Assembly (NCBI GenBank): GCA_029882975.1
Contig: JAOUJW010000030.1
Coordinates: forward strand, 1-61,566
Direction of reading: 5' to 3'
DNA length: 61,566 bases
Source: Gammaproteobacteria bacterium
GTDB taxonomy: Bacteria; Pseudomonadota; Gammaproteobacteria; SZUA-152
Shown here: one piece after another, positions 1 through 61,566 of the stretch
Numbering within the stretch: the first letter of the stretch is position 1
Layout of the letters: each line of letters opens with the position of its first letter
Made by a program: the position numbers and the translations under genes
Notes under the pieces: model-generated
What the model was told of the DNA's origin: nothing
The model's input: only the letters and a program-made list of their open reading frames with translations
The model's database searches: none

Positions 1-203
1 GTGGTGGCGGTGGTGTGCCTCCGCCCATACCACCACCGCCTCCTCCCATACCGCTGGGTGGTGGTGGTGGCGGTGGTGTGCCTCCGCCCATACCACCACC
101 GCCTCCTCCCATACCGCTGGGTGGTGGTGGTGGCGGTGGTGTGCCTCCGCCCATACCACCACCGCCTCCTCCCATACCGCTGGGTGGTGGCGGCGGCGGC
201 GGT
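1..203 (-). repeat. 63-bp in-frame tandem repeat encoding Pro/Gly/Met-rich tail
   Basis: The element GTGCCTCCGCCCATAC recurs at 15, 78, 141 and 204, an exact 63-bp period. It encodes a 21-residue unit made of Thr, seven Pro, Ser-Gly-Met, six Gly, Met and three Gly. Shorter, degenerate Pro/Gly blocks continue to about 470. The array runs off the left edge, so its copy number is unknown. Because the period is a multiple of three, copy-number change would alter tail length without a frameshift. Confidence 0.9.
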
Positions 204-3200
204 GTGCCTCCGCCCATACCGCCCGTGCCTCCGCCCATGCCTCCACCCGTGGGTGGCGGTGGTGGTGGTGGTGGTGGCGGCGGCGGTGTGGTGCCTCCGC
301 CCATACCGCCCGTGCCTCCGCCCATGCCCCCACCCGTGGGTGGTGGTGGCGGTGTGCCTCCACCTGTTGGCGGTGGTGGTGGCGGTGTGCCTCCACCTGT
401 TGGCGGTGGTGGTGGTGGTGGCGGTGTGCCTCCGCCTGTTGGCGGTGGTGGTGGTGTAGTCGGTGGTGGCGGCACTGTTGAGATACAACTAGAGGGATTC
501 GCCCAGCTACTGATACTATGACAAGCACCACAATCCGCCCCACCCGTATCACAGTGTCCTCCCGGCAAGGCATGACAGGCCTCGCACAGCTGCTGGGATA
601 GAAGTTCATTATGGTTAACGGATGTGGGCGCCCAGCTGGCAGGACTATGACAAGCCTCGCAGCGCTCCGAGGTCAAAGGATGAGTCCCCGATTTATAAGT
701 AGGCCCACTCAGGCCATCGTGACAGCCCGCTTGCGCGCAAGCCTGTCCCGTGACAAAGCTATGATCAAAAAATGCCGGTCGCCAAGCGGTCGTACTGTGG
801 CAAGCATCACAAACCAAAGCGGTAACTATATGCCCTGTCCCTTTCCCGGTGGTGATCACATTATTATGACAGCTATCGCACAATGCCGTGGTCTGACTGT
901 GATCAATGGGCGATAGCGGCGGTCGCCATGCCGCAGTGCTATGGCATGCACTGCATAAGTTACTGGTAATGGGATGCAGGGCCGACTTAAAGGTACGGGC
1001 ACTGGCGCCATCGTGGCACCCCGCTGAGCCACAAGCTGCGGTCGTAAACGTATGGTCCATGCGAATTTGAAACCATAAAGGATAAGCATGACAGCCTTCG
1101 CACACGTCCAATGTGGGTGGATGGGTAGGTGCTTTAAAACCGATAGCCGGATTTGTGCCGTCATGACAGCCTGCCTGGGCACAACCGGTAGTGAACGTAT
1201 GATCAAACCTGACGGCAGCCCAACTACCGGGTATATGACAAAACTCACAGGAATCGGAAGTAGGCGGATGATTCGCGGATTTATCCGCAGGACTGTGACA
1301 CCCGGTACTGACACAATTGGGCTGTGTTACGTTGTTATGATCAAACGGAATGATAACCGGTATCCACTGCCCTGCTGTATGGCAAGCCTGACAAATATCC
1401 GTTGTACCGGGATGCAGGGTGGATTTATCGGCCGCACTATGACAACCCGCAGCGGTACAATCCACCTCAAGACTTTGGCTATGGTCGAAGGGGGTACGCA
1501 CCGGAATCCACAAACCGGCCACGTGACAGGCTGAACACACATTCGTTGTTGCCGGGTGGTTGGGGGTTTTATCCGCCGCGCTGTGACAACCGAAGGATAC
1601 ACAGGAGGCCACATTTGCCTGATCATGGCGGAATGGCAGCAACAAGGGTGTCCAAGCTCCCGCCAGATGGCAAGCCTCACATGCATCGGTGGTTGCCGGA
1701 TGCTGCATGGATTTTCCGGGAGCGATTTGACCATTGTGGCAACGCCCGCAAACATCACTGGTCTGGCTATGGTCAAAAGGTACGATCAAGGACTGCCAGG
1801 CGGTATTGACGTGACAAGCCCCGCAAATATCTGATGTCAGCGGATGGTTGGCGGATTTATCCGTTGCCGTATGACAACCTACTGCATTACAGCTGGTTTC
1901 CAGCGTCAATGAGTGATCGAAGGGCGTATTAATTTGCAACCAAGATGTGGTTTGGTGGCAAAGTTCACATTGATCCGTGGTAACCGCCGGATGGTTCGGC
2001 CCCTTATCGGCGGCAGTATGACAACCCATAACAGTACAACCGGTGCCGGCCAATATTGCACTGTGATCAAAGGGTAAATTAGGAACTAACCAATCGGGAT
2101 AGCTGTGGCACAGTTCGCAAGCCTCTGTTGTGGGCGGATGCTGCGGTGATTTGTAGGTTGGTATTCCCTGACCGTTGTGGCAGCCAATCGAGGCACAATT
2201 ACCGGTGACCTGGTTATGATCAAACAATACCGGTAGCCAGGAACCCAGTGTGTGGTGACACATACTGCAGAAATCGTTAGTCGGAGGATGATTTACCGAT
2301 TTGTCTGCTGCGCTATGACAATTGGATGTTTCACAGGTGTTACTCAGAGCCTGAGAATGATCAAACGGTACTATAAAGGGCATCCAAGCCGTAGTGCTGT
2401 GGCAGCGTTCACATGCCGCCGTGGTAGGCGGATGAGTTGCGTGTTTATCCGTATCAGCATGACATCCTGCTATTGCACAATTGGTGACATCCGCTTGGTC
2501 ATGGGGGAACGGAGTTAATACCGGAATCCAACGTCCGCCTTCATGACACAAATGACATGCATCGGTAGTGGGAGGATGGATAGCGGGTTTTTCATTGAGA
2601 CTGTGACAACCGGCAGTGATACACGTTGGGCTTAGAATCTGTGAATGATCTATCGGCACTTGAACGGGTAACCAACCGGCAACACTATGACAGGCTTCAC
2701 AGGCGTTGGTGGTTTGTGGATGTGTCGTCCCTTTACCCTGCCCGAAACCGGTACCGTCATGGCAACCGGCATTACCGCAACTACCGATTACATGGGCGTG
2801 ATTTAATGGTGTGGTATACGGTAACCAGCCTGCAGGGGTATGACAAAACTGGCAGGAACTGGTGGTAATGGGATGGCTCGGTGTTTTTTCCAAATCACTA
2901 TGACATCCCATACCGGTACAGGTACTGGTATCCACCAAGCTGTGGTCAAAATCGCCTATACGCCAGGTTGATGTTAAATGACAGGCACCGCAATCATCTA
3001 CCGTTAAAATATGATCACTGCGCTTACCTGTGGCGATTTTTCCATTGTGGCAGTCGCGGCAGGGTGAATGCCCCACCACACTGTGGTCAAACAGCTGCGC
3101 CGCGCTAAACACAAATCCTCGGGTGGAATGGCAAGCTTCGCAGCTGGCATTGGTCTGAAGGTGATCCGGAGATTTGCCTATGGCAAACAAGCCGTCATGA

Positions 3201-3478
3201 CACTCTTCGCAAGTAACCGGTACGTCTTCGAAGTTGGCGTTGATGTGACATTGGTCGCAATCAATGTCGGCGTGAGCGTCTTCCAGAGCGAAGCCGGTTT
3301 CCAGATGATCGAAAGCAGGCAATGCGGCAGACTCAGTCGTGTCTGCAGCCAACAATGACATTGGCACCAGGCTGAGTATTAATATCACACAGACAACAAG
3401 CCCTATAACACCCAGCGGCTGTGCCTTAACGTTTGATTGAATCTGTGCCCTACTTGGGTATGTCTTCCCAAACTTCAA
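1..3478 (-). CDS. giant multihaem c-type cytochrome, partial (39 haem motifs)
   Basis: The frame is open from a stop at 3584-3586 to the left edge, about 1159 codons, so the C terminus is missing. No ATG precedes the signal peptide. The best start is TTG at 3478, with a GGGGGA motif six bases upstream, giving a basic n-region and a hydrophobic stretch that ends Leu-Ala-Ala-Asp. I read 39 haem-binding motifs, all in one frame, between residues about 74 and 987: 26 CX2CH and 13 CX4CH, mostly alternating. Each repeat carries extra histidines (FDH, HPxT) that could serve as distal ligands. A Pro/Gly-rich tail follows. The protein is probably exported and conducts electrons in the periplasm or at the outer surface. 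It is a paralogue of the next upstream gene (4117-6087). The exact redox partner is unknown. Confidence 0.85.
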   Translation of the reverse strand, partial: MKFGKTYPSRAQIQSNVKAQPLGVIGLVVCVILILSLVPMSLLAADTTESAALPAFDHLETGFALEDAHADIDCDQCHINANFEDVPVTCEECHDGLFAIGKSPDHLQTNASCEACHSTRGFVFSAAQLFDHSVVGHSPCRDCHNGKIATGKRSDHILTVDDCGACHLTSTWRIGDFDHSLVDTSTCTGMGCHSDLEKTPSHPITTSSCQFCHTPAGWLPYTTPLNHAHVIGSCGNAGCHDGTGFGQGKGTTHPQTTNACEACHSVAGWLPVQVPIDHSQILSPTCITAGCHSLNEKPAIHPPTTDACHLCHEGGRWIPVLTPFPHDQADVTNCAIAGCHADTDKHATHPPTTAACERCHSTTAWMPFIVPFDHSQALSNTCETSNCHSAADKSVNHPPTNDFCSMCHHTLGSWLPVLFDHNQVTGNCASIGCHNGQGIPTYKSPQHPPTTEACELCHSYPDWLVPNLPFDHSAILAGTGCTVMGCHTAADKGPNHPAVTTDQCELCHQTTSWLQINTPFDHSLTLETSCNAVGCHTATDKSANHPLTSDICGACHVNTAWQSLIVPFDHSQTSDVCGRCHNGQIAPGKSMQHPATTDACEACHLAGAWTPLLLPFRHDQANVASCVSFGCHSAADKTPNHPATTNVCSACHVAGLWIPVRTPFDHSQSLEVDCTAAGCHSAADKSTLHPGTTDICQACHTAGQWIPVIIPFDHNNVTQPNCVSTGCHSPADKSANHPPTSDSCEFCHIPGSWAAVRFDHTFTTGCAQAGCHDGTNPAIGFKAPTHPPTLDVCEGCHAYPLWFQIRMDHTFTTAACGSAGCHDGASARTFKSALHPITSNLCSACHSTAAWRPPLSPIDHSQTTALCDSCHNNVITTGKGTGHIVTALVCDACHSTTAWRPAFFDHSFVTGQACAQAGCHDGLSGPTYKSGTHPLTSERCEACHSPASWAPTSVNHNELLSQQLCEACHALPGGHCDTGGADCGACHSISSWANPSSCISTVPPPPTTPPPPPTGGGTPPPPPPPPTGGGTPPPPPPTGGGTPPPPPTGGGMGGGTGGMGGGTTPPPPPPPPPPPPTGGGMGGGTGGMGGGTPPPPPPPSGMGGGGGGMGGGTPPPPPPPSGMGGGGGGMGGGTPPPPPPPSGMGGGGGGMGGGTPPPP

Positions 3479-4116
3479 ACCGCATCCCCCATACTTCCCG
3501 CCAACTGCGTAGAGAATTACAAAGCCCGGGACACAAACACAGTAAACCCACTCCGGAAACGACAAGTCACCGAATGGTTTCTCTTATGTTTGGATAGCGT
3601 TACGCCAGCGAGTAACCAATAACCCGGAACTCTCTGAGGTAGCGCCACTGCCCCCAGTTATGACGTGAGTTTTTTTGTAGTGGGAAATTTAGTGGACCTG
3701 TACCGCCCGTACTTCCTATACCGAATCCACCACTACTAACATTGCGTGTTTGACTACTTAGCCACAATGCTTGTGGTTAAGTAGTAAAATTCCCATAAGT
3801 CATAACTGCTTTTTGCTCGGCTGATGCAACAAGAGTTTCTTTTAGTCTTTGATTTTTAACGCCAAGGACCTGAGACCTTGCATTCGCGCTTAAATTCTAT
3901 GTCGAAACTCTGCTAATACTCGGCTGCAACCGCACGATTTCTAATTGCGCCTTAGTTTAACCGAGAACGAGCTAGGAAGTGGCTGATTTGTTTGTAGGAT
4001 ATATTGAATTTTACGTAGGTTTTTTGCTTAGTTTTTCTTAACCATACACTCCGCAGAACCCAAAACCCTACGGAGCGTATGCGTAGTCAGAGTGTTGCCC
4101 AACTTCGCTGTTTTGG
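3479..4116. other. intergenic region between the two multihaem cytochrome genes
   Basis: These 638 bases contain no convincing gene on either strand. The only clear structure is the inverted repeat at 3754-3784. The promoter or 5' leader of the 39-haem gene should lie here if it is transcribed separately, but I see no strong -35/-10 pair. Confidence 0.5.
3754..3784. repeat. 31-bp inverted repeat
   Basis: Two 14-base arms (CTACTTAGCCACAA and TTGTGGTTAAGTAG) are separated by TGC and form a hairpin with one G-T pair. No T-run follows on either strand, so it is not a classical intrinsic terminator. It lies about 330 bases downstream of the 21-haem gene on the minus strand and could be an RNA-processing or protein-binding site. 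Confidence 0.6.
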
Positions 4117-6087
4117 TTACATACCACAACCCATACCACCGCTGATCACAATAGTGTGATCCACGGGCAGCGAATCCAACTGGCCATCATTGACCACCAA
4201 AGTCACAATATAGGTGCCCGCTGCGTTAAAGCTTTGGGTGGCAAAGGGGCCGGTTAATATAGCCGTGCCAATGGTCCAAGTATAGTTTAGAGGATCATTT
4301 TCCGGATCTGCGGACAAAGTACCATCAAACGTATAGTTAGTATTGCAAAATCCCGTGGCGGGACCGGTGATCACCGCTGTGGGTGCGTTATTACCACCCA
4401 CGGTGCCACCGCCTCCTCCACCGGTTGGTGGTGGAACTGTTCCACCCCCGGTAGTACCACACAAGGTTGAGTCCGGGTTGTTTAACCAACCGGAGGTGTT
4501 ATGGCACAAGACACAGTCCAGATTGGTTACTCCACAATTTCCGTGCCCGCCCTCATCTGCTGTAGTGTGGCATCCGGAATCTTTACAAGTCGCTGCAATA
4601 TTGGTGACCTGGGTATGATCGAAGGGCACTAGAATGCTCAACCAACTGACACCCACTTGATGACAACTATCGCAGGTATTTGTAGTTTGCGGATGCAATG
4701 CCCCTTTTCCGGTAGCGACGGTGCCATTATGGCAATTTTGGCAGAGATCCGTGGTTTCGGTGTGAGCAAAAGGCAACAACAACGGTCTCCAAGTACTGTT
4801 AGTATGACACAGCTCACAGGCGTTGCTGGTAACGGGGTGTGCTGCAGATTTAAAGGTACGACTGCTTGCCCCATCATGACATAAGGAACTGGTACAGCCG
4901 GCACTGGTGAAAACATGATCGAAAGTTGTTAAATCGGCCCACAAAGGATAGGTATGACAGTTCTCACAATTGGGTACCGTAGCAGGATGCACGGGTGCTT
5001 GGATATGACACCCGGCATTGGTGCAACCCGTAGTGTAGGAATGTGATGGAGCCAAAGTCACATCCCGCCAAGAAGTGGTGACGTGACACAATTCGCAGGC
5101 ATCACTGCTGGGTGGGTGTACCACCGGTTTTTCATTGGAATTATGACATCCCAAACTGGCACAGTTGGGTTGAATGATGGCATTGTGGTCCAACGGCAGG
5201 CGCAAATTTAGAAAGGCTGCACCGGATTGGTGGCACAAAGCGCAATCCGTTACCGTCACCGGGTGTAGTGACGATTTTCCCGTAGCAATAGTTCCATTGT
5301 GGCAATTTATACAGACATCGACCGTATGGCTGTGGGCAATGGGTGTTTGCAACGGCAGCCACCGACCTGAGCTATGACAGGCCTCACAAACATTGCTGGT
5401 CAGCGGGTGTGCCGGTGATTTATCCGCTGCGTTGTGACACCCACCTGAACTACAACTACCCAACACTTGGGAATGATCCAATGGTTGAATATAGGGCAAC
5501 CAGGACACAAATATATGGCAAAACTCACAGGCATCTGTGGTTAGGGGATGGTTGAGAGCTTTGTTTAAACCACTATGACACCCGGCACGGGAGCAAGTAC
5601 CCGTATCCTGATTGGTGTGGTCAAACAAGCTGACGAACCAACTGTCCACCCCATGGCACAAACCGCAATCGGATTGAGTCAGAATATGGTTCGCCGGCTT
5701 ACCGCCGGCATTGACGCTGTTGTGGCAAGCGGCACAATTACTGGTCCCAATACCACTATGGTCAAATAATTGAGTGCCACTGACTTGAAAACCATCTGTT
5801 GTGTGACAGCGATCACAGGGCAATGTAACCGGGATGTGGTTGGAAGGCTGACCCAAAGCAATGGTGCCATTGTGACATTCCGCACACACAGTAGGCAGCT
5901 CATCATACACCCCGCCTATGTGACAATTGTCGCATGCAAGTTCTGCATGCACCCCATCTAAAGGAAACCCAGTGTCTAAATGATCAAAATCGGCCTGTGC
6001 CTGGACCTGGAATGAAAAAGTACAAAAAACACAAACCCACATTAAAATCGCAACACTCAGCGAGTTTTTTACGTTCAATAAGGCCAT
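4117..6087 (-). CDS. multihaem c-type cytochrome with 21 haem motifs and C-terminal PKD-like domain
   Basis: This 656-residue protein starts with a signal peptide ending Val-Gln-Ala-Gln. It carries 21 haem c attachment motifs between residues about 52 and 545: 15 CX2CH and 6 CX4CH. The two types alternate over much of the chain, with intervening FDH, HPxT and Trp-Leu-Pro elements. A short Gly/Pro/Thr linker then leads to a PKD-like beta-sandwich (about 570-650), marked by Thr-Ala-Val-Ile, Asp-Pro-Glu-Asn-Asp and Gly-Thr-Tyr-x-Val-Thr-Leu. The start has AAGG six bases upstream of ATG. It should act as an exported electron carrier, and the PKD domain suggests cell-surface or protein interactions. 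Its N terminus and repeats closely match the adjacent 39-haem protein, so the pair probably arose by duplication and repeat expansion. Confidence 0.92.
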   Translation of the reverse strand: MALLNVKNSLSVAILMWVCVFCTFSFQVQAQADFDHLDTGFPLDGVHAELACDNCHIGGVYDELPTVCAECHNGTIALGQPSNHIPVTLPCDRCHTTDGFQVSGTQLFDHSGIGTSNCAACHNSVNAGGKPANHILTQSDCGLCHGVDSWFVSLFDHTNQDTGTCSRAGCHSGLNKALNHPLTTDACEFCHIFVSWLPYIQPLDHSQVLGSCSSGGCHNAADKSPAHPLTSNVCEACHSSGRWLPLQTPIAHSHTVDVCINCHNGTIATGKSSLHPVTVTDCALCHQSGAAFLNLRLPLDHNAIIQPNCASLGCHNSNEKPVVHPPSSDACELCHVTTSWRDVTLAPSHSYTTGCTNAGCHIQAPVHPATVPNCENCHTYPLWADLTTFDHVFTSAGCTSSLCHDGASSRTFKSAAHPVTSNACELCHTNSTWRPLLLPFAHTETTDLCQNCHNGTVATGKGALHPQTTNTCDSCHQVGVSWLSILVPFDHTQVTNIAATCKDSGCHTTADEGGHGNCGVTNLDCVLCHNTSGWLNNPDSTLCGTTGGGTVPPPTGGGGGGTVGGNNAPTAVITGPATGFCNTNYTFDGTLSADPENDPLNYTWTIGTAILTGPFATQSFNAAGTYIVTLVVNDGQLDSLPVDHTIVISGGMGCGM

Positions 6088-6509
6088 GTAACACCTTAGC
6101 AGCCGTTAATCGAAAAAAGTGCTGAGCAGCAGGCAATTGCCCGGAACTCCTTATGGGTTACGAGCGATGATTCCTAGGATGGTTGTGAATGGATAAATGT
6201 GAACTTAGGACCGTAAATATAAAATTAGGTACGATTCTGCACCGCAGACAAATCAACCAGCCGCCCTTAAAACCCCTGTCAGCTTGGACCGTCATGCTAT
6301 CGCAACAACATTAGCAAAGGCTTAAAATCTTCTTAATTTACCCGTTTATAACTAGGATATTTCCTATGATACTGTAGGATTTTTCTTGGATTTAAATGTT
6401 TTAACGCTATATTTCAGTATCTTAGAAATTCTTTACCAAAGAAAACCTTAACCCACACTTTCTGATGTAGTTATTGTCTGACAATCCCGCTGTATTTTAG
6501 TCGACGGGA
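6088..6509. other. intergenic region upstream of the 21-haem cytochrome gene
   Basis: This 422-base AT-rich stretch has no convincing gene. It holds a 13-bp palindrome (ATTGTCTGACAAT, 6473-6485) and an ATCCCG/CGGGAT inverted repeat (6484-6510) that abuts the FHA stop codon. Both could end the upstream transcript or bind a regulator. Neither has a T-run. The promoter of the cytochrome gene is expected here but I could not place it. Confidence 0.4.
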
Positions 6510-6863
6510 TCAATGATCCGGAAGAATGACTTGCGTGGTCTCAAAAGCCTGCGTTTTTTCGTCAATCAAGGTCAATTCGTGGGTACCGATAAAAGCGATT
6601 TCCCCGTGTTTGAAAAAATGCCGTTTGATATTGCGACCGTTGACGATTGTACCGTTAGTGCTGCCTTGATCCTCGATAACGATGTCGTTCAAGCCTTCCA
6701 TGTAGTCACTGGGTTTAACTGTTACAGAAGCGTGATTTCCACTCACCGTAATATCATCAATGCAAATTTCACACTCCGGACGTCGGCCAATCATAATTCG
6801 ACCTTTTTTCAAGGGGTATTCGCCAACAATTACGCCTTCTCGTCTGTGTACTATTTTCGCCAT
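6510..6863 (-). CDS. single-domain FHA protein with C-terminal Glu-Thr-Thr motif
   Basis: This 117-residue protein is almost entirely one forkhead-associated domain. It shows IGRRPECEI, the core TVSGNHA and the DQGSTNGTIVNG loop, which together bind phosphothreonine peptides. After the domain comes a short tail, FETTQVILPDH. A Glu-Thr-Thr sequence flanking a lone FHA domain recalls GarA of mycobacteria, where a kinase phosphorylates such a threonine and the FHA domain then folds onto it. The Ser/Thr kinase gene lies 93 bases upstream on the same strand, so the two are probably one operon and a kinase-substrate pair. The tail match is inference. The FHA call is secure. Confidence 0.9.
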   Translation of the reverse strand: MAKIVHRREGVIVGEYPLKKGRIMIGRRPECEICIDDITVSGNHASVTVKPSDYMEGLNDIVIEDQGSTNGTIVNGRNIKRHFFKHGEIAFIGTHELTLIDEKTQAFETTQVILPDH

Positions 6864-6956
6864 TTTGCACTCTGTCTATAGCTTAAACTGATGAAACTGA
6901 ACCCGTTACAGGGCTTTTGCCGGGCCTTGGTTTATTATCGGAACGAAAAGTCGAAA

Positions 6957-9407
6957 CTATAAACCTCCGCACCGACGTAATGCTTTTGCAAGCTCCGCAC
7001 CATTTTGATAGCGGTCATCCGGATTTTTTTCAAGGGTTTTATTAATTACCCGGCTCAGACATACCGGAAGCTCAGCACGGACTTGACGAATACCCTTGGG
7101 TTTGTCTTTGACAATTTTATACGCCAAGGAAGACATGGAATCCGCAGTAAATGGTAACGTTGCCGTAAACAATTGATACAAAGTCACTCCCAGAGAATAC
7201 AAATCGGAACGTCCATCCACATCCGTGCCTTCCAATTGTTCCGGGGACATATAAGAAGGACTGCCCATAATAGTTCCGGTACGGGTTTTACTCGTATCCG
7301 TCAGGCAGGCGATTCCAAAATCCGTTACTTTTATGGCGTGGGTTTTGGGGTCATAAATAATATTCGCCGGTTTTACGTCACGATGAACCACATTTTGCGC
7401 ATGGGCATAGTCCAACGCTTCGGCCACTTCCACACCGATTTGAAACACTTCATCGATGCTCAGTAAAGTTTCGCCTTGTACAAAATTGTCCAGACCATCA
7501 CCGGTGATAAAGTCCATGGCGATATAGGCCAAATCGTGCTCCTCACCCACATCATATATGGTGACTATATTGGGGTGATTTAATCGACCGGCGGTTTCAG
7601 CCTCACGAAAGAAACGCCGTCTGACATCTTCCAATTGTTTTTGGTCGAATTCTTCAGACAAGGCCAGGGTTTTGATAGCAACCGTGCGGCCTATTTTAGG
7701 ATCCACTCCCAAGTAGACGGTACCCATCGCTCCTTGCCCTACTATCTTTTCGACTTGATACCGCCCCAGGACAGGACGAGCAACATTGGGATGATCCACC
7801 ACCAGCGTCGCCGCTGTATTCGGTGTACTGGTACGACTTAACAAATTGGGACTGGATACAGTCTGGTGTCTGGCTTTGCGTTCCTGGATATCACGATAGT
7901 TGGAATCTTTTCGTGAAATGTATTCATAGACTGCAACCGCCTGACGAAACTGCCGACGACTCTCAAATTCAATCCCTAAATTATAAAGACATTCTAAAAG
8001 TTTCTTATCCATTGGACACTTACGCATATAAGCAAAGGCTTTATCTAAATTACCATGAGTTTGCTCATTTAAAGCCAACTCTCGATAGGCATTAGCGGCT
8101 TCCAACTGCAAAGACTTAAACGCCATGGTCAATTTAAAATGAAATGCAACAATTAAATGTCCAACAACTAAAAACAATACAGGGATGGTTATTTTTAACC
8201 AACTGGTATATAAGAACATGGAAAAAAACATGGCGTTAATCATTAACACGGCCAAAAAACCGGAAAATGCCAAACCCACGTAACCACGCAAACGTAATGG
8301 AAGAAAAATAAAATAAAGGGCAACCACAAGGATCAAACACCGTTGAATCACATGGGACCCATAAGGCACATTTACCACATTGCCCTGGACCAAGGTGTTC
8401 ACCAGATTAGCAAACCAAACCGGGTAGGAACTTTTGTCGCCGGAATACAATTTGACCATTGCCGTGTCTGCGTGGGACTGCCCTACCACCAGCACATCAA
8501 ATTCATTTAATTCCACCGCTTTAATCTTTCCTGTCACAACATCTATAGCGGAATATACAGGGACTATGGATTTGTCAAATTTAGCTTCACCCAGTCTGGG
8601 AACCACATTAAACGCCGGATCGGTCGCGAACATCTGTCCTTGTACCCGCACCCCTTCACTGGGTATGAATTGAATTTTTTTCTGTGTTGCGCCATTAATC
8701 AGTGCCAAAACCTGTAAAGCCGCACTGGGAAAATATTTGTCTTGAAGTTTGATTATCAAAGGCTCCTGCACAATTGTTGCACCGTGCTCTGGCGCCGGAT
8801 AGAAGCCATTGCGAGCCGATTTAAACAAGTCGGTTTGTGCATTGTTTACGCTATATTCAGTTTGCGGCATTGCATAGATAAACGTCAGCGCCCGCCCGAG
8901 TACAGAATCCTTGATAACCGTGTCCACTTCCAGAGATGGCGCCTTTACCGTTCCCGGTTGTGCATTGCCGGCAGCATAGGGCACCATGTAAATCACGTTT
9001 TTTCTGTCTAATAGACGAAGCAAAGTGCCGTTCTTATCCAAACCGCTAATGAGTCGCTGGAACTGCTTTTTCTCCTTTGGATTGAGCTTTTGCATCACAG
9101 TGTCTATATCTGCGCTTAGGTCGTGCGCGTCCACCGGCGGTAACCATACCAACGACTTGCCACGGAAAGATCGCAAGGTAGAGGCCAACTTAGCCAACTC
9201 CCCACTACCCCAAGGTTTTTGCTCATTACTTTTGATGGATTTGTCATCGATGGCAATAACCGCAACTTTGGCGTCAGTTGCCTGGGTCGGCGCCAATTGT
9301 GCAAAAATCTTATACAGCGGCCATTCCATTTTCTGTACGGCGCCGAAATAGCTGGCCCACACAGCCAAGATGGTCATAACCACAATGAGAACCCGATGAC
9401 TCGACAA
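6957..9407 (-). CDS. CHASE2-domain transmembrane Ser/Thr protein kinase
   Basis: This is an 816-residue membrane kinase. The order is an N-terminal transmembrane helix, a large extracytoplasmic region resembling a CHASE2 sensor (about 30-340), about three transmembrane helices (about 350-425), a TPR-like helical linker (about 440-500), and a Hanks-type kinase domain (about 548-816). Kinase motifs are complete: GQGAMGTV, VAIK, HRDVKPANI, DFG and SPEQ. The start appears to be TTG at 9407 without a strong ribosome site; a downstream in-frame ATG is possible. It should sense an unknown periplasmic signal and phosphorylate Ser/Thr targets, the adjacent FHA protein being the obvious candidate. Confidence 0.92.
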   Translation of the reverse strand: MSSHRVLIVVMTILAVWASYFGAVQKMEWPLYKIFAQLAPTQATDAKVAVIAIDDKSIKSNEQKPWGSGELAKLASTLRSFRGKSLVWLPPVDAHDLSADIDTVMQKLNPKEKKQFQRLISGLDKNGTLLRLLDRKNVIYMVPYAAGNAQPGTVKAPSLEVDTVIKDSVLGRALTFIYAMPQTEYSVNNAQTDLFKSARNGFYPAPEHGATIVQEPLIIKLQDKYFPSAALQVLALINGATQKKIQFIPSEGVRVQGQMFATDPAFNVVPRLGEAKFDKSIVPVYSAIDVVTGKIKAVELNEFDVLVVGQSHADTAMVKLYSGDKSSYPVWFANLVNTLVQGNVVNVPYGSHVIQRCLILVVALYFIFLPLRLRGYVGLAFSGFLAVLMINAMFFSMFLYTSWLKITIPVLFLVVGHLIVAFHFKLTMAFKSLQLEAANAYRELALNEQTHGNLDKAFAYMRKCPMDKKLLECLYNLGIEFESRRQFRQAVAVYEYISRKDSNYRDIQERKARHQTVSSPNLLSRTSTPNTAATLVVDHPNVARPVLGRYQVEKIVGQGAMGTVYLGVDPKIGRTVAIKTLALSEEFDQKQLEDVRRRFFREAETAGRLNHPNIVTIYDVGEEHDLAYIAMDFITGDGLDNFVQGETLLSIDEVFQIGVEVAEALDYAHAQNVVHRDVKPANIIYDPKTHAIKVTDFGIACLTDTSKTRTGTIMGSPSYMSPEQLEGTDVDGRSDLYSLGVTLYQLFTATLPFTADSMSSLAYKIVKDKPKGIRQVRAELPVCLSRVINKTLEKNPDDRYQNGAELAKALRRCGGL

Positions 9408-9519
9408 TGTTCTGTTCTACCTTACCTATTTTAACTTAGTGCTTTTCGCACTCATTGATGCACGCAACAGTTTTTGGAAAGTATCGACAGAAGAGACTCC
9501 GCCTATCCCTGCGTGAATT

Positions 9520-10317
9520 CTATTTAACGGCCTGGTTCCTATTTTCTTCAGACTTAACCGCATCCCAAATCGCATTCAAGTCTTTGATTGCCATTGTGTG
9601 AATGGTCTTTCCCTGCGCTTCCAGCATCTGCTCCATACGCCGGAACCTTCGTTCAAATTTTTGGTTGGCCTGACGCATGACTGTCTCTGCATCCGCTTGC
9701 ACATGGCGTGCAAGATTCACCACGGAAAACAATAAATCTCCCACTTCTTCACTTATTTGGTTTGGGTCTTTGATTTCCAGAGCTGAACGGATTTCAACCA
9801 TTTCTTCTTCTATTTTTTCTAAGACGCCGGCGACGTCTTTCCAATCAAAACCCAGCCGCGCAGCCCGTTGCTGTAATTTTATTGCTCGAAGCAATCCAGG
9901 CAGACTGGCGGCAACCCCATCCATCTCACTGGTGTAATTCTTAGCCTGGCGTTCATGGGATTTGTATTTTTCCCAGTCCACACTTTGTTCTTGTGCCGAT
10001 TTTTTTACATCCGTGCCAAAAACATGCGGGTGGCGTATGACAAGCTTTTGACAAATGCCTGCGACCACGTCCGAAAATTGAAACCATCCCCGTTCCTGAG
10101 CTAAATGTGAATGAAAAACAACCTGAAATAATAAATCACCCAGCTCTTCACACAACTCTTGCGGTTGCTCGCGCTCAATGGCATCCGCCACTTCATAGGC
10201 TTCCTCTATGGTGTACGGTGCAATCGTATGGAAGTCCTGCTGCAAATCCCAGGGACAACCATTAACCGGGTCGCGCAATTCTTGCATGAGCTGGATCAGG
10301 GCGTCAATGGAACTCAC
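9520..10317 (-). CDS. mazG: nucleoside triphosphate pyrophosphohydrolase MazG
   Basis: This 265-residue protein has the two tandem MazG modules of the full-length family. The first contains GCPWD and EELGDLLFQVVFHSHLA. The second contains KIEEEMVEI and EEVGDLLFSVVNLARH. The Glu-Glu-x-x-Asp clusters bind magnesium. The enzyme hydrolyses (d)NTPs, including aberrant ones, to monophosphate and pyrophosphate and can lower ppGpp in E. coli. Length and motifs are typical. It is followed by about 110 bases before the kinase gene, and upstream it faces a divergent Sel1-repeat gene across a region with 13-bp tandem repeats. Confidence 0.95.
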   Translation of the reverse strand: MSSIDALIQLMQELRDPVNGCPWDLQQDFHTIAPYTIEEAYEVADAIEREQPQELCEELGDLLFQVVFHSHLAQERGWFQFSDVVAGICQKLVIRHPHVFGTDVKKSAQEQSVDWEKYKSHERQAKNYTSEMDGVAASLPGLLRAIKLQQRAARLGFDWKDVAGVLEKIEEEMVEIRSALEIKDPNQISEEVGDLLFSVVNLARHVQADAETVMRQANQKFERRFRRMEQMLEAQGKTIHTMAIKDLNAIWDAVKSEENRNQAVK

Positions 10318-10404
10318 TCGATCCTGCTGTTGTCGTTGGTTGTGCTAACACTACTTGCCATGGGTTCTTGCAACGCTTGGTTGTTGTAACGGTGGGTATT
10401 GCCG

Positions 10405-10443
10405 GTTTTTGTAACACGTTTTTGTAACACGTTTTTGTAACAT
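10405..10443. repeat. 13-bp tandem repeat, three copies
   Basis: The unit GTTTTTGTAACAC occurs twice and is followed by GTTTTTGTAACAT. A degenerate TTTTGTAACAT follows at 10448-10458. The array lies in the region between divergent mazG and the Sel1 gene and could influence either promoter. Confidence 0.85.
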
Positions 10444-10532
10444 CGGGTTTTGTAACATTGTTCAAAACTGAGAACTGCTTCACGAAATTGTTATTCAGTA
10501 ACTTTAATTTTGTTTCGCTAATACGGACACTT

Positions 10533-11039
10533 ATGCAAAGATTAAAACACATTCGGACGCTTTTCAAATATGTTGCACTGTTTTTTATACTAAACACTGC
10601 ACAGGCGAGTAACAGCCCCCTCCCTTCACAAAATGAATTCAACGACAATATGTTGCTGGAAGCACAAACGGCGTTCAATCAGGGGCAACATGAGAAAGCA
10701 CTGCGGTTGTGGCAGAGTCTGGCACAACAAGGTCATAGTGGCGCCCAGGTTCTGGTGGGGTTGGCATATATGAATGCGTGGGGAGTACTGCGTAACGAAT
10801 CTATGGCAGAGCAATGGTATTTACGCGCCGCGGACGCCGATAATCTTTCGGCGCAATATTTGTTGGGCTTGCTTTATATCGGCCGTTCCGACCTGGAACA
10901 AGCACGTGAAGGGGTACGTTGGCTTAAACGAGCCGCGGATAAAGGGGATCTTGACGCTGCCCGTTTTCTGAACAAAGCGCGCAAGAATCGTTGGCTGGAT
11001 CATATCAATCCACAACTACTCAGCGCCCATAGCCGCTAA
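10533..11039 (+). CDS. secreted Sel1/TPR-like repeat protein
   Basis: This 168-residue protein has an N-terminal signal peptide (basic MQRLK, then a hydrophobic core ending Ala-Gln-Ala-Ser). The mature part has about three Sel1-type repeats, seen as HSGAQVLVGLAYMNAWGV and NLSAQYLLGLLYIG followed by Trp-Leu-Lys-Arg-Ala-Ala-Asp-Lys-Gly. Such alpha-solenoids mediate protein contacts in the periplasm. I chose the ATG at 10533 over the upstream frame start at 10458 because it begins a clean signal peptide. No specific function can be assigned. Confidence 0.75.
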   Translation: MQRLKHIRTLFKYVALFFILNTAQASNSPLPSQNEFNDNMLLEAQTAFNQGQHEKALRLWQSLAQQGHSGAQVLVGLAYMNAWGVLRNESMAEQWYLRAADADNLSAQYLLGLLYIGRSDLEQAREGVRWLKRAADKGDLDAARFLNKARKNRWLDHINPQLLSAHSR

Positions 11040-11065
11040 CAGCCGTAAATAATACCGTGGACGAA

Positions 11066-11332
11066 CTAGCGGTTTAGATCCGACTGGCTTGAGTTCGCCA
11101 GCAAAGGTTGAGGTTTTGTTTCCGGTTCTATTTGAGCCAAACGGGTGTTGTGCAGAAAGGTCTGCGCCCGGACATCGCCGTCATTGGCCGCCATGCGCAT
11201 TAAGGCATCGCCCCTTACTTTATTGCCATTTTCATACGCAATCATGGCTTCCCGATAACTGCAGGCCTCTGCAAAAGCGGACCCGGCAACAAGTAGCGAG
11301 AACAACAAAACCATCAAACGACTGCGGATCAT
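11066..11332 (-). CDS. small exported protein with one Sel1-like repeat
   Basis: From ATG at 11332 this is 88 residues. It starts with a signal peptide (MIRSRLMVLLFSLL, ending Ala-Phe-Ala-Glu) and continues with one helical hairpin like a single Sel1/TPR unit (YREAMIAYENGNK and MRMAANDGDVRAQTFLHN). GGGGG lies about nine bases before this ATG, which favours it over the frame start at 11380. It lies in convergent orientation to the preceding Sel1 gene, and its promoter region is shared with yceF. Function is unknown. Confidence 0.6.
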   Translation of the reverse strand: MIRSRLMVLLFSLLVAGSAFAEACSYREAMIAYENGNKVRGDALMRMAANDGDVRAQTFLHNTRLAQIEPETKPQPLLANSSQSDLNR

Positions 11333-11467
11333 AGCAGCATAACCCCCTGCAACAAGTAAGTACTGTTTCATTGTAGTCAAACCTCGCCCAGCAGGCCAGA
11401 AAAACTACGGTAATTGTTCAAAATTTGTTAAAATCCCCCGCTTTGTCAGCAGGAGTTTGTTTTTCCC

Positions 11468-12058
11468 ATGACCTCACCGGAACACCGCATTGTCCTTGCA
11501 TCCACCTCGCCCTACCGACAGCAGCTATTGCAAAAGCTGGCCTTGGCGTTTAGCACCGACTCACCTGAAGTGGACGAGGCCCCCCTACCCAAGGAGCCCC
11601 CTGAGCAAATGGTAACTCGATTGGCACACGCGAAAGCGCTGGCTGTGGCTCCAAGGCATCCACAGGCTTTAATCATTGGCTCGGATCAAACCGCCACATT
11701 CGATAAGCAGGTATTGGGCAAGCCGGGGTCTCATGAAAAAGCGGTGCAGCAGTTGTCACAAATGTCGGGCAAATCCGTGGTGTTTTACACGGGCTTATGT
11801 CTGCTCAATTCGGCGACAGGAGACTATCAGTTGGACTGTGTTCCTTTCACAGTACATTTTCGCAAATTAAGTGGGGAGCAGATTGAACGTTACCTGACCC
11901 GGGAAAAACCCTACCATTGTGCCGGTAGTTTTAAATCCGAAGGATTGGGTATCAGTCTATTTGAGAAACTGGAGGGTGATGATCCCAACACGCTCATTGG
12001 ACTGCCTTTAATTCGGCTGGTGCAAATGCTGGACCGTGAAAATATACGCGTACCCTGA
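11468..12058 (+). CDS. yceF: Maf-family nucleotide pyrophosphatase YceF (m7GTP type)
   Basis: The 196-residue protein begins IVLASTSPYRQQLL, the Maf phosphate-binding start. It has APEVDEAP-like SPEVDEAPLP, LIIGSDQ, and late motifs CAGSFKSEGLG and DPNTLIGLP. The Ser-Asp-Gln form and overall sequence fit the YceF subgroup, which hydrolyses 7-methyl-GTP to the monophosphate, rather than YhdE. This housecleans non-canonical nucleotides. It is convergent with tatD, with only two bases between the stop codons. Confidence 0.92.
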   Translation: MTSPEHRIVLASTSPYRQQLLQKLALAFSTDSPEVDEAPLPKEPPEQMVTRLAHAKALAVAPRHPQALIIGSDQTATFDKQVLGKPGSHEKAVQQLSQMSGKSVVFYTGLCLLNSATGDYQLDCVPFTVHFRKLSGEQIERYLTREKPYHCAGSFKSEGLGISLFEKLEGDDPNTLIGLPLIRLVQMLDRENIRVP

Positions 12059-12060
12059 TC

Positions 12061-12855
12061 TTAAAATGTTGGTACAGCACCTTTAAACAGCTGGAAAAAA
12101 TTGTAACTGGTGGCCGCGGCGATCTCATCTACGTGGCATGAACGTAAATCCGCTATATGCTGTGCTACATAACGCACGTAGGCGGGTTGATTTTTTTTGC
12201 CCCGAAACGGCACCGGTGCCAAATAAGGCGAGTCGGTTTCTACCAGCATTTTTTCCAAAGGCAGCTTTTTGGCCACCTGCTGCAATTCCGTAGCTGACTT
12301 AAAGGTAACAATGCCGGAAAAGGAGATATAAAAATTCAGTTCCATGGCTTGCACCGCCGTTTCCCAGTCTTCCACAAAACAGTGCATTACCCCACCCACC
12401 GAATCGGCACCTTCTTCCCGGAGTATGCGCATCGTATCCGCACTGGATTCCCGATTATGGATAATCAAGGGTTTGTTTAGTTCTTTAGCGGCACGAATAT
12501 GTCGACGCAAGCGTTCCCTTTGCCACTCCAAATCACCTTCGCTGCGAAAATAATCCAGGCCGGTCTCACCAATGGCGACCACACGATCATCCCGTCCGAG
12601 CTGTATCAGCTGTTCCAGTTCAGGCTCTTGTTCCAATTTCACATTGGGATGGACTCCCATGGAAACAGAAACCTCCTGATGGGCCGAGGCCATTTCCAAC
12701 AGACCGGGAAAGGCATCCAATTCGATGGATACACACAAAAAATGTCCCACACCGTGTTCGCGCGCATCCGCTAAAACGCCACTGACGCCGTTATCCCAGT
12801 TTTGTAGTTCCAAACAATCCAAATGACAATGAGAGTCAACTAATAAGGTAGACAT
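12061..12855 (-). CDS. ycfH: TatD-family metal-dependent deoxyribonuclease (YcfH)
   Basis: This is a 264-residue TIM-barrel hydrolase. Metal ligands appear in DSHCHLD near the N terminus, GETGLDYF, IIHNRES, MHCF and the late ETDSPYLAP. These define the TatD family, and YcfH is the member found next to holB in enterobacteria. It probably acts as a 3'-5' exonuclease in DNA repair or nucleic acid clean-up. AAGGAT lies close before the ATG. It is the last gene of the tmk-holB-pilZ-ycfH set on the minus strand. Confidence 0.93.
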   Translation of the reverse strand: MSTLLVDSHCHLDCLELQNWDNGVSGVLADAREHGVGHFLCVSIELDAFPGLLEMASAHQEVSVSMGVHPNVKLEQEPELEQLIQLGRDDRVVAIGETGLDYFRSEGDLEWQRERLRRHIRAAKELNKPLIIHNRESSADTMRILREEGADSVGGVMHCFVEDWETAVQAMELNFYISFSGIVTFKSATELQQVAKKLPLEKMLVETDSPYLAPVPFRGKKNQPAYVRYVAQHIADLRSCHVDEIAAATSYNFFQLFKGAVPTF

Positions 12856-12934
12856 GAAGATCCTTGAAATGAGTTATTTTTGTTTTTCTTATTGAACCAG
12901 TCGACTGTGATACAGACGACTGTAAATCAGCCGG

Positions 12935-13282
12935 CTATAACGTGTGAGTGGGTCGATCCGATTTTAAAGCCCCACCCAAATAGGTTTCTATTTTATTACG
13001 CACAGCACCTTTATCTTGATCGCTGAATTGGACCCCAATCCCAGCGGTTCGGTTCCCCTGAGATCCCGGTGGCGTGATCCAGACAATTTTGCCGGCAACG
13101 GGAATTTTTTCCTTTTCATCCATCAAAGTCAGCAACATAAAGACTTCGTCACCCAATTTGTACTTTTTATTGGTAGGGATGAACAAGCCGCCGTTTTTCA
13201 CAAACGGCATATATGCGGTGTACAGAGAACTTTTATCCTTGATCGCCAGCGACAGTATGCCGCCTTGTCGTGCATCAGCCAT
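12935..13282 (-). CDS. pilZ: type IV pilus assembly protein PilZ
   Basis: This is a 115-residue PilZ protein in the position between holB and tatD where pilZ lies in Pseudomonas. It matches PilZ in the strict sense (AIKDKSSLYTAYMPFVKNGG, VPVAGKIVWITP-like and the C-terminal SDRPTHTL). It lacks the RxxxR and DxSxxG motifs of cyclic-di-GMP-binding PilZ domains, as expected for this subgroup, which instead binds PilB and FimX to support type IV pilus extension. Together with the PilT/PilU genes at 36252-38491 it indicates functional twitching motility. Confidence 0.93.
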   Translation of the reverse strand: MADARQGGILSLAIKDKSSLYTAYMPFVKNGGLFIPTNKKYKLGDEVFMLLTLMDEKEKIPVAGKIVWITPPGSQGNRTAGIGVQFSDQDKGAVRNKIETYLGGALKSDRPTHTL

Positions 13283-13292
13283 TACAAATCCC

Positions 13293-13313
13293 GTAGTTAT
13301 GTCGTTACCGTAG

Positions 13314-13326
<13 letters not shown>
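13293..13326. repeat. 17-bp direct duplication at the holB 3' end
   Basis: GTAGTTATGTCGTTACC occurs twice back to back. The second copy overlaps the holB stop codon, and the first extends into the short holB-pilZ spacer. Confidence 0.9.
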
Positions 13327-14977
<1,651 letters not shown>

Positions 14978-15043
14978 TTAAACCTACCTCAGTTTATTCC
15001 GATTCATTTTTATGAAACTCGGTAAATTATTTTGAAATCCACC

Positions 15044-16108
15044 TCATTTGGATTGTGAGACCTTTTTGGGAACCTTCGGCATGGATGAAAAAGGGCGTGC
15101 CTTTCCCCCTAATTGATACTTTATGACCGCATTGTTGTGATCGCGTAAATTACCGGTAAACACATGGCTACCATCCCCCTTAGCCACGAAATACAGACTA
15201 TTACCATCCTCAGGATGTAACGCCGCATAAATGGCCTCCCGTCCCGGCATCGCAATCGGCGTAGGCGGCAAACCATGACGTCTATAGGTGTTGTACGGGG
15301 TATCTTTAAGTAAATCTCGACGCCGTATATTGCCGTCAAATTTTTCCCCGATGCCGTAAATCACCGTAGGGTCTGTTTGTAGGCGCATCCCCTTTTGCAA
15401 CCGCCGAACAAAAACACCGGCAATGGTGGGACGCTCACTGGCCAGGCCGGTTTCCTTTTCCACAATGGACGCCATAATCAAGGCTTCATAGGATGTTTTA
15501 TAGGGTAACCCGGCGGCACGTTTTTCCCATTCGGTCTCCAAATATTGCTTCATAGCTTTATAGGCGCGCTGTAGGTATTCCACATCCGTGGTACCGCGGG
15601 GAAAATTATAAGTGTCCGGCAAAAACCAGCCCTCAGGGTGTGTCCCTTCCAATCCCAGAGAAGCCATCACGTGCTTGGCACTGAGATCGGTTAAGGTATG
15701 TTTCAGATTGGGGTTTTTTTGTAACTCGGTCATTAACTCCCTAAAGGTCCAGCCTTCCACAAAGGTAGCGGAATACTGAATGGTTTGGCCGCGGGTGATT
15801 TTATCGAACAGAGTTTTCGGCGTCATATCCCTGTTGATGAAATATTCACCCACTTTGATCTTGTCCGCCTTACCCATCACCCGCCCATACCAAACCAAAT
15901 ATCGAGGATGATCGATAATTTTTTGTTCAAAAAGATTTTTGGAAAAATGCGTGAGGGTTTGCCCGGATTTAATTTCCACTGCTTGACCTTCGGCCAGTGT
16001 CTGCATGGGTGTGTTTAAAAACCGATCAAACGCCATGTAAACCCAACCCCCAGCCAAACTCCCGATTAAAACGCCCGCTCCGACCAGTTTGTAAACAACA
16101 TTTTTCAT
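15044..16108 (-). CDS. mltG: endolytic murein transglycosylase MltG
   Basis: The 354-residue protein has one N-terminal transmembrane helix (about 8-27), a LysM-like region, and the YceG catalytic domain. The catalytic glutamate lies in MASIVEKETG. LQTDPTVIYG and the PTPIAMPG segment are also present. It cleaves nascent glycan strands in the inner membrane and is thought to set their length. Length is normal. A 69-base gap separates it from tmk. Confidence 0.95.
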   Translation of the reverse strand: MKNVVYKLVGAGVLIGSLAGGWVYMAFDRFLNTPMQTLAEGQAVEIKSGQTLTHFSKNLFEQKIIDHPRYLVWYGRVMGKADKIKVGEYFINRDMTPKTLFDKITRGQTIQYSATFVEGWTFRELMTELQKNPNLKHTLTDLSAKHVMASLGLEGTHPEGWFLPDTYNFPRGTTDVEYLQRAYKAMKQYLETEWEKRAAGLPYKTSYEALIMASIVEKETGLASERPTIAGVFVRRLQKGMRLQTDPTVIYGIGEKFDGNIRRRDLLKDTPYNTYRRHGLPPTPIAMPGREAIYAALHPEDGNSLYFVAKGDGSHVFTGNLRDHNNAVIKYQLGGKARPFSSMPKVPKKVSQSK

Positions 16109-16155
16109 AAATCGTTCTTATCTCTGTGGGTTACCATAAAAGTTACCAGAAATGG

Positions 16156-16974
16156 TTACCGGAAATATTGTAATCGTTCCATAATCTCTTGTGTAATGGG
16201 ACCTACAGTATACAGATGTTGTTCCAACTGTCGTACGGGCCAAACCCCAATCAAACTGTTACTGACGAATATTTCCTCTGCATCCCGCAAGTCTTGTGGC
16301 GTCACGCTTGTAATATCGAGCTCAATTCCCAGGTCTTGAGCCAATTTCAATATATGGTGACGCATAACTCCGGCAACACCGCATAACGATAAGTCCGGAG
16401 TCATAATACGGTTGTTTTTCACCAGAAAAATATTGCTCATACAACCTTCCACTACTTCATTGTCATTGTTTAGCATGATGCCCTCTTGGATTTCCGGGTC
16501 GTCCCATTCCCTTCTGGCCAGTACCTGCTGTAAACAATTCAGGTGTTTTAGCCCTGCTAATGCCGGTTGTATAGCCAGTCGAGTCCGGCAAAAGCGCATG
16601 CGGATACCTGAACGCCAAAAATCGGACTTATAGCGAGGAAACTTCTGGTGCATCACAATTCTTGTGGGTGATTCAGTACCGGTAACAGCAAATCCCCGCT
16701 GCCCTACGCCCCGTGTCACTATTATTTTTATGACTTCCAAATCCTCTCCACAAAGCAATGATACGGCTTCGTGCTCTAACAGGGTCGAATCCGGCACGGC
16801 TATCCCCAATCGCTCACAACCGGAACGGAGGCGCTGCAGGTGTAACGACCATAAACACAGGTGACCCTGTTGAACCCGTACGGTTTCGAAAAGACCGTCA
16901 CCATAGAACAATCCCCGGTCAGATGCGGAAATTTGATCTTCGGGTCTACCGTTGATTAACTGGGTTAAAGTCAT
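16156..16974 (-). CDS. pabC: aminodeoxychorismate lyase
   Basis: This is a 272-residue PLP fold-type IV enzyme (branched-chain aminotransferase-like). It has the N-terminal SASDRGLFYGDGLFETV, the Lys region GLKHLNCL, and EEIFVSNSLIGVWPV near the C terminus. It converts 4-amino-4-deoxychorismate into p-aminobenzoate and pyruvate for folate synthesis. Its location next to pabB, 12 bases downstream of the pabB stop, supports PabC rather than a D-amino acid aminotransferase. Confidence 0.93.
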   Translation of the reverse strand: MTLTQLINGRPEDQISASDRGLFYGDGLFETVRVQQGHLCLWSLHLQRLRSGCERLGIAVPDSTLLEHEAVSLLCGEDLEVIKIIVTRGVGQRGFAVTGTESPTRIVMHQKFPRYKSDFWRSGIRMRFCRTRLAIQPALAGLKHLNCLQQVLARREWDDPEIQEGIMLNNDNEVVEGCMSNIFLVKNNRIMTPDLSLCGVAGVMRHHILKLAQDLGIELDITSVTPQDLRDAEEIFVSNSLIGVWPVRQLEQHLYTVGPITQEIMERLQYFR

Positions 16975-16986
16975 ATTGGCGTTAGA

Positions 16987-18417
16987 TCATTTAAGTAAAC
17001 CTAAAGCCAACAAGATACCCCTGGCTTTGGCCCTGGTTTCTTCCAATTCCCATTGTGGCTCAGAATCAGCCACAATTCCGGCACCGGCACGCAAACTCAA
17101 ATGGTTGTCGCATAGTTTCATCGTCCGAATCAAAATATTAAAATCCATATCACCGTTATGATTGATATATCCTATGGAGCCGGTATAGGCACCTCGTGCC
17201 TGCTGTTCCAGTTCGGCAATGATTTCCATACACCGGACTTTAGGGCAACCGGTAATAGTGCCTCCGGGAAACACGGCCTTAATCACCTCACCGGGTGTGG
17301 TTCCCTTTAACAAGCGCCCCTTGATGTTGGAGACAATATGATGCACATGGGCATAGGATTCCAACACCATCAGTTCGTTAACATGGATACTGCCCGGACG
17401 GCAAATGCGTCCAAGGTCGTTGCGTTCCAGATCAATCAACATCACGTGTTCGGCACGTTCCTTTGGATGTGACATCAATTCGGATTTATAAGCACTATCG
17501 TCCGCGGCTATATGGGCCGTGGGGCGCGTACCGGCTATGGGCCTGGTTTCCACCACATCGCCGGTAACGCGAACCAGACGTTCCGGTGAAGAACTCATAA
17601 TAATATGCTGCTGGAATTTGGCCAGTCCAAAATAAGAAGCAGGATTATGACGGCGCAATCGGCGATAGAGCTGGGTATAGTCGCCGTTAAATTCCATATT
17701 CCATCGGCGTGACAGGTTTACCTGAAACACGTCGCCTTCCTTAATGTAAGACTTAATGGCCTTAACGCTGGAAATATACCGTTGCGGTTCTTCTTCCTCA
17801 ACGTTGTTGCAAACACTGTCGCCCGGCAACGAGGCTGTGGCCTCTGTAAGATCCTGTAACACCTGATCCCTTATTTGCGAACACAGTGCAAAAGAGGATT
17901 CCCATACCAACAATAGCCGCTTGAGGCGGGCGTCACGAACAATGGCTACCGGAATTCGGGTAGCGTAAGCCACCGGTTCACGATCCGGCTGCGGCAACTG
18001 CAAAACCGGCTCAATTTGCTGCGCCAACTCATAACCCAAATAAACAAACCAGCCACCCAAAAATGGAACACCAAGGTCCTTCCCACCCTCATCCACGCGG
18101 TTCTGTTTAAATCGATAGTCAAACTCATCCAGAAAGGTTTGAGCACAAGCATTTTGCGGTATGTCCGGTTCTGCATCCGGTCCGTGGGCTGTATAGTGTA
18201 ATCCGTTTAGAGGATCCAGAACCAAACTGAATTGAGGAAAGGCGAACAGTATATCGTAGTGTCCGTTTGCGGAACTGTGAGCGACAGATTCCAGCAAATA
18301 AGGATAGCGTTGGGAATTCAGTTGATGTAACTGTAATAGATCTGTTTCGTAGTGGGCGCTCAGATCATAGCTGTGAATGAAAGCAGAACTTTTGGTGCCG
18401 GCCGTAAGTTGCATCAT
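16987..18417 (-). CDS. pabB: aminodeoxychorismate synthase component I
   Basis: This 476-residue chorismate-utilising enzyme has KEGDVFQVNLSRRW, PIAGTRP, HxxERNDLGRIC-type and the GGTITGCPKVRCMEII signature of PabB. With a glutamine amidotransferase partner (PabA, not in this window) it forms aminodeoxychorismate, which PabC then splits. Its start codon lies in an 11-bp hairpin (18403-18440), and there is no clear ribosome site, which could limit translation. Insertion of pabB between fabF and pabC is a departure from E. coli, where pabB is elsewhere. Confidence 0.93.
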   Translation of the reverse strand: MMQLTAGTKSSAFIHSYDLSAHYETDLLQLHQLNSQRYPYLLESVAHSSANGHYDILFAFPQFSLVLDPLNGLHYTAHGPDAEPDIPQNACAQTFLDEFDYRFKQNRVDEGGKDLGVPFLGGWFVYLGYELAQQIEPVLQLPQPDREPVAYATRIPVAIVRDARLKRLLLVWESSFALCSQIRDQVLQDLTEATASLPGDSVCNNVEEEEPQRYISSVKAIKSYIKEGDVFQVNLSRRWNMEFNGDYTQLYRRLRRHNPASYFGLAKFQQHIIMSSSPERLVRVTGDVVETRPIAGTRPTAHIAADDSAYKSELMSHPKERAEHVMLIDLERNDLGRICRPGSIHVNELMVLESYAHVHHIVSNIKGRLLKGTTPGEVIKAVFPGGTITGCPKVRCMEIIAELEQQARGAYTGSIGYINHNGDMDFNILIRTMKLCDNHLSLRAGAGIVADSEPQWELEETRAKARGILLALGLLK

Positions 18418-18440
18418 GTGTTATCGGGATGCAACTTACG
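18403..18440 (-). promoter_or_regulatory. hairpin enclosing the pabB start codon
   Basis: The arms CGTAAGTTGCA and TGCAACTTACG are perfect 11-base complements with a 16-base loop. The first pabB ATG is in the loop, and the following codons form one arm. Folding of the mRNA would occlude initiation. I know of no described element of this kind for pabB. Confidence 0.5.
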
Positions 18441-18518
18441 ACTTGCAAAACGACTCGCTAAAATACGACCGGCCAAAAAAAAGGATATCAGCACGGACAG
18501 GTGCATGAGTTCACTAAA

Positions 18519-19760
18519 TTACTCAGCTTTACCTAAGACGATGGTTCCGTTGGTGCCGCCAAAGCCGAAGGAATTGGAGATTGCCACGTTCATGGTCAGT
18601 TCCCTTGCTGTGTGAGGTACATAATCCAGATCACATTCCGGGTCGGGGGTGATGAGGTTGATGGTGGGTGGTGCCACTTGATCTCGCAGAGCCAAAGCAG
18701 TGAAAATGGCTTCGATACCACCGGCTGCGCCCAGCAAATGCCCGGTCATGGACTTGGTGGAACTCATGGGAATTTTATAAGCTAAATCTCCAAACAAACC
18801 TTTTACAGCATCTGTTTCACCTTTATCGCCTGCTTTGGTAGAGGTGCCATGAGCGTTAATGTAATTCACATCAGACTTGTTCACACCGGAATTTCTCAAA
18901 GCGTTTTCCATGCAGCGTCTCGCCCCGTCTCCCATAGGTGAAGGAGACGTCATATGATACGCATCGCCACTGAGACCAAAGCCCAGCAATTCGGCGTAAA
19001 TTTTTGCGCCACGCTTTTTCGCATGTTCGTACTCTTCCAGGACCACAACCCCGGCACCATCGCTCAATACAAATCCATCCCGATCCAAATCCCAGGGACG
19101 ACTGGCCGTTTCCGGGTCATCATTGCGTGTCGACAAGGCCTTAGCCGCGCAGAACCCGCCTAAACCGGTATAAGAACACGCCATTTCAGCACCGCCGGCC
19201 ACCATAACATCGGCATCGCCGTATTCTATTAAACGACCGGCATCACCAATACAATGTGTGCCTGTGGTGCAAGCGGTGGTTATGGCCAGATTGGGACCTT
19301 TGAGGCCGAACATGATGGAGAAGTTTCCCGAAATCATATTGATAATATTAGCAGGGACGAAAAAGGGCGAAATTTTTCGGGGTCCGCCCTGTAAGTAAGC
19401 GTCGTGGCCCTTTTCAATTCCGGTAACACCGCCAATACCCGAACCAATAAATACACCTACCCTGGGGGCATTTTCTTCGGTAATTTCCAAACCGGAATCT
19501 TTCAAAGCTTGGGTTCCAGCGGCGATGCCGTAATGGATAAAGGGATCCATTTTTTTAACGTCTTTACGCGGAATATAATCTTCGACGTTAAAACCTTTTA
19601 CTGATCCACCAAAGCGCGTGGGGTAATCGCTGACATCAAAATGCGTCAACGGCGCGATGCCGCTTTTCCCTTCCAATATATTTTGCCAGGATTCCTGGGC
19701 GGTTAACCCCACCGGGGAAACCATGCCTATTCCAGTAATTACAACGCGTCGCTTACTCAA
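18519..19760 (-). CDS. fabF: beta-ketoacyl-ACP synthase II
   Basis: The 413-residue condensing enzyme has the catalytic cysteine in TTACTTGTH, histidines in [11 protein letters not shown] and [13 protein letters not shown], and the C-terminal [10 protein letters not shown]. It extends acyl-ACP with malonyl-ACP and is needed for temperature-dependent control of unsaturated fatty acids. The start is TTG at 19760, preceded by GAGGCGAG. It follows acpP across a predicted terminator. Confidence 0.96.
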
Positions 19761-19849
19761 AAAACTCGCCTCATGTTCTAGGGAGCTTCTGATTAAGCGC
19801 TCAACTCAATCAGAGTAGGCTCCTTTTGGTTACGCAAAGGGTTACGCCA

Positions 19850-19889
19850 AAATACAAAAGGCCGCGATCACTAGCGCGATCAAGCGGCC
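19850..19889 (-). terminator. intrinsic terminator or attenuator between acpP and fabF
   Basis: On the minus strand GGCCGC, an inner GATC pair and GCGGCC form a stem followed by TTTTGTATT. It lies about 25 bases after the acpP stop and before fabF. Partial termination would give more acpP mRNA than fabF mRNA, which fits the high demand for acyl carrier protein. Confidence 0.7.
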
Positions 19890-19912
19890 CCTGGTTTGAA
19901 TCCCCAAGTCAG

Positions 19913-20158
19913 TTAGCTTAGGTTTTTATTGATGTAATCAGTTGCCTGCTGTACGGTGGTAATTTTCTCCGCATCTTCGTCAGGAATTTCAGTTTCAAAT
20001 TCCTCTTCAAGTGCCATGACTAATTCCACTGTATCAAGGGAGTCTGCACCCAAGTCATCGACGAAGGAAGACTCATTGGTTACTTCTTCTTCCTTAACGC
20101 CTAGTTGTTCAACAACGATTTTCTTTACTCGTTCCTCAACGGTGCTCATTTTGGACAA
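19913..20158 (-). CDS. acpP: acyl carrier protein
   Basis: The 81-residue acidic protein has the phosphopantetheine site [18 protein letters not shown]. It carries growing acyl chains in fatty acid synthesis. GGGAGGA lies ten bases upstream of the ATG. It has its own promoter candidate (20211-20239) and a terminator, so it can be expressed independently of the rest of the fab cluster. Confidence 0.98.
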
Positions 20159-20210
20159 ATCCTCCCAATAGTTAAAATAACAGCGAATCTAGTTCTAGCT
20201 GCGGACGGTA

Positions 20211-20239
20211 TTCTATTGAAAACCGGGGTTAGTTACAAG
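20211..20239 (-). promoter_or_regulatory. candidate sigma-70 promoter of acpP
   Basis: On the minus strand TTGTAA is followed after 17 bases by TAGAAT, about 50 bases before the acpP start codon. Spacing is ideal and both hexamers are close to consensus. Confidence 0.6.
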
Positions 20240-20283
20240 TTAATTTATCTTTCAAACAGACTCTAAACAATCACAACATCTGT

Positions 20284-20297
20284 TTGATATATATCAT
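20284..20297. promoter_or_regulatory. FNR/Anr-like palindrome upstream of acpP
   Basis: TTGATATATATCAT differs by one base from the FNR consensus TTGAT-N4-ATCAA. It lies about 85 bases upstream of the predicted acpP start site. The AT-rich context makes a chance match quite possible. Confidence 0.3.
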
Positions 20298-20326
20298 TTT
20301 TTTTGACTTTTCGCGGCAAAAAGTGC

Positions 20327-21070
20327 TCAGCTCATAACCATTCCACCATTCACATGAATGGTTTCACCGGTAATATAAGCGGCATCAGACGACGCTAAAA
20401 ACGCTACAGCAGCCGCAATTTCTTCCGGTTGCCCCAGGCGACTCAGAGGAATATCCTTTAATAAAGCCTCTCTGTGCTTCTCTGGTAAAGCCTTGGTCAT
20501 ATCGGTATCAATAAAACCCGGTGCCACAGCATTAACGGTTATACCTCTGGACCCCACTTCACGTGCCAATGATTTGGTAAAACCGATCAAACCGGCTTTA
20601 GCTGCTGCATAGTTGGTTTGGCCTGCATTCCCGGACGCTCCCACGACAGAACTAATGCTAATGATACGCCCAGCCCTCGCTTTCATCATGGTCTTTAAGC
20701 AAGCTTTACTCAACCGATATACAGAGGTGAGATTGGTATCCATAATGGCCTGCCATTCTTCATCCTTCATGCGCATGAGTAAATTGTCTTTCGTAATGCC
20801 GGCGTTATTGACCAGAATGCCGGGTGCGCCAAACTGTTCTTGTATTTGCTGCAAAACCGCATCCACTGACGCCTGACTGGTGACATCGAGGACAAACCCG
20901 GCGCCTTTAATACCTGCCTGCTCCAAATAGGCACTAATAGCATCTGCTCCGGATTGACTGGTGGCTGTACCAATCACGATAGCTCCGCCTTGGCCGAGTT
21001 TTAAGGCAATAGCCTGACCAATACCGCGGCTGGCTCCCGTAACCAATGCAATTTCATTATCCAATCCCAT
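20327..21070 (-). CDS. fabG: 3-oxoacyl-ACP reductase
   Basis: This is a 247-residue short-chain dehydrogenase with TGASRGIGQAIA (NADPH binding), NNAGITKDNLLMRM and the catalytic Ser-Tyr-Lys set (ISISSVVG and QTNYAAAKAG). It reduces 3-oxoacyl-ACP in the elongation cycle. I start it at ATG 21070 with GAGGGGAG just upstream. The longer frame to 21115 only reads through the intergenic repeat. Confidence 0.96.
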   Translation of the reverse strand: MGLDNEIALVTGASRGIGQAIALKLGQGGAIVIGTATSQSGADAISAYLEQAGIKGAGFVLDVTSQASVDAVLQQIQEQFGAPGILVNNAGITKDNLLMRMKDEEWQAIMDTNLTSVYRLSKACLKTMMKARAGRIISISSVVGASGNAGQTNYAAAKAGLIGFTKSLAREVGSRGITVNAVAPGFIDTDMTKALPEKHREALLKDIPLSRLGQPEEIAAAVAFLASSDAAYITGETIHVNGGMVMS

Positions 21071-21086
21071 ATTTCTCCCCTCTGTA

Positions 21087-21137
21087 CTTATCCGCCCGGC
21101 GCTGCTCTTATCCACCCGGCGCTGCTCTTATCCGCTC
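21087..21137. repeat. 20-bp tandem repeat between fabD and fabG
   Basis: CTTATCCGCCCGGCGCTGCT is followed by a copy with one substitution and by a partial third copy (CTTATCCGCTC) that reaches the fabD stop codon. The array fills the spacer between the two genes. Confidence 0.85.
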
Positions 21138-22069
21138 TATCCCAGCGCTACTATGGCTTCATCAATGCTCTCGGGTGAAAAAACGCTGAAATTATTGACT
21201 TTACGATTAATGCGTTTGTTCAACCCCATTAATACCTTACCCGGACCGCATTCCACAATGGTATCGACGCCATCAGCAGCCATTTTATTCACTGTATCAA
21301 CCCAACGTACCGGATTACACAACTGTCTCACCAAAGCGTCTTTTACTTCGTCCGCCTCGTTGCTCACACTGACATCAACATTGTTGATGACAGCGATTGC
21401 AGCAGAGTTAAAACTAATATTTCGCAATCGTTCCGCCAAATAGTGCGCTGCCGGCTCCATCAATTGACAATGGGATGGAACACTAACGGGTAGTACCAAG
21501 GCCCGTTTGGCGCCTGCGGATTTGCACGCCTCTACTGCGCGTTCCACTGCTGCCGTGTTACCGGCAATTACGACCTGTCCCGGAGAATTAAAATTTACCG
21601 CCTGCACCACTTCATCTTGTGTTGAGTCCTCACAGGCCTTTATCACCTGTGCGTCTTCCAAGCCGATAATAGCAGCCATCGCGCCCTCACCGGCAGGAAC
21701 CGCTTCCTGCATGAAACGGCCGCGATCCGCCACCAGGGCAACCGCATCTTTTAATTCCAATACACCAGCACAAACCAAGGCAGTATATTCACCCAAGCTG
21801 TGTCCTGCCAGGACGGTGGGTTGTGGACCTTGTTTTTCCTGCCACACTCTCCAAACAGCAACACCGGCGCATAACATAGCGGGTTGCGTTACATCGGTTT
21901 GGTTGAGCTTCTCAACCGGCCCGTTCTGAACCACATCCCATAAATCATAGTTAAGCACCTGGGAAGCAAGCTCATAGGTTTGTGTAACCACAGGGAATTG
22001 TTCCGCCAAAGCCGTCAACATGCCGACTGACTGTGACCCTTGCCCGGGAAATACAAATGCTAATGACAT
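21137..22069 (-). CDS. fabD: malonyl-CoA:ACP transacylase
   Basis: The 310-residue protein has FPGQGSQ, the nucleophile in GHSLGEYTA, and the histidine region SVPSHCQLM. It transfers malonyl groups from CoA to ACP to start elongation. AGGATAGAG precedes the ATG. Confidence 0.96.
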   Translation of the reverse strand: MSLAFVFPGQGSQSVGMLTALAEQFPVVTQTYELASQVLNYDLWDVVQNGPVEKLNQTDVTQPAMLCAGVAVWRVWQEKQGPQPTVLAGHSLGEYTALVCAGVLELKDAVALVADRGRFMQEAVPAGEGAMAAIIGLEDAQVIKACEDSTQDEVVQAVNFNSPGQVVIAGNTAAVERAVEACKSAGAKRALVLPVSVPSHCQLMEPAAHYLAERLRNISFNSAAIAVINNVDVSVSNEADEVKDALVRQLCNPVRWVDTVNKMAADGVDTIVECGPGKVLMGLNKRINRKVNNFSVFSPESIDEAIVALG

Positions 22070-22118
22070 ATTTCTCTATCCTGCTTATTAAATTCTTTTT
22101 ATTGAACAGCGTGCGCCA

Positions 22119-23087
22119 TCAATATCGTAGTAAGGCGGAGCCCCAGGTGAAACCACCACCAAAAGCTTCCAGTAACACAGTATCACCACGCTTAATCCTG
22201 CCATCGCGGATAGCCACATCCAAAGCCAAAGGCACTGATGCAGCGGAGGTGTTGCCATGTTCTTGCACAGTTACCACAACATGATCCATAGACATTTTTA
22301 ATTTTTTCGCTGTCGCTGCAATAATCCGTATATTGGCTTGGTGTGGCACCAGCCAATCCACATCGGATTTTGCCATTTTATTTGCCGATAAGGTTTCATC
22401 GACGATGCGACCCAGGGTGTTGACCGCCATCTTGAACACTTCATTACCTTGCATTTTAATAAATGCCTCACCCTTAATGACTTTATCGTAGCCATCGGAT
22501 ACACCGTGAGGTACGGTTAATAAATCTTTGTATTGTCCATCCGCATGCAAATGGGTAGACAAAATGCCCGGCTCATCGCCGGCCTGCAGCACCACAGCGC
22601 CCGCACCATCTCCAAACAAAACACAAGTAGAGCGGTCGCTCCAATCCACAATTCGAGATAAGGTTTCTGCCCCCACGACCAGTACATTGGTCGCACTGTC
22701 CGTACGAATAAACTTGTCCGCCACACCGAGGGCGTAAACAAAACCGGTACATACCGCTTGAACATCAAAGGCCGCACAGCCATGAATCCCCAACCGTTGC
22801 TGTAACAAGCAAGCGGTACTGGGAAACACTTGATTGGGTGTAGTGGTCGCTAAAACAATCAGGTCTATATCCGTGGGAATCAACCCGGCCGCTTCAATAG
22901 CCGCTCGAGCTGCTTTCTCCGCCAAATCGCAGGTGGTTTCATTGTCTGCTGCGACATGGCGTTTCTTAATGCCGGTACGATCCGTAATCCATTGATCAGT
23001 AGTTTCTACCATTTGCTCCAGATCATGGTTCGTGAGCACTTTTTCCGGCAGATAGCCGCCGGTTCCCACAATTTTTGAATATTTCAA
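22119..23087 (-). CDS. fabH: beta-ketoacyl-ACP synthase III
   Basis: This 322-residue enzyme has the active-site region [13 protein letters not shown], the histidine in VPHQANIRI, and the asparagine in [13 protein letters not shown]. It condenses acetyl-CoA with malonyl-ACP to begin fatty acid synthesis. The start is TTG at 23087, overlapping the plsX stop (TTGA), with GAGAGGC upstream, so it is translationally coupled. Confidence 0.95.
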
Positions 23088-24109
23088 ACCGCTTGCCTCT
23101 CTGACAATACCGTTTCCAATTGTTTGGCGATGCGGGCGGGTACATTTTTTTCCACTTGTATAACTGCTTCGCGAATCGCATATGCAAACGCGGTTTTATC
23201 CGCACCACCGTGACTTTTGACTACAATGCCCCGCAAACCGATTAAGGTCGCACCGTTATACCGACGAGGATCTATTTTATTCTTGAAGGCTTTGAGGACC
23301 GGTAATGCAATCAAACCGGCCAATTTGGTAAACCAATTGCGTTTAAATTCCTGTTTCATGAAATGGCTGATTAAGGCGGCCACGCCTTCAGCGGTTTTCA
23401 GGGAGACGTTCCCCACAAATCCGTCACATACCACCACATCCGCACTGCCTTTGTAAACATCATCACCTTCTACATAACCGATGTAGTTAAGGTTGCTGGC
23501 AGCCAGCAAACGTGTGGTCTCCTTCACCCTCTCGTTCCCTTTCATTTCCTCTTCGCCAATATTGAGCAAGCCCACTGTAGGCGACTCGATATTTTCTACG
23601 GCGCTGGTCAATACCGAACCCATGACAGCAAATTCAAACAGATTCTCTGCACTACTGTCCACATTGGCCCCCATATCCAAAACATGGGTCTGGCCTGTTA
23701 CGGCCGGTAACGCCACAATAATCGCCGGTCGATCCACACCCGCGATGGTTTTCAACACGAAACGGGCTGTAGCCATTAATGCTCCCGTATTTCCGGCGCT
23801 AACACAAGCCTGGGCCCGCCCTTCTTTGACCAGGTTAATCGCAACCCGCATAGACGAGTTTTTCTTGTTTCGCAGGGCATGCGAAGGTAAATCATCCATC
23901 TCCACCGTTTGTTCGGCATGGAGTATTTCCAAGCGAGCAGAGGAATAGTTGTGTTTTGCCAATTCTTCCTGAAGTACAGTCTCCCTCCCCACTAAGATTA
24001 TATGGATATGGGGATTTTCTTTCAAAACATCCAAAGCAGCAGGCACCGTGACCATTGGACCGGTGTCGCCACCCATTGCGTCCAAGGCTATTGTGACGGA
24101 TTCAGTCAT
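23084..24109 (-). CDS. plsX: phosphate acyltransferase PlsX
   Basis: The 341-residue protein starts [12 protein letters not shown] and contains [10 protein letters not shown] and [14 protein letters not shown], diagnostic of PlsX. It makes acyl-phosphate from acyl-ACP for the PlsY route to lysophosphatidate. It sits between rpmF and fabH as in E. coli, with AAGG five bases upstream of ATG. Confidence 0.95.
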
Positions 24110-24211
24110 AAATACCTTGTAATTATTTTATATTTTATTTGGGAATGGGCAGCAGTCCGTGCACGGCTGCTGCCTAAAGATGAGTCTGAGCTGGACAAAT
24201 ATTACCCAATC

Positions 24212-24394
24212 TTAATCGTCGCTTTTGCCGGCAACGACTTTTCGGCCACGGTAGTAGCCATCAGGGCTGATGTGATGACGCAAGTGCGTCTCACCCGTCG
24301 TGGCCTCGATGGATAATGCACGGCTTTTCAGTCCGTCATGGGCCCTTCTCATACCACGCTTGGAAGGAGACTTTTTGTTTTGTTGAACCGCCAT
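24212..24394 (-). CDS. rpmF: 50S ribosomal protein L32
   Basis: The 60-residue basic protein starts [19 protein letters not shown], the conserved L32 N terminus, and ends with [15 protein letters not shown] lies upstream of the ATG. It lies between yceD and plsX, linking ribosome and membrane synthesis in one operon. Confidence 0.96.
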
Positions 24395-24426
24395 CAGATT
24401 TTCCTCTTAATACTTACAAAACATGT

Positions 24427-25089
24427 TTAATCTTTATCTTTCTTGTTGGATTTCAATTGCTCCAACACCTTGAAAGGGTTTTCCCGTTCGGGCTTACCCG
24501 GACTTTCTGTCGCGGCGCCTGCATTGATTTCAACGGTGCCACCCGTACGGTTGCCGCCGCGAACCTTGCCGCCTTTCCCGGATTTTCCGCCTGCTGCCTT
24601 AACTTCGCAGTCTCCCGGCTTATGTGACGCCACATCAGGTAAACCCAGGATTAATTCATCCTCTACTATGTCTATTAATGCCAGTTGTTCAGTATCCAGC
24701 AACAAAGGCTCATACTGTTCGGGGAGGCGGGGCAAATCCGCAGATGATACTATACCCAAGTTCACCCGAAGCCGCAGCGGATATTCCATAGCTTCCATAC
24801 AACGTTGGCATTGCAACATCAGTTGCGCCTCTACCTTGCCTTTCACCACTGACCAACGGTTTGCGTCAATGCTGAATTCCAAGTCGATCGCCACTGTGCC
24901 CGAAGAATCCAGCAGGAAATCTGCCAGTCGATCCATTCTCGACAGCGGCAATTCGCCTTTGAGGACTCGGTGCTTTTCCGCCAATCGCAGCGGTTCTATA
25001 AGCTCGGGGAGCTGCTTCAACATAAACGCGCAATGGTATAAGCAATTAAAACCTTTGTCAAAATTCTTTATTTGGATGAGTTCACACAT
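24427..25089 (-). CDS. yceD: YceD/DUF177 family protein (23S rRNA accumulation protein)
   Basis: This DUF177 protein has the conserved core LMLQCQRCMEAMEYPL, LPEQYEPLLLD and VEDELILGLP, with the C-terminal NPFKVLEQLKS. It is encoded directly before rpmF in many bacteria and is linked to 23S rRNA accumulation and ribosome assembly. I prefer ATG 25089 because GGGAGA lies five bases upstream. This adds about 22 residues before the family's usual start, which would be the Met at 25023. A Lys/Gly-rich insert near residue 165-190 is unusual. The ribosome site is next to a hairpin (25097-25118). Confidence 0.9.
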   Translation of the reverse strand: MCELIQIKNFDKGFNCLYHCAFMLKQLPELIEPLRLAEKHRVLKGELPLSRMDRLADFLLDSSGTVAIDLEFSIDANRWSVVKGKVEAQLMLQCQRCMEAMEYPLRLRVNLGIVSSADLPRLPEQYEPLLLDTEQLALIDIVEDELILGLPDVASHKPGDCEVKAAGGKSGKGGKVRGGNRTGGTVEINAGAATESPGKPERENPFKVLEQLKSNKKDKD

Positions 25090-25096
25090 TGTGTCT

Positions 25097-25118
25097 CCCA
25101 CAAAGAAAATTTTGTGGG
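25097..25118 (-). promoter_or_regulatory. leader hairpin covering the yceD ribosome site
   Basis: CCCACAAA and TTTGTGGG form a perfect 8-base stem with a 6-base loop. The GGG of the Shine-Dalgarno sequence GGGAGA is inside the stem, so folding should reduce initiation on the yceD-rpmF message. Confidence 0.5.
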
Positions 25119-25213
25119 AATGGGGTTTACGGACTGGCGCAAAACCGCAATTTTGGTTATAAAAATTCCCATACTCTTTTTTAATACAAACAGTTAATTT
25201 TCTACGTCATTTC

Positions 25214-25219
25214 ATTATA
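25214..25219 (-). promoter_or_regulatory. possible -10 element for the yceD-rpmF-plsX-fab operon
   Basis: A perfect TATAAT reads on the minus strand about 125 bases before yceD. No well-spaced -35 hexamer accompanies it, so this is tentative. Confidence 0.3.
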
Positions 25220-25272
25220 ATTTGAATGGCTATATCCAATGTGTTGATTTTTTGTGCTTGGTCAATTACTTA

Positions 25273-25303
25273 TTGATATATTCTGCACATTTGGGTCTAT
25301 AAT
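25273..25303 (+). promoter_or_regulatory. candidate promoter of the pyruvate carboxylase operon
   Basis: TTGATA and a perfect TATAAT are separated by 19 bases, about 50 bases before the TTG start. The spacer is longer than ideal. Confidence 0.45.
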
Positions 25304-25353
25304 TTCATTTGTTTAAGACTTGCCGGTAATTAAGAGTTAAGGAAAGGTGGCCA

Positions 25354-26772
25354 TTGATTAAAAAAATACTGATAGCCAACCGCGGGGAAATTGCCGTCAG
25401 AATTGCACGCGCCTGCGCTGAAATGGGCATAAAATCCGTGGCCGTCTACACCGACGCAGATCGCTATTCTCTTCACGTAAAAAAAGCCGATGAATCCTAC
25501 AGCCTCGGGCCGGATAGTGTCGCGGGCTATCTAAATGCCCACCGTATCGTCAATTTGGCGGTGGAAGCCGGTTGTGACGGTCTCCATCCCGGCTATGGGT
25601 TTTTGTCGGAAAACCCCTTACTTTCAGAGATATGCGCCAAACGCGGGGTGCGATTCATTGGCCCCAGCGCAGCAGTCATTCGTAAAATGGGCAACAAAAT
25701 TGAGGCTCGCCAGGCTATGATCGCCGCCGGAGTTCCCGTCATCCCAGGCAGTGAAGGCAATGTGGCTAACGTGGATGAGGCCAAAACGGTAGCCGCCAAA
25801 ATCGGCTACCCGGTAATGTTAAAAGCCACAGCCGGTGGTGGCGGACGCGGTATTCGCCGCTGTGAAAACGAGGCAGCCTTACAACGTAATTTTTCCCGGG
25901 TCATTTCGGAAGCCAGCAAAGCCTTTGGCAGCACTGATATTTTCGTTGAAAAATGCATTGATAACCCACGACACATAGAAGCGCAAATCCTGGCTGATCA
26001 ACACGGTCAAGTAGTGCACTTATTCGAAAGGGACTGCTCCATCCAGCGACGCCACCAAAAACTCATTGAAATCGCCCCCTCGCCCCAGTTAAATCAAAAG
26101 CAAAGAGAAACCTTGGGCGATTTAGCCGTGCGAGCCGCCACTGCCGTGAATTACGAGAATGCCGGCACAGTGGAGTTTCTTATGGACGACACGGAAAGCT
26201 TCTACTTCATGGAAATGAACACACGTCTGCAAGTGGAACACACGGTGACCGAACAAATTACCGGCATCGATATCGTCCAGGAACAAATTCGCATCGCCTC
26301 CGGATTGCAGTTGCGATACGGACAGGAGGACATCCAACGACGGGGGTTCGCCATGGAGTTCCGTATCAACGCAGAGGACCCCAAAAACGATTTTCTACCC
26401 AGTTTCGGACGCGTGACCCGGTATCTGGCTCCCGGAGGTCCCGGTGTGCGTACGGATGCAGCTATCTACTCCGGTTATGACATCCCACCTTATTACGATT
26501 CCATGTGTGCCAAACTGACCGTTTGGGCATTGGATTGGGATGCACTGTTGGATCGCTCAATTCGCGCGTTAAACGACATTCGGGTTTACGGGGTAAAAAC
26601 CACTATCCCCTACCAAATTGAAATCCTCAAATCCGCAGAATTTCGCACGGGGAAATTCAACACCGGATTTGTTGAGGCTCACCCGGAACTGGTGAACTAC
26701 TCCGTTCGTCGATCCTCACGCCATATCGCTGCGGCCATTGCCGCAGCGTTGGCAGCACACATGGGATTGTAA
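25354..26772 (+). CDS. pycA: pyruvate carboxylase subunit A (biotin carboxylase)
   Basis: The 472-residue ATP-grasp protein begins KKILIANRGEIAVRIARAC. It has the glycine loop KATAGGGGRGIR, the metal and biotin-site segments EMNTRLQVEHTVTE and QRRHQKLIEIAPSP. It carboxylates biotin with bicarbonate and ATP. The start is TTG, with AGGAAAGGTGG just upstream. The downstream partner carries the carboxyltransferase and biotin domains, so the pair should form two-subunit pyruvate carboxylase making oxaloacetate. By sequence alone it could be confused with AccC. Confidence 0.9.
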   Translation: MIKKILIANRGEIAVRIARACAEMGIKSVAVYTDADRYSLHVKKADESYSLGPDSVAGYLNAHRIVNLAVEAGCDGLHPGYGFLSENPLLSEICAKRGVRFIGPSAAVIRKMGNKIEARQAMIAAGVPVIPGSEGNVANVDEAKTVAAKIGYPVMLKATAGGGGRGIRRCENEAALQRNFSRVISEASKAFGSTDIFVEKCIDNPRHIEAQILADQHGQVVHLFERDCSIQRRHQKLIEIAPSPQLNQKQRETLGDLAVRAATAVNYENAGTVEFLMDDTESFYFMEMNTRLQVEHTVTEQITGIDIVQEQIRIASGLQLRYGQEDIQRRGFAMEFRINAEDPKNDFLPSFGRVTRYLAPGGPGVRTDAAIYSGYDIPPYYDSMCAKLTVWALDWDALLDRSIRALNDIRVYGVKTTIPYQIEILKSAEFRTGKFNTGFVEAHPELVNYSVRRSSRHIAAAIAAALAAHMGL

Positions 26773-26814
26773 CGGCAGGTAAACAAAGACAACCAAGGGA
26801 GTTCAGAACCAATA

Positions 26815-28650
26815 ATGCAAAAAGTACACATCACTGACACCGTTTTGCGCGATGCACACCAGTCTCTGCTGGCGACACGCATGAGAACTGAAGACATGAT
26901 TCCTATCTGTAACAAATTGGACAGCATCGGCTTCTGGTCCCTTGAGGTTTGGGGTGGTGCCACTTTTGACGCTTGTATTCGGTTTTTAAAAGAAGATCCC
27001 TGGGATCGCTTACGACAGCTAAAGGAACATCTGCCTAACACCCCCTTACAAATGTTGTTGCGAGGCCAAAATCTGCTGGGTTACCGCCATTACTCCGACG
27101 ATGTGGTTAAGGCCTTTGTAAAACAGTCTGCCAGTAATGGCGTGGATGTGTTTAGAGTCTTTGATGCCTTGAACGACATTAGGAATATGCAAGTATCTAT
27201 TGAATCGGTGAAAATAGAAAACAAACATGCGCAAGCCGCTATCTCATACACCACCAGCCCAGTCCATGGAATCGACACTTTTGTGGAAATGGCCCTGGCC
27301 CTGGAAAAAATGGGAGCTGACAGCATCGCCATTAAAGATATGGCGGGTCTGCTGACACCGGATGCTACAGAAAAGTTGGTCAAAGCCATGGTGGCGGAAC
27401 TTAAAGTTCCGGTACACCTGCACTCCCATACCACATCCGGATTAGCCAGTATGTGTCAACTCAAAGCCATCGAATCGGGCTGCTATCATATTGACACGGC
27501 TATTTCCACCTTATCGGGCGGCACCAGCCATCCGCCTACGGAAAGCATGGTCGCCGCCTTAAAAGGCACTCTCTATGATACCGGCCTGGATTTGAGCTCC
27601 TTGCAGGAAATTGGTTTTTATTTTCAAAACGTACGCAAAAAATACCACCAATTCGAAAGTGAATATACGGGGGTCGATACTCGGGTTCAGATCAACCAGG
27701 TGCCGGGGGGGATGATTTCCAACCTATCCAATCAATTGCGGGAACAAGGCGCTTTAAACCGTATGAACGAGGTATTGGCGGAGATCCCCAGAGTCCGCAA
27801 AGATCTGGGTTACCCGCCGCTGGTCACCCCCACTTCCCAAATCGTGGGGACTCAGGCCGTACTCAATGTGCTCACGGACAAACGCTACAAGACCATCACC
27901 AATGAAGTTAAATTGTATATGCAAGGCCGTTACGGTAAACCGCCCGGGCAGGTTAACGAATCTTTGCAGCAACAAGCGATTGGTAATGCGGATATTATCG
28001 ATTGCCGCCCTGCGGATTTGCTGGACCCGGAAATGCAGAATCTGCGTGCGGAAATAAAGGACCTGGCACAAAACGACGATGACGTTCTGATTTTTGCCAT
28101 GTTCCCGGAAATCGGTCGCGATTTTTTGCAACAGCGTCAAAACGGTACCTTGGAGCCGGAACCCCTGCTACCTCCCGGCTCAGACTCCGCACCGGACTAT
28201 TGCATGGCAGCCACGGAATTTAATGTGGTGCTCCACGGTGAAAGCTATCACATTAAGGTCAATGGGACCGGACATCAATCCGAAGACAAACGCGCTTTCT
28301 ATATTAACGTTGACGGCTTTCCGGAAGAAATCATGGTGGAGACTCTGGATCAATTGGCGCTTTATTCCAATGGCGCACCACCACCGACAGAACTGAGAAA
28401 ACACAGCAAAGGCAGTAGTCGACCCAAAGCCACCAAACCTGGCCATGTCACCACCTCCATGCCTGGCACTATAGTGGATGTATTGGTCAAGGAAAACGAT
28501 ACCGTTGCAGCGGGTGATCCGGTTTTGGTCACTGAAGCGATGAAAATGGAAACAGAAATCCAAGCCACTATTGCAGGGAAGGTGGTTAAAATCTATGTGA
28601 CCAAAGGTGAAAACGTTAACCCAGATGAAGTACTGATTGAAATCGAGTAA
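26815..28650 (+). CDS. pycB: pyruvate carboxylase subunit B / oxaloacetate decarboxylase alpha-like
   Basis: The 611-residue protein has an HMGL-like carboxyltransferase barrel (ITDTVLRDAHQSLLATRMR, LRGQNLLGYRHY, KDMAGLLTP, LHSHTTSG), a conserved PYC/OADA region, and a C-terminal biotinyl domain with the biotinylated lysine in TEAMKMETE. It transfers carboxyl from biotin to pyruvate. No OadB membrane subunit lies nearby, which favours pyruvate carboxylase (anaplerosis) over the sodium-pumping decarboxylase. Confidence 0.9.
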   Translation: MQKVHITDTVLRDAHQSLLATRMRTEDMIPICNKLDSIGFWSLEVWGGATFDACIRFLKEDPWDRLRQLKEHLPNTPLQMLLRGQNLLGYRHYSDDVVKAFVKQSASNGVDVFRVFDALNDIRNMQVSIESVKIENKHAQAAISYTTSPVHGIDTFVEMALALEKMGADSIAIKDMAGLLTPDATEKLVKAMVAELKVPVHLHSHTTSGLASMCQLKAIESGCYHIDTAISTLSGGTSHPPTESMVAALKGTLYDTGLDLSSLQEIGFYFQNVRKKYHQFESEYTGVDTRVQINQVPGGMISNLSNQLREQGALNRMNEVLAEIPRVRKDLGYPPLVTPTSQIVGTQAVLNVLTDKRYKTITNEVKLYMQGRYGKPPGQVNESLQQQAIGNADIIDCRPADLLDPEMQNLRAEIKDLAQNDDDVLIFAMFPEIGRDFLQQRQNGTLEPEPLLPPGSDSAPDYCMAATEFNVVLHGESYHIKVNGTGHQSEDKRAFYINVDGFPEEIMVETLDQLALYSNGAPPPTELRKHSKGSSRPKATKPGHVTTSMPGTIVDVLVKENDTVAAGDPVLVTEAMKMETEIQATIAGKVVKIYVTKGENVNPDEVLIEIE

Positions 28651-28872
28651 AGCGGCTTTATCATTTTTAATTCATCTAATTCCACATTAATGATAACAGG
28701 TGACGTGTTCATAAAAAAGTTTGAAGTAGCCTCTTAAACGGTGTTAAATTATAAGACAGTTAATTCCGCTGTTTCATTTTTGGAACCTTGGTCAGAAAAT
28801 GCACTGTATTTGATCTAAGAGTTCCCACTGGATTTCTGATTTACTCTGCAACACTAAAGCTGGAGTTTTCAC

Positions 28873-29262
28873 ATGAATTGGATCAGTGTTACCGATCAAT
28901 TACCCGTGACATCTGAAGATGTTCTCGCCTATGCACCTGGCGACGGTTGTTTCCGAGCCTGGTACGATAATACGGCTTGGTTTACCCATGAACGACGCAA
29001 TAAATGCGAACCGACGCATTGGATGTATTTACCGGAAGCGCCGAAGATCGCAGCTCCCAACGGCCCTGCGAGTCATGGTATGACAGACCAATTGATATCC
29101 AGCGAAACACGACCGTATTCCGTTTGGAGCGAAACGGTTGAAACCGCAAAAGATATCCGTCAGGCCTGGGAAACACGCTTTGGTGGTCCGTATAAAATTG
29201 TGAAAAGCAACAACGGCTATAAAGTTCTTTACACCGGCGAGTGGAAAGACGCAGTTATATAA
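28873..29262 (+). CDS. DUF551-domain protein
   Basis: The 129-residue cytoplasmic protein has an N-terminal DUF551-like module: WISVTDQLP at the start, VLAYAPGDG, a central Tyr/Trp-rich part and THWMYLPEAP. A second short domain (about 75-129) contains SVWSETVETAKDIRQAWETR and does not match anything I know. GGAG sits seven bases before the ATG. It lies alone between pycB and moeA with its own 220-base upstream region. Function is unknown. Confidence 0.8.
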   Translation: MNWISVTDQLPVTSEDVLAYAPGDGCFRAWYDNTAWFTHERRNKCEPTHWMYLPEAPKIAAPNGPASHGMTDQLISSETRPYSVWSETVETAKDIRQAWETRFGGPYKIVKSNNGYKVLYTGEWKDAVI

Positions 29263-29420
29263 CCCTGCTTACTTTTCGTCAGAGACATGACGCCACGATC
29301 CCTGACGTTCCTATCTGTTATCAGTACCGTTATTGTGCGGCCTGCAACGTTGTTATCTGCAACAGTGCCGGTTATTATTCCCTCCTTTGGCAACTAAAAT
29401 AGTGAACCGAACTCCTCACC

Positions 29421-29454
29421 TATGAGTACTAAGCAACTATGAGTACTAAGCAAC
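29421..29454. repeat. 17-bp duplication of the moeA start
   Basis: TATGAGTACTAAGCAAC is present twice back to back. The second copy holds the moeA ATG. The first gives an out-of-frame ATG whose six-codon frame ends in TGA overlapping the real ATG. Confidence 0.9.
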
Positions 29455-30728
29455 CTGTCCCCACCAACCCCAGCTGCATGGATGAACACGATCCCAACAG
29501 CCTTAGCGTCAAACACGCATTAGAGAAAATAAGGTCTCAGGTGGAACCGGTTCCAACGTGGGAAAAACTCGCTTTACGAGACGGTCTTAATCGTGTGGTT
29601 TACGACCCTATCCACTCTCCCATGGAAGTACCGCCTTATACCAACTCCGCCATGGATGGTTATGCAGTCCGCGCTGACGATCTCATTAGCGAACCTGCCA
29701 GTGACGCCGCTATTGACCTTCAAGTCGTCGCCACGGTGATGGCGGGTTCACCCTATAGCGGCGAGATTCAGCGGGGCCAATGTGCCCGCATTATGACAGG
29801 CGGAAAAATGCCTCCAGGAACCGATACCGTTATTATGCAGGAACACGTACAACGGTCAGATGATCGTATTCGCTTTAATCCCTGTCACCAACCTGGCCAA
29901 AACGTACGTCATGCCGGTGAGGATATTGCCAAAGACAGTGTTGTCCTACAGCGAGGCCAAAGTATTGGCCCGGCAGAATTGGGACTGTTGGCTTCCCTGG
30001 GGATCAATGAATTTCGGGTATTTCGCCGGGTCCGGGTCACGTTTTTTTCCACCGGCAACGAACTGCAAAGTGTCGGAACCCCCTTACAGGAAGGTCAAAT
30101 ATACGACAGTAATCGATATACTTTGTATGGCATGTTGAAACGCTGTGGGGCGGAAATCTTGGATTTGGGCACCATACCCGACAATCAGGCGGCAACTGAA
30201 AAGGCGTTACTGCAAGCCGCGACACAATCCGATGTCATCATCACCTCCGGCGGTGTTTCGGTTGGTGACGCGGATTTCGTCAAGCAAGCTCTGGATAAAC
30301 TCGGTGTGGTTAACTTTTGGCGCATCGCTATGAAACCGGGCAAGCCTCTGGCTTTCGGCCGCATCAATGAATGCCTTTTTTTCGGACTGCCCGGCAATCC
30401 GGTGTCTACCATGGTGACATTTTACCAGTTTGTTTTACCAACACTAAATACACTCAGTGGCAAACCTCAAACCGAGGCCATAGCCCTGGAACTACCTTGT
30501 TCTACGGCTATTAAAAAAGTACCGGGGCGAATGGAATTTCAACGAGGAATTATGGAGCACAGCCGGAACGGTCAGTTGCAGGTACGGGTTTGTGGAGAAC
30601 AAGGCTCCGGCATACTCAGTTCCATGAGCAAAGCCAACTGCTTTATCATTTTGCCGGAATCCTGTGACGGTTTGGAAGCAGGATCTACCGTTCAAGTACA
30701 ACCTTTTAACCAACTACTGATTGCCTGA
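29439..30728 (+). CDS. moeA: molybdopterin molybdenumtransferase
   Basis: The 429-residue protein has the MoeA motifs NSAMDGYAVRA, GGKMPPGTDTVIMQE, TGNEL, TSGGVSVGDADF, KPGKPLAFG and GLPGNPVS. It inserts molybdate into molybdopterin to make the molybdenum cofactor. No other moa/mob genes are in the window. Its start region is duplicated (29421-29454), which adds a leader mini-frame. Confidence 0.95.
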   Translation: MSTKQPVPTNPSCMDEHDPNSLSVKHALEKIRSQVEPVPTWEKLALRDGLNRVVYDPIHSPMEVPPYTNSAMDGYAVRADDLISEPASDAAIDLQVVATVMAGSPYSGEIQRGQCARIMTGGKMPPGTDTVIMQEHVQRSDDRIRFNPCHQPGQNVRHAGEDIAKDSVVLQRGQSIGPAELGLLASLGINEFRVFRRVRVTFFSTGNELQSVGTPLQEGQIYDSNRYTLYGMLKRCGAEILDLGTIPDNQAATEKALLQAATQSDVIITSGGVSVGDADFVKQALDKLGVVNFWRIAMKPGKPLAFGRINECLFFGLPGNPVSTMVTFYQFVLPTLNTLSGKPQTEAIALELPCSTAIKKVPGRMEFQRGIMEHSRNGQLQVRVCGEQGSGILSSMSKANCFIILPESCDGLEAGSTVQVQPFNQLLIA

Positions 30729-30734
30729 ATCTGA

Positions 30735-30752
30735 CCGGGCCCAGGGGCCCGG
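30735..30752. terminator. GC-rich hairpin between convergent moeA and yceI
   Basis: CCGGGCCC and GGGCCCGG are perfect complements with a two-base loop, placed between the two stop codons. A bidirectional terminator is likely by position, though no T-run follows. Confidence 0.5.
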
Positions 30753-30768
30753 CCAATGTTAAAGCGTA

Positions 30769-31335
30769 TCAGTCCTTGCCGGCTTCCGCTTCAATGATCA
30801 GTGTCACGTCGTCACCAATGGCGGGTAAACCGTATTTCATACCAAAATCCGAACGCTTGAAAGATCCTGTAGCATCAAAGCCACAAACGTCTTTTTTGGA
30901 AAAAGGATGGACGCCACAGTTAATGCTTTTCACGTTCAGAGTTATCGGTTTGGTAATTCCCATCAATGTAAGATTCCCTTTAACCACTGCGCTGTTGTCT
31001 TTTTTAATGTTCACTTTGGTGGACTTAAAGGTCATTTTAGGAAACTCCGCCACATTAAAAAAATCCGGCGAACGTAGATGTTTATCGCGTTTGGCATGCC
31101 CCGTATCAATGGAGTTTACGTCCACTTCAATTTCCACGGAACCGGTACCCTTGGCTCTATCCATGGTCAGTTTTCCTGAAGACACGTTAAACCGCCCCAG
31201 CATGGTAGAAAAACCCAGATGACTTATCTTGAAATGTGGATATGTATGCGCGGGATCGATCGTGTAGCCGGCCGAAAATGCATTCGCGCTGACCATAGCC
31301 AATAACAAACCCAACACAGTGGACAATCTAACCAT
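30769..31335 (-). CDS. YceI-family periplasmic protein
   Basis: The 188-residue protein has a signal peptide (MVRLSTVLGLLLAM, ending Phe-Ser-Ala) and the YceI lipocalin-like barrel: YTIDPAHTYPHFKISHLGFST, HLRSPDFFNVAEFP, GNLTLMGITKP and FKRSDFGMKYGLPAIGDDV. Members bind polyisoprenoids such as ubiquinone precursors. ATG 31335 has GGAG nine bases upstream, so it is preferred to the ATG at 31344, which touches the ribosome site. Confidence 0.92.
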   Translation of the reverse strand: MVRLSTVLGLLLAMVSANAFSAGYTIDPAHTYPHFKISHLGFSTMLGRFNVSSGKLTMDRAKGTGSVEIEVDVNSIDTGHAKRDKHLRSPDFFNVAEFPKMTFKSTKVNIKKDNSAVVKGNLTLMGITKPITLNVKSINCGVHPFSKKDVCGFDATGSFKRSDFGMKYGLPAIGDDVTLIIEAEAGKD

Positions 31336-31438
31336 ATGGAACATCTCCTTTTGAAAGCAAATTTATCGAACGCACTTTAAACACCAGGTAAAAATATTAT
31401 TTCAATACCTGCCTTGTCATATCAGCCAAACCGCAATT

Positions 31439-31510
31439 CTTTGCTCAGCCATAGCTCTTTGCTTAACCATAGCACTTTGCTTAACCATAGCACTTTGCTT
31501 AACCATAGTA
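31439..31510. repeat. 18-bp tandem repeat, four copies, over a stop codon
   Basis: CTTTGCTTAACCATAGCA recurs at 31457, 31475 and 31493, with a degenerate copy at 31439. The last copy covers the stop codon and final residues of the membrane protein gene at 31499. Confidence 0.9.
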
Positions 31511-32350
31511 AGCAGACTCTTGACTAGCCTGCAACAACAAATAAATTACAACAGCTCCAACCGGTATCAAGGCCAGCAGTCCGTGTAACAGAAGAGTTAT
31601 CCATACGGATAAATTTGGCGCCAGGGGAATATAGGCCATCAACGGTATCAATGCAATGAATGCCAAACTGGACAGAGGCAAACTGGCATATACTGTCGCT
31701 GCTGCGGCCAATATCGCCGGAACCATGACTGCCGGTAAATATAGGCCAGTCGGCAAATCGGCGCCAGTTTTTTTCAATAAATAAAACAATAACCAAACAC
31801 CGACCACCACACTGAACGGTGTGGCCAACTGTCCGTACAAAGCACTGGCCCCCAATAAACACACCAAAGAAACACCTATACCCAAAGCCACCGGGTTAAT
31901 CGTTGCTGTGACGGTTACCTTTCTGTGTCTCAAAAGCTCCTGCGCCGACACCTGCCAAGCGACAAACAGGAACAGCACGCCATGATGCCATTGCAGAGAC
32001 CGCAGTAATAAGGGCCACAACACCCAGGTCAAAGCAATGAGTGCTATTAAAACAGTCAAACCAAAACGAACAGTTGGATTGTTTTTCTGTATTGTTTCCC
32101 GCCACGTTTGGATCCAGTCCCACAAAACACCCAAGATGGCGAATATTCCTGCCGAGATAATGATTTTGCGGGTTGAGGTCAAGGGTAACCATTGCATTCC
32201 GTTCACAAAGTAAACGGTTATGCCAAAAGCCAGCAAACCCGCCAAGCCGGCCCAGATGGGCCTGTGCCTGAAACCAAAAACCCAAGCCAAGGCCAACACC
32301 ATTGGCAACACTGCCGACTGTACCGCTGGATTTGCCAACAAATTATCCAC
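31499..32350 (-). CDS. polytopic inner-membrane protein of unknown function
   Basis: The 283-residue protein is almost entirely hydrophobic, with eight or nine predicted transmembrane helices and short loops. I find no enzyme or transporter motif. The cytoplasmic-looking segment HRPIW and the loop TRKIIISAG give no family. It is flanked by tandem repeats on its 3' side and lies head-to-head with a small Arg-rich protein. Function cannot be assigned. Confidence 0.75.
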   Translation of the reverse strand: MDNLLANPAVQSAVLPMVLALAWVFGFRHRPIWAGLAGLLAFGITVYFVNGMQWLPLTSTRKIIISAGIFAILGVLWDWIQTWRETIQKNNPTVRFGLTVLIALIALTWVLWPLLLRSLQWHHGVLFLFVAWQVSAQELLRHRKVTVTATINPVALGIGVSLVCLLGASALYGQLATPFSVVVGVWLLFYLLKKTGADLPTGLYLPAVMVPAILAAAATVYASLPLSSLAFIALIPLMAYIPLAPNLSVWITLLLHGLLALIPVGAVVIYLLLQASQESAYYG

Positions 32351-32441
32351 ATGTCACCTGCAAGAAACGTTTTACTTAACCACTCAAATAACGATTTAGA
32401 TCAATAAATGGGCATCTACAGCCACAACTCCGGCATTACGG

Positions 32442-32687
32442 TTGCTCACCGGATCAGCTTTGCATTACAATACTGGTCGCAAAATAACCTTGGGGACCAC
32501 ATTGGCCAGTAAACCGCAAACCATTGAACAACGGACCGGTAACGAGCGGCGTGCGGGTAATTGTGGGCATCCCTACCCTTATGTAGATACCCACGGCTTC
32601 CTGGTGACGGAAGACCGTCGAAAAACCATCCGGCGCGACCCGCAATCCAGATCGACCAAAAAATCACAACCCGCCCCATCCCGCTAA
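32442..32687 (+). CDS. small Arg-rich hypothetical protein
   Basis: This 81-residue frame begins with TTG. It contains NERRAG, HPYPYVDTHGFLVTEDRR and KTIRR. The pattern of Arg-Arg pairs with a conserved-looking Tyr-Pro-Tyr-Val-Asp-Thr-His-Gly segment looks like a real small protein rather than noise, but I cannot name a family with certainty. The start is uncertain, and no strong ribosome site is visible. Confidence 0.45.
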   Translation: MLTGSALHYNTGRKITLGTTLASKPQTIEQRTGNERRAGNCGHPYPYVDTHGFLVTEDRRKTIRRDPQSRSTKKSQPAPSR

Positions 32688-32710
32688 GGGCTTTTCACCC
32701 GCTAAGGGCT
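32686..32710. repeat. dispersed inverted element, left copy
   Basis: AAGGGCTTTTCACCCGCTAA plus GGGCT is the reverse complement, with one extra base, of 33784-33807. The two copies flank the Sel1 gene at 32770-33336 in inverted orientation. Confidence 0.7.
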
Positions 32711-32769
32711 CGCTAAAAGCTTTTCATCCGCTATGGCCAGCCCCCAGATATTCGCCCATTGAAGCTTTA

Positions 32770-33336
32770 TTAATACCTGGAACGCCGAGACTTTCTGCTG
32801 GAATCGGAGCGAGAGTTTTCTGTGTCGGCAGTGTTGGGTTTAGCTTCCTGTGTTTGCGGCGTCATGTGGGTTATTGCGGCTAAAGGCCCACCCGCCAGTT
32901 GTAAAGCTTGTTGTCTGGCTGCACTTTCCATGGTGGTATTAAGTACTTTTAACGGCTGCGCGGCTTTGGCATAACCATTATCCAGTGCCACGGCAAACCA
33001 GGCATAAGCCACAATTTCGTTCTTTGGTACCCCATGGCCATTAATGTATTTCACTCCCATGTAGTACTGAGCCTCCGGATAACTCCTAACCGCAGCCTGG
33101 CGGTACCACAAAATCGCCTTCTTATAGCTTTTCGCCCCACCTTGACCCTTATCGAGCATTTGCGCAAACTTGACCTGCGCTTTGACATCACCCTCTTGAG
33201 CCAGTTGTTCAAACATTGCTCTCGCCTTGAGGTAGTTTCCTTCCTGATAAGCAGCGCTGGCCGTTTCAAAATCTCCGGCAGAGGCAACGGTGGTTAACAA
33301 AAACAGAAATAATCCAAACACACGATATGATTGCAT
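32770..33336 (-). CDS. secreted Sel1-repeat protein
   Basis: This 188-residue protein has a signal peptide ending Val-Ala-Ser-Ala-Gly and then Sel1 repeats (ARAMFEQLAQEGDVKAQ, AILWYRQAAVRSYPEAQYYMG, YINGHGVPKNEIVAYAWFAVA). A basic Ser/Arg C terminus follows (SSRKSRRSRY). It resembles the small Sel1 proteins found near several kinases and pilus genes, but no partner is clear. It is the third Sel1-type gene in the window. Confidence 0.85.
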   Translation of the reverse strand: MQSYRVFGLFLFLLTTVASAGDFETASAAYQEGNYLKARAMFEQLAQEGDVKAQVKFAQMLDKGQGGAKSYKKAILWYRQAAVRSYPEAQYYMGVKYINGHGVPKNEIVAYAWFAVALDNGYAKAAQPLKVLNTTMESAARQQALQLAGGPLAAITHMTPQTQEAKPNTADTENSRSDSSRKSRRSRY

Positions 33337-33888
33337 AATAAGACTTTTTATCTAGAATTAATATAACAGCGAGACTTGATATACCATAATTTAAAATCAT
33401 AGTTTCGCACACACAGCCAGATAAGTCACCAACTAAGCCCGCAAACGGGAAACTCATGGTTAGCAACAATAAAAACAGTATAATATCTGGAAAAACCAAC
33501 AGATTGAAAAAATCCAATCGTAAAAGTATCGTATCTATTCCTGATAGGATTATAATGACCATATTGGTTAAAATTAGTACAATTATTGGGTAGCCTGGGG
33601 AAACTGGATTGGGCTTTACCTGGAAGTCGGCAAGGATAGAGAACGACTGGCAAACAAAAACCTCCAAAGAGATATCTCTTTTGAGTCCACCGGGGCGTTC
33701 TGTATAAACCATTCTGACTTCTACCGTTTCCAATAGGGAATGGAAAGAAACCGTCTTTGCCTGTTTGCCCGCAAAACGGTAAAAGCCCTTAGCGGGTAAA
33801 AGCCCTTGCCGGACAAAACCCGGCGGGAAGAATGTAAATGCAACCGCAGAAAACGCAGCGATTGAATACGATGAACGTAACCTAGACC
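33337..33888. other. AT-rich intergenic region upstream of the kinase-PilT operon
   Basis: These 552 bases contain no gene I can support. A 155-codon minus-strand frame (33266-33733) is hydrophobic but overlaps the Sel1 gene and has no good start. The right end holds one copy of the dispersed inverted element. The promoter of the operon starting at 33889 should be here. Confidence 0.5.
33784..33807. repeat. dispersed inverted element, right copy
   Basis: This 24-base element (AGCCCTTAGCGGGTAAAAGC plus CCTT) contains an internal partial duplication of AAAAGCCCTT. It pairs with the inverted copy at 32686-32710. Confidence 0.7.
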
Positions 33889-36252
33889 ATGAGCCTGATC
33901 TCCAGTTATAAAGTCAATAAAGCTATCAACACCCTGGTGGAAGAAACCAATGCGTCTGGTGAAAAATATAAGAAAGCCTTGCAGATTTTACGCAATGCCC
34001 AAACAGAAATCGTTATCCCGAAACTGATCGAAGCCACCGTTTTAGCCAAGAACCAGCCTCTATTGGAATCGCTATTACAAAACATGCTTAAGCCCCGAAC
34101 CTTAGAACTCTATGTTCCGGCTTTGTCCCATCCCGACCCGCGTATCGTTCACTGCATTACCCAAATATTGTCTCTCGGTGAAAACTATGACCCGAATCAA
34201 CTATTCCATCTCTTCGAAGACTCCAGCGTTTCATTATCCGCCTTGGCGGAAATACTGGATTCCCACAGCAGTAAATTAGACACCACGCAACTGGTGCGTA
34301 AGTTGGATAAAGCAACCAGTTCACAGCGCCCAATACTGTATAAATTAATCAGTAAGAACTTAACCCTGGATGTCCTACCCACATTAATTTCCCGCACCAA
34401 TTGCCAAGAACCGATGGTACGGGCATTTTTGGCTAAGACTATAGCCACGTTTCACACGCAGGAATCACGCAATACTCTGGTACAAATGCTCAATGATCCG
34501 GTGAAAACCGTACGCGAAGCCGCACTCAAAAGTTTGGCCAAGTTAAAATCCTTCGACACCACAGAAGTGATTTGTCAAATGCTGACAGACCCGGATCTGA
34601 CTGTGCAAGCCACCGCCATTGACACACTGGTGCAGATAAACGCACCGGATACGGTGCAATACCTAATTGATGTACTTCGGGATGACTCCGAATATGTACG
34701 CCGGGCGGCAGTGGAAGTGCTGAATGAAGTGGGCAACCAAAATGCGATCAAAGATTTGTTGAATGCTCTACGTGACGCCGATTGGTGGGTAAAAGTACGT
34801 GCTGCAGACGCTTTGGGCTCCATTGGCGGCCCCAAAGTATTTTCCGCCGTACTGGAGTTAATAAAAGAACCGGACGAGTTTCTACGCCGTACAGCAGTGG
34901 AAATACTCAATAACAGCAAAGACATTCGAGCTTTTGATCGCCTGGTGGAAGCGCTGGACGACGATGATTGGTGGGTACGAGAACGTGCGGTGGACGCCCT
35001 TGCCGCCATGGGAGACAAGCGAGCCGTGGCACCGTTGTTGCGCATGATGGAAGCGATGCCTGAAGCCGGTCATATCGTGGTCAAAGCCTTGGCTAAAATC
35101 GGTGACCGCCGTGTCATCGGTTCTGTCATCAAACAATTGAAACACGGCAATGACCATACCCAAAAGGAAGCCTTGAAAGCACTGGGTACTCTGACCGACA
35201 GAGCGCATGTGGTGGACGTTCAAGATGCAATTACCGAAATCATAGCGGCGGAAGACCCGGAGATTCGCACGCTGGCAAACAGCACCATTCTAACCCTGGC
35301 GGAACGCTTCGGTCTGCAACAAGGGACCAAAGAAAGCTTACTTATCGATTTCGAAAAGAAAACCACGGACGAAGTCAAGATCAAAACGTCACGCCCCCCC
35401 CTTATCGACGCCGCCCTGTTAAAAGCCGGTGATGTTTTTTCCGATCGTTATCGGGTCATTAAACAAGTGGGCAAAGGGGCATTTGGTGTGGTGGTACTGG
35501 TAGAGGACACCATTGTATGCGATCAATTCATTTTGAAATTTCTCAATCCCCACGTTGCCAGCGATGAACATGTGATTAAGCGTTTTACCCATGAGTTGCG
35601 CTATTCACGGAAAATCACTCATCCCAATGTGATTCGGATCTACGATTTCGTCACTCACGAAAAGAACTACGCCATATCTATGGAATATTTTCCCAGCCAC
35701 TCCCTCACCTATGAAGTTAACCGTGGCATTATCAGCGAACAACAAAGAATACTGAATATTTTAAAACAAATTTGCCTGGGAATGGCGGCTGCTCAAAAGG
35801 TCAATGTCGTGCACAGAGATCTAAAACCGGGGAATATCCTTATCAACAAAAATGATCAAGTTAAAATTGTTGATTTTGGCCTTGCCGCTGCCGCCAGTAA
35901 GGCGGAAGGACGCTTGACCAAAACCGGCATTTTAGTGGGAACACCCAGTTACATGGCGCCTGAACAAGTCCGCAGCAAAAACATAGACTCCCGTACGGAC
36001 ATTTATTCCCTGGGGATTATTATGTACGAACTGTTAACCGGTAAACCACCCTACACCGGTGAAGACTCAATGAGTATTATGTTCCAACATGTGGAAGGCA
36101 ACCCGGTGCCCCCTAGAGACCAGAACCCGGAAATTTCTCACGCTTTGGAAAGAATAATTTTAAAATCTCTCGCCGCCGAACCGGAGGCGCGGTATCAATC
36201 CTTTGATGCATTGTACAGCGAGTTAGAAGAACAGGTATTGGAGGAAGCCTGA
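33889..36252 (+). CDS. HEAT-repeat Ser/Thr protein kinase
   Basis: The 787-residue cytoplasmic protein has an N-terminal alpha-solenoid of HEAT/PBS-lyase-like repeats (about 30-490). These are clear in VRRAAVEVLNEVGNQNAIKDLL, then WWVKVRAADALGSIGGPKVF and WWVRERAVDALAAMGDKRAV. A Hanks kinase domain follows (about 517-785) with GKGAFGVV, ILKF (the Lys), HRDLKPGNILI, DFGL and GTPSYMAPEQ. There is no transmembrane segment. Its stop overlaps the start of the PilT-like gene (TGATG), so the kinase and the pilus ATPase are made together. It probably phosphorylates pilus motor components or the FHA protein encoded downstream. Confidence 0.93.
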   Translation: MSLISSYKVNKAINTLVEETNASGEKYKKALQILRNAQTEIVIPKLIEATVLAKNQPLLESLLQNMLKPRTLELYVPALSHPDPRIVHCITQILSLGENYDPNQLFHLFEDSSVSLSALAEILDSHSSKLDTTQLVRKLDKATSSQRPILYKLISKNLTLDVLPTLISRTNCQEPMVRAFLAKTIATFHTQESRNTLVQMLNDPVKTVREAALKSLAKLKSFDTTEVICQMLTDPDLTVQATAIDTLVQINAPDTVQYLIDVLRDDSEYVRRAAVEVLNEVGNQNAIKDLLNALRDADWWVKVRAADALGSIGGPKVFSAVLELIKEPDEFLRRTAVEILNNSKDIRAFDRLVEALDDDDWWVRERAVDALAAMGDKRAVAPLLRMMEAMPEAGHIVVKALAKIGDRRVIGSVIKQLKHGNDHTQKEALKALGTLTDRAHVVDVQDAITEIIAAEDPEIRTLANSTILTLAERFGLQQGTKESLLIDFEKKTTDEVKIKTSRPPLIDAALLKAGDVFSDRYRVIKQVGKGAFGVVVLVEDTIVCDQFILKFLNPHVASDEHVIKRFTHELRYSRKITHPNVIRIYDFVTHEKNYAISMEYFPSHSLTYEVNRGIISEQQRILNILKQICLGMAAAQKVNVVHRDLKPGNILINKNDQVKIVDFGLAAAASKAEGRLTKTGILVGTPSYMAPEQVRSKNIDSRTDIYSLGIIMYELLTGKPPYTGEDSMSIMFQHVEGNPVPPRDQNPEISHALERIILKSLAAEPEARYQSFDALYSELEEQVLEEA

Positions 36253-37346
36253 TGGCCAGAGTGGACGCGTTTTTAAAATTGGGAAGAAATCAAGGCTGTT
36301 CGGATATACATTTGACCATCGATTCTCCACCATTAGTGCGTCGTAATGGTGAACTCCAAGTCGTCAAGTACCGTGAGCTCAGTGGCGAAGAACTGGAAAA
36401 TCTGATTTTTGAAATTCTCTCTGATGATCAGCTAAAAGAATTTCAGGATGGCCACGATTTAGACTTTTCCTATGCCAGTGATGACGCAGGACGCTTTCGA
36501 GTCAGTATTTTCAAAAAGGTTGGTGGTATCGGCGCCGCATTTCGTGTCATACCGGATAAAACCCCTCTACTTTCCAATCTGGGTTTACCTCAAGTAGTAC
36601 ATAATTTTCTCAATGAGCACCAGGGCCTCATTTTGGTCACCGGATCCACCGGTACGGGCAAGTCGACTACACTGGCCGCTATGATCAATGAGATGAACAA
36701 CAGACGTCGTCTCAATATTATTACCTTGGAAGATCCCATTGAGCACGTACACGAGAGTAAAATGTCTCTCGTGGTGCAACGGGAAATCGGCACCCATGTG
36801 GATAATTATACTGAAGGTTTACGTGCCGCCTTACGCGAGGACCCTGATGTCATTCTCATAGGTGAGTTGCGCGAACCGGAAACCATTCTCATGGCCATGA
36901 CTGCCGCAGAAACCGGGCATCTGGTCCTGGGTACCTTGCATACAACTTCAGCCTCCAAGTCCATCGACCGCATCATTGATGCTATGCCCACAGAGCTAAA
37001 ACAACAGGCCGCCAATTTTCTTGCGCAACATTTACGTGGCGTTATCAGCCAGAAATTACTAAAGACGACGGATGGACACAATCGCAAAGCCATCACTGAG
37101 ATTTTCATTAATACGCCCGCTATATCCAATTTGATAGCCGGCGGTAAAGTATTCCAAATCCCGGCTATGATACAAACCGGAAAGGAAAAAGGCATGCAAC
37201 TGATGGATCAGGCCCTGATGGAAGCTGTCGTAAAAAAACAAATTGATCCCGATGATGCCTATATTCATGCAGTGGATAAACAACAATTTCAACGCTTTGT
37301 CACCAACTCTGATTTGTTGCCACAGACAAACGCGGCACTGAGTTGA
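36252..37346 (+). CDS. PilT/PilU-family type IV pilus retraction ATPase (first copy)
   Basis: The 364-residue secretion ATPase has the SDIHL motif near the N terminus, Walker A GSTGTGKST, the Asp box region ITLEDPIEHVH, Walker B DVILIGELREPET, and the His box GHLVLGTLHT. The C-terminal GMQLMDQAL is typical of PilT. It powers pilus disassembly and twitching. It is translationally coupled to the upstream kinase. A typical pilT neighbour (yggS, proC) is absent here. Confidence 0.94.
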   Translation: MARVDAFLKLGRNQGCSDIHLTIDSPPLVRRNGELQVVKYRELSGEELENLIFEILSDDQLKEFQDGHDLDFSYASDDAGRFRVSIFKKVGGIGAAFRVIPDKTPLLSNLGLPQVVHNFLNEHQGLILVTGSTGTGKSTTLAAMINEMNNRRRLNIITLEDPIEHVHESKMSLVVQREIGTHVDNYTEGLRAALREDPDVILIGELREPETILMAMTAAETGHLVLGTLHTTSASKSIDRIIDAMPTELKQQAANFLAQHLRGVISQKLLKTTDGHNRKAITEIFINTPAISNLIAGGKVFQIPAMIQTGKEKGMQLMDQALMEAVVKKQIDPDDAYIHAVDKQQFQRFVTNSDLLPQTNAALS

Positions 37347-37396
37347 ACGTAGCATTTGATACAAATGGTTAAACCTAAACGGAGTCTACGGATATC

Positions 37397-38491
37397 ATGA
37401 ACCGAGTGGATACCTTCCTGGAGCTTTTAATCAAGCAAAACGGTTCGGACCTGCACTTGATCGCCGGAAACGTGCCCCGAATGAGGATTTTTGGCGATAT
37501 CCATCCGATTAAATATCGTCAGCTCAGCCCGTCGGAGACCCAAGAGCTGCTGTTCAATACCATGACTGAGCGTCACATTCAGTTATTAAAAAAAAGGGGT
37601 AATGTGGACTATTCCTACACTCCAACGGGAAACACTCGGTTTCGCGTCAATGTGTTTAAACACAACGACGGATTAGGGGGTGTGTTCCGAGCTATCCCCA
37701 TGGAAATTCCTCAACTGGAACAATTGCATTTACCCCCGGTGGTAAAAGCACTGGCTCAACAAGCCAAAGGACTCATCCTCACCACCGGTCCAACAGGCTC
37801 GGGAAAGTCCACAACGATGGCCGCCATGATCGATTATATTAACAGCAATAAAAATGGTCACATAATAACCATTGAAGATCCCGTGGAGTTTGTCCATAAA
37901 AATAAAAAATGCTTGGTGAGCCAGCGTGAAGTGGGCGAACACACCCGCAGCTTTGTGGATGCGCTGCATTGTTCTTTACGGGAAGATCCCAATGTCATCC
38001 TGGTGGGTGAGATGCGTGACCAGGAAACTATTGGTCTCGCCATTACCGCCGCAGAATTGGGAATTTTGGTGTTAGGAACCTTGCACACCAATGGTGCAGC
38101 AGCTGCTATTGATCGCATCATAAACGCATTTAATCCGGGCGAAGAACCCTATATCCGTACCATGTTGTCCACCTCCCTACGCGGTATAATATCTCAACAA
38201 TTGATCAAAACAGCGGACGGTAAAGGCCGGGTGGCGGCTGCTGAAGTGTTGATTAATAATTCGGCAACTGCAAACCTGATCCGGGAGGGGAAAACAGAAC
38301 AGCTGGAGAATGTCATCCAAAGCGGATCCGTCCAGGGCATGCAAACCCTGGACCGAAACCTGCGCAGATTATTGGACAGTAAACAAATTTCCGGTAATGA
38401 CGCCTACAAGTTAGCAAGAAACAAAAAAATGTTCGAACAATATCGAAGCACGAATGAAGCCATGGAAGCGGAATCTTCTGTTTTTCAGTAA
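37397..38491 (+). CDS. PilT/PilU-family type IV pilus retraction ATPase (second copy)
   Basis: Also 364 residues, it has GSDLHLIAG, Walker A GPTGSGKST, ITIEDPVEFVH, Walker B NVILVGEMRDQET, and GILVLGTLHTNGA. It is a paralogue of the preceding gene, 50 bases downstream. A PilT-PilU pair is normal for twitching, but which copy is the accessory PilU cannot be settled by eye. A short AT-rich hairpin (38546-38564) lies in the 158-base gap to the FHA gene. Confidence 0.93.
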   Translation: MNRVDTFLELLIKQNGSDLHLIAGNVPRMRIFGDIHPIKYRQLSPSETQELLFNTMTERHIQLLKKRGNVDYSYTPTGNTRFRVNVFKHNDGLGGVFRAIPMEIPQLEQLHLPPVVKALAQQAKGLILTTGPTGSGKSTTMAAMIDYINSNKNGHIITIEDPVEFVHKNKKCLVSQREVGEHTRSFVDALHCSLREDPNVILVGEMRDQETIGLAITAAELGILVLGTLHTNGAAAAIDRIINAFNPGEEPYIRTMLSTSLRGIISQQLIKTADGKGRVAAAEVLINNSATANLIREGKTEQLENVIQSGSVQGMQTLDRNLRRLLDSKQISGNDAYKLARNKKMFEQYRSTNEAMEAESSVFQ

Positions 38492-38649
38492 GTCCACTAC
38501 TGTTATACTATGATCTCGGAAACGACGACTGGAGATTTGGACAGGCACTTTTTGTAAAAAAGTGAGTCCAACGACAACGGGGATTTACCAAAATCCGACA
38601 GGGGTACAATAAGCTCTGGCAAAATATAGCTAATACAGGCTTTTAAATT

Positions 38650-39330
38650 ATGGCAAGCAAACTCATTCTCACATTAGACGGGGAAATCATTAAGGAATAC
38701 GTGATTGATAAAGAGTCCATTACGATCGGTCGCAAGCACGAAAATGATATTCAGCTGAACGACCTGACAGTGAGCGGGCGCCATGCGCTGATTATTAATA
38801 GCACCGAAAACACTATTGTCGAAGACCTGGGCAGCACCAATGGCACCTTGGTTAATGGTAACCATATTGTTCAGGCTGTGTTACAACACGGTAATGTCAT
38901 TCAAGTGGGACACCACCTTTTCACTTTCATGAATGACGAAAAAGCCGCCTATGAACCCACCATGTTTGTGAAAGCGGAAATTGATGAAACCCAAATAGTA
39001 TTACCGGATTGGGATATGAACCAAGAAGCCGTGAATATGAGAGGCCAACCGTTGGGAGGCTTACGAAAAGTTCACGATCCTCTGGGTAATGGCGGTATAG
39101 AGATGCGTAAGCGTTTCAGTACCATCGGCTATCAAGGCAAGAAATTGGCTCAGATTACCCGCGGAGATAAAGGGTACACCATTTCGGGATTAGACCATTC
39201 AGAAAACCGACGGATCAGTGATATGCCCTTAATCAACGGCCACAAGCTCAGCAACGAAGCCAGACCGCTTAGCGAGAAAGACGTGATTAGCATTGCCGGA
39301 ATAGAAATGGAATTTTACTACATAGAATAG
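38650..39330 (+). CDS. FHA-domain protein, probably two FHA modules
   Basis: The 226-residue protein has a clear N-terminal FHA domain (about 5-95; ITIGRKHENDI, LTVSGRHAL, EDLGSTNGTLVNG). A linker holds DETQIVLPD. A second, degenerate FHA-like module (about 125-225) has INGHKL and LSEKDVISIAGIEMEFYY but lacks clear GR and SxxH residues. The linker motif parallels the FETTQVILPD tail of the FHA protein at 6510. It likely reads threonine phosphorylation by the HEAT kinase in the same operon. Confidence 0.88.
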   Translation: MASKLILTLDGEIIKEYVIDKESITIGRKHENDIQLNDLTVSGRHALIINSTENTIVEDLGSTNGTLVNGNHIVQAVLQHGNVIQVGHHLFTFMNDEKAAYEPTMFVKAEIDETQIVLPDWDMNQEAVNMRGQPLGGLRKVHDPLGNGGIEMRKRFSTIGYQGKKLAQITRGDKGYTISGLDHSENRRISDMPLINGHKLSNEARPLSEKDVISIAGIEMEFYYIE

Positions 39331-39348
39331 CCGCTCTCCTCCACTGCC

Positions 39349-39759
39349 CTATCCGCTGACCGTAACGGTAATCCTGCGCCGATGGGGCTGGATCCGGTGC
39401 TCCCAAAGATAAACCCCCTGCCAAGTTCCCAAACTGCAACGCCCTTGTTTCACCGGTATTGTTAAGCCCGTACCACTTAATACGGTTCGAACGTGAGCAG
39501 GCATATCGTCAGGCCCTTCATCCACATGCTCGAACAAGCTATCTCCATCCGGCACCAGTCTTTGCATAAATGCTTCCATATCCCGACGTACCGTGGGATC
39601 AGCATTTTCACACAACATGAGCGAAGCACTGGTATGATGTACGAACACATGGCACAGTCCGGTGGAGATGCCTGACTGCAACACTACCGCCTGTACCTCC
39701 CGAGTAATGTCGTAAGTCCCTCTGCCGCGGGTGTGAAGTGAAAGTTCCTCTTGTATCAT
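39349..39759 (-). CDS. YjbQ/UPF0047 family protein
   Basis: The 136-residue protein has the family motifs GICHVFVHHTSASLMLCEN-like, DPTVRRDME, HVDEGPDDMPAHV, and GTWQGVYLWEHR. It forms a compact beta fold with conserved His residues. Members can show thiamine phosphate synthase activity when overproduced, but the physiological role is unsettled. It is convergent with the FHA gene. Confidence 0.92.
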   Translation of the reverse strand: MIQEELSLHTRGRGTYDITREVQAVVLQSGISTGLCHVFVHHTSASLMLCENADPTVRRDMEAFMQRLVPDGDSLFEHVDEGPDDMPAHVRTVLSGTGLTIPVKQGRCSLGTWQGVYLWEHRIQPHRRRITVTVSG

Positions 39760-39782
39760 GAGTTTAATCTCTTAACTTGCCT

Positions 39783-39838
39783 GCCATAGTTTTCGTGCCA
39801 TAGTTTTCGCGCCATAGTTTTCGCGCCATAGTTTTCGG
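39783..39838. repeat. 14-bp tandem repeat, four copies
   Basis: GCCATAGTTTTCG followed by T, C, C or G repeats four times without interruption in the spacer between the yjbQ-like gene and the DUF503 gene. Confidence 0.92.
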
Positions 39839-39857
39839 CCTCACATAAACCGCGATT

Positions 39858-40154
39858 CTAAATTAGAGTACTGTCCACACGGATTAACTCCACGTCCTTA
39901 CAGTCCCGTAAAAAGTTTTCAATCGTATGCGCCTGTTTTTGTAAAACTTGAGTATCACTACTGATCATTGCCAGGCCTAAGGAGCAACGTTGCCATGAAT
40001 CCTGAAAGGCAATTTCGGCAACGGAAGCATTATAATTTTTTCGCAGGCGATCAATCACGCTTTTTACAACTTGTCGCTTACCCTTTAAAGAGTGACAGGA
40101 TTCCAAATACATCTCGATGGATAGTTCCATGATGTAGGCCTTAGAACTCGCCAT
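39858..40154 (-). CDS. DUF503 family protein
   Basis: From ATG 40154 this is 98 residues. It has the DUF503 pattern ESCHSLKGKRQVVKSVIDRLRKNYN and the late Asp-rich strand. The start overlaps the stop of the upstream dehydrogenase gene (TAATG). Members are small alpha-beta proteins often near ribosome-binding factor genes. Function is unknown. Confidence 0.85.
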   Translation of the reverse strand: MASSKAYIMELSIEMYLESCHSLKGKRQVVKSVIDRLRKNYNASVAEIAFQDSWQRCSLGLAMISSDTQVLQKQAHTIENFLRDCKDVELIRVDSTLI

Positions 40155-41341
40155 TACAAACAACTCAAAATCAGGGCCCCGATTTCCTCATCCGTCAATT
40201 CGATGGGGTTGGTCTTCATACTACTGCCTCTTGCGTTTTTCACTAAATCATCAACATCGGTGCCGCTTACACCATATTGCCCCAACCCCGGTAACCCTAA
40301 TTGCACTTTCCAGTCCTGTAAACATTGCATCAGTGCTTCCCAGGCTGCTTCTTTGCTGGAAAAACGCTTGCCACACAAAACTTCTGCCGCATGTGCATAT
40401 TTACTTAATGCATCATTGTTGGGTTCACGTTGTAACATGGCTTGAATATTTACGCGGGTCGCTTCCGCTACCAAAGTGCCGCAAACCACCCCATGCGGGA
40501 TAGGAAAAAAAGCCCCCAGCGGTGACGCCAAACCATGAACAGACCCCAAGCCCACTTGAGCCAAAGTGATTCCGGAAAGCATAGAGGCATATGCCATGTG
40601 GGTCTGTGCCTCAATATGGGCGTGCCCCGCGGCAAACCAAGGAATCAAACCCTGTCGCACCGACAACATACCACTCAGCGCCAGAGCATCGGTAAAAGGG
40701 TTGGCTTTAATCGATACATAGGACTCTAATAGCTGGGTCAAAGCGTCCATACCATTGGCAGCTATTACACCGGCAGGGCACGTACTCAGTAAATCCGGAT
40801 CCAGTAAGACCTGCTGCGCCATCAGTTTTTCATCGCGAAAGGACTTTTTAAAACCGTTTTTCCCCGCCACACTCAAAACCGCATTCTTGGTCATTTCACT
40901 GCCCGTTCCTGCGGTGGTTGGTAAAGCAATAAAAGGTACGGCAGGCCCCGGATAAGGTATTTCCGGACCCACCCCTTCCAAAAAATCCATAACCGAATGG
41001 TTTAAACGCAATAGGCCGGCAATGGCTTTGGCGGCGTCCAGTGCACTACCACCGCCAATACCCAACACAACATCGATTTCATCAAACTTGAACTGCTGAA
41101 CTGCGGAATCAACCAATTGGGGTGATGGTTCCCCCATAACTTGAAAATGTTTCATTGACAATGACGATTGAGCTGCAAGCTCTTGTAATTTTGACCAATT
41201 TTTCGATTCTTGAAAAGATCGACCGCCGGTGACCAGCAACACCCGCTGACCATACCGTTGTACCACGGTCGCGGTTTTTTGAAAAACCCCACAACCAAAA
41301 TCCAGGCCGGGTAAATGGCTGGTGGAAAATGTTGGGATCAT
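40154..41341 (-). CDS. iron-containing alcohol dehydrogenase
   Basis: The 395-residue protein is a group III dehydrogenase with GIGGGSALDAAKAIA (NAD binding), LPTTAGTGSEMTKNA and metal ligands in NGMDALTQLLESYVS, SVHGLASPLGAFFPIPHG. It oxidises or reduces a small alcohol or aldehyde; the substrate cannot be read from sequence. I start at ATG 41341, which overlaps the previous gene by four bases and precedes the conserved fold; the frame extends to 41401. The LsrG-like neighbour suggests a small-carbonyl or quinone pathway. Confidence 0.9.
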   Translation of the reverse strand: MIPTFSTSHLPGLDFGCGVFQKTATVVQRYGQRVLLVTGGRSFQESKNWSKLQELAAQSSLSMKHFQVMGEPSPQLVDSAVQQFKFDEIDVVLGIGGGSALDAAKAIAGLLRLNHSVMDFLEGVGPEIPYPGPAVPFIALPTTAGTGSEMTKNAVLSVAGKNGFKKSFRDEKLMAQQVLLDPDLLSTCPAGVIAANGMDALTQLLESYVSIKANPFTDALALSGMLSVRQGLIPWFAAGHAHIEAQTHMAYASMLSGITLAQVGLGSVHGLASPLGAFFPIPHGVVCGTLVAEATRVNIQAMLQREPNNDALSKYAHAAEVLCGKRFSSKEAAWEALMQCLQDWKVQLGLPGLGQYGVSGTDVDDLVKNARGSSMKTNPIELTDEEIGALILSCL

Positions 41342-41640
41342 TGCGGTATTTCCGGATAAAGGCCTGTATAGCTCACACCCTTTCTCGGCGCTGCCATCCA
41401 ATCCGCCACTGTCTCACGCCAACGTAAATAATGTGGCGTGTCTTTATGTGCTGCCGCGGCCGCTTTGCTCGCATAAGCCTCATAGAGCACAAACTGGTGC
41501 GGCGCTTCACTGGACTGCAAAATATCAAAACGCACATTTCCGGGCTCTTTAATGGACGCTTCATGATTTAATTTGCAGGCCTGCTGAAAATCATCGATAT
41601 GCCCTTGCTTGACTTCAACATAGACTAAGGTTATGTACAC
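41338..41640 (-). CDS. LsrG-like antibiotic-biosynthesis-type monooxygenase
   Basis: The 100-residue ABM-fold protein has EPGNVRFDILQS, FVLYEAYASKAAAAAHKDTPHYLRW and PRKGVSYTGLYP, close to the LsrG/YgiN group. LsrG handles phosphorylated AI-2, and YgiN is a quinol monooxygenase. No lsr genes are nearby, so a quinol or reactive-carbonyl role is as likely. The start is GTG 41640, with AAGGAGG seven bases upstream. Confidence 0.88.
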   Translation of the reverse strand: MYITLVYVEVKQGHIDDFQQACKLNHEASIKEPGNVRFDILQSSEAPHQFVLYEAYASKAAAAAHKDTPHYLRWRETVADWMAAPRKGVSYTGLYPEIPQ

Positions 41641-41780
41641 GCTTTTCCTCCTTTGAATGTACAAGGTCTGGAATTTGCCGTTTGAAAATGTGGCATTAAT
41701 CGTAAAAGCATATAAAATATGGATTTCGTATCACAATACCACTAGAAAGCGGTTTTGTATTTTTTTGCAGCGAGAGATGT

Positions 41781-42332
41781 ATGAAAACTAACCCATCCGC
41801 CAAAGAAATGGTTCAAATAGACCTGCTTCGCAGAAGCTCAGGTGGAGACGCCGTTTCTTTTAAGAAGTTATATGATTTTTCATCCCCGCAAGTGTACAAC
41901 TACCTAAGTAATATGCTGCAAGTTCGCACTGTCATTGACGCAGCATTCATAGAAACCTATCAAAATGTATGGAAAAATGCAAAAAACTACCGCCCAACCC
42001 TAAAAGTTTCTATTTGGATATTGGGTATCGCCCGCTCCATAGCAAAACAAAAAATGGAACATCCCGACGTCAAGGAATTGATCTCCCAACATAAGAACTC
42101 AGAATATAACAACACCATTACGGACACTATTGACCAGGAAACCTGGCAACGGGAAGCGCTTCGCAACCTCGACCCCTACCACCGAGAAATTCTAGGGCTC
42201 ATATTGATGCCACACACCACATATCCTGATATTGCCAAACTACTCAATCTGCCCTTGCAACAGGTCAAAACCGATGTATTTACCGCCAAACTGGCCTACA
42301 AAAAAAACTTGGTATTGGATAGCACTAAATGA
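41781..42332 (+). CDS. ECF-type RNA polymerase sigma factor
   Basis: The 183-residue protein has a sigma region 2 (FKKLYDFSSPQVYNYL, then Glu-Thr-Tyr-Gln-Asn-Val-Trp) and a region 4 helix-turn-helix (LDPYHREILGL, YPDIAKLLNLPLQQVK). It is divergent from well-known ECF groups. GAGAG precedes the ATG. Its stop overlaps the start of the membrane anti-sigma gene, as in classical sigma/anti-sigma pairs. Confidence 0.82.
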   Translation: MKTNPSAKEMVQIDLLRRSSGGDAVSFKKLYDFSSPQVYNYLSNMLQVRTVIDAAFIETYQNVWKNAKNYRPTLKVSIWILGIARSIAKQKMEHPDVKELISQHKNSEYNNTITDTIDQETWQREALRNLDPYHREILGLILMPHTTYPDIAKLLNLPLQQVKTDVFTAKLAYKKNLVLDSTK

Positions 42333-43060
42333 AAGTGAGCAAATTACAGGAACTGGTTCCTCTATATATTAACGGCGCCATGTCGGAAAACGACCGTCGG
42401 GTCTTTGGTCAGGCTTTAAAGCAAAACTCGGTTTTGAAGCAAGAATATATGGAATTTTACGAGTTGGACTCTATCATCGGCCATACCGAATCCGTGGACC
42501 TAAAACAGTTAGAACAACTGTTCAAAACCCTGGATCTGAATAAATCCGCCCCCGCTGCTCCAAAAATAAAACCGGAACCGCAAAAGGAACCGGAACAACC
42601 GATAAAACCGGCAATTCCATTAACGGAAAGCCAAGAGATTCGACGTGTAGAAAGAGATTTGCAAAATTACGATGACGACTATCGACCGGAGAAGTTTTCA
42701 AAAGAGTATTTTCTTTATGTTTTCTCCTCTCCTAAAGTCGCCTGGGCCATTATTGGACTGCAATTTGTACTTTTGAGCCTATTGGCCGTTTTTAGGTTCC
42801 CCCATAGTTTACCCGACAGCGCAGAGGGCAATAACGTCGAAGTGATGAATGTGGTATTCGCGGATACTGCGACACAGAAAGACATTCGTGAATTATTGGT
42901 GGATATGAAGGCTCAAATTGCCAATGGCCCAACCGATATTGGTTTGTACACCATTTATATTCGTAATAATGCCCGTCAGACGGAATTGATGATAGACCGC
43001 CTGAAAAAATCCAAGCTCATTCTTTTGGCAGAACCTGCCTTTGCAGGAAAACCTCGATAA
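42329..43060 (+). CDS. membrane-bound anti-sigma factor
   Basis: The 243-residue protein has a cytoplasmic N-terminal helical part (LVPLYINGAMSENDRRVF, like anti-sigma domains), a Pro/Lys-rich linker, a single transmembrane helix (about 136-157), and a periplasmic domain of about 85 residues. It lacks the His-x3-Cys-x2-Cys zinc motif of ZAS proteins. Overlap with the sigma gene supports its role in holding that sigma factor at the membrane. The inducing signal is unknown. Confidence 0.8.
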   Translation: MKVSKLQELVPLYINGAMSENDRRVFGQALKQNSVLKQEYMEFYELDSIIGHTESVDLKQLEQLFKTLDLNKSAPAAPKIKPEPQKEPEQPIKPAIPLTESQEIRRVERDLQNYDDDYRPEKFSKEYFLYVFSSPKVAWAIIGLQFVLLSLLAVFRFPHSLPDSAEGNNVEVMNVVFADTATQKDIRELLVDMKAQIANGPTDIGLYTIYIRNNARQTELMIDRLKKSKLILLAEPAFAGKPR

Positions 43061-43210
43061 CATCTCTCGACACCGAGTTAACACCCACCCAACCATTATG
43101 ACTATTACTTTGGAAGCACAATAAGCTTTTTGAGTATTACCATTTTTCACACTCTCAACTAAAATATATAGATGTTATAATTACTTGCATCCATCAGAGC
43201 CACAGACGCA

Positions 43211-43543
43211 ATGAACGACAAAGAAAAAGATAAACGTTGGTTCCCCCGCATTGACACAGAATGCCCGGTTATCTATGCCCTGGGCAGTTCAAAGAAATGG
43301 CATGTAGCCACATTAATGAATTTTTCCGCTACCGGAATCAAGATGAAATGCAAAGAACCGTTGCTGAAAAACATCAACATCACCATTATGCTGAAACCCG
43401 GACAAAACCGATTGGTACCCGAATTTCTTGCCAAAGGTATAATTATCCGCTGCAATATGAAAACCGAGGGTGAATATGAAGTCTCCTGCAAACTGATCGA
43501 GGTAAAACCTAAATCCAAAGCCAGTGGCGAGGAAAACCGTTAA
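43211..43543 (+). CDS. PilZ-domain cyclic-di-GMP-binding protein
   Basis: The 110-residue protein has the two ligand-binding motifs of a true PilZ receptor: RWFPR (RxxxR) near residue 9 and NFSATG (D/NxSxxG) near residue 38. It should bind cyclic-di-GMP, in contrast to the PilZ at 12935. It follows the sigma/anti-sigma pair after 150 bases. The window also contains an EAL phosphodiesterase (59262). Confidence 0.87.
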   Translation: MNDKEKDKRWFPRIDTECPVIYALGSSKKWHVATLMNFSATGIKMKCKEPLLKNINITIMLKPGQNRLVPEFLAKGIIIRCNMKTEGEYEVSCKLIEVKPKSKASGEENR

Positions 43544-44063
43544 AACCCCGCACCCGCCTTACTCACCGGTTTGTGCTGCGTCGAGCAAGACAAGCCGAAT
43601 TCACTCTCCCCCATTACAGCTGCGCACTCGCAAACCATACAAAAATATCTCCTTGCCGAGCCTTGTCCCCCTCCGTATCCAAAACTATTTACCGAATCTA
43701 AAACTTTCAACTCAATCTTTTACTTTGGTATATAGTTTTTTACCTTTTGGTAATCAAGGACGCTGGTCTGATCTGTGTTTTTCAAATTTTCTTAACAATC
43801 CACCAATGTAAGTCCATTAGACAATTAAACACGTTCAAAAAATCAAACGAGCATCTTCATTCATATAGAAAGCAGCGTTACCCGACTAAGTTTGGAAGTT
43901 ACCGCTAGTAATCCCAATGATGAGATAAAGCGAAACGATGCGTTATTGAAACAAACAGGGTAACAAGCAGTGGAATAGTGAGTGAAACCATGATTGAAAC
44001 GACAATGGTTACCATTAAAAAGGAATAATAGTGATGTGTATTGAACTAATTTTGCATTTTAAC

Positions 44064-44091
44064 TTGACGTAAGTTTTATTTTTACTAAAAT
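44064..44091 (+). promoter_or_regulatory. candidate promoter of the small RNA
   Basis: TTGACG and TAAAAT are 16 bases apart and followed by no open frame, only by structured sequence ending in a terminator. Confidence 0.5.
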
Positions 44092-44097
44092 GCACTA

Positions 44098-44205
44098 CAA
44101 CTACATTAGTAAATGTGTACTTGTAGTTATTGTCATTGCAATGATGAAACTTAAAATAGAGCGGCGATTTTTGATTTTGCCTTCTTTGTCGCCCTCTATT
44201 TTTTT
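44098..44205 (+). ncRNA. candidate small regulatory RNA
   Basis: About 108 bases run from a predicted start to a T-tract. The sequence contains a hairpin with arms AACTACA and TGTAGTT (44099-44128), the palindrome TCATTGCAATGA (44133-44144), and a terminal terminator hairpin. It has no coding frame. It does not match a small RNA I recognise. Confidence 0.4.
44157..44205 (+). terminator. intrinsic terminator of the small RNA
   Basis: TAGAGCGGCGA pairs with TCGCCCTCTA, with one bulged base, around a 21-base pyrimidine-rich loop, and is followed by seven T residues. The long loop weakens the call. Confidence 0.5.
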
Positions 44206-44310
44206 CTTCTCCTTACCAGCCCTTTGATATTTCCTTTCTCGCTTTAACCTTCAGGACCAGTCCTTTAAAACCCGTTACCCTTCATGTTTAAACTATACAG
44301 CAACAGACTC

Positions 44311-44339
44311 TTATCAATTCGCGCGATACCACTTATAAT
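44311..44339 (+). promoter_or_regulatory. candidate promoter of the radical SAM gene
   Basis: A perfect TATAAT at 44334-44339 lies 17 bases after a weak TTATCA. The start codon follows 64 bases downstream. Confidence 0.4.
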
Positions 44340-44403
44340 GCTTTACCATGTCAGCATTTATTAATGGTTTCGTTTTATAATCATAAAGTTACAACCAACA
44401 ATC

Positions 44404-45684
44404 ATGACCACCAAACTAACGACACCTGACTCTGTACTGTTGGTATTTTATTACCGCAAAACCGCTCGATACGCGTTTAATGTACTCACCGCAGCTTTGG
44501 AAAAGAAAGGTTTACTAAAGCAAATCACCCTTGCCTTTCCTCCCAACAAAGAAAAATTATTGGATATCATCAATAACAATGGCGCCAAATTTAAAAAAAT
44601 TGTTGTTGCCTGGTCTTTTTACTCACCCGATTTCGAAACTATTAAACAAGAATTACAATTTATCCACTCCCATACCACTTCAAATCACGTTATTCACTTA
44701 GCTGGGGGTGTTCATGCAACCGCTGTTCCCCTGGAAGTCTTGGCAACAGGTTTCAATTTTGTTGCGGTAGGTGAAGGCGAGCAGACTATTTGTGAGTTTA
44801 TGAACGCCATGCTGTGTGACAAGCCCGTAAACACGCTACAAGGCATTAATAGTTTCGATAGAGGTGGTAAATACATACAAAATAAAAAAGGCGCAGTGGT
44901 GGATTTGGATGCGTTTCCTGCATGCCCAACAGGATTACGAAAATTTGGACCCATAGAAATTACTCGAGGATGTATCTATGCGTGCCGTTTCTGCCAAACG
45001 CCTCATATTAACAAAGCCCGATTCCGGCACCGCAGCATAGAACGGATCATAGAAACCGTAAAAATTATGGTGCAAGCCGGTCTGCGTGACTATCGGTTTA
45101 TTACCCCCACAGCTTTATCCTATGGATCCAGCGATGAATCTGTGAATTTTAAAGCCCTGGAACAACTGCTGCAAACGGTTCGAGCGGAAATTGGCCCACA
45201 ACGGCGTTTGTTTTATGGAACTTTTCCTTCCGAGGTACGACCGGAACATGTCACAGAGAGGGTACTAGCCCTATTAAAGCAATATGTAGACAATGACAAT
45301 TTAATCATCGGTGCACAATCGGGATCACAATCGGTTTTGGATCTGTGCCGCCGAGGCCACAGTGTAGAGTCTATCCTGGATGCGGTTACACTCTGTGTGA
45401 AATACAATTTTAAACCCAATGTGGATCTTATCTTCGGATTGCCGGGGGAAACCGCAGCAGATGTTAACGCCACGCTGGAATTAGCTCGAAATTTGATAGA
45501 CATGGGGGCCAGAATACACAATCACACCTTTATGCCACTACCCGGCACACCGTTTCGCAGCAGTGCGGCCGGTTCACTGACACCACAAACTCAAAAGAAG
45601 CTGCTGGAAATCACCGCGCAGGGACAAGCCTACGGCAATTGGGAAAAGCAAATGCGTATCGCAAAACAATTGGCTGATAAATAG
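44404..45684 (+). CDS. B12-binding/radical SAM domain protein (MJ_1487-like)
   Basis: The 426-residue protein has an N-terminal cobalamin-binding-like Rossmann part (about 8-150; HLAGGVHATA, FVAVGEGEQTI) and a radical SAM barrel with the cluster motif GCIYACRFCQTP (CxxxCxxC). The C-terminal half has GLPGETAADV and FMPLPGTPF. The B12-type domain lacks the DxHxxG cobalamin ligand motif. The substrate is unknown. It is monocistronic by spacing. Confidence 0.88.
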   Translation: MTTKLTTPDSVLLVFYYRKTARYAFNVLTAALEKKGLLKQITLAFPPNKEKLLDIINNNGAKFKKIVVAWSFYSPDFETIKQELQFIHSHTTSNHVIHLAGGVHATAVPLEVLATGFNFVAVGEGEQTICEFMNAMLCDKPVNTLQGINSFDRGGKYIQNKKGAVVDLDAFPACPTGLRKFGPIEITRGCIYACRFCQTPHINKARFRHRSIERIIETVKIMVQAGLRDYRFITPTALSYGSSDESVNFKALEQLLQTVRAEIGPQRRLFYGTFPSEVRPEHVTERVLALLKQYVDNDNLIIGAQSGSQSVLDLCRRGHSVESILDAVTLCVKYNFKPNVDLIFGLPGETAADVNATLELARNLIDMGARIHNHTFMPLPGTPFRSSAAGSLTPQTQKKLLEITAQGQAYGNWEKQMRIAKQLADK

Positions 45685-45687
45685 ATT

Positions 45688-46140
45688 TTACGGAATCTCT
45701 GCTAACCGCCAACAACTTACCCATCCATCTGCCATTTGCCGTTCAAATAATGCAAAGGGGGGCTCCTGCTCCGAATGAAAAAGATGGCTGTAGGAGCGTG
45801 AATCCGAGGAACCGAATCCGGCATGAGGAGAACGATAACCTAGCTGCTCCAATAGCCGCACCCACCGATCCTCCAACCGCAATGGGTTTTCACACCACCA
45901 AATTTCCACCATCTCACATTCTTTTCGCAGATAATCAATATGCCAATGCGGATTTTTACTTTGACCAAGATGGTGTTTCAAGCGCGCTTTTAATCCTCCC
46001 GGACCAAAAGCGCTACCTACATAAAGATAGTAACCTTTGTTAAAGGTAAGCAATCCCAGGGCACCCACCGCGATTTTGATTGATGAATCACAACGAAGGA
46101 CCAGAACATAACTGCCTTCTCCGGAACCGGGCACAGTCAA
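45688..46140 (-). CDS. DUF123 / GIY-YIG-like nuclease family protein
   Basis: The 150-residue protein has the DUF123 core: SYVLVLRCDSS, IAVGALGLLTFNKGYYLYVGSAFGPGGLKAR, and HWHIDYLR. The GYYLYVGS strand corresponds to GIY-YIG. It may act on nucleic acid, but no activity is established for this family. It is the last gene of the operon that begins with the phosphatase at 52399, four bases after the GNAT gene. Confidence 0.88.
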   Translation of the reverse strand: MTVPGSGEGSYVLVLRCDSSIKIAVGALGLLTFNKGYYLYVGSAFGPGGLKARLKHHLGQSKNPHWHIDYLRKECEMVEIWWCENPLRLEDRWVRLLEQLGYRSPHAGFGSSDSRSYSHLFHSEQEPPFALFERQMADGWVSCWRLAEIP

Positions 46141-46143
46141 ACC

Positions 46144-46599
46144 CTAATCTCCCTTCCGACGTGGTCGCTGTAAAGATTTACACATTTCGTAGTGTTGAAT
46201 TTCACCGAAGAGAACATGCGACTTTTTTACCAGAAGGTACTGTTGCTGCTGATAGAATCCTAGGGCTTTTTCCCGGGCATGCAGCAATATCTGCTCTGCA
46301 CCCTGCTCTAGCGCATGGTGTTCCAGCAGGCTTAAGATCTGCCTGCCAATTCCCTGGCCTTGATATGCGGGCAAAACAGCCATGTAGCGAATCTGCCATT
46401 CAGTTTCATTGATCGCATGAATCCGTCCCACGCCGATTGCTGAAGATTGCTGTTGTGCCAGCACATGACAGGCCAATGACTCCAATTCATCTTCGGCACT
46501 CTGCAGCGGCAGCCCCCAGGGCTTGCGCAGCATTTCCCAACGCAGCCTCAAGTAAGCCGGGTAGCTTGAATCCTTGGGAGAGATAAATAAGTAATTCAC
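46144..46599 (-). CDS. GNAT-family N-acetyltransferase
   Basis: The 151-residue protein has the acetyl-CoA site MAVLPAYQGQGIGRQIL and LLHAREKALGFYQQQQY, resembling the ElaA-like group. The substrate is unknown. It follows the lipoprotein gene after 25 bases, so it is probably co-transcribed with the lipid transporter. Confidence 0.87.
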   Translation of the reverse strand: MNYLFISPKDSSYPAYLRLRWEMLRKPWGLPLQSAEDELESLACHVLAQQQSSAIGVGRIHAINETEWQIRYMAVLPAYQGQGIGRQILSLLEHHALEQGAEQILLHAREKALGFYQQQQYLLVKKSHVLFGEIQHYEMCKSLQRPRRKGD

Positions 46600-46624
46600 C
46601 TTAAGTCAGAGCCGGATACATGGT

Positions 46625-47296
46625 TCAAAGCTTTGCGGTCGCTCCCTGTTGCGACGTAATTAAGCTGATTAGAAATCGTTGATAAATACCCACTAGGGCT
46701 TTGGAGTACGCGTGCACAGTGGCATGCATAGACTCACCCTCTACGCCTATTCTTTCCTCATAGGTTTCAATCAAAGGAGCAAAATGGGGTTCAGCCCCTG
46801 CTTCAGACTGGAATTCCAGCTCCAAACGCACTACCACCTCGGGATGACCTGCCCCCACAACACGCTCAAAACCCAACAAGCGCCCCGTCAGACTGTATTG
46901 AAACCGTTTTCCCTCGGAATATCGACCCACATGCAGGGCGACTCCGGTTGTCTGTAAATATTGCACCATATGATCCTGAATCAAGTAAACCGGATCGTTA
47001 ATCCAGTGGCGATAATAGTAACGTCTAATCTCCAAAGGTGTGGAACTGTCGGCGTACAATAAGGAACGTTCCCGGTAAATACCGCTCATATCCAAAGGAT
47101 GTACAGCCAGTTTACCTTGAAGTACCAGCGCCGCATAGTTCCCTGCGATGCGATCCGCTCCGTTAACCACTTTGTTATCCGCTCTTACTACCGGCAAGCG
47201 ATAATAATAGTCTTCCGGTACGGAACCGGCTGACATACACCCCGGTAAACCCATCACAATACAACTTAGCAGAAACATTACTGCCCATCGTCTCAT
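46625..47296 (-). CDS. ABC-transport auxiliary lipoprotein of the MCE system (PqiC-like)
   Basis: The 223-residue protein has a signal peptide with lipobox LPGC (Cys about 20) and then a domain like the ABC-type transport auxiliary component seen with MCE transporters. YYRLP near the start, RYYYRHWINDPVYLIQD, and VVVRLELEFQSE strands are visible. It overlaps the MCE gene by four bases. It probably sits in the outer membrane and takes the role that MlaC/MlaA have in E. coli. Neither mlaC nor mlaA is in this operon. Confidence 0.85.
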   Translation of the reverse strand: MRRWAVMFLLSCIVMGLPGCMSAGSVPEDYYYRLPVVRADNKVVNGADRIAGNYAALVLQGKLAVHPLDMSGIYRERSLLYADSSTPLEIRRYYYRHWINDPVYLIQDHMVQYLQTTGVALHVGRYSEGKRFQYSLTGRLLGFERVVGAGHPEVVVRLELEFQSEAGAEPHFAPLIETYEERIGVEGESMHATVHAYSKALVGIYQRFLISLITSQQGATAKL

Positions 47297-48261
47297 CGAT
47301 GCGCCTCCGCTTGGTCTGACGGAGAACTGCCACCCAATAATAGCCCCGGATTTTGACGAATCTGGCGACTGAACTCATTAATATTGCGACTTGAGGTATC
47401 CAAATTGTAAACCACGGAATCTACGGTTTTGGCGATACTGGTCACGATTTTTTTCAAGTTCTGCACAGACTTCCTTAAATCTTCCTGGTTTTCACTAACG
47501 GTACCGGCTGATTTGTCCAGCAACAAGTCCAGTTTTTGCGCACTCACCCCCAGCGACACGGACAATTCTCTTAACTGAGCACTGGCGCGGTCGGCATTCG
47601 TTAATATATTGGAAAAATGTTTTTGGTTCGTTTCACTTAAGGTCCGCGCCAAGGTATCGGCAGTTTTGTTCAACGTGGATAACAGCATATCGGTTTTTTT
47701 TACCAAGCGCGGAACTCCCCCATCCAATTCACTACCCACACTATCCAAACGTCGTGAGATTCTTTCTACGCTATAGCTGAAGTTTTGCAACATGGGTCGT
47801 ATGCCATTTTCCGAAAGATCTTTAATTTCCAAAGCCACATCGTCCATAGCATCAAACAAACCACTGCTCTTACGCGTTGCTAACATCTCCCCAGGTTGCA
47901 ATACTTCACTATCGACACCTTCGACAATGTTTATGGTTTTTTCAGATAACAATCCGGGTGAAAATATGGACGCAACGCTGTCTTTTGGAATTTGCCAATC
48001 GGAATTAACAATCAAGTCCAGCTTAAATGCCGTTTTTCCGGATACTCGTAACGGCGACACTTCGGCGACCTGCCCAATCACGTAGCCCCCATAAGTGACC
48101 GCTGTTCCGACCCCCACACCGGCCACGTCTGAATAAACTGCGGAGTAAGACCGGGTATCCATACTTCGACCCGACACCAAATACAGTGCCAGCAGCAACA
48201 CTGCCATCGTACAGACCATAAACCCGCCTACGGCCAAATAATTAATATTGTCCCTTTTCAC
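47293..48261 (-). CDS. MCE-domain phospholipid transport protein (MlaD-like)
   Basis: The protein has an N-terminal transmembrane helix (NYLAVGGFMVCTMAVLLLAL), one MCE domain (YSDVAGVGVGTAVTYGGYVIGQV, and the FSPGLLSEKTINIVEG strand), and a long helical C-terminal part. MCE rings carry lipid between membranes. I start at GTG 48261 with GGAGAG ten bases upstream (about 322 residues); a TTG at 48312 directly after the ATPase stop is the alternative. Confidence 0.9.
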   Translation of the reverse strand: MKRDNINYLAVGGFMVCTMAVLLLALYLVSGRSMDTRSYSAVYSDVAGVGVGTAVTYGGYVIGQVAEVSPLRVSGKTAFKLDLIVNSDWQIPKDSVASIFSPGLLSEKTINIVEGVDSEVLQPGEMLATRKSSGLFDAMDDVALEIKDLSENGIRPMLQNFSYSVERISRRLDSVGSELDGGVPRLVKKTDMLLSTLNKTADTLARTLSETNQKHFSNILTNADRASAQLRELSVSLGVSAQKLDLLLDKSAGTVSENQEDLRKSVQNLKKIVTSIAKTVDSVVYNLDTSSRNINEFSRQIRQNPGLLLGGSSPSDQAEAHR

Positions 48262-48313
48262 TGCTCGGTCACTCTCCGTGTTTCCTGGTCCGCTATTCGG
48301 TTTCCCGCACAAG

Positions 48314-49135
48314 TTAGCGGGTCAAACGGTGTATGTAATCTGCTGCATCAACATTCTCATTCGCAGGGGTTCGGGTCAGTAAAGCCTGAACCCGTTCATC
48401 AGGACACCGCTTTACCTCCTCTACCGTTCCGCTACAAAGAATTACACCTCTATCCAAGACGGTGATTCTATCCGCTATTTTAAAGGCACTGTCCAATTCA
48501 TGGGTAACCACGATAATGGTCATTTTCATGGCGTCACGTAATTTTAAAATCAAATCATCCAATTCGGCCGCAACCACCGGATCCAAACCGGCAGAGGGTT
48601 CATCAAAGAACAGCAATTTTGGGTCCATTATGATGGCCCGCGCCAAGGCGACTCTCTTAACCATACCGCCTGATAGCTGTGCCGGTAACAAATGCTCGTG
48701 TCCCGCCATGTTTACCACTTCCAGTTTCATACGTGCCATAATTTGCATGGTCTTTCGATCCAGATTGGTGTGTTCTCGCAAGGGCAATTCCACATTGTCC
48801 GCTACCGTCATGGAACCAAATAGAGCCCCACCTTGAAATGCCACACCCATTTGTTTGCGCAAAGCCATCATCCCTACCGCATCGAGTTTCGTAATATCTT
48901 CACCCAATAACATGATGGCTCCCGTAACCGGGGTATTCAGTCCCAACAAGTGGCGCAATAAGGTACTCTTACCGGAGCCGCTACCGCCCATAATCACCAT
49001 GACTTCACCTGTATTTACCGTCATATTGATATTGCTCAATATTTTTCGATCACCGTAGTAGGCATCCAGATGGCTGATTTGCACAGCGGCGGTCGGGGTC
49101 ATTGTTGGGGTACAAGTCACGGTATAGCGTTTCAA
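48314..49135 (-). CDS. MCE transporter ATP-binding protein (MlaF-like)
   Basis: This 273-residue ABC ATPase has Walker A GGSGSGKST, a Q-loop in VAFQGGALFG, signature LSGGMVKRVALARA, Walker B LLFFDEPSAGLDP and a switch VTHEL. The LSGGM form and neighbours place it in the MlaF group. It drives lipid movement with MlaE and MlaD. In E. coli the STAS protein MlaB binds MlaF and is needed for its activity. Here the STAS gene lies just upstream of mlaE. Confidence 0.93.
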   Translation of the reverse strand: MKRYTVTCTPTMTPTAAVQISHLDAYYGDRKILSNINMTVNTGEVMVIMGGSGSGKSTLLRHLLGLNTPVTGAIMLLGEDITKLDAVGMMALRKQMGVAFQGGALFGSMTVADNVELPLREHTNLDRKTMQIMARMKLEVVNMAGHEHLLPAQLSGGMVKRVALARAIIMDPKLLFFDEPSAGLDPVVAAELDDLILKLRDAMKMTIIVVTHELDSAFKIADRITVLDRGVILCSGTVEEVKRCPDERVQALLTRTPANENVDAADYIHRLTR

Positions 49136-49136
49136 T

Positions 49137-49925
49137 TTAGTGGTTTAGTAAATAAGTAAACATCATGTCCGCCAAGATAATACAACTGATGGACATGACC
49201 ACCGCACGCGTGGTGACCCGGCCTATGCCCTCTGCCCCGCCGCGAGCCTGAAAACCATTGCTCAATGAAACCACCGCAATCAGGAACGCAAATACGGTGC
49301 TTTTTACTAATCCTTGGAACAGATCATCCGCACTCATAATATCCAGAGTGCGTAGCGCATAAGCATATAGGCTCATATGGAGTTCCAGTGAAGTGAACAC
49401 GGCTCCGCCTAACAACCCCATGAGATCACCCAGCACAGTCAACAATGGCAACATAATCAACATGGCCAGGAAAATAGGTGCTGCCAAAAACCGCACCGGA
49501 TTGATTCCCATAACCCTTAAGGCATCAATCTCTTGAGACTCCATCATACTGCCAACACGTGCGGCAATAGCCGAACCGGAACGTCCCGCAACCAAGATGC
49601 CTACTATCAAAGGGGAAAACTCCCGAGTTACCGACAATGTTATGCCCAATATGACCTGAGACTCGGCCCCAAACACCTTTAGTGTTTCAATCCCTTGAAT
49701 TGCCAACATAACACCCACGGCGAAACACAACAAAGAGGCAATCAATATAGCATTCACGCCAATCTGCATGGCTTCGACCACCACCGTGTCCATGCGAACA
49801 CTTTGTTTTTGCAGCTTTCCCAACAACAGCCAGTACATAATTTCTGCGCTCAATGCCACTCCGTAACCGAACTCCTGCAACGCATCTATACTGCGTTGCC
49901 CCATAAGCATCAGTGCTTGCTTCAT
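49137..49925 (-). CDS. MCE transporter permease (MlaE-like)
   Basis: The 262-residue protein has five or six transmembrane helices and the conserved MlaE segments QVILGITLSVTREFSPL, AGRSGSAIAARVGSM and EIDALRVMGINP. It forms the inner-membrane channel of the lipid transporter. It begins six bases after the STAS gene. Confidence 0.94.
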   Translation of the reverse strand: MKQALMLMGQRSIDALQEFGYGVALSAEIMYWLLLGKLQKQSVRMDTVVVEAMQIGVNAILIASLLCFAVGVMLAIQGIETLKVFGAESQVILGITLSVTREFSPLIVGILVAGRSGSAIAARVGSMMESQEIDALRVMGINPVRFLAAPIFLAMLIMLPLLTVLGDLMGLLGGAVFTSLELHMSLYAYALRTLDIMSADDLFQGLVKSTVFAFLIAVVSLSNGFQARGGAEGIGRVTTRAVVMSISCIILADMMFTYLLNH

Positions 49926-49931
49926 TGCATC

Positions 49932-50279
49932 CTATCCCTTGGCAGCTGCCGCCTGGTCCGCGGTATCATAAATATCAAACACTTTATCCAAACGCGCTAA
50001 CTGCAATACCTGCAAGGCCGCGTCACTAACCCCCACTAAGGCAAAAGCGCCTTGGTGTTGATTGGCGACTTGATACGCTTCAACAAGACTCGCCACCCCT
50101 GAACTGTCGATGTAGTCCACGGCTGACAAATCCACCAATACGCGTTTGGTGTTTTTTAACAATGCCAATAAGTCCTGCCTGGCTTTAGGAGAATATTGCA
50201 AATCCACATCTCCACTGAGATAGAGAATGGAATAGGAACCCAAGGTATTTACCTTATATTGCATTGATGTCTTACCCAT
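49932..50279 (-). CDS. STAS-domain protein, MlaB-like and phosphorylatable
   Basis: The 115-residue protein is one STAS domain with VDLSAVDYIDSSGVASLVEA. The Asp-Ser-Ser-Gly sequence is the phosphorylation site of anti-sigma antagonists such as SpoIIAA, and it is kept intact. Position before mlaE and mlaF fits MlaB, whose E. coli form lacks that serine. Overlap with the kinase gene by eight bases implies coupled translation. It may act as an MlaB whose binding to MlaF, or to the kinase, depends on phosphorylation. A role as a plain sigma-factor regulator is the alternative. Confidence 0.9.
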   Translation of the reverse strand: MGKTSMQYKVNTLGSYSILYLSGDVDLQYSPKARQDLLALLKNTKRVLVDLSAVDYIDSSGVASLVEAYQVANQHQGAFALVGVSDAALQVLQLARLDKVFDIYDTADQAAAAKG

Positions 50280-50712
50280 GTTTCCGTTTCAAGGTTTTTT
50301 CCATCCTCAACACATTACCGTTTGCATCCGGTAGATGCTGTAAAACAACCGTATCCATCACTTGTCGAATAAAGTGCAATCCCAAACCACCCGGCTTGAC
50401 ATCCTCCAAGGGACGCGGTTGCAAGGAATTGGGATCGACGGGATCAGCAAAGTCGGTTAACAACACTTTGACACTGGCATCCTCCCAAAATAACTCTAAA
50501 ATCAGTTCCGGTCTGGGATGCGTTGAACAAGCATTACCATAGGCGTGTTGGATAATATTCATACTTGCTTCGTTAATGGCTAACACGATTTGATCTGTTG
50601 TTTCCTTATCGCAGCCCATGTTATGCAAACTCGCCGCCGCCGCTTCGCGTATTCGTCTTAGCTGATCAGCACCGGCACCACACCGAAACCGAAGTACGGG
50701 TTTAACTGCCAC
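50272..50712 (-). CDS. RsbW/SpoIIAB-like serine kinase
   Basis: This 146-residue GHKL ATPase has the N-box VLAINEASMNIIQHAYG and G2 box GGLGLHFIRQVMD. The G1 region (DFADPVDP) lacks the usual glycine, which weakens but does not exclude ATP binding. In partner-switch systems this kinase phosphorylates the STAS protein. It starts with GTG and overlaps the phosphatase gene by 11 bases. Confidence 0.9.
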   Translation of the reverse strand: MAVKPVLRFRCGAGADQLRRIREAAAASLHNMGCDKETTDQIVLAINEASMNIIQHAYGNACSTHPRPELILELFWEDASVKVLLTDFADPVDPNSLQPRPLEDVKPGGLGLHFIRQVMDTVVLQHLPDANGNVLRMEKTLKRKHG

Positions 50713-52399
50713 AGTTGTTCTCCAATACTATTATTGTCATGTCGTCCCGTAATCGGGTTGCAAACTCAGCACCCTCTTGCACCCGCTGGATTAAAGCCTG
50801 TAAGCGTTGCGTGGCGGGCAAGCCGGAGAATGTCCGAATGAGCTTGATGACACCCTCCACCCCCAGCATAGCGGACTCTTTATCTCCTGTTTCGGTAAAG
50901 CCGTCTGAAAAAAAATACAAAACCCCACCGTTCAAGCTCATTCGGGTTGTGTGAAACTCCACACTATTGCTAATTCCCAAGGGTGGGGTCTGGGCAGCGA
51001 GTACACGCACTTGGCCCTCCATAGGAAAAAAAATGCCTGGAGGACTGCCTGCATTAACCAGTTCCAGTTGATCACTCTGAGGATGGTATCGGCCTGCAAC
51101 CATGCTCACAAACATTCCCCGCACGGATGTTTCCACAATCTCCCGGTTAATGACCGCCATTAATTGATCCAAAGATCCAAATTGTTTGCCAAGGCAACGA
51201 AACAAACTGCTCGTTTTAGCCATCAACAAAGCCGCATTGACTCCTTTACCGGAAACATCACCCATATTGAACAGAACAGAACCGTCTTCTAAGCTGAAAA
51301 AATCAAAAAAATCACCCGACAATTCTTTTGCGGGAATGTTAACTCCGCTGACACAACAATGGTCGCCGGCAGGTAGCAGGCTTTGTTGGATCTCACGTGC
51401 CAACTCCAGTTCTTGTGCCAATTCCGTCGCCAATTGATCACGTTGCCGAATCGCCGCTTCCAGTTCCCACATTAGCTCCTGATAGGTGAGATTGGCCTCC
51501 GCCAGCTGTGAATTGGCTTGGCGCAGAATATCCTCAAAACTTTCCTGCACTGGCAGCTTCAATCCCATCATTTGTGCCACCCGTTCTGTCTGTGGTGGTA
51601 CTTGTTCCAGAATTTCATTGACACTGCCTGCATCCAGGTTTAGAAATTCTTTCAACACGCTACGACACTGCTCCAATACCTTGCCACGCTCCGCGGCAGC
51701 AAACACGGCGCACATCCAGTCGGCGCAATACAACACTTTACTGTTTACAGAAGCCTGGTGACCCAACACCTCATGATGATTCACCAGACATTCGGAAAGT
51801 TTATCCGGCAACCCCCATTGGATGGTTACCAGTTCAGCTACCTGAACGTGACTCATTCCAAACAAGCTGACTTCCTGATCAAAGCGCTGATCCGGATCGC
51901 AGGCACGCAAGCCTGGGACGTGTTGCTGCATTGTGGGATTCACATAGAACATCATGATAAACGGAAAGTCCTGCAATAAGCCGGCAGTAAAACCTTCCTC
52001 CGGATTCACGCCCACCTCCTGCGCCAAAAGACGGCAAATCGCTGCGCGCCGAACACTATCCTCCCAAAGTACGGCCGTTTGCTTCCAACTCTCAGGATCT
52101 TGTTGCAACAAGTTTTTCACTGTTAAGCACAGTACAACATTCAACAAGGAACGTTGTCCCATTAACTTAATGGCTTTGGCAACCGTGTCAATTTTTTGGG
52201 GTGTTTGAAACCAGGCTGAATTTACCAATCGGAGCAATTCCGCAGACAAGGAAGGACTGGCCTGTACCAATTGGCACAATTGCTCAAACGCCACATTGGC
52301 ATCGTCACAGGCGCGAATCAAAGCAATACTGCTTTGTGGAGGCGCAGGAATGTCAGTGGGTTTGATCCTTAATACGTCAACCCTTGGGGCTATAGCCAT
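50702..52399 (-). CDS. HDOD-SpoIIE protein phosphatase
   Basis: The protein has an N-terminal HDOD domain (about 15-215; LVNSAWFQTPQKIDTVAKAI), a coiled coil (about 295-340), and a PP2C/SpoIIE phosphatase domain (about 345-565). Metal-binding aspartates appear in LSGDFFDFF, MGDVSGKG, FSDGFTE and RLRDDMTIIVL. It should remove phosphate from the STAS protein. I start at ATG 52399 with GGAAG six bases upstream (565 residues). It heads the operon, behind a sigma-54-like promoter. Confidence 0.92.
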   Translation of the reverse strand: MAIAPRVDVLRIKPTDIPAPPQSSIALIRACDDANVAFEQLCQLVQASPSLSAELLRLVNSAWFQTPQKIDTVAKAIKLMGQRSLLNVVLCLTVKNLLQQDPESWKQTAVLWEDSVRRAAICRLLAQEVGVNPEEGFTAGLLQDFPFIMMFYVNPTMQQHVPGLRACDPDQRFDQEVSLFGMSHVQVAELVTIQWGLPDKLSECLVNHHEVLGHQASVNSKVLYCADWMCAVFAAAERGKVLEQCRSVLKEFLNLDAGSVNEILEQVPPQTERVAQMMGLKLPVQESFEDILRQANSQLAEANLTYQELMWELEAAIRQRDQLATELAQELELAREIQQSLLPAGDHCCVSGVNIPAKELSGDFFDFFSLEDGSVLFNMGDVSGKGVNAALLMAKTSSLFRCLGKQFGSLDQLMAVINREIVETSVRGMFVSMVAGRYHPQSDQLELVNAGSPPGIFFPMEGQVRVLAAQTPPLGISNSVEFHTTRMSLNGGVLYFFSDGFTETGDKESAMLGVEGVIKLIRTFSGLPATQRLQALIQRVQEGAEFATRLRDDMTIIVLENNCGS

Positions 52400-52440
52400 A
52401 TGTAGCTTCCATGTACTCAAAATCCCTAGTTCTTGTAGAA

Positions 52441-52456
52441 AGCAATATTAGTGCCG
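52441..52456 (-). promoter_or_regulatory. candidate sigma-54 promoter of the partner-switch/Mla operon
   Basis: On the minus strand CGGCACTAATATTGCT matches TGGCAC-N5-TTGCW except at the first base, with GG and GC exactly ten bases apart. The start codon lies about 40 bases downstream, a normal distance. Confidence 0.55.
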
Positions 52457-52630
52457 CGCCAAAGGTTTTTACTCACTTAATATCAATGACTTACGGCATG
52501 CAACTGTAAAGTCAACGTCACATTGGCTGGTTTGAGAGGAAAATCCGCTACCAAAAACTTCATTCGCGGTCCGCTTTGACGTAATATTCCCGCTATTGGA
52601 AATGTCAGGACCGGTCACTCACAGCCCGCA

Positions 52631-53191
52631 ATGCAGAACCCTCGAATTGTAACTGCGCAACTGCAACATATTGCAGACATCCTCGCCCTCTATAGCCAGG
52701 GATTCTACAACCATGGGGACCTGGGATGGAGCGAACACCGCTTGGAATACTGCATGGGATCCGAATCACACCGAATGACGGTGGCGCTGAACGCCGGCGA
52801 TGAGGTAATGGGATTTGCGTTAATGCGATTGGATGGGCAAGAAGCACAATTGGAATTGCTGGCGGTCCATCAGATGGTACGCCGCTGCGGTATAGGCAGC
52901 GTCTTACTGGGGGATATGCTCTCGATCGCGCAACGTTACCAACTGCCTCAGTTTCAGGCCAATGTAAAGGCATCTAATCTTAAGGCGATTCAGTTTTATC
53001 AGTCTCACAATTTCAGTGCCTGCCAAATCATTCCTCGGTACTATGGAGGAAAACATCACGCCCTGCGAATGGTGAAGAATCTGAGCGAGGGGGAATGCAA
53101 CACCGAACAACGAACAACGAACACCGAACACCGAACACCGAACACCGAACACCGAACACCGAACACCGAACAACACACAATACAACAGTAA
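52631..53191 (+). CDS. GNAT acetyltransferase with 7-bp-repeat tail
   Basis: The 186-residue protein has a RimI-like acetyl-CoA region (ELLAVHQMVRRCGIGSVLL and NLKAIQFYQSHNF). After residue about 156 the sequence is a low-complexity repeat of Asn-Thr-Glu-His-Arg-Thr-Pro encoded by 7-bp units. The catalytic part ends before the repeat, so slippage there would change only the tail and stop codon. The substrate is unknown. Confidence 0.82.
   Translation: MQNPRIVTAQLQHIADILALYSQGFYNHGDLGWSEHRLEYCMGSESHRMTVALNAGDEVMGFALMRLDGQEAQLELLAVHQMVRRCGIGSVLLGDMLSIAQRYQLPQFQANVKASNLKAIQFYQSHNFSACQIIPRYYGGKHHALRMVKNLSEGECNTEQRTTNTEHRTPNTEHRTPNTEQHTIQQ
53103..53172 (+). repeat. 7-bp microsatellite in the GNAT 3' end, ten copies
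   Basis: CCGAACA, or ACGAACA in two units, repeats ten times without interruption. Because seven is not a multiple of three, gain or loss of a unit shifts the frame of the last 25 to 30 codons. Confidence 0.92.
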
Positions 53192-53210
53192 AAATTAAAG
53201 GTAGGTTTCA

Positions 53211-53732
53211 ATGTCCAAGCGTTTAGTCGCCAGTGTAATTATCGTTTTGTTTGCCATACCCGCGATGGCCAAGGACTTTAGCAAGGAATGGAAAAAAATC
53301 ACATTCCCCAATTCAAAGTATGTGGAATACCAGCGCCAGTTATCCGTAACAGCCACTCACCCGGAAAATAGTACTACCAGTAACTATCCCCTACGCCTTG
53401 AACATAATGAAGTTCTTGTTTATGAAATGGATGACAATATGGGTTTTGGAGTCAATATTCGGGGTTTTGGTGAGTTTACCGTGAAAAAAGACGGTAATGG
53501 CAAGGCCGCCACGTATACCATTGCCATTGAGAATTTGCGTTACTTTGATCTAAACGGAGACGGCTACTTCGATTCTCGCTATGATGCCAATAAACAACAA
53601 TCCGAAATTCTGTTCAATGGTGTTTACACACCGGTACGAACCGGTAAAGGCACCGCATCCATGACCGAGAAGGTGTCCTTGGATGGCAATACGCGCTATT
53701 TGTTTTCCGAAACTCAGTGGGTCAAACAATAA
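53211..53732 (+). CDS. exported protein with EF-hand-like loop
   Basis: The 173-residue protein has a signal peptide ending Ala-Met-Ala-Lys, then a mostly beta domain. A calcium-loop-like sequence DLNGDGYFDSRYD lies near residue 120, as in dockerin or EF-hand proteins. No family name can be given. It follows the GNAT gene after 20 bases but may have its own promoter. Confidence 0.8.
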   Translation: MSKRLVASVIIVLFAIPAMAKDFSKEWKKITFPNSKYVEYQRQLSVTATHPENSTTSNYPLRLEHNEVLVYEMDDNMGFGVNIRGFGEFTVKKDGNGKAATYTIAIENLRYFDLNGDGYFDSRYDANKQQSEILFNGVYTPVRTGKGTASMTEKVSLDGNTRYLFSETQWVKQ

Positions 53733-53848
53733 AAATAGGAACCCGAGAGAGAATGCGAACCGGTGGTGTTGATCGCCGGTTTGAACGAATAAACCGATTC
53801 CGGTTTCTAAACAGATGACATGTCAGCGGGCACTCACCGTGGAATTTT

Positions 53849-55021
53849 CTAAAGTTGGCCATTAAAAAAGTCCAACCGTTGTTGCGCATGAATGGTTGTC
53901 GAATCCATTGCCCCTAACTTTGCTTGATAAATGGATTTGGCTTTGCGCATTGAATCCATGGCTTTCCTGACTTTACCGTCCTGAAACAAGGTTTCCGCTA
54001 TCGCTTGCTCATCTCTGGCTACTTCCAGACTTTGCCCTCCCAGAAGTTTTTTATGGCTGTCCAAGGCTTTGTTCAGATAATCCATGGCTTTGCTGAATTT
54101 CTCTACTTTCGTCCAGGAAACCCCAAGTAAACGCCAGTTTTCGGCCACCGCAGCATGAGACTTACCATAGTTAAACAATAGATTCTCCACGGCTTTGTCA
54201 AAGAAATTGATTGCTCGATCATAATGCCCCAAACCGTGCCAGGCTTGACCTAAATTACTCCAATCTGTCGCCAATTGCGGATGACGATCCCCCAGGATTT
54301 GTACATTTATGTGTTCGGCTTTTTCAAAAAACTCGACAGACTTAATGAAATTGCCGATTTTTCCCCATGCCTGGCCCACATTGCTCATCCGGGCTGCGAC
54401 TTCAGCATGATTTCTACCATATTGCCGTATATTGCTTTCTAAGGCCTTTTCATAATAGTCTAACGCCGTTTTGAACTGTCCGGCCAACAACCAAGCATCT
54501 CCCAATCGTCTCCAATCATACGCGACACGAACGTGCTTCCAACCCAGTTCTTGAACGTCTTGTTCCAATACATCTTCCAGGATTTTAGTGGAGGCTTTAA
54601 TCTGATTGGCAGCAATTAAAGTGTCCGCCAGGTTTATGCGGATGGAACGGATCACAGGGCTGGTATGGGGATAACTCGCTAAAGCACCACTTAAGGCGGT
54701 TTTGTAATAACCCACACCTTTTTCCAGCTTTTGCAACTTGACCCATGCTTTAGCCAGTTTCACATTATCCCGAACCGAAGCCGGATGTTGTTTCCCAAAG
54801 GTAGTCTTATCGCTTTTAAGGGATTTTTCATAAGCCTGGATTGCTTGTTGATATAACCCCATCTCGAAATAGGCATCACCTTCTTCAACGCTCATGAGCC
54901 CGGAAGCCTTTGGGGAATTGGCTGCCGTCGCGTGTTTACCCATAGTGATGCTGACAACTATACCCAAAACACACAATATATTAATAATATTCAGCAAGTT
55001 ACAATTTTTCGCAGCTGTCAC
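53849..55021 (-). CDS. exported TPR (kinesin-light-chain-like) protein
   Basis: The 390-residue protein has a hydrophobic N terminus (signal or anchor) and about seven TPRs of 42 residues, each with a pattern like ALDYYEKALESNIRQYGRNH and VAxRMSNVGQAW. This spacing is that of kinesin-light-chain type TPRs. It is a scaffold, and its partner is unknown. The start is GTG with GGGGGAG four bases upstream. Confidence 0.9.
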   Translation of the reverse strand: MTAAKNCNLLNIINILCVLGIVVSITMGKHATAANSPKASGLMSVEEGDAYFEMGLYQQAIQAYEKSLKSDKTTFGKQHPASVRDNVKLAKAWVKLQKLEKGVGYYKTALSGALASYPHTSPVIRSIRINLADTLIAANQIKASTKILEDVLEQDVQELGWKHVRVAYDWRRLGDAWLLAGQFKTALDYYEKALESNIRQYGRNHAEVAARMSNVGQAWGKIGNFIKSVEFFEKAEHINVQILGDRHPQLATDWSNLGQAWHGLGHYDRAINFFDKAVENLLFNYGKSHAAVAENWRLLGVSWTKVEKFSKAMDYLNKALDSHKKLLGGQSLEVARDEQAIAETLFQDGKVRKAMDSMRKAKSIYQAKLGAMDSTTIHAQQRLDFFNGQL

Positions 55022-55189
55022 TGGACTCCCCCTCTGCCTTTTTACTATTGTGGGATTATACCGCCAATATTTTTAGTTCCATAATTTGATCTGTTACTAA
55101 ATATATTTTGCTAAAGCTTTTGCCTTAAACGGCGATACAGGTGCAACTAAAATATCTTAGTATTAACGTGAGTTTTATAGGGGAGTTAT

Positions 55190-56002
55190 ATGCGGTTTTC
55201 ATCTGTAGCGATAGCTGCTGCATTGGCATGCACGCTTATTTCCACACAACTGTGGGCCAAACCCGGGGAATTCCCCGGTCGCAAGGAGTTTCCTAAAGTT
55301 CCAGTAATGGAACTGAGTCAACTCAATGATCAATTGGATCAAGTCACTGTAGTGGATACCCGCTCCAGCTATGAGTTCAACACATTAAAACTCAAAGGTG
55401 CAGTCAACATTCCTATTGCGGCAAAAGACTTTGTAGAACAAATCAAAAAACTCAAAGCCACTTCCAATAAGCCGGTGGTATTCTATTGCAACGGGCGTAC
55501 CTGTTATAAATCTTACCTGGCAGCTGATCAAGCACAAAAAGCCGGTATCAAAGATGTTCACGCCTTTGATGCCGGAATATTTGAGTGGGCCATGGCCCAA
55601 CCGAATAAAACCGAATTATTGGGTAAATCGCCGGTTCGTCCCAATGATTTGATCAGCGCGGAGAAATATTCTTCACGTTTGCTCTCTCCCGATGCTTTTA
55701 GTCAAAAAATATTGGATATGGACAAGAACTCCATGGTTCTGGATATCCGGGATAAATATCAACGCGCCGGTGTCGGATTTTATCCCGGTAAAGAGCGGTG
55801 GGTAAGCTTGGATGATCAGAAAGCATTGGAAAAGTTTATCCAAAAAGCCAAAACATCCAAGAAGGCCTTATTTATTTACGACGAGGTAGGTAAACAAGTA
55901 CGCTGGTTACAATATGCTTTGGAACGCAACGGTATAAAAGAATACTACTTTATGAAAAAGGGCGCTAAAGCCTACTACGCTGACATCAGTAAATTTAAAT
56001 AA
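55190..56002 (+). CDS. periplasmic double-rhodanese protein
   Basis: The 270-residue protein has a signal peptide ending Leu-Trp-Ala-Lys. Domain one (about 35-140) is a rhodanese with DTRSSYEFNTLKLKGAVNIP and the active-site loop CNGRTCYKS. Domain two (about 165-265) keeps LDIRDKYQRAGVG but has YDEVGKQVRW where the cysteine loop should be, so it is catalytically dead. It may transfer sulfane sulfur in the periplasm. GGGGAG precedes the ATG. Confidence 0.9.
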   Translation: MRFSSVAIAAALACTLISTQLWAKPGEFPGRKEFPKVPVMELSQLNDQLDQVTVVDTRSSYEFNTLKLKGAVNIPIAAKDFVEQIKKLKATSNKPVVFYCNGRTCYKSYLAADQAQKAGIKDVHAFDAGIFEWAMAQPNKTELLGKSPVRPNDLISAEKYSSRLLSPDAFSQKILDMDKNSMVLDIRDKYQRAGVGFYPGKERWVSLDDQKALEKFIQKAKTSKKALFIYDEVGKQVRWLQYALERNGIKEYYFMKKGAKAYYADISKFK

Positions 56003-56079
56003 GCTATATTGAAAAAGGGTCGGCGTATCGCCGGCCCTCTTTATCGCTGTCACTTGACTCCCGGAAATATACTCCTCAT

Positions 56080-57747
56080 TCAGGCTGCGCAACGGAACAC
56101 AGCTTCCACCAAATTACCGCTCCCCAGGTATTGTATGGATTCACATACATTGGAAACCAGCATTATACCTCTCCCTGAAGGTAGGTCACTGTATACCCCG
56201 GCCAAACCGCTGCTCCTGAAACCGCCACCACTGTCCTGAACACGCAAAATCACTTCATCTCCTTTGTCAGGGTCAGGTATGTAGTCTACCAACACTCTGA
56301 TCCATCCATGCTCCAATTGGCTTAGACGCTGACGCCGATTTTCATAATATTGATAAAACCCTTCTTCCGTATTTTTGTCAACACTTTCCAGTTCCAGGAC
56401 ACCATGCTCCAGAGCATTGGCATACAACTCAGACAATATGGTGTGTAAGATATCGCGATTGAAACGAATATTGGGTACAACTGCAATGGTATCGATGATT
56501 CCCGTCACCGGATCATCATTTTCTCTAAGTTCTTTTGTATTGAGCAGGAACTGGTAATTCACGGGTACATGTTTTACATATTGAGGTTTTTCGTCTATAT
56601 CGAATTCTTCCGGTAAATGTTCCATGGATATTTCCAGGAAAGAAATATCATCATCTTGATCTGTACCTTGCTTGAAGCTCTTTAAGTCTCCAAGAACTCG
56701 ATCAAAGACATCTTCATGAAACTGTTCGAAAATAGACTGCAAGCGTTGGTCACCATACATATCATCGTCAGCATTACAGGCCTCAATAATACCGTCTGTT
56801 AAAACATAAAATTTTTCATCACCATCGAGTTCAAACAATTGTACCGCCATATCAAACTCTTCGTCGGGAACAACCCCCAAAGGAAGGTGCTGCGACTGGA
56901 CTGGGATGATTTCACATTGCTTTTGTTTAACAATATAGGCGGCGGGCATGGCGCCACTCCAGACAGTCATAATCTGTTTTGCGACGTCAATTTCCACAGC
57001 AACAGCCGCCAGAAACATTTCAATAGGTAACAAATCGAATAAATGTTTATTTAACTCCCGAACAATTTCACTGATGGGAAGACCGAGCTTGGTGGTATTG
57101 TAGAATGTCTGCGCTGCCGGCACGGTACCCATGGCTGCAGATAGACCGTGTCCGGTAAAATCACCCAAAATGGCATATATACCCCCCATGGGCCGACGCG
57201 CCACAAACAAGACATCTCCGTTAAAGGCCGATTGCGGTGATATGTGGTGGCGAACGCAATCCGGATTTTGATAGCTGTGGCTCAAGGCATTATCAAAAAA
57301 GTATGTTACCAACTCCTGCTCTCGCTCCAAATGCATATTGTTCTCTAAAAGCTTTTTATTGGTATGCTGAAGTTGGATATAAAGCTCACGGATTCTACGG
57401 TGCGCAGCTATTTTTGACTCTAAATGTTCCAAATTGACGGGTTTACTAATGAAGTCATCACCGCCGGAATCCAAGGCTTTTGATAAAGTCTCTTCGGCGG
57501 TAAGGGCGGTTACAAATATGATGGGGATGTAGTTGTCACCAGACAATTGTTTAATTTTCGACGCGCAGGTTCTGCCATCCATACCAGGCATCATAATATC
57601 CATCAGGATCAAATCCACATCCTGCTCTTGTACTATCTCTATGGCTTTAGGACCGTTTTCCGCCTCAATGACATTGTATTTTTTGCTTAGTATTTTCTTG
57701 AGAAACGTTCGATTGAGGCGGGTATCATCGACAACCAGAATGTTCAT
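56080..57747 (-). CDS. REC-SpoIIE phosphatase-HATPase fusion (HsbR-like)
   Basis: The 555-residue protein fuses a receiver domain (about 1-120; VVDDTRLNRTFL, phospho-acceptor in LILMDIMMPGMDG), a coiled coil, a PP2C/SpoIIE domain (about 165-385; GDFTGHGLSAA, VLTDGIIEA, DDDISFLEI), and a GHKL kinase domain (about 400-555; LSELYANALEHGV, QDSGGGF, SGRGIMLV). Phosphatase and kinase in one chain is the layout of HsbR of Pseudomonas. It should set the phosphorylation state of the STAS protein encoded just upstream. Confidence 0.93.
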   Translation of the reverse strand: MNILVVDDTRLNRTFLKKILSKKYNVIEAENGPKAIEIVQEQDVDLILMDIMMPGMDGRTCASKIKQLSGDNYIPIIFVTALTAEETLSKALDSGGDDFISKPVNLEHLESKIAAHRRIRELYIQLQHTNKKLLENNMHLEREQELVTYFFDNALSHSYQNPDCVRHHISPQSAFNGDVLFVARRPMGGIYAILGDFTGHGLSAAMGTVPAAQTFYNTTKLGLPISEIVRELNKHLFDLLPIEMFLAAVAVEIDVAKQIMTVWSGAMPAAYIVKQKQCEIIPVQSQHLPLGVVPDEEFDMAVQLFELDGDEKFYVLTDGIIEACNADDDMYGDQRLQSIFEQFHEDVFDRVLGDLKSFKQGTDQDDDISFLEISMEHLPEEFDIDEKPQYVKHVPVNYQFLLNTKELRENDDPVTGIIDTIAVVPNIRFNRDILHTILSELYANALEHGVLELESVDKNTEEGFYQYYENRRQRLSQLEHGWIRVLVDYIPDPDKGDEVILRVQDSGGGFRSSGLAGVYSDLPSGRGIMLVSNVCESIQYLGSGNLVEAVFRCAA

Positions 57748-57767
57748 ATGGATAGTGTGTTCTTACA

Positions 57768-58073
57768 TTACTCAATGTTAAACTTTTTATCGAACCGCGC
57801 AATCATCAAAATCTTCTTCACCACGGGTTTGCAGTTTACAATTTTAATATCGTTATCATTCTTGTCCACATGTTTTTTCATATTCAACAACATTCCCAAA
57901 GCGGAGCTGTCCATGGAATCGGTACCACGTAGATCCACCACATAATCCTTGATAGCCCCATAGTCTCCAGTATAAGCATTACGAAACTCAGACAAAATGC
58001 TAAAATTGAATTTACCGTCTACCAATATAGACAGAATCTTGCCGTCATCAGATACATTGGTTCTTACACTCAT
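57768..58073 (-). CDS. STAS anti-sigma antagonist (HsbA-like)
   Basis: The 101-residue STAS protein has VVDLRGTDSMDSSALGMLLNMKK, including the phosphorylatable serine, and a C terminus like HsbA (VKKILMIARFDKKFNIE). In Pseudomonas HsbA, when unphosphorylated, binds the anti-sigma factor FlgM; when phosphorylated it binds a diguanylate cyclase. The neighbour 20 bases downstream is its likely kinase and phosphatase. Confidence 0.92.
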   Translation of the reverse strand: MSVRTNVSDDGKILSILVDGKFNFSILSEFRNAYTGDYGAIKDYVVDLRGTDSMDSSALGMLLNMKKHVDKNDNDIKIVNCKPVVKKILMIARFDKKFNIE

Positions 58074-58088
58074 GATCTTCTTCCACTG

Positions 58089-59249
58089 TCAAAATAAATC
58101 AATATCACCTTCAGCCATGCAAGATGCACTAACTGCCCGATTCTTTTTCATGCCTAGGGTATAACGGTTTAAGACGCCGTTAAATTCCCTTAACTGTACT
58201 AACAAATCTACCGATGGAATTTGATCCGGAAGACTGTCAATTTTTTCAATCATTTCCGTTACGTGTTCTAAAACATATTGCGTTAGTTGATTCACCGCAT
58301 CTTCAAACTGAAGGGCCGTTACCGCCATACCAACATCTTCGCGTATCCCGGAAGCCAAAATCGAGGACTTATCCAGTGCCTCTGATACCGAATTGTTAAT
58401 TTTCTCCAACTCTTCGATCATATTCTCAAGGTTACCTTTGGCGTTTATGGCCAGATTCATATCCAGGGAAGCAACCTCACCGACGATTGCACTGGCCTCA
58501 TACAAAGTAGCCTTTACCAGTCCGGTTTGGCTTTCAATTTGCCCATTGATATTTCGTGATCGAACCGAGAGATTTCGCACCTCATCCGCCACAACAGCAA
58601 ATCCGCGTCCTGCCTCGCCTGCTCTGGCAGCTTCTATAGCGGCATTCAATGCTAAAAGGTTAGTCTGATCAGATAGATTTTGCACATCTTTTAACAACTT
58701 AAACATGCTGTCCATCCGATTCACCATATCTTCCATTTTTATGGCCGCTTGTATTCCCTTGTCACTGACATTCACTAATATATCTACATAGCTTCCCAAA
58801 GTGTCCGCAATTCTCTTTGCAAACATTTCAAATGTTATTTGTTCCTCATCCGGGTTACTTGGTTGCAATTGATCAATTATGGAGCTCAACAAACCCTTCT
58901 GTAGCTCAGTTTTTTCGTTCAAACCATTGAAACTGCGATTCAATTTTCCCGTCGCATCATGAGAGACACCTTGAATCTGCTTAACAGAATCCGCTATGGG
59001 AACCCATTCGGATTGTGTAATTGCCTTGATGTATTGCAGCGTTGATCGAATTTCCAGTGCCAGTTCACTGGAAACCTGTTCACCTGAGGGAATGGGTGCA
59101 GGTTTCTCTTTACGGTAGGCGACCAAACCCAAAGCCAGAAAACTCAAGCCCAACAACACCAGTTCCCAGACCTGGAGTTCCGCACTGACAGCCACAATCA
59201 GCAAGGTCACGATGCTGAACGGGATTGGCAATAACTTGACTAAGAACAT
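58089..59249 (-). CDS. MCP-like signalling protein without periplasmic sensor
   Basis: The 386-residue protein has two N-terminal transmembrane helices with almost no loop, then a helical region and a methyl-accepting signalling core ([32 protein letters not shown]). It ends in GDIDLF, an acidic-hydrophobic tail also seen in some CheY-binding peptides. It lacks a ligand-binding domain, so it would sense from inside the cell or through partners. It is coupled with the STAS and hybrid-kinase genes. Confidence 0.9.
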
Positions 59250-59261
59250 GGACTATAACCT

Positions 59262-61566
59262 TCAATGCGTCAGCAACACGCCGTTAGGCTGTTTGCTTTG
59301 CTGTAGGGACCGCGATTGTAACCAACGAACCGCCGAGGTGAAATCCAGAGGCTCGGATATCAGATACCCTTGGATAATGTCGCAACCCATGGCTTTAACC
59401 AATTCATAATCGTCATGCGTTTCCACACCCTCTGCCACTACTGCCAGATGTAAACTTTTTGCCAAATTGACGCTGGATTCCAATATTGCGCGCGCATCCT
59501 GATCTTTTGTTGCCCCTGTGACAAAGGATCGATCGATTTTTAGCTCCACAAAAGGAATTCGTTTCAGTTGTTCTAAAGTAGAATATCCCGTTCCGAAATC
59601 ATCGATAGACAACTCAAAACCCTTTAGTCGCATTCTTGTCAGCACCTCTAAAGGTACGGTTATATCCCCCATAATACGACTCTCGGTAACCTCGACAATA
59701 ATATTCGAATTATCGACGTTTTCGTTTTCCAGATATTTAGAAAATTCCTCCGGTAAACTTAAACGGTTTAATGAGTCTACAGATAGATTAACGGATATTT
59801 TAATGTCACACCCCAATGCAGCGCATTTTTTACACATCCGTAAAGCATGACTGATGATCAAAGGCGTAAACGCATCAATCTGTCCACTGTCTTCTGCAAC
59901 ACTAATAAAGCTCTTGGGTTCCAGTAAGCCATAAACCGGATGTTGCCAGCGTAGCAAAGCTTCAAACCCAACCGTTTGCTGTGTTGCTATTACCACCTTT
60001 GGCTGAAAATATACTTTGAATTCATTTGCAGCTATGGCTCTACGAATATCTTTCGGATTGATGCGCGCTTGCGGACCGGGTCTGTGGCCACTTGAATGAT
60101 CCTGTTTTGTTAAAACATCCGAGATACTGGAAATGGTCACCGGTTTGGCCAGTGCTCCCAGAATATTTAACTTATGTTCCTGTGCCAATACACTAACAGC
60201 ACGAAGCACACGTTTGTCACCACCACTAATAAGTATTAATCCACCCCGATAATCTCTATTGGATACATGACGTAGAAATTCGATACCGTCCATTCCAGGC
60301 ATTTGTAAATCACACAAGAGCATATCTATTTTTTTGCTGTTATTCAGTAACCGTAATGCATCCTGACCAGACGCGGCCTTATGTACAGTATCAACACCCA
60401 ATGCGCCGAGTATCGCCGCAATTTGATTCAACGTTGTTTCGTCATCATCAATGATTAAGACGCTGTTCAAATCAGTGGGCAGGTTTGGAGTTGCTTTTTT
60501 GATCTGCGTGCCACCGTTTTTTAAATAGCTTTGAATGCTTTCCACGGTTTTTGTAAAATCCATTTTCAATTGATCTAAACTGAATCGCACTGCATCCCAG
60601 TTTTCCAACTGCAACTGTCGCTCCGAAATACCACAACTGTTTGCTAACTGAGTGGCACATACTGCTTTGGCAGAGGATTTTAACTTATGCGCCAGCTTCT
60701 TAGCAGTAAGCGAAGATTGCCCCGCTATCGCTGTTTGCAACTCGCACAAAGTATTGGGCGTGTTACTTAAGAAAATTTTAAATATCTCTTCCTGAATACC
60801 AAAATCGACTCCTACCACATCTTCCAATGCCGAATAATCGATGTGTTGTTCGGATTCAATCTTTTTCTCCTGTACCATACTTTGCCTTGTAAAAGAAGCA
60901 CCAACCTTGGGCAAATATGTTTCCAAAACCTGTTTTAGTACAGCCATTTCAATAGGTTTGTTGATAAAGTCATCAATAAGATCATCGTTGTTAAACTCGA
61001 TTTCCTCCATCACATTTGCACTGACCAAAACCACGGCAGTGCGCACTTGACCGGATTTTTCTTTTTCACGAATCATCCCGGCCAACTCCAAACCATTCAT
61101 ACCGGGCATGCTGTAATCTGTAAGAATCAGGGGATACTTTGTCTGCATCCAAGCCTGCAGACCTTCATGGCCGTTGTTTGCCAGGTCCGAATCCACACCC
61201 AATAAACTCAGTTGACGATTCAACAGCTTTTGGTTGATAGGGTTATCTTCCACAACTAGAACTTTATTCACGGGGATTGTTTCGGGTTCATCGCCACTAT
61301 TTAATTCATCATTTCGATTCAACTGATCAATGACGGTTGCATTTGAACGGGTGGTGGAAAGCTGTGTAATGGAGAGTTGTTCAGTGAAAGGATCTGCAAT
61401 AGTCGGTTGCTCTGAGAGTGGAGGCGTAGCCTGCGTCAATACGCCGACCGTTGACGATTGCGTAGCCATGAGGCCGGGGGCCGTTACAACTTGTGTTTCC
61501 GGAGCTTCTTCGGGTAAATCCACTTTTTGCAGTGATCTGCGACGTAAAGTGTAACTCCAAAACAAC
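59262..61566 (-). CDS. hybrid kinase with REC-Hpt-REC-EAL, N-terminally cut by the window edge
   Basis: At least 767 residues are visible. The first residues, including FWSYTLRRR, look like the end of a histidine-kinase ATPase domain. Then follow REC1 (about 105-225; VVEDNPINQ, LTDYSMPGMNG), an Hpt domain (about 235-335; KLAHKLKSSAKAV), REC2 (about 365-485; LIIDDDETT, LCDLQMPGMDG), and an EAL domain (about 505-755). EAL residues are intact (GFEALLRW, EVTESR, DDFGTGYS, KIDRSF, AEGVE), so it should hydrolyse cyclic-di-GMP. It heads the visible part of the HsbRA-like operon. Confidence 0.92.
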   Translation of the reverse strand, partial: LFWSYTLRRRSLQKVDLPEEAPETQVVTAPGLMATQSSTVGVLTQATPPLSEQPTIADPFTEQLSITQLSTTRSNATVIDQLNRNDELNSGDEPETIPVNKVLVVEDNPINQKLLNRQLSLLGVDSDLANNGHEGLQAWMQTKYPLILTDYSMPGMNGLELAGMIREKEKSGQVRTAVVLVSANVMEEIEFNNDDLIDDFINKPIEMAVLKQVLETYLPKVGASFTRQSMVQEKKIESEQHIDYSALEDVVGVDFGIQEEIFKIFLSNTPNTLCELQTAIAGQSSLTAKKLAHKLKSSAKAVCATQLANSCGISERQLQLENWDAVRFSLDQLKMDFTKTVESIQSYLKNGGTQIKKATPNLPTDLNSVLIIDDDETTLNQIAAILGALGVDTVHKAASGQDALRLLNNSKKIDMLLCDLQMPGMDGIEFLRHVSNRDYRGGLILISGGDKRVLRAVSVLAQEHKLNILGALAKPVTISSISDVLTKQDHSSGHRPGPQARINPKDIRRAIAANEFKVYFQPKVVIATQQTVGFEALLRWQHPVYGLLEPKSFISVAEDSGQIDAFTPLIISHALRMCKKCAALGCDIKISVNLSVDSLNRLSLPEEFSKYLENENVDNSNIIVEVTESRIMGDITVPLEVLTRMRLKGFELSIDDFGTGYSTLEQLKRIPFVELKIDRSFVTGATKDQDARAILESSVNLAKSLHLAVVAEGVETHDDYELVKAMGCDIIQGYLISEPLDFTSAVRWLQSRSLQQSKQPNGVLLTH

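Follow-up and report, generated by a model that had tools for sequence, protein, structure and literature searches.

The question raised by this locus is whether an envelope lipid pump, whose genes directly follow those of a partner switch, is also controlled by that switch. In the window (the whole stretch of 61,566 nucleotides analysed), ORF calling with Pfam and NCBIfam searches identified a compact minus-strand operon (46625-52399) encoding a SpoIIE phosphatase, an RsbW-like kinase, a STAS protein, MlaE, MlaF, MlaD and a lipoprotein (Table 1). As called, the phosphatase and kinase ORFs overlap by 11 nt and those of the kinase and STAS protein by 8 nt, confirming the overlap of these three genes described in an earlier note on this DNA; gaps of 6, 1 and 1 nt separate STAS from MlaE, MlaE from MlaF and MlaF from MlaD, with the lipoprotein and MlaD ORFs overlapping by 4 nt. 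The phosphatase was assigned an ATG start at 52399, the listed ORF opening at a TTG at 52420. The called start codon of both MlaF and MlaD is TTG, and residue 18 of MlaD aligns with a Met of its relatives, suggesting that the true starts of these two genes may lie further in than called, in which case two of the intergenic gaps would be wider. A scan for promoters and terminators returned nothing above shuffled sequences. The gene upstream (52631-53191) is divergently oriented. The earlier note had described a run of nine genes, of which the part from phosphatase to lipoprotein is compact and recurs in the same order elsewhere, while GNAT and DUF123 were rejected as operon parts and placed outside the conserved unit, since only the window's own copies matched among the 62 pieces scanned (the window, a canonical mla locus and 60 fetched regions). 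Elsewhere the same genome possesses a canonical mla locus that encodes an MlaB of its own, and also a second pair of STAS and receiver-SpoIIE-HATPase genes at 56080-58073.

Table 1. Features of the partner-switch and lipid-transporter locus, with window coordinates and the evidence for each assignment
Feature	Position	Strand	Basis
HDOD-SpoIIE (PP2C-type) sensor phosphatase	50702-52399	minus	Pfam HDOD 1.5e-38, SpoIIE 1.1e-37
RsbW/SpoIIAB-like kinase	50272-50712	minus	Pfam HATPase_c_2 9.3e-23
Antagonist-type STAS occupying MlaB's place	49932-50279	minus	Pfam STAS/STAS_2, predicted fold, own clade
Ser59 codon (first Ser of DSSG), predicted phosphosite	50103-50105	minus	alignment; role of equivalent residue from papers
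MlaE permease	49137-49925	minus	Pfam MlaE 1.7e-64
MlaF ATPase, switch-associated clade	48314-49135	minus	Pfam ABC_tran 1.3e-31
MlaF C-terminal extension (Tyr267, Leu271)	48314-48400	minus	conservation in clade; E. coli equivalents PMC7367683
MlaD-type MCE protein, long helical tail	47293-48312	minus	Pfam MlaD 2.4e-11; structure model
Outer-membrane lipoprotein, putatively of ABC_trans_aux/PqiC kind	46625-47296	minus	family PF03886 matches; profile vs solved structures
GNAT	46144-46599	minus	Pfam/NCBIfam
DUF123	45688-46140	minus	Pfam/NCBIfam

The SpoIIE domain of the phosphatase scored 130.3 bits (Pfam cut-off 25), with all four motifs sought (GDFFD, GDVSGKG, FSDGFTE and RDDMT) being present, and its sensor domain is an HDOD domain, the ten phosphatases scanned carrying HDOD, GAF or receiver domains. 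The kinase matched HATPase_c_2 with 81.1 bits (Pfam cut-off 27.4) and possesses each of the residues N46, E47, N51, G107, G108 and G110, columns that are invariant in 23 aligned kinases, with N46 variable in more distant members. These columns belong to the N-box and G-box, both intact in the kinase of the window. The kinase is predicted to phosphorylate the STAS protein and the phosphatase to dephosphorylate it. Relatives were collected from a class sample of 369 genomes of Gammaproteobacteria and from a wider genome scan (80 loci), two sets that share genomes. Of 57 loci, 50 have SpoIIE either immediately upstream or as a fusion, and SpoIIE-kinase fusions numbered 35 (15 in class loci and 20 in wider-scan loci, with the same sharing of genomes). 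A kinase and STAS were joined in one ORF in L125, a MAG, and MlaE and MlaF in L170; no STAS-MlaF fusion occurred among the ORFs examined.

The STAS protein had been put forward as an MlaB, an identity that was not upheld. It scored 32.3 bits against the MlaB family NF033618 (cut-off 90) and 76 bits against the anti-sigma antagonist family TIGR00377 (cut-off 53.45), and its predicted fold is nearest to SpoIIAA/RsbV, with TM1442 also among the nearest in fold and sequence. Among the entries listed in the structure comparison, those of SpoIIAA/RsbV type reached a Z of ~17, against 11.2 for 7cha_K, the one MlaB entry among the matches listed. MlaB is described as a minimal STAS without the fifth strand and final helix (PMC7367683); the model of the window's STAS departs from this in having a C-terminal helix (107-114) and two strand-like residues (103-104). 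In a tree of 160 rows (122 of the switch-linked clade, 15 MlaB, 21 other STAS and 2 permease-fused, with group labels assigned from gene context and with row L049, containing a run of X, and near-copies dropped), the switch-linked clade formed a single group (95/92) beside MlaB, the MlaB rows not being cleanly one group (2 changes). As columns are few, branches long and bootstrap values unsettled, no sister group is claimed. With a score below the MlaB family cut-off and a sequence and fold closer to SpoIIAA/RsbV, the protein is more aptly described as a STAS of the antagonist type standing where MlaB would be.

This resemblance to sigma-factor antagonists by profile, sequence and fold is evidence against a gating of MlaF, and it favours a different reading, in which an ordinary partner switch acts on an unlinked target (a sigma factor, an FlgM-like protein or a diguanylate cyclase), with the transporter merely a co-transcribed effector whose MlaF the STAS never touches. 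The STAS and receiver-SpoIIE-HATPase pair at 56080-58073 adds to this reading, indicating that such systems exist in the genome. In other genomes, a same-strand MlaE or MlaF gene begins within 1.2 kb after the STAS gene in 52 of the 58 class loci and in 70 of the 80 from the wider scan, and since the order recurs so widely it is not due to chance. Switch loci were also identified in records with alphaproteobacterial, myxococcal and deltaproteobacterial titles, and a cultured relative, Methylohalomonas lacus (L148), carries the complete set of genes. Of the outcomes that the earlier note had counted against its own proposal, a likeness of the STAS to sigma antagonists was found in fold and sequence, which is half of that test, while an absence of linkage in relatives was not, this linkage proving to be conserved. 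No sigma factor was seen by eye among the neighbour families recurring in at least six of the 58 class loci, five non-operon families being scanned with Pfam, and in six class loci it is MlaF and not MlaE that remains adjacent to STAS. Four loci (L048, L061, L066 and L152) have the order STAS-MlaF-MlaE-short MlaD-(MlaA)-MlaC, their MlaC also being recognized by PF05494, and a set of MlaE-MlaD-MlaA-MlaC genes with no MlaF of its own was found beside L042, L045 and L054; in G326 such a set stands alone.

The kinase and the switch-type STAS were found in the same 58 of the 369 class genomes (E < 1e-15 and E < 1e-19, respectively, with 58 matches each). A distinct clade of MlaF was present in 59 genomes, 56 of them shared with these 58 (Fisher 5e-60), a co-occurrence for which cut-offs were chosen after the score gaps were seen and which is in part common descent. 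Two second MlaF copies scored between the two MlaF groups (1e-99 and 1e-102). Where the switch is cut by a contig end or has no Mla genes after it, 13 of 15 genomes were found to carry the switch-linked MlaF elsewhere, at the head of MlaF-MlaE-MlaD operons with MlaC in 12 of the 13 regions. None of these regions gave a STAS match, and in six of the 13 genomes (G390, G363, G393, G394, G395 and G396) the switch STAS is the sole STAS_2 match above the Pfam cut-off, five of the six having a single MlaE. Exceptions are G088 and G256, with a switch-linked MlaF but neither kinase nor STAS, and G334, with a switch but not this MlaF; 209 bases separate the MlaF of G034 from a contig end. G256 has its MlaF operon without a switch, and G088, likewise without one, retains genes that were identified by eye as DUF1841-like, MlaE, MlaF, MlaD, lipoprotein, FHA and PP2C. 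That this MlaF clade accompanies kinase and STAS even when unlinked, in operons with no other STAS nearby, argues against an unlinked target, which is considered unlikely.

Gating of MlaF through a phosphorylatable MlaB substitute would place Ser59 at the interface. This residue is Ser in all 122 unique STAS proteins of the switch-linked clade and aligns with the Ser found in MlaB; SpoIIAA is itself known to have a phosphosite. According to two E. coli studies (PMC7367683, PMC5016091), Ser59 corresponds to Thr52 of MlaB, which lies on the face that binds MlaF; T52E weakens binding and T52A abolishes ATPase activity. Phosphorylation of Thr52 was proposed in both and left open, with Kolich et al. 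stating that there was no experimental evidence of it. The earlier note knew of no described system of this kind, which has to be qualified: the idea of MlaB-type phosphoregulation is already in print, while its tie to a linked kinase and phosphatase was, as far as found, not, with none for an Mla-type pump among the literature matches listed (a scope without preprints and with few subscription papers).

The best solved matches of the MlaF family profile were MlaF chains, and the MlaF of the window scored 204.7 against the NCBIfam equivalog PRK11831, below its cut-off of 441. Tyr267 and Leu271 of its tail are each conserved in 115 of 115 MlaF of the switch-linked clade and are the equivalents of E. 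coli Tyr261 and Leu265, located at the MlaB-MlaF groove (PMC7367683). At the position of a third anchor in E. coli, Leu266, 105 of the 115 have Thr, and the MlaF of G088, which lies outside the 115, has Phe instead of the tail Tyr. Positions separating the 115 from 35 canonical MlaF showed no clustering in the helical subdomain that binds STAS (7/52 vs 28/186 core positions, p=1), a result that counts against an action of the switch on MlaF.

The remaining genes are those of a transporter. MlaE scored 217.8 bits against PF02405 (cut-off 22.5) and 207.1 bits against TIGR00056, just below the cut-off of 212.2, and MlaD 44.2 bits against PF02470 (cut-off 25.1), its model consisting of a TM helix, an MCE domain at high confidence and ~170 helical residues at low confidence. 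The lipoprotein had no Pfam match at 0.001 and matched PF03886 weakly (E 0.053, 13.5 bits, cut-off 26), with 29 of 30 family members matching at E up to 0.1; the family profile matched the solved structures 13hr (1.9e-19), 2iqi (2.7e-15) and, weakly, PqiC (8q2c, 0.01). In MlaE, MlaF, long MlaD and putatively PqiC-like lipoprotein the operon resembles Brucella Mpc, a Mla-Pqi chimera and the same kind of transporter (PMC12436622). Mpc differs in being a four-gene operon without kinase or phosphatase and in having its STAS fused to the permease (MpcE), these being separate genes in the window. With E. coli MlaFEDB the locus shares MlaE, MlaF with its Tyr and Leu tail anchors, an MCE protein and a STAS that is encoded separately and has Ser/Thr at the corresponding position, and in some relatives MlaA and MlaC; it differs in its antagonist-type STAS, not MlaB by family test, and its dedicated kinase and phosphatase. 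The window's version also differs in that its MCE protein is long, a putatively PqiC-like lipoprotein is present and MlaC is absent.

The joining of switch genes to lipid-pump genes in many bacteria suggests a pump toggled by reversible phosphorylation. The operon would encode an envelope lipid transporter (MlaE-MlaF-MlaD with the putatively PqiC-like lipoprotein) in which unphosphorylated STAS sits in MlaB's place, on the helical subdomain of one MlaF and the tail of the other, allowing MlaF to assemble with MlaE and transport to proceed. Phosphorylation of Ser59 by the kinase would break this docking and turn transport off, and the phosphatase, driven by its sensor domain, would restore the active STAS. 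Conserved linkage, the invariant Ser, unlinked co-occurrence, the tail anchors and the Mla operons with no other STAS nearby partly support the reading that the switch acts on MlaF, and such gating is considered probable; we infer the STAS-MlaF binding, the phosphorylation, its direction (unphosphorylated being on) and the signal. Control by binding and release alone may be an oversimplification, since the T52A mutant of E. coli MlaB retains binding yet is inactive (PMC5016091). A reverse flow, with STAS a fixed MlaB-like subunit, lipid load setting the free STAS that reaches the kinase, the kinase acting on another partner and the pump serving as sensor, fits the transmission of partner-switch signals through altered free STAS levels, but is very improbable, as the sensor domains sit on the phosphatase, placing the input there, and the recurring neighbours of the class loci included no additional output gene that was noticed as conserved.

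The SpoIIE/SpoIIAB/SpoIIAA and RsbU/RsbW/RsbV systems employ the same families of phosphatase, kinase and phosphorylatable STAS, the latter with a SpoIIAA-like fold, whereas the output in the window is apparently the ATPase of an ABC transporter and not a sigma factor. The proposed non-sigma target would be a feature shared with HsbR/HsbA and SiaABCD, and to our knowledge no non-sigma partner switch acts on a transporter. SypE/SypA and BtrVW are further non-sigma switches (PMC4517449, PMC8256260).

In 58 of 369 class genomes, a dedicated kinase and phosphatase accompany a proposed MlaB substitute in which the place equivalent to Thr52 is invariably Ser. If the proposed gating is true, an ABC transporter ATPase would be gated by a partner switch, outer-membrane lipid traffic would gain a signal input and the open question of Thr52 phosphorylation would become directly testable with three small proteins. 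A broader and more tentative possibility, which we hold to be somewhat doubtful, is that the control of envelope lipid traffic by partner switching is widespread both within Pseudomonadota and outside them, that a switchable motor composed of one phosphorylatable STAS and its MlaF may serve two permease systems per cell (an Mpc-like bridge and an MlaE-MlaD-MlaA-MlaC pathway without its own MlaF), and that the Thr/Ser of ordinary MlaB may be a relic of such a switch.

Seven closely packed minus-strand genes were identified in the window through ORF calls with Pfam and NCBIfam searches, encoding in order an HDOD-SpoIIE phosphatase, a HATPase_c_2 kinase, a STAS protein, MlaE, MlaF, MlaD/MCE and a lipoprotein. 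The earlier note had described a nine-gene operon; these seven genes were confirmed, with the remaining two (GNAT and DUF123) lacking equivalents next to the related operons, each being matched in one of 62 pieces, the window itself. The MCE protein was modelled with a long helical tail (the tail at low confidence), and the lipoprotein is of the ABC_trans_aux/PqiC kind when judged by its family, being less clear when taken alone. Brucella Mpc likewise possesses a long-tailed MCE protein and a PqiC-kind lipoprotein (PMC12436622, in part). A second MlaE of the window genome lies within a canonical mla locus (MlaC and STAS named by Pfam, remaining genes by eye), and the transporter of the window operon is therefore an additional one.

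Coordinates and gene content of the features described
Feature	Location	Strand	Remarks
Switch-transporter operon	window 52399 -> 46625	-	seven genes
Short tandem repeat	window 53069-53191		ends RimI-like ORF (52631-53191); NTEHRTP repeats in translation
Second partner-switch set	window 56080-58073	-	differs from Mla-linked switch
Second-set STAS	window 57771-58073	-	followed by receiver-SpoIIE-HATPase-like protein (56080-57747)
Canonical mla locus, window genome			mlaF-E-D, outer-membrane efflux-like gene, mlaC, MlaB (107 aa), BolA-like, murA
MlaE + MlaF in a single open frame	L170:10553-12337	+	Magnetospirillum MAG
Kinase + STAS in one open frame	L125:1737-2498	+	no intervening stop; alphaproteobacterial MAG

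Within the family of the window genome the kinase was found in one of 24 genomes (E<=1e-15), that of the window itself, and its occurrence is therefore patchy. Across the class, 61 of 369 genomes gave a kinase match at 1e-8, 58 being strong matches (E below 1e-15) and three lying near 1e-9; 60 kinase regions were collected (one weak match, G101, was left out) and their genes typed by profiles grown from the window proteins. A wider contig scan by kinase alignment gave at least 568 relatives, the best 80 of which were kept; by record titles these 80 belong to Gammaproteobacteria, Rhodospirillales and other Alphaproteobacteria, Myxococcota and Deltaproteobacteria, with Telmatospirillum sp. J64-1, Magnetospirillum sp. 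UT-4 and Methylohalomonas lacus as non-MAG names. Conservation of the gene-order linkage across genomes, which the earlier note had proposed as a check, was borne out: MlaE or MlaF follows the STAS gene within 1.2 kb on the same strand in 52 of the 58 strong class genomes (five of the other six having neither gene there and one having no STAS on the piece), and the link is present in 70 of the best 80 relatives, with nine showing kinase and STAS only and one the kinase only. SpoIIE was directly upstream or fused at 50/57 (class) and 74/79 (best 80 of at least 568) STAS-bearing loci.

Co-occurrence was examined with profile A3, built from 18 switch-linked MlaF, which marks a clade present in 59/369 genomes (E<=1e-95); other MlaF appeared near 1e-70 to 1e-79 at a looser limit, with two second copies in between (1e-99 and 1e-102). 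As canonical MlaF was found in 293/369 genomes, the switch-linked clade is a distinct minority. STAS profile A2 marked 58 genomes at E below 1e-19, with three more being weaker (1e-14 to 1e-18); the MlaF and STAS cut-offs were chosen after score gaps were visible. The kinase and STAS genome sets were identical (58 of 369), and 56 of these 58 carry the MlaF clade (Fisher 5e-60, counting genomes and not independent events, with an MlaF profile derived from linked loci). The clade occurs without the switch in G034 (near a contig end), G088 and G256, and the switch without the clade in G236 (contig ending after MlaE) and G334.

Fifteen genomes were sampled in which the kinase locus is broken at a contig end or not followed by Mla genes. 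The MlaF clade was present elsewhere in 13 (absent from G334 and G398), heading MlaF-MlaE-MlaD in all 13, with MlaC in 12 of these regions on either strand and MlaA called in two (single query); a search of the 13 regions for STAS gave no match. The switch STAS was the sole STAS_2 match above cut-off, in a Pfam STAS_2 search alone, in G390, G363 (85% complete), G393, G394, G395 and G396 (the other five being unrated for completeness); five of these six genomes contain one MlaE each, G396 being the exception. At four loci (L048, L061, L066, L152) SpoIIE-kinase-STAS is joined directly to MlaF-MlaE-short MlaD-(MlaA)-MlaC, MlaC being named by Pfam and MlaA by eye. The only MlaF found in G326 (91% complete) comes after the switch STAS, and the only MlaE found there heads MlaE-MlaD-MlaA-MlaC without MlaF. 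Three full operons (L042, L045, L054) are followed by an extra MlaE-MlaD pair without MlaF, accompanied at L045 by MlaA and MlaC; because canonical MlaF is also present elsewhere in these genomes, we only infer that the switch MlaF is shared with the extra pair. Where MlaE and MlaF are separated, MlaF adjoins STAS at six class loci, and at L064, L075, L081 and L085 MlaE adjoins STAS with a switch-clade MlaF nearby on the opposite strand. MlaF is the binding partner of E. coli MlaB (PMC7367683, PMC5016091, both in part). At L192, L195, L196 and L198 a murA-side canonical MlaE-MlaD-MlaB was observed without MlaC adjoining, the only MlaC found in these genomes sitting with the switch-linked system.

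The earlier note had taken the STAS protein to be an MlaB set by reversible phosphorylation; its membership of the MlaB family was not supported. The protein passes the NCBIfam anti-sigma antagonist superfamily and fails MlaB; among solved structures TM1442 (72.3 bits) and SpoIIAA-type entries both scored well ahead of MlaB (23.3 bits); its model (pLDDT 84.5) has a longer, SpoIIAA-like end and compares with antagonists at Z about 17 versus 11.2 for MlaB; and in the tree the switch STAS group as a single clade that is separate both from MlaB and from the remaining STAS proteins of these genomes. Given these NCBIfam, structure-match and tree results, the switch STAS most likely acts in MlaB's place from outside the MlaB family. 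The kinase-STAS frame of L125 is either a genuine gene fusion or an artefact of assembly.

The motif D-S-S-G was present in 122/122 switch STAS, the unique sequences pooled from the class and wider-scan sets, which overlap in genomes, and MlaB showed D-S at the same alignment columns (15/15). At the equivalent position E. coli MlaB has Thr52, near the middle of the surface where it meets MlaF; T52E weakens binding, and T52A still binds yet abolishes ATPase activity (PMC7367683, PMC5016091, both in part). E. coli MlaF Tyr261 and Leu265 sit in the MlaB-MlaF groove (PMC7367683, in part); the corresponding Tyr267 and Leu271 were conserved in 115/115 MlaF of the switch-linked clade, with canonical MlaF having Tyr in 27/35 and Leu in 34/35. 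E. coli Leu266, a third such anchor, is replaced by Thr in 105/115 switch-linked MlaF, and a broader test of switch-linked versus canonical MlaF for a clade-specific change in the STAS-binding subdomain was negative.

Sensor domains of ten phosphatases scanned were HDOD (3), GAF (6) and receiver (1). Recurrent operon neighbours among the 58 class loci were FHA (14), endonuclease III (11), PP2C phosphatase (10), CHASE2-cyclase (9) and DUF1841 (8), as seen in the flanks of L037, L044, L047, L049, L142, L266 and L268; FHA, PP2C and the other neighbours possibly reflect a link to Ser/Thr signalling. L266 (G088) shows by eye a DUF1841-like, MlaE-MlaF-MlaD-lipoprotein, FHA and PP2C neighbourhood without the three switch genes, and its MlaF tail has Phe in place of the linked clade's invariant Tyr. 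The second switch set of the window stands behind MCP-signal and receiver/Hpt/EAL genes, with no Mla genes seen beside it, and resembles HsbA/HsbR.

Phosphorylation of MlaB has been proposed (PMC5016091, in part) and discussed as an open question (PMC7367683, in part), and no paper tying a kinase or phosphatase to Mla was found among the open-access literature matches listed. The genes described here constitute a real partner switch on a transporter of the Mla/Mpc type, one that is widely conserved, and the evidence supports well the reading that this switch probably gates the transporter.
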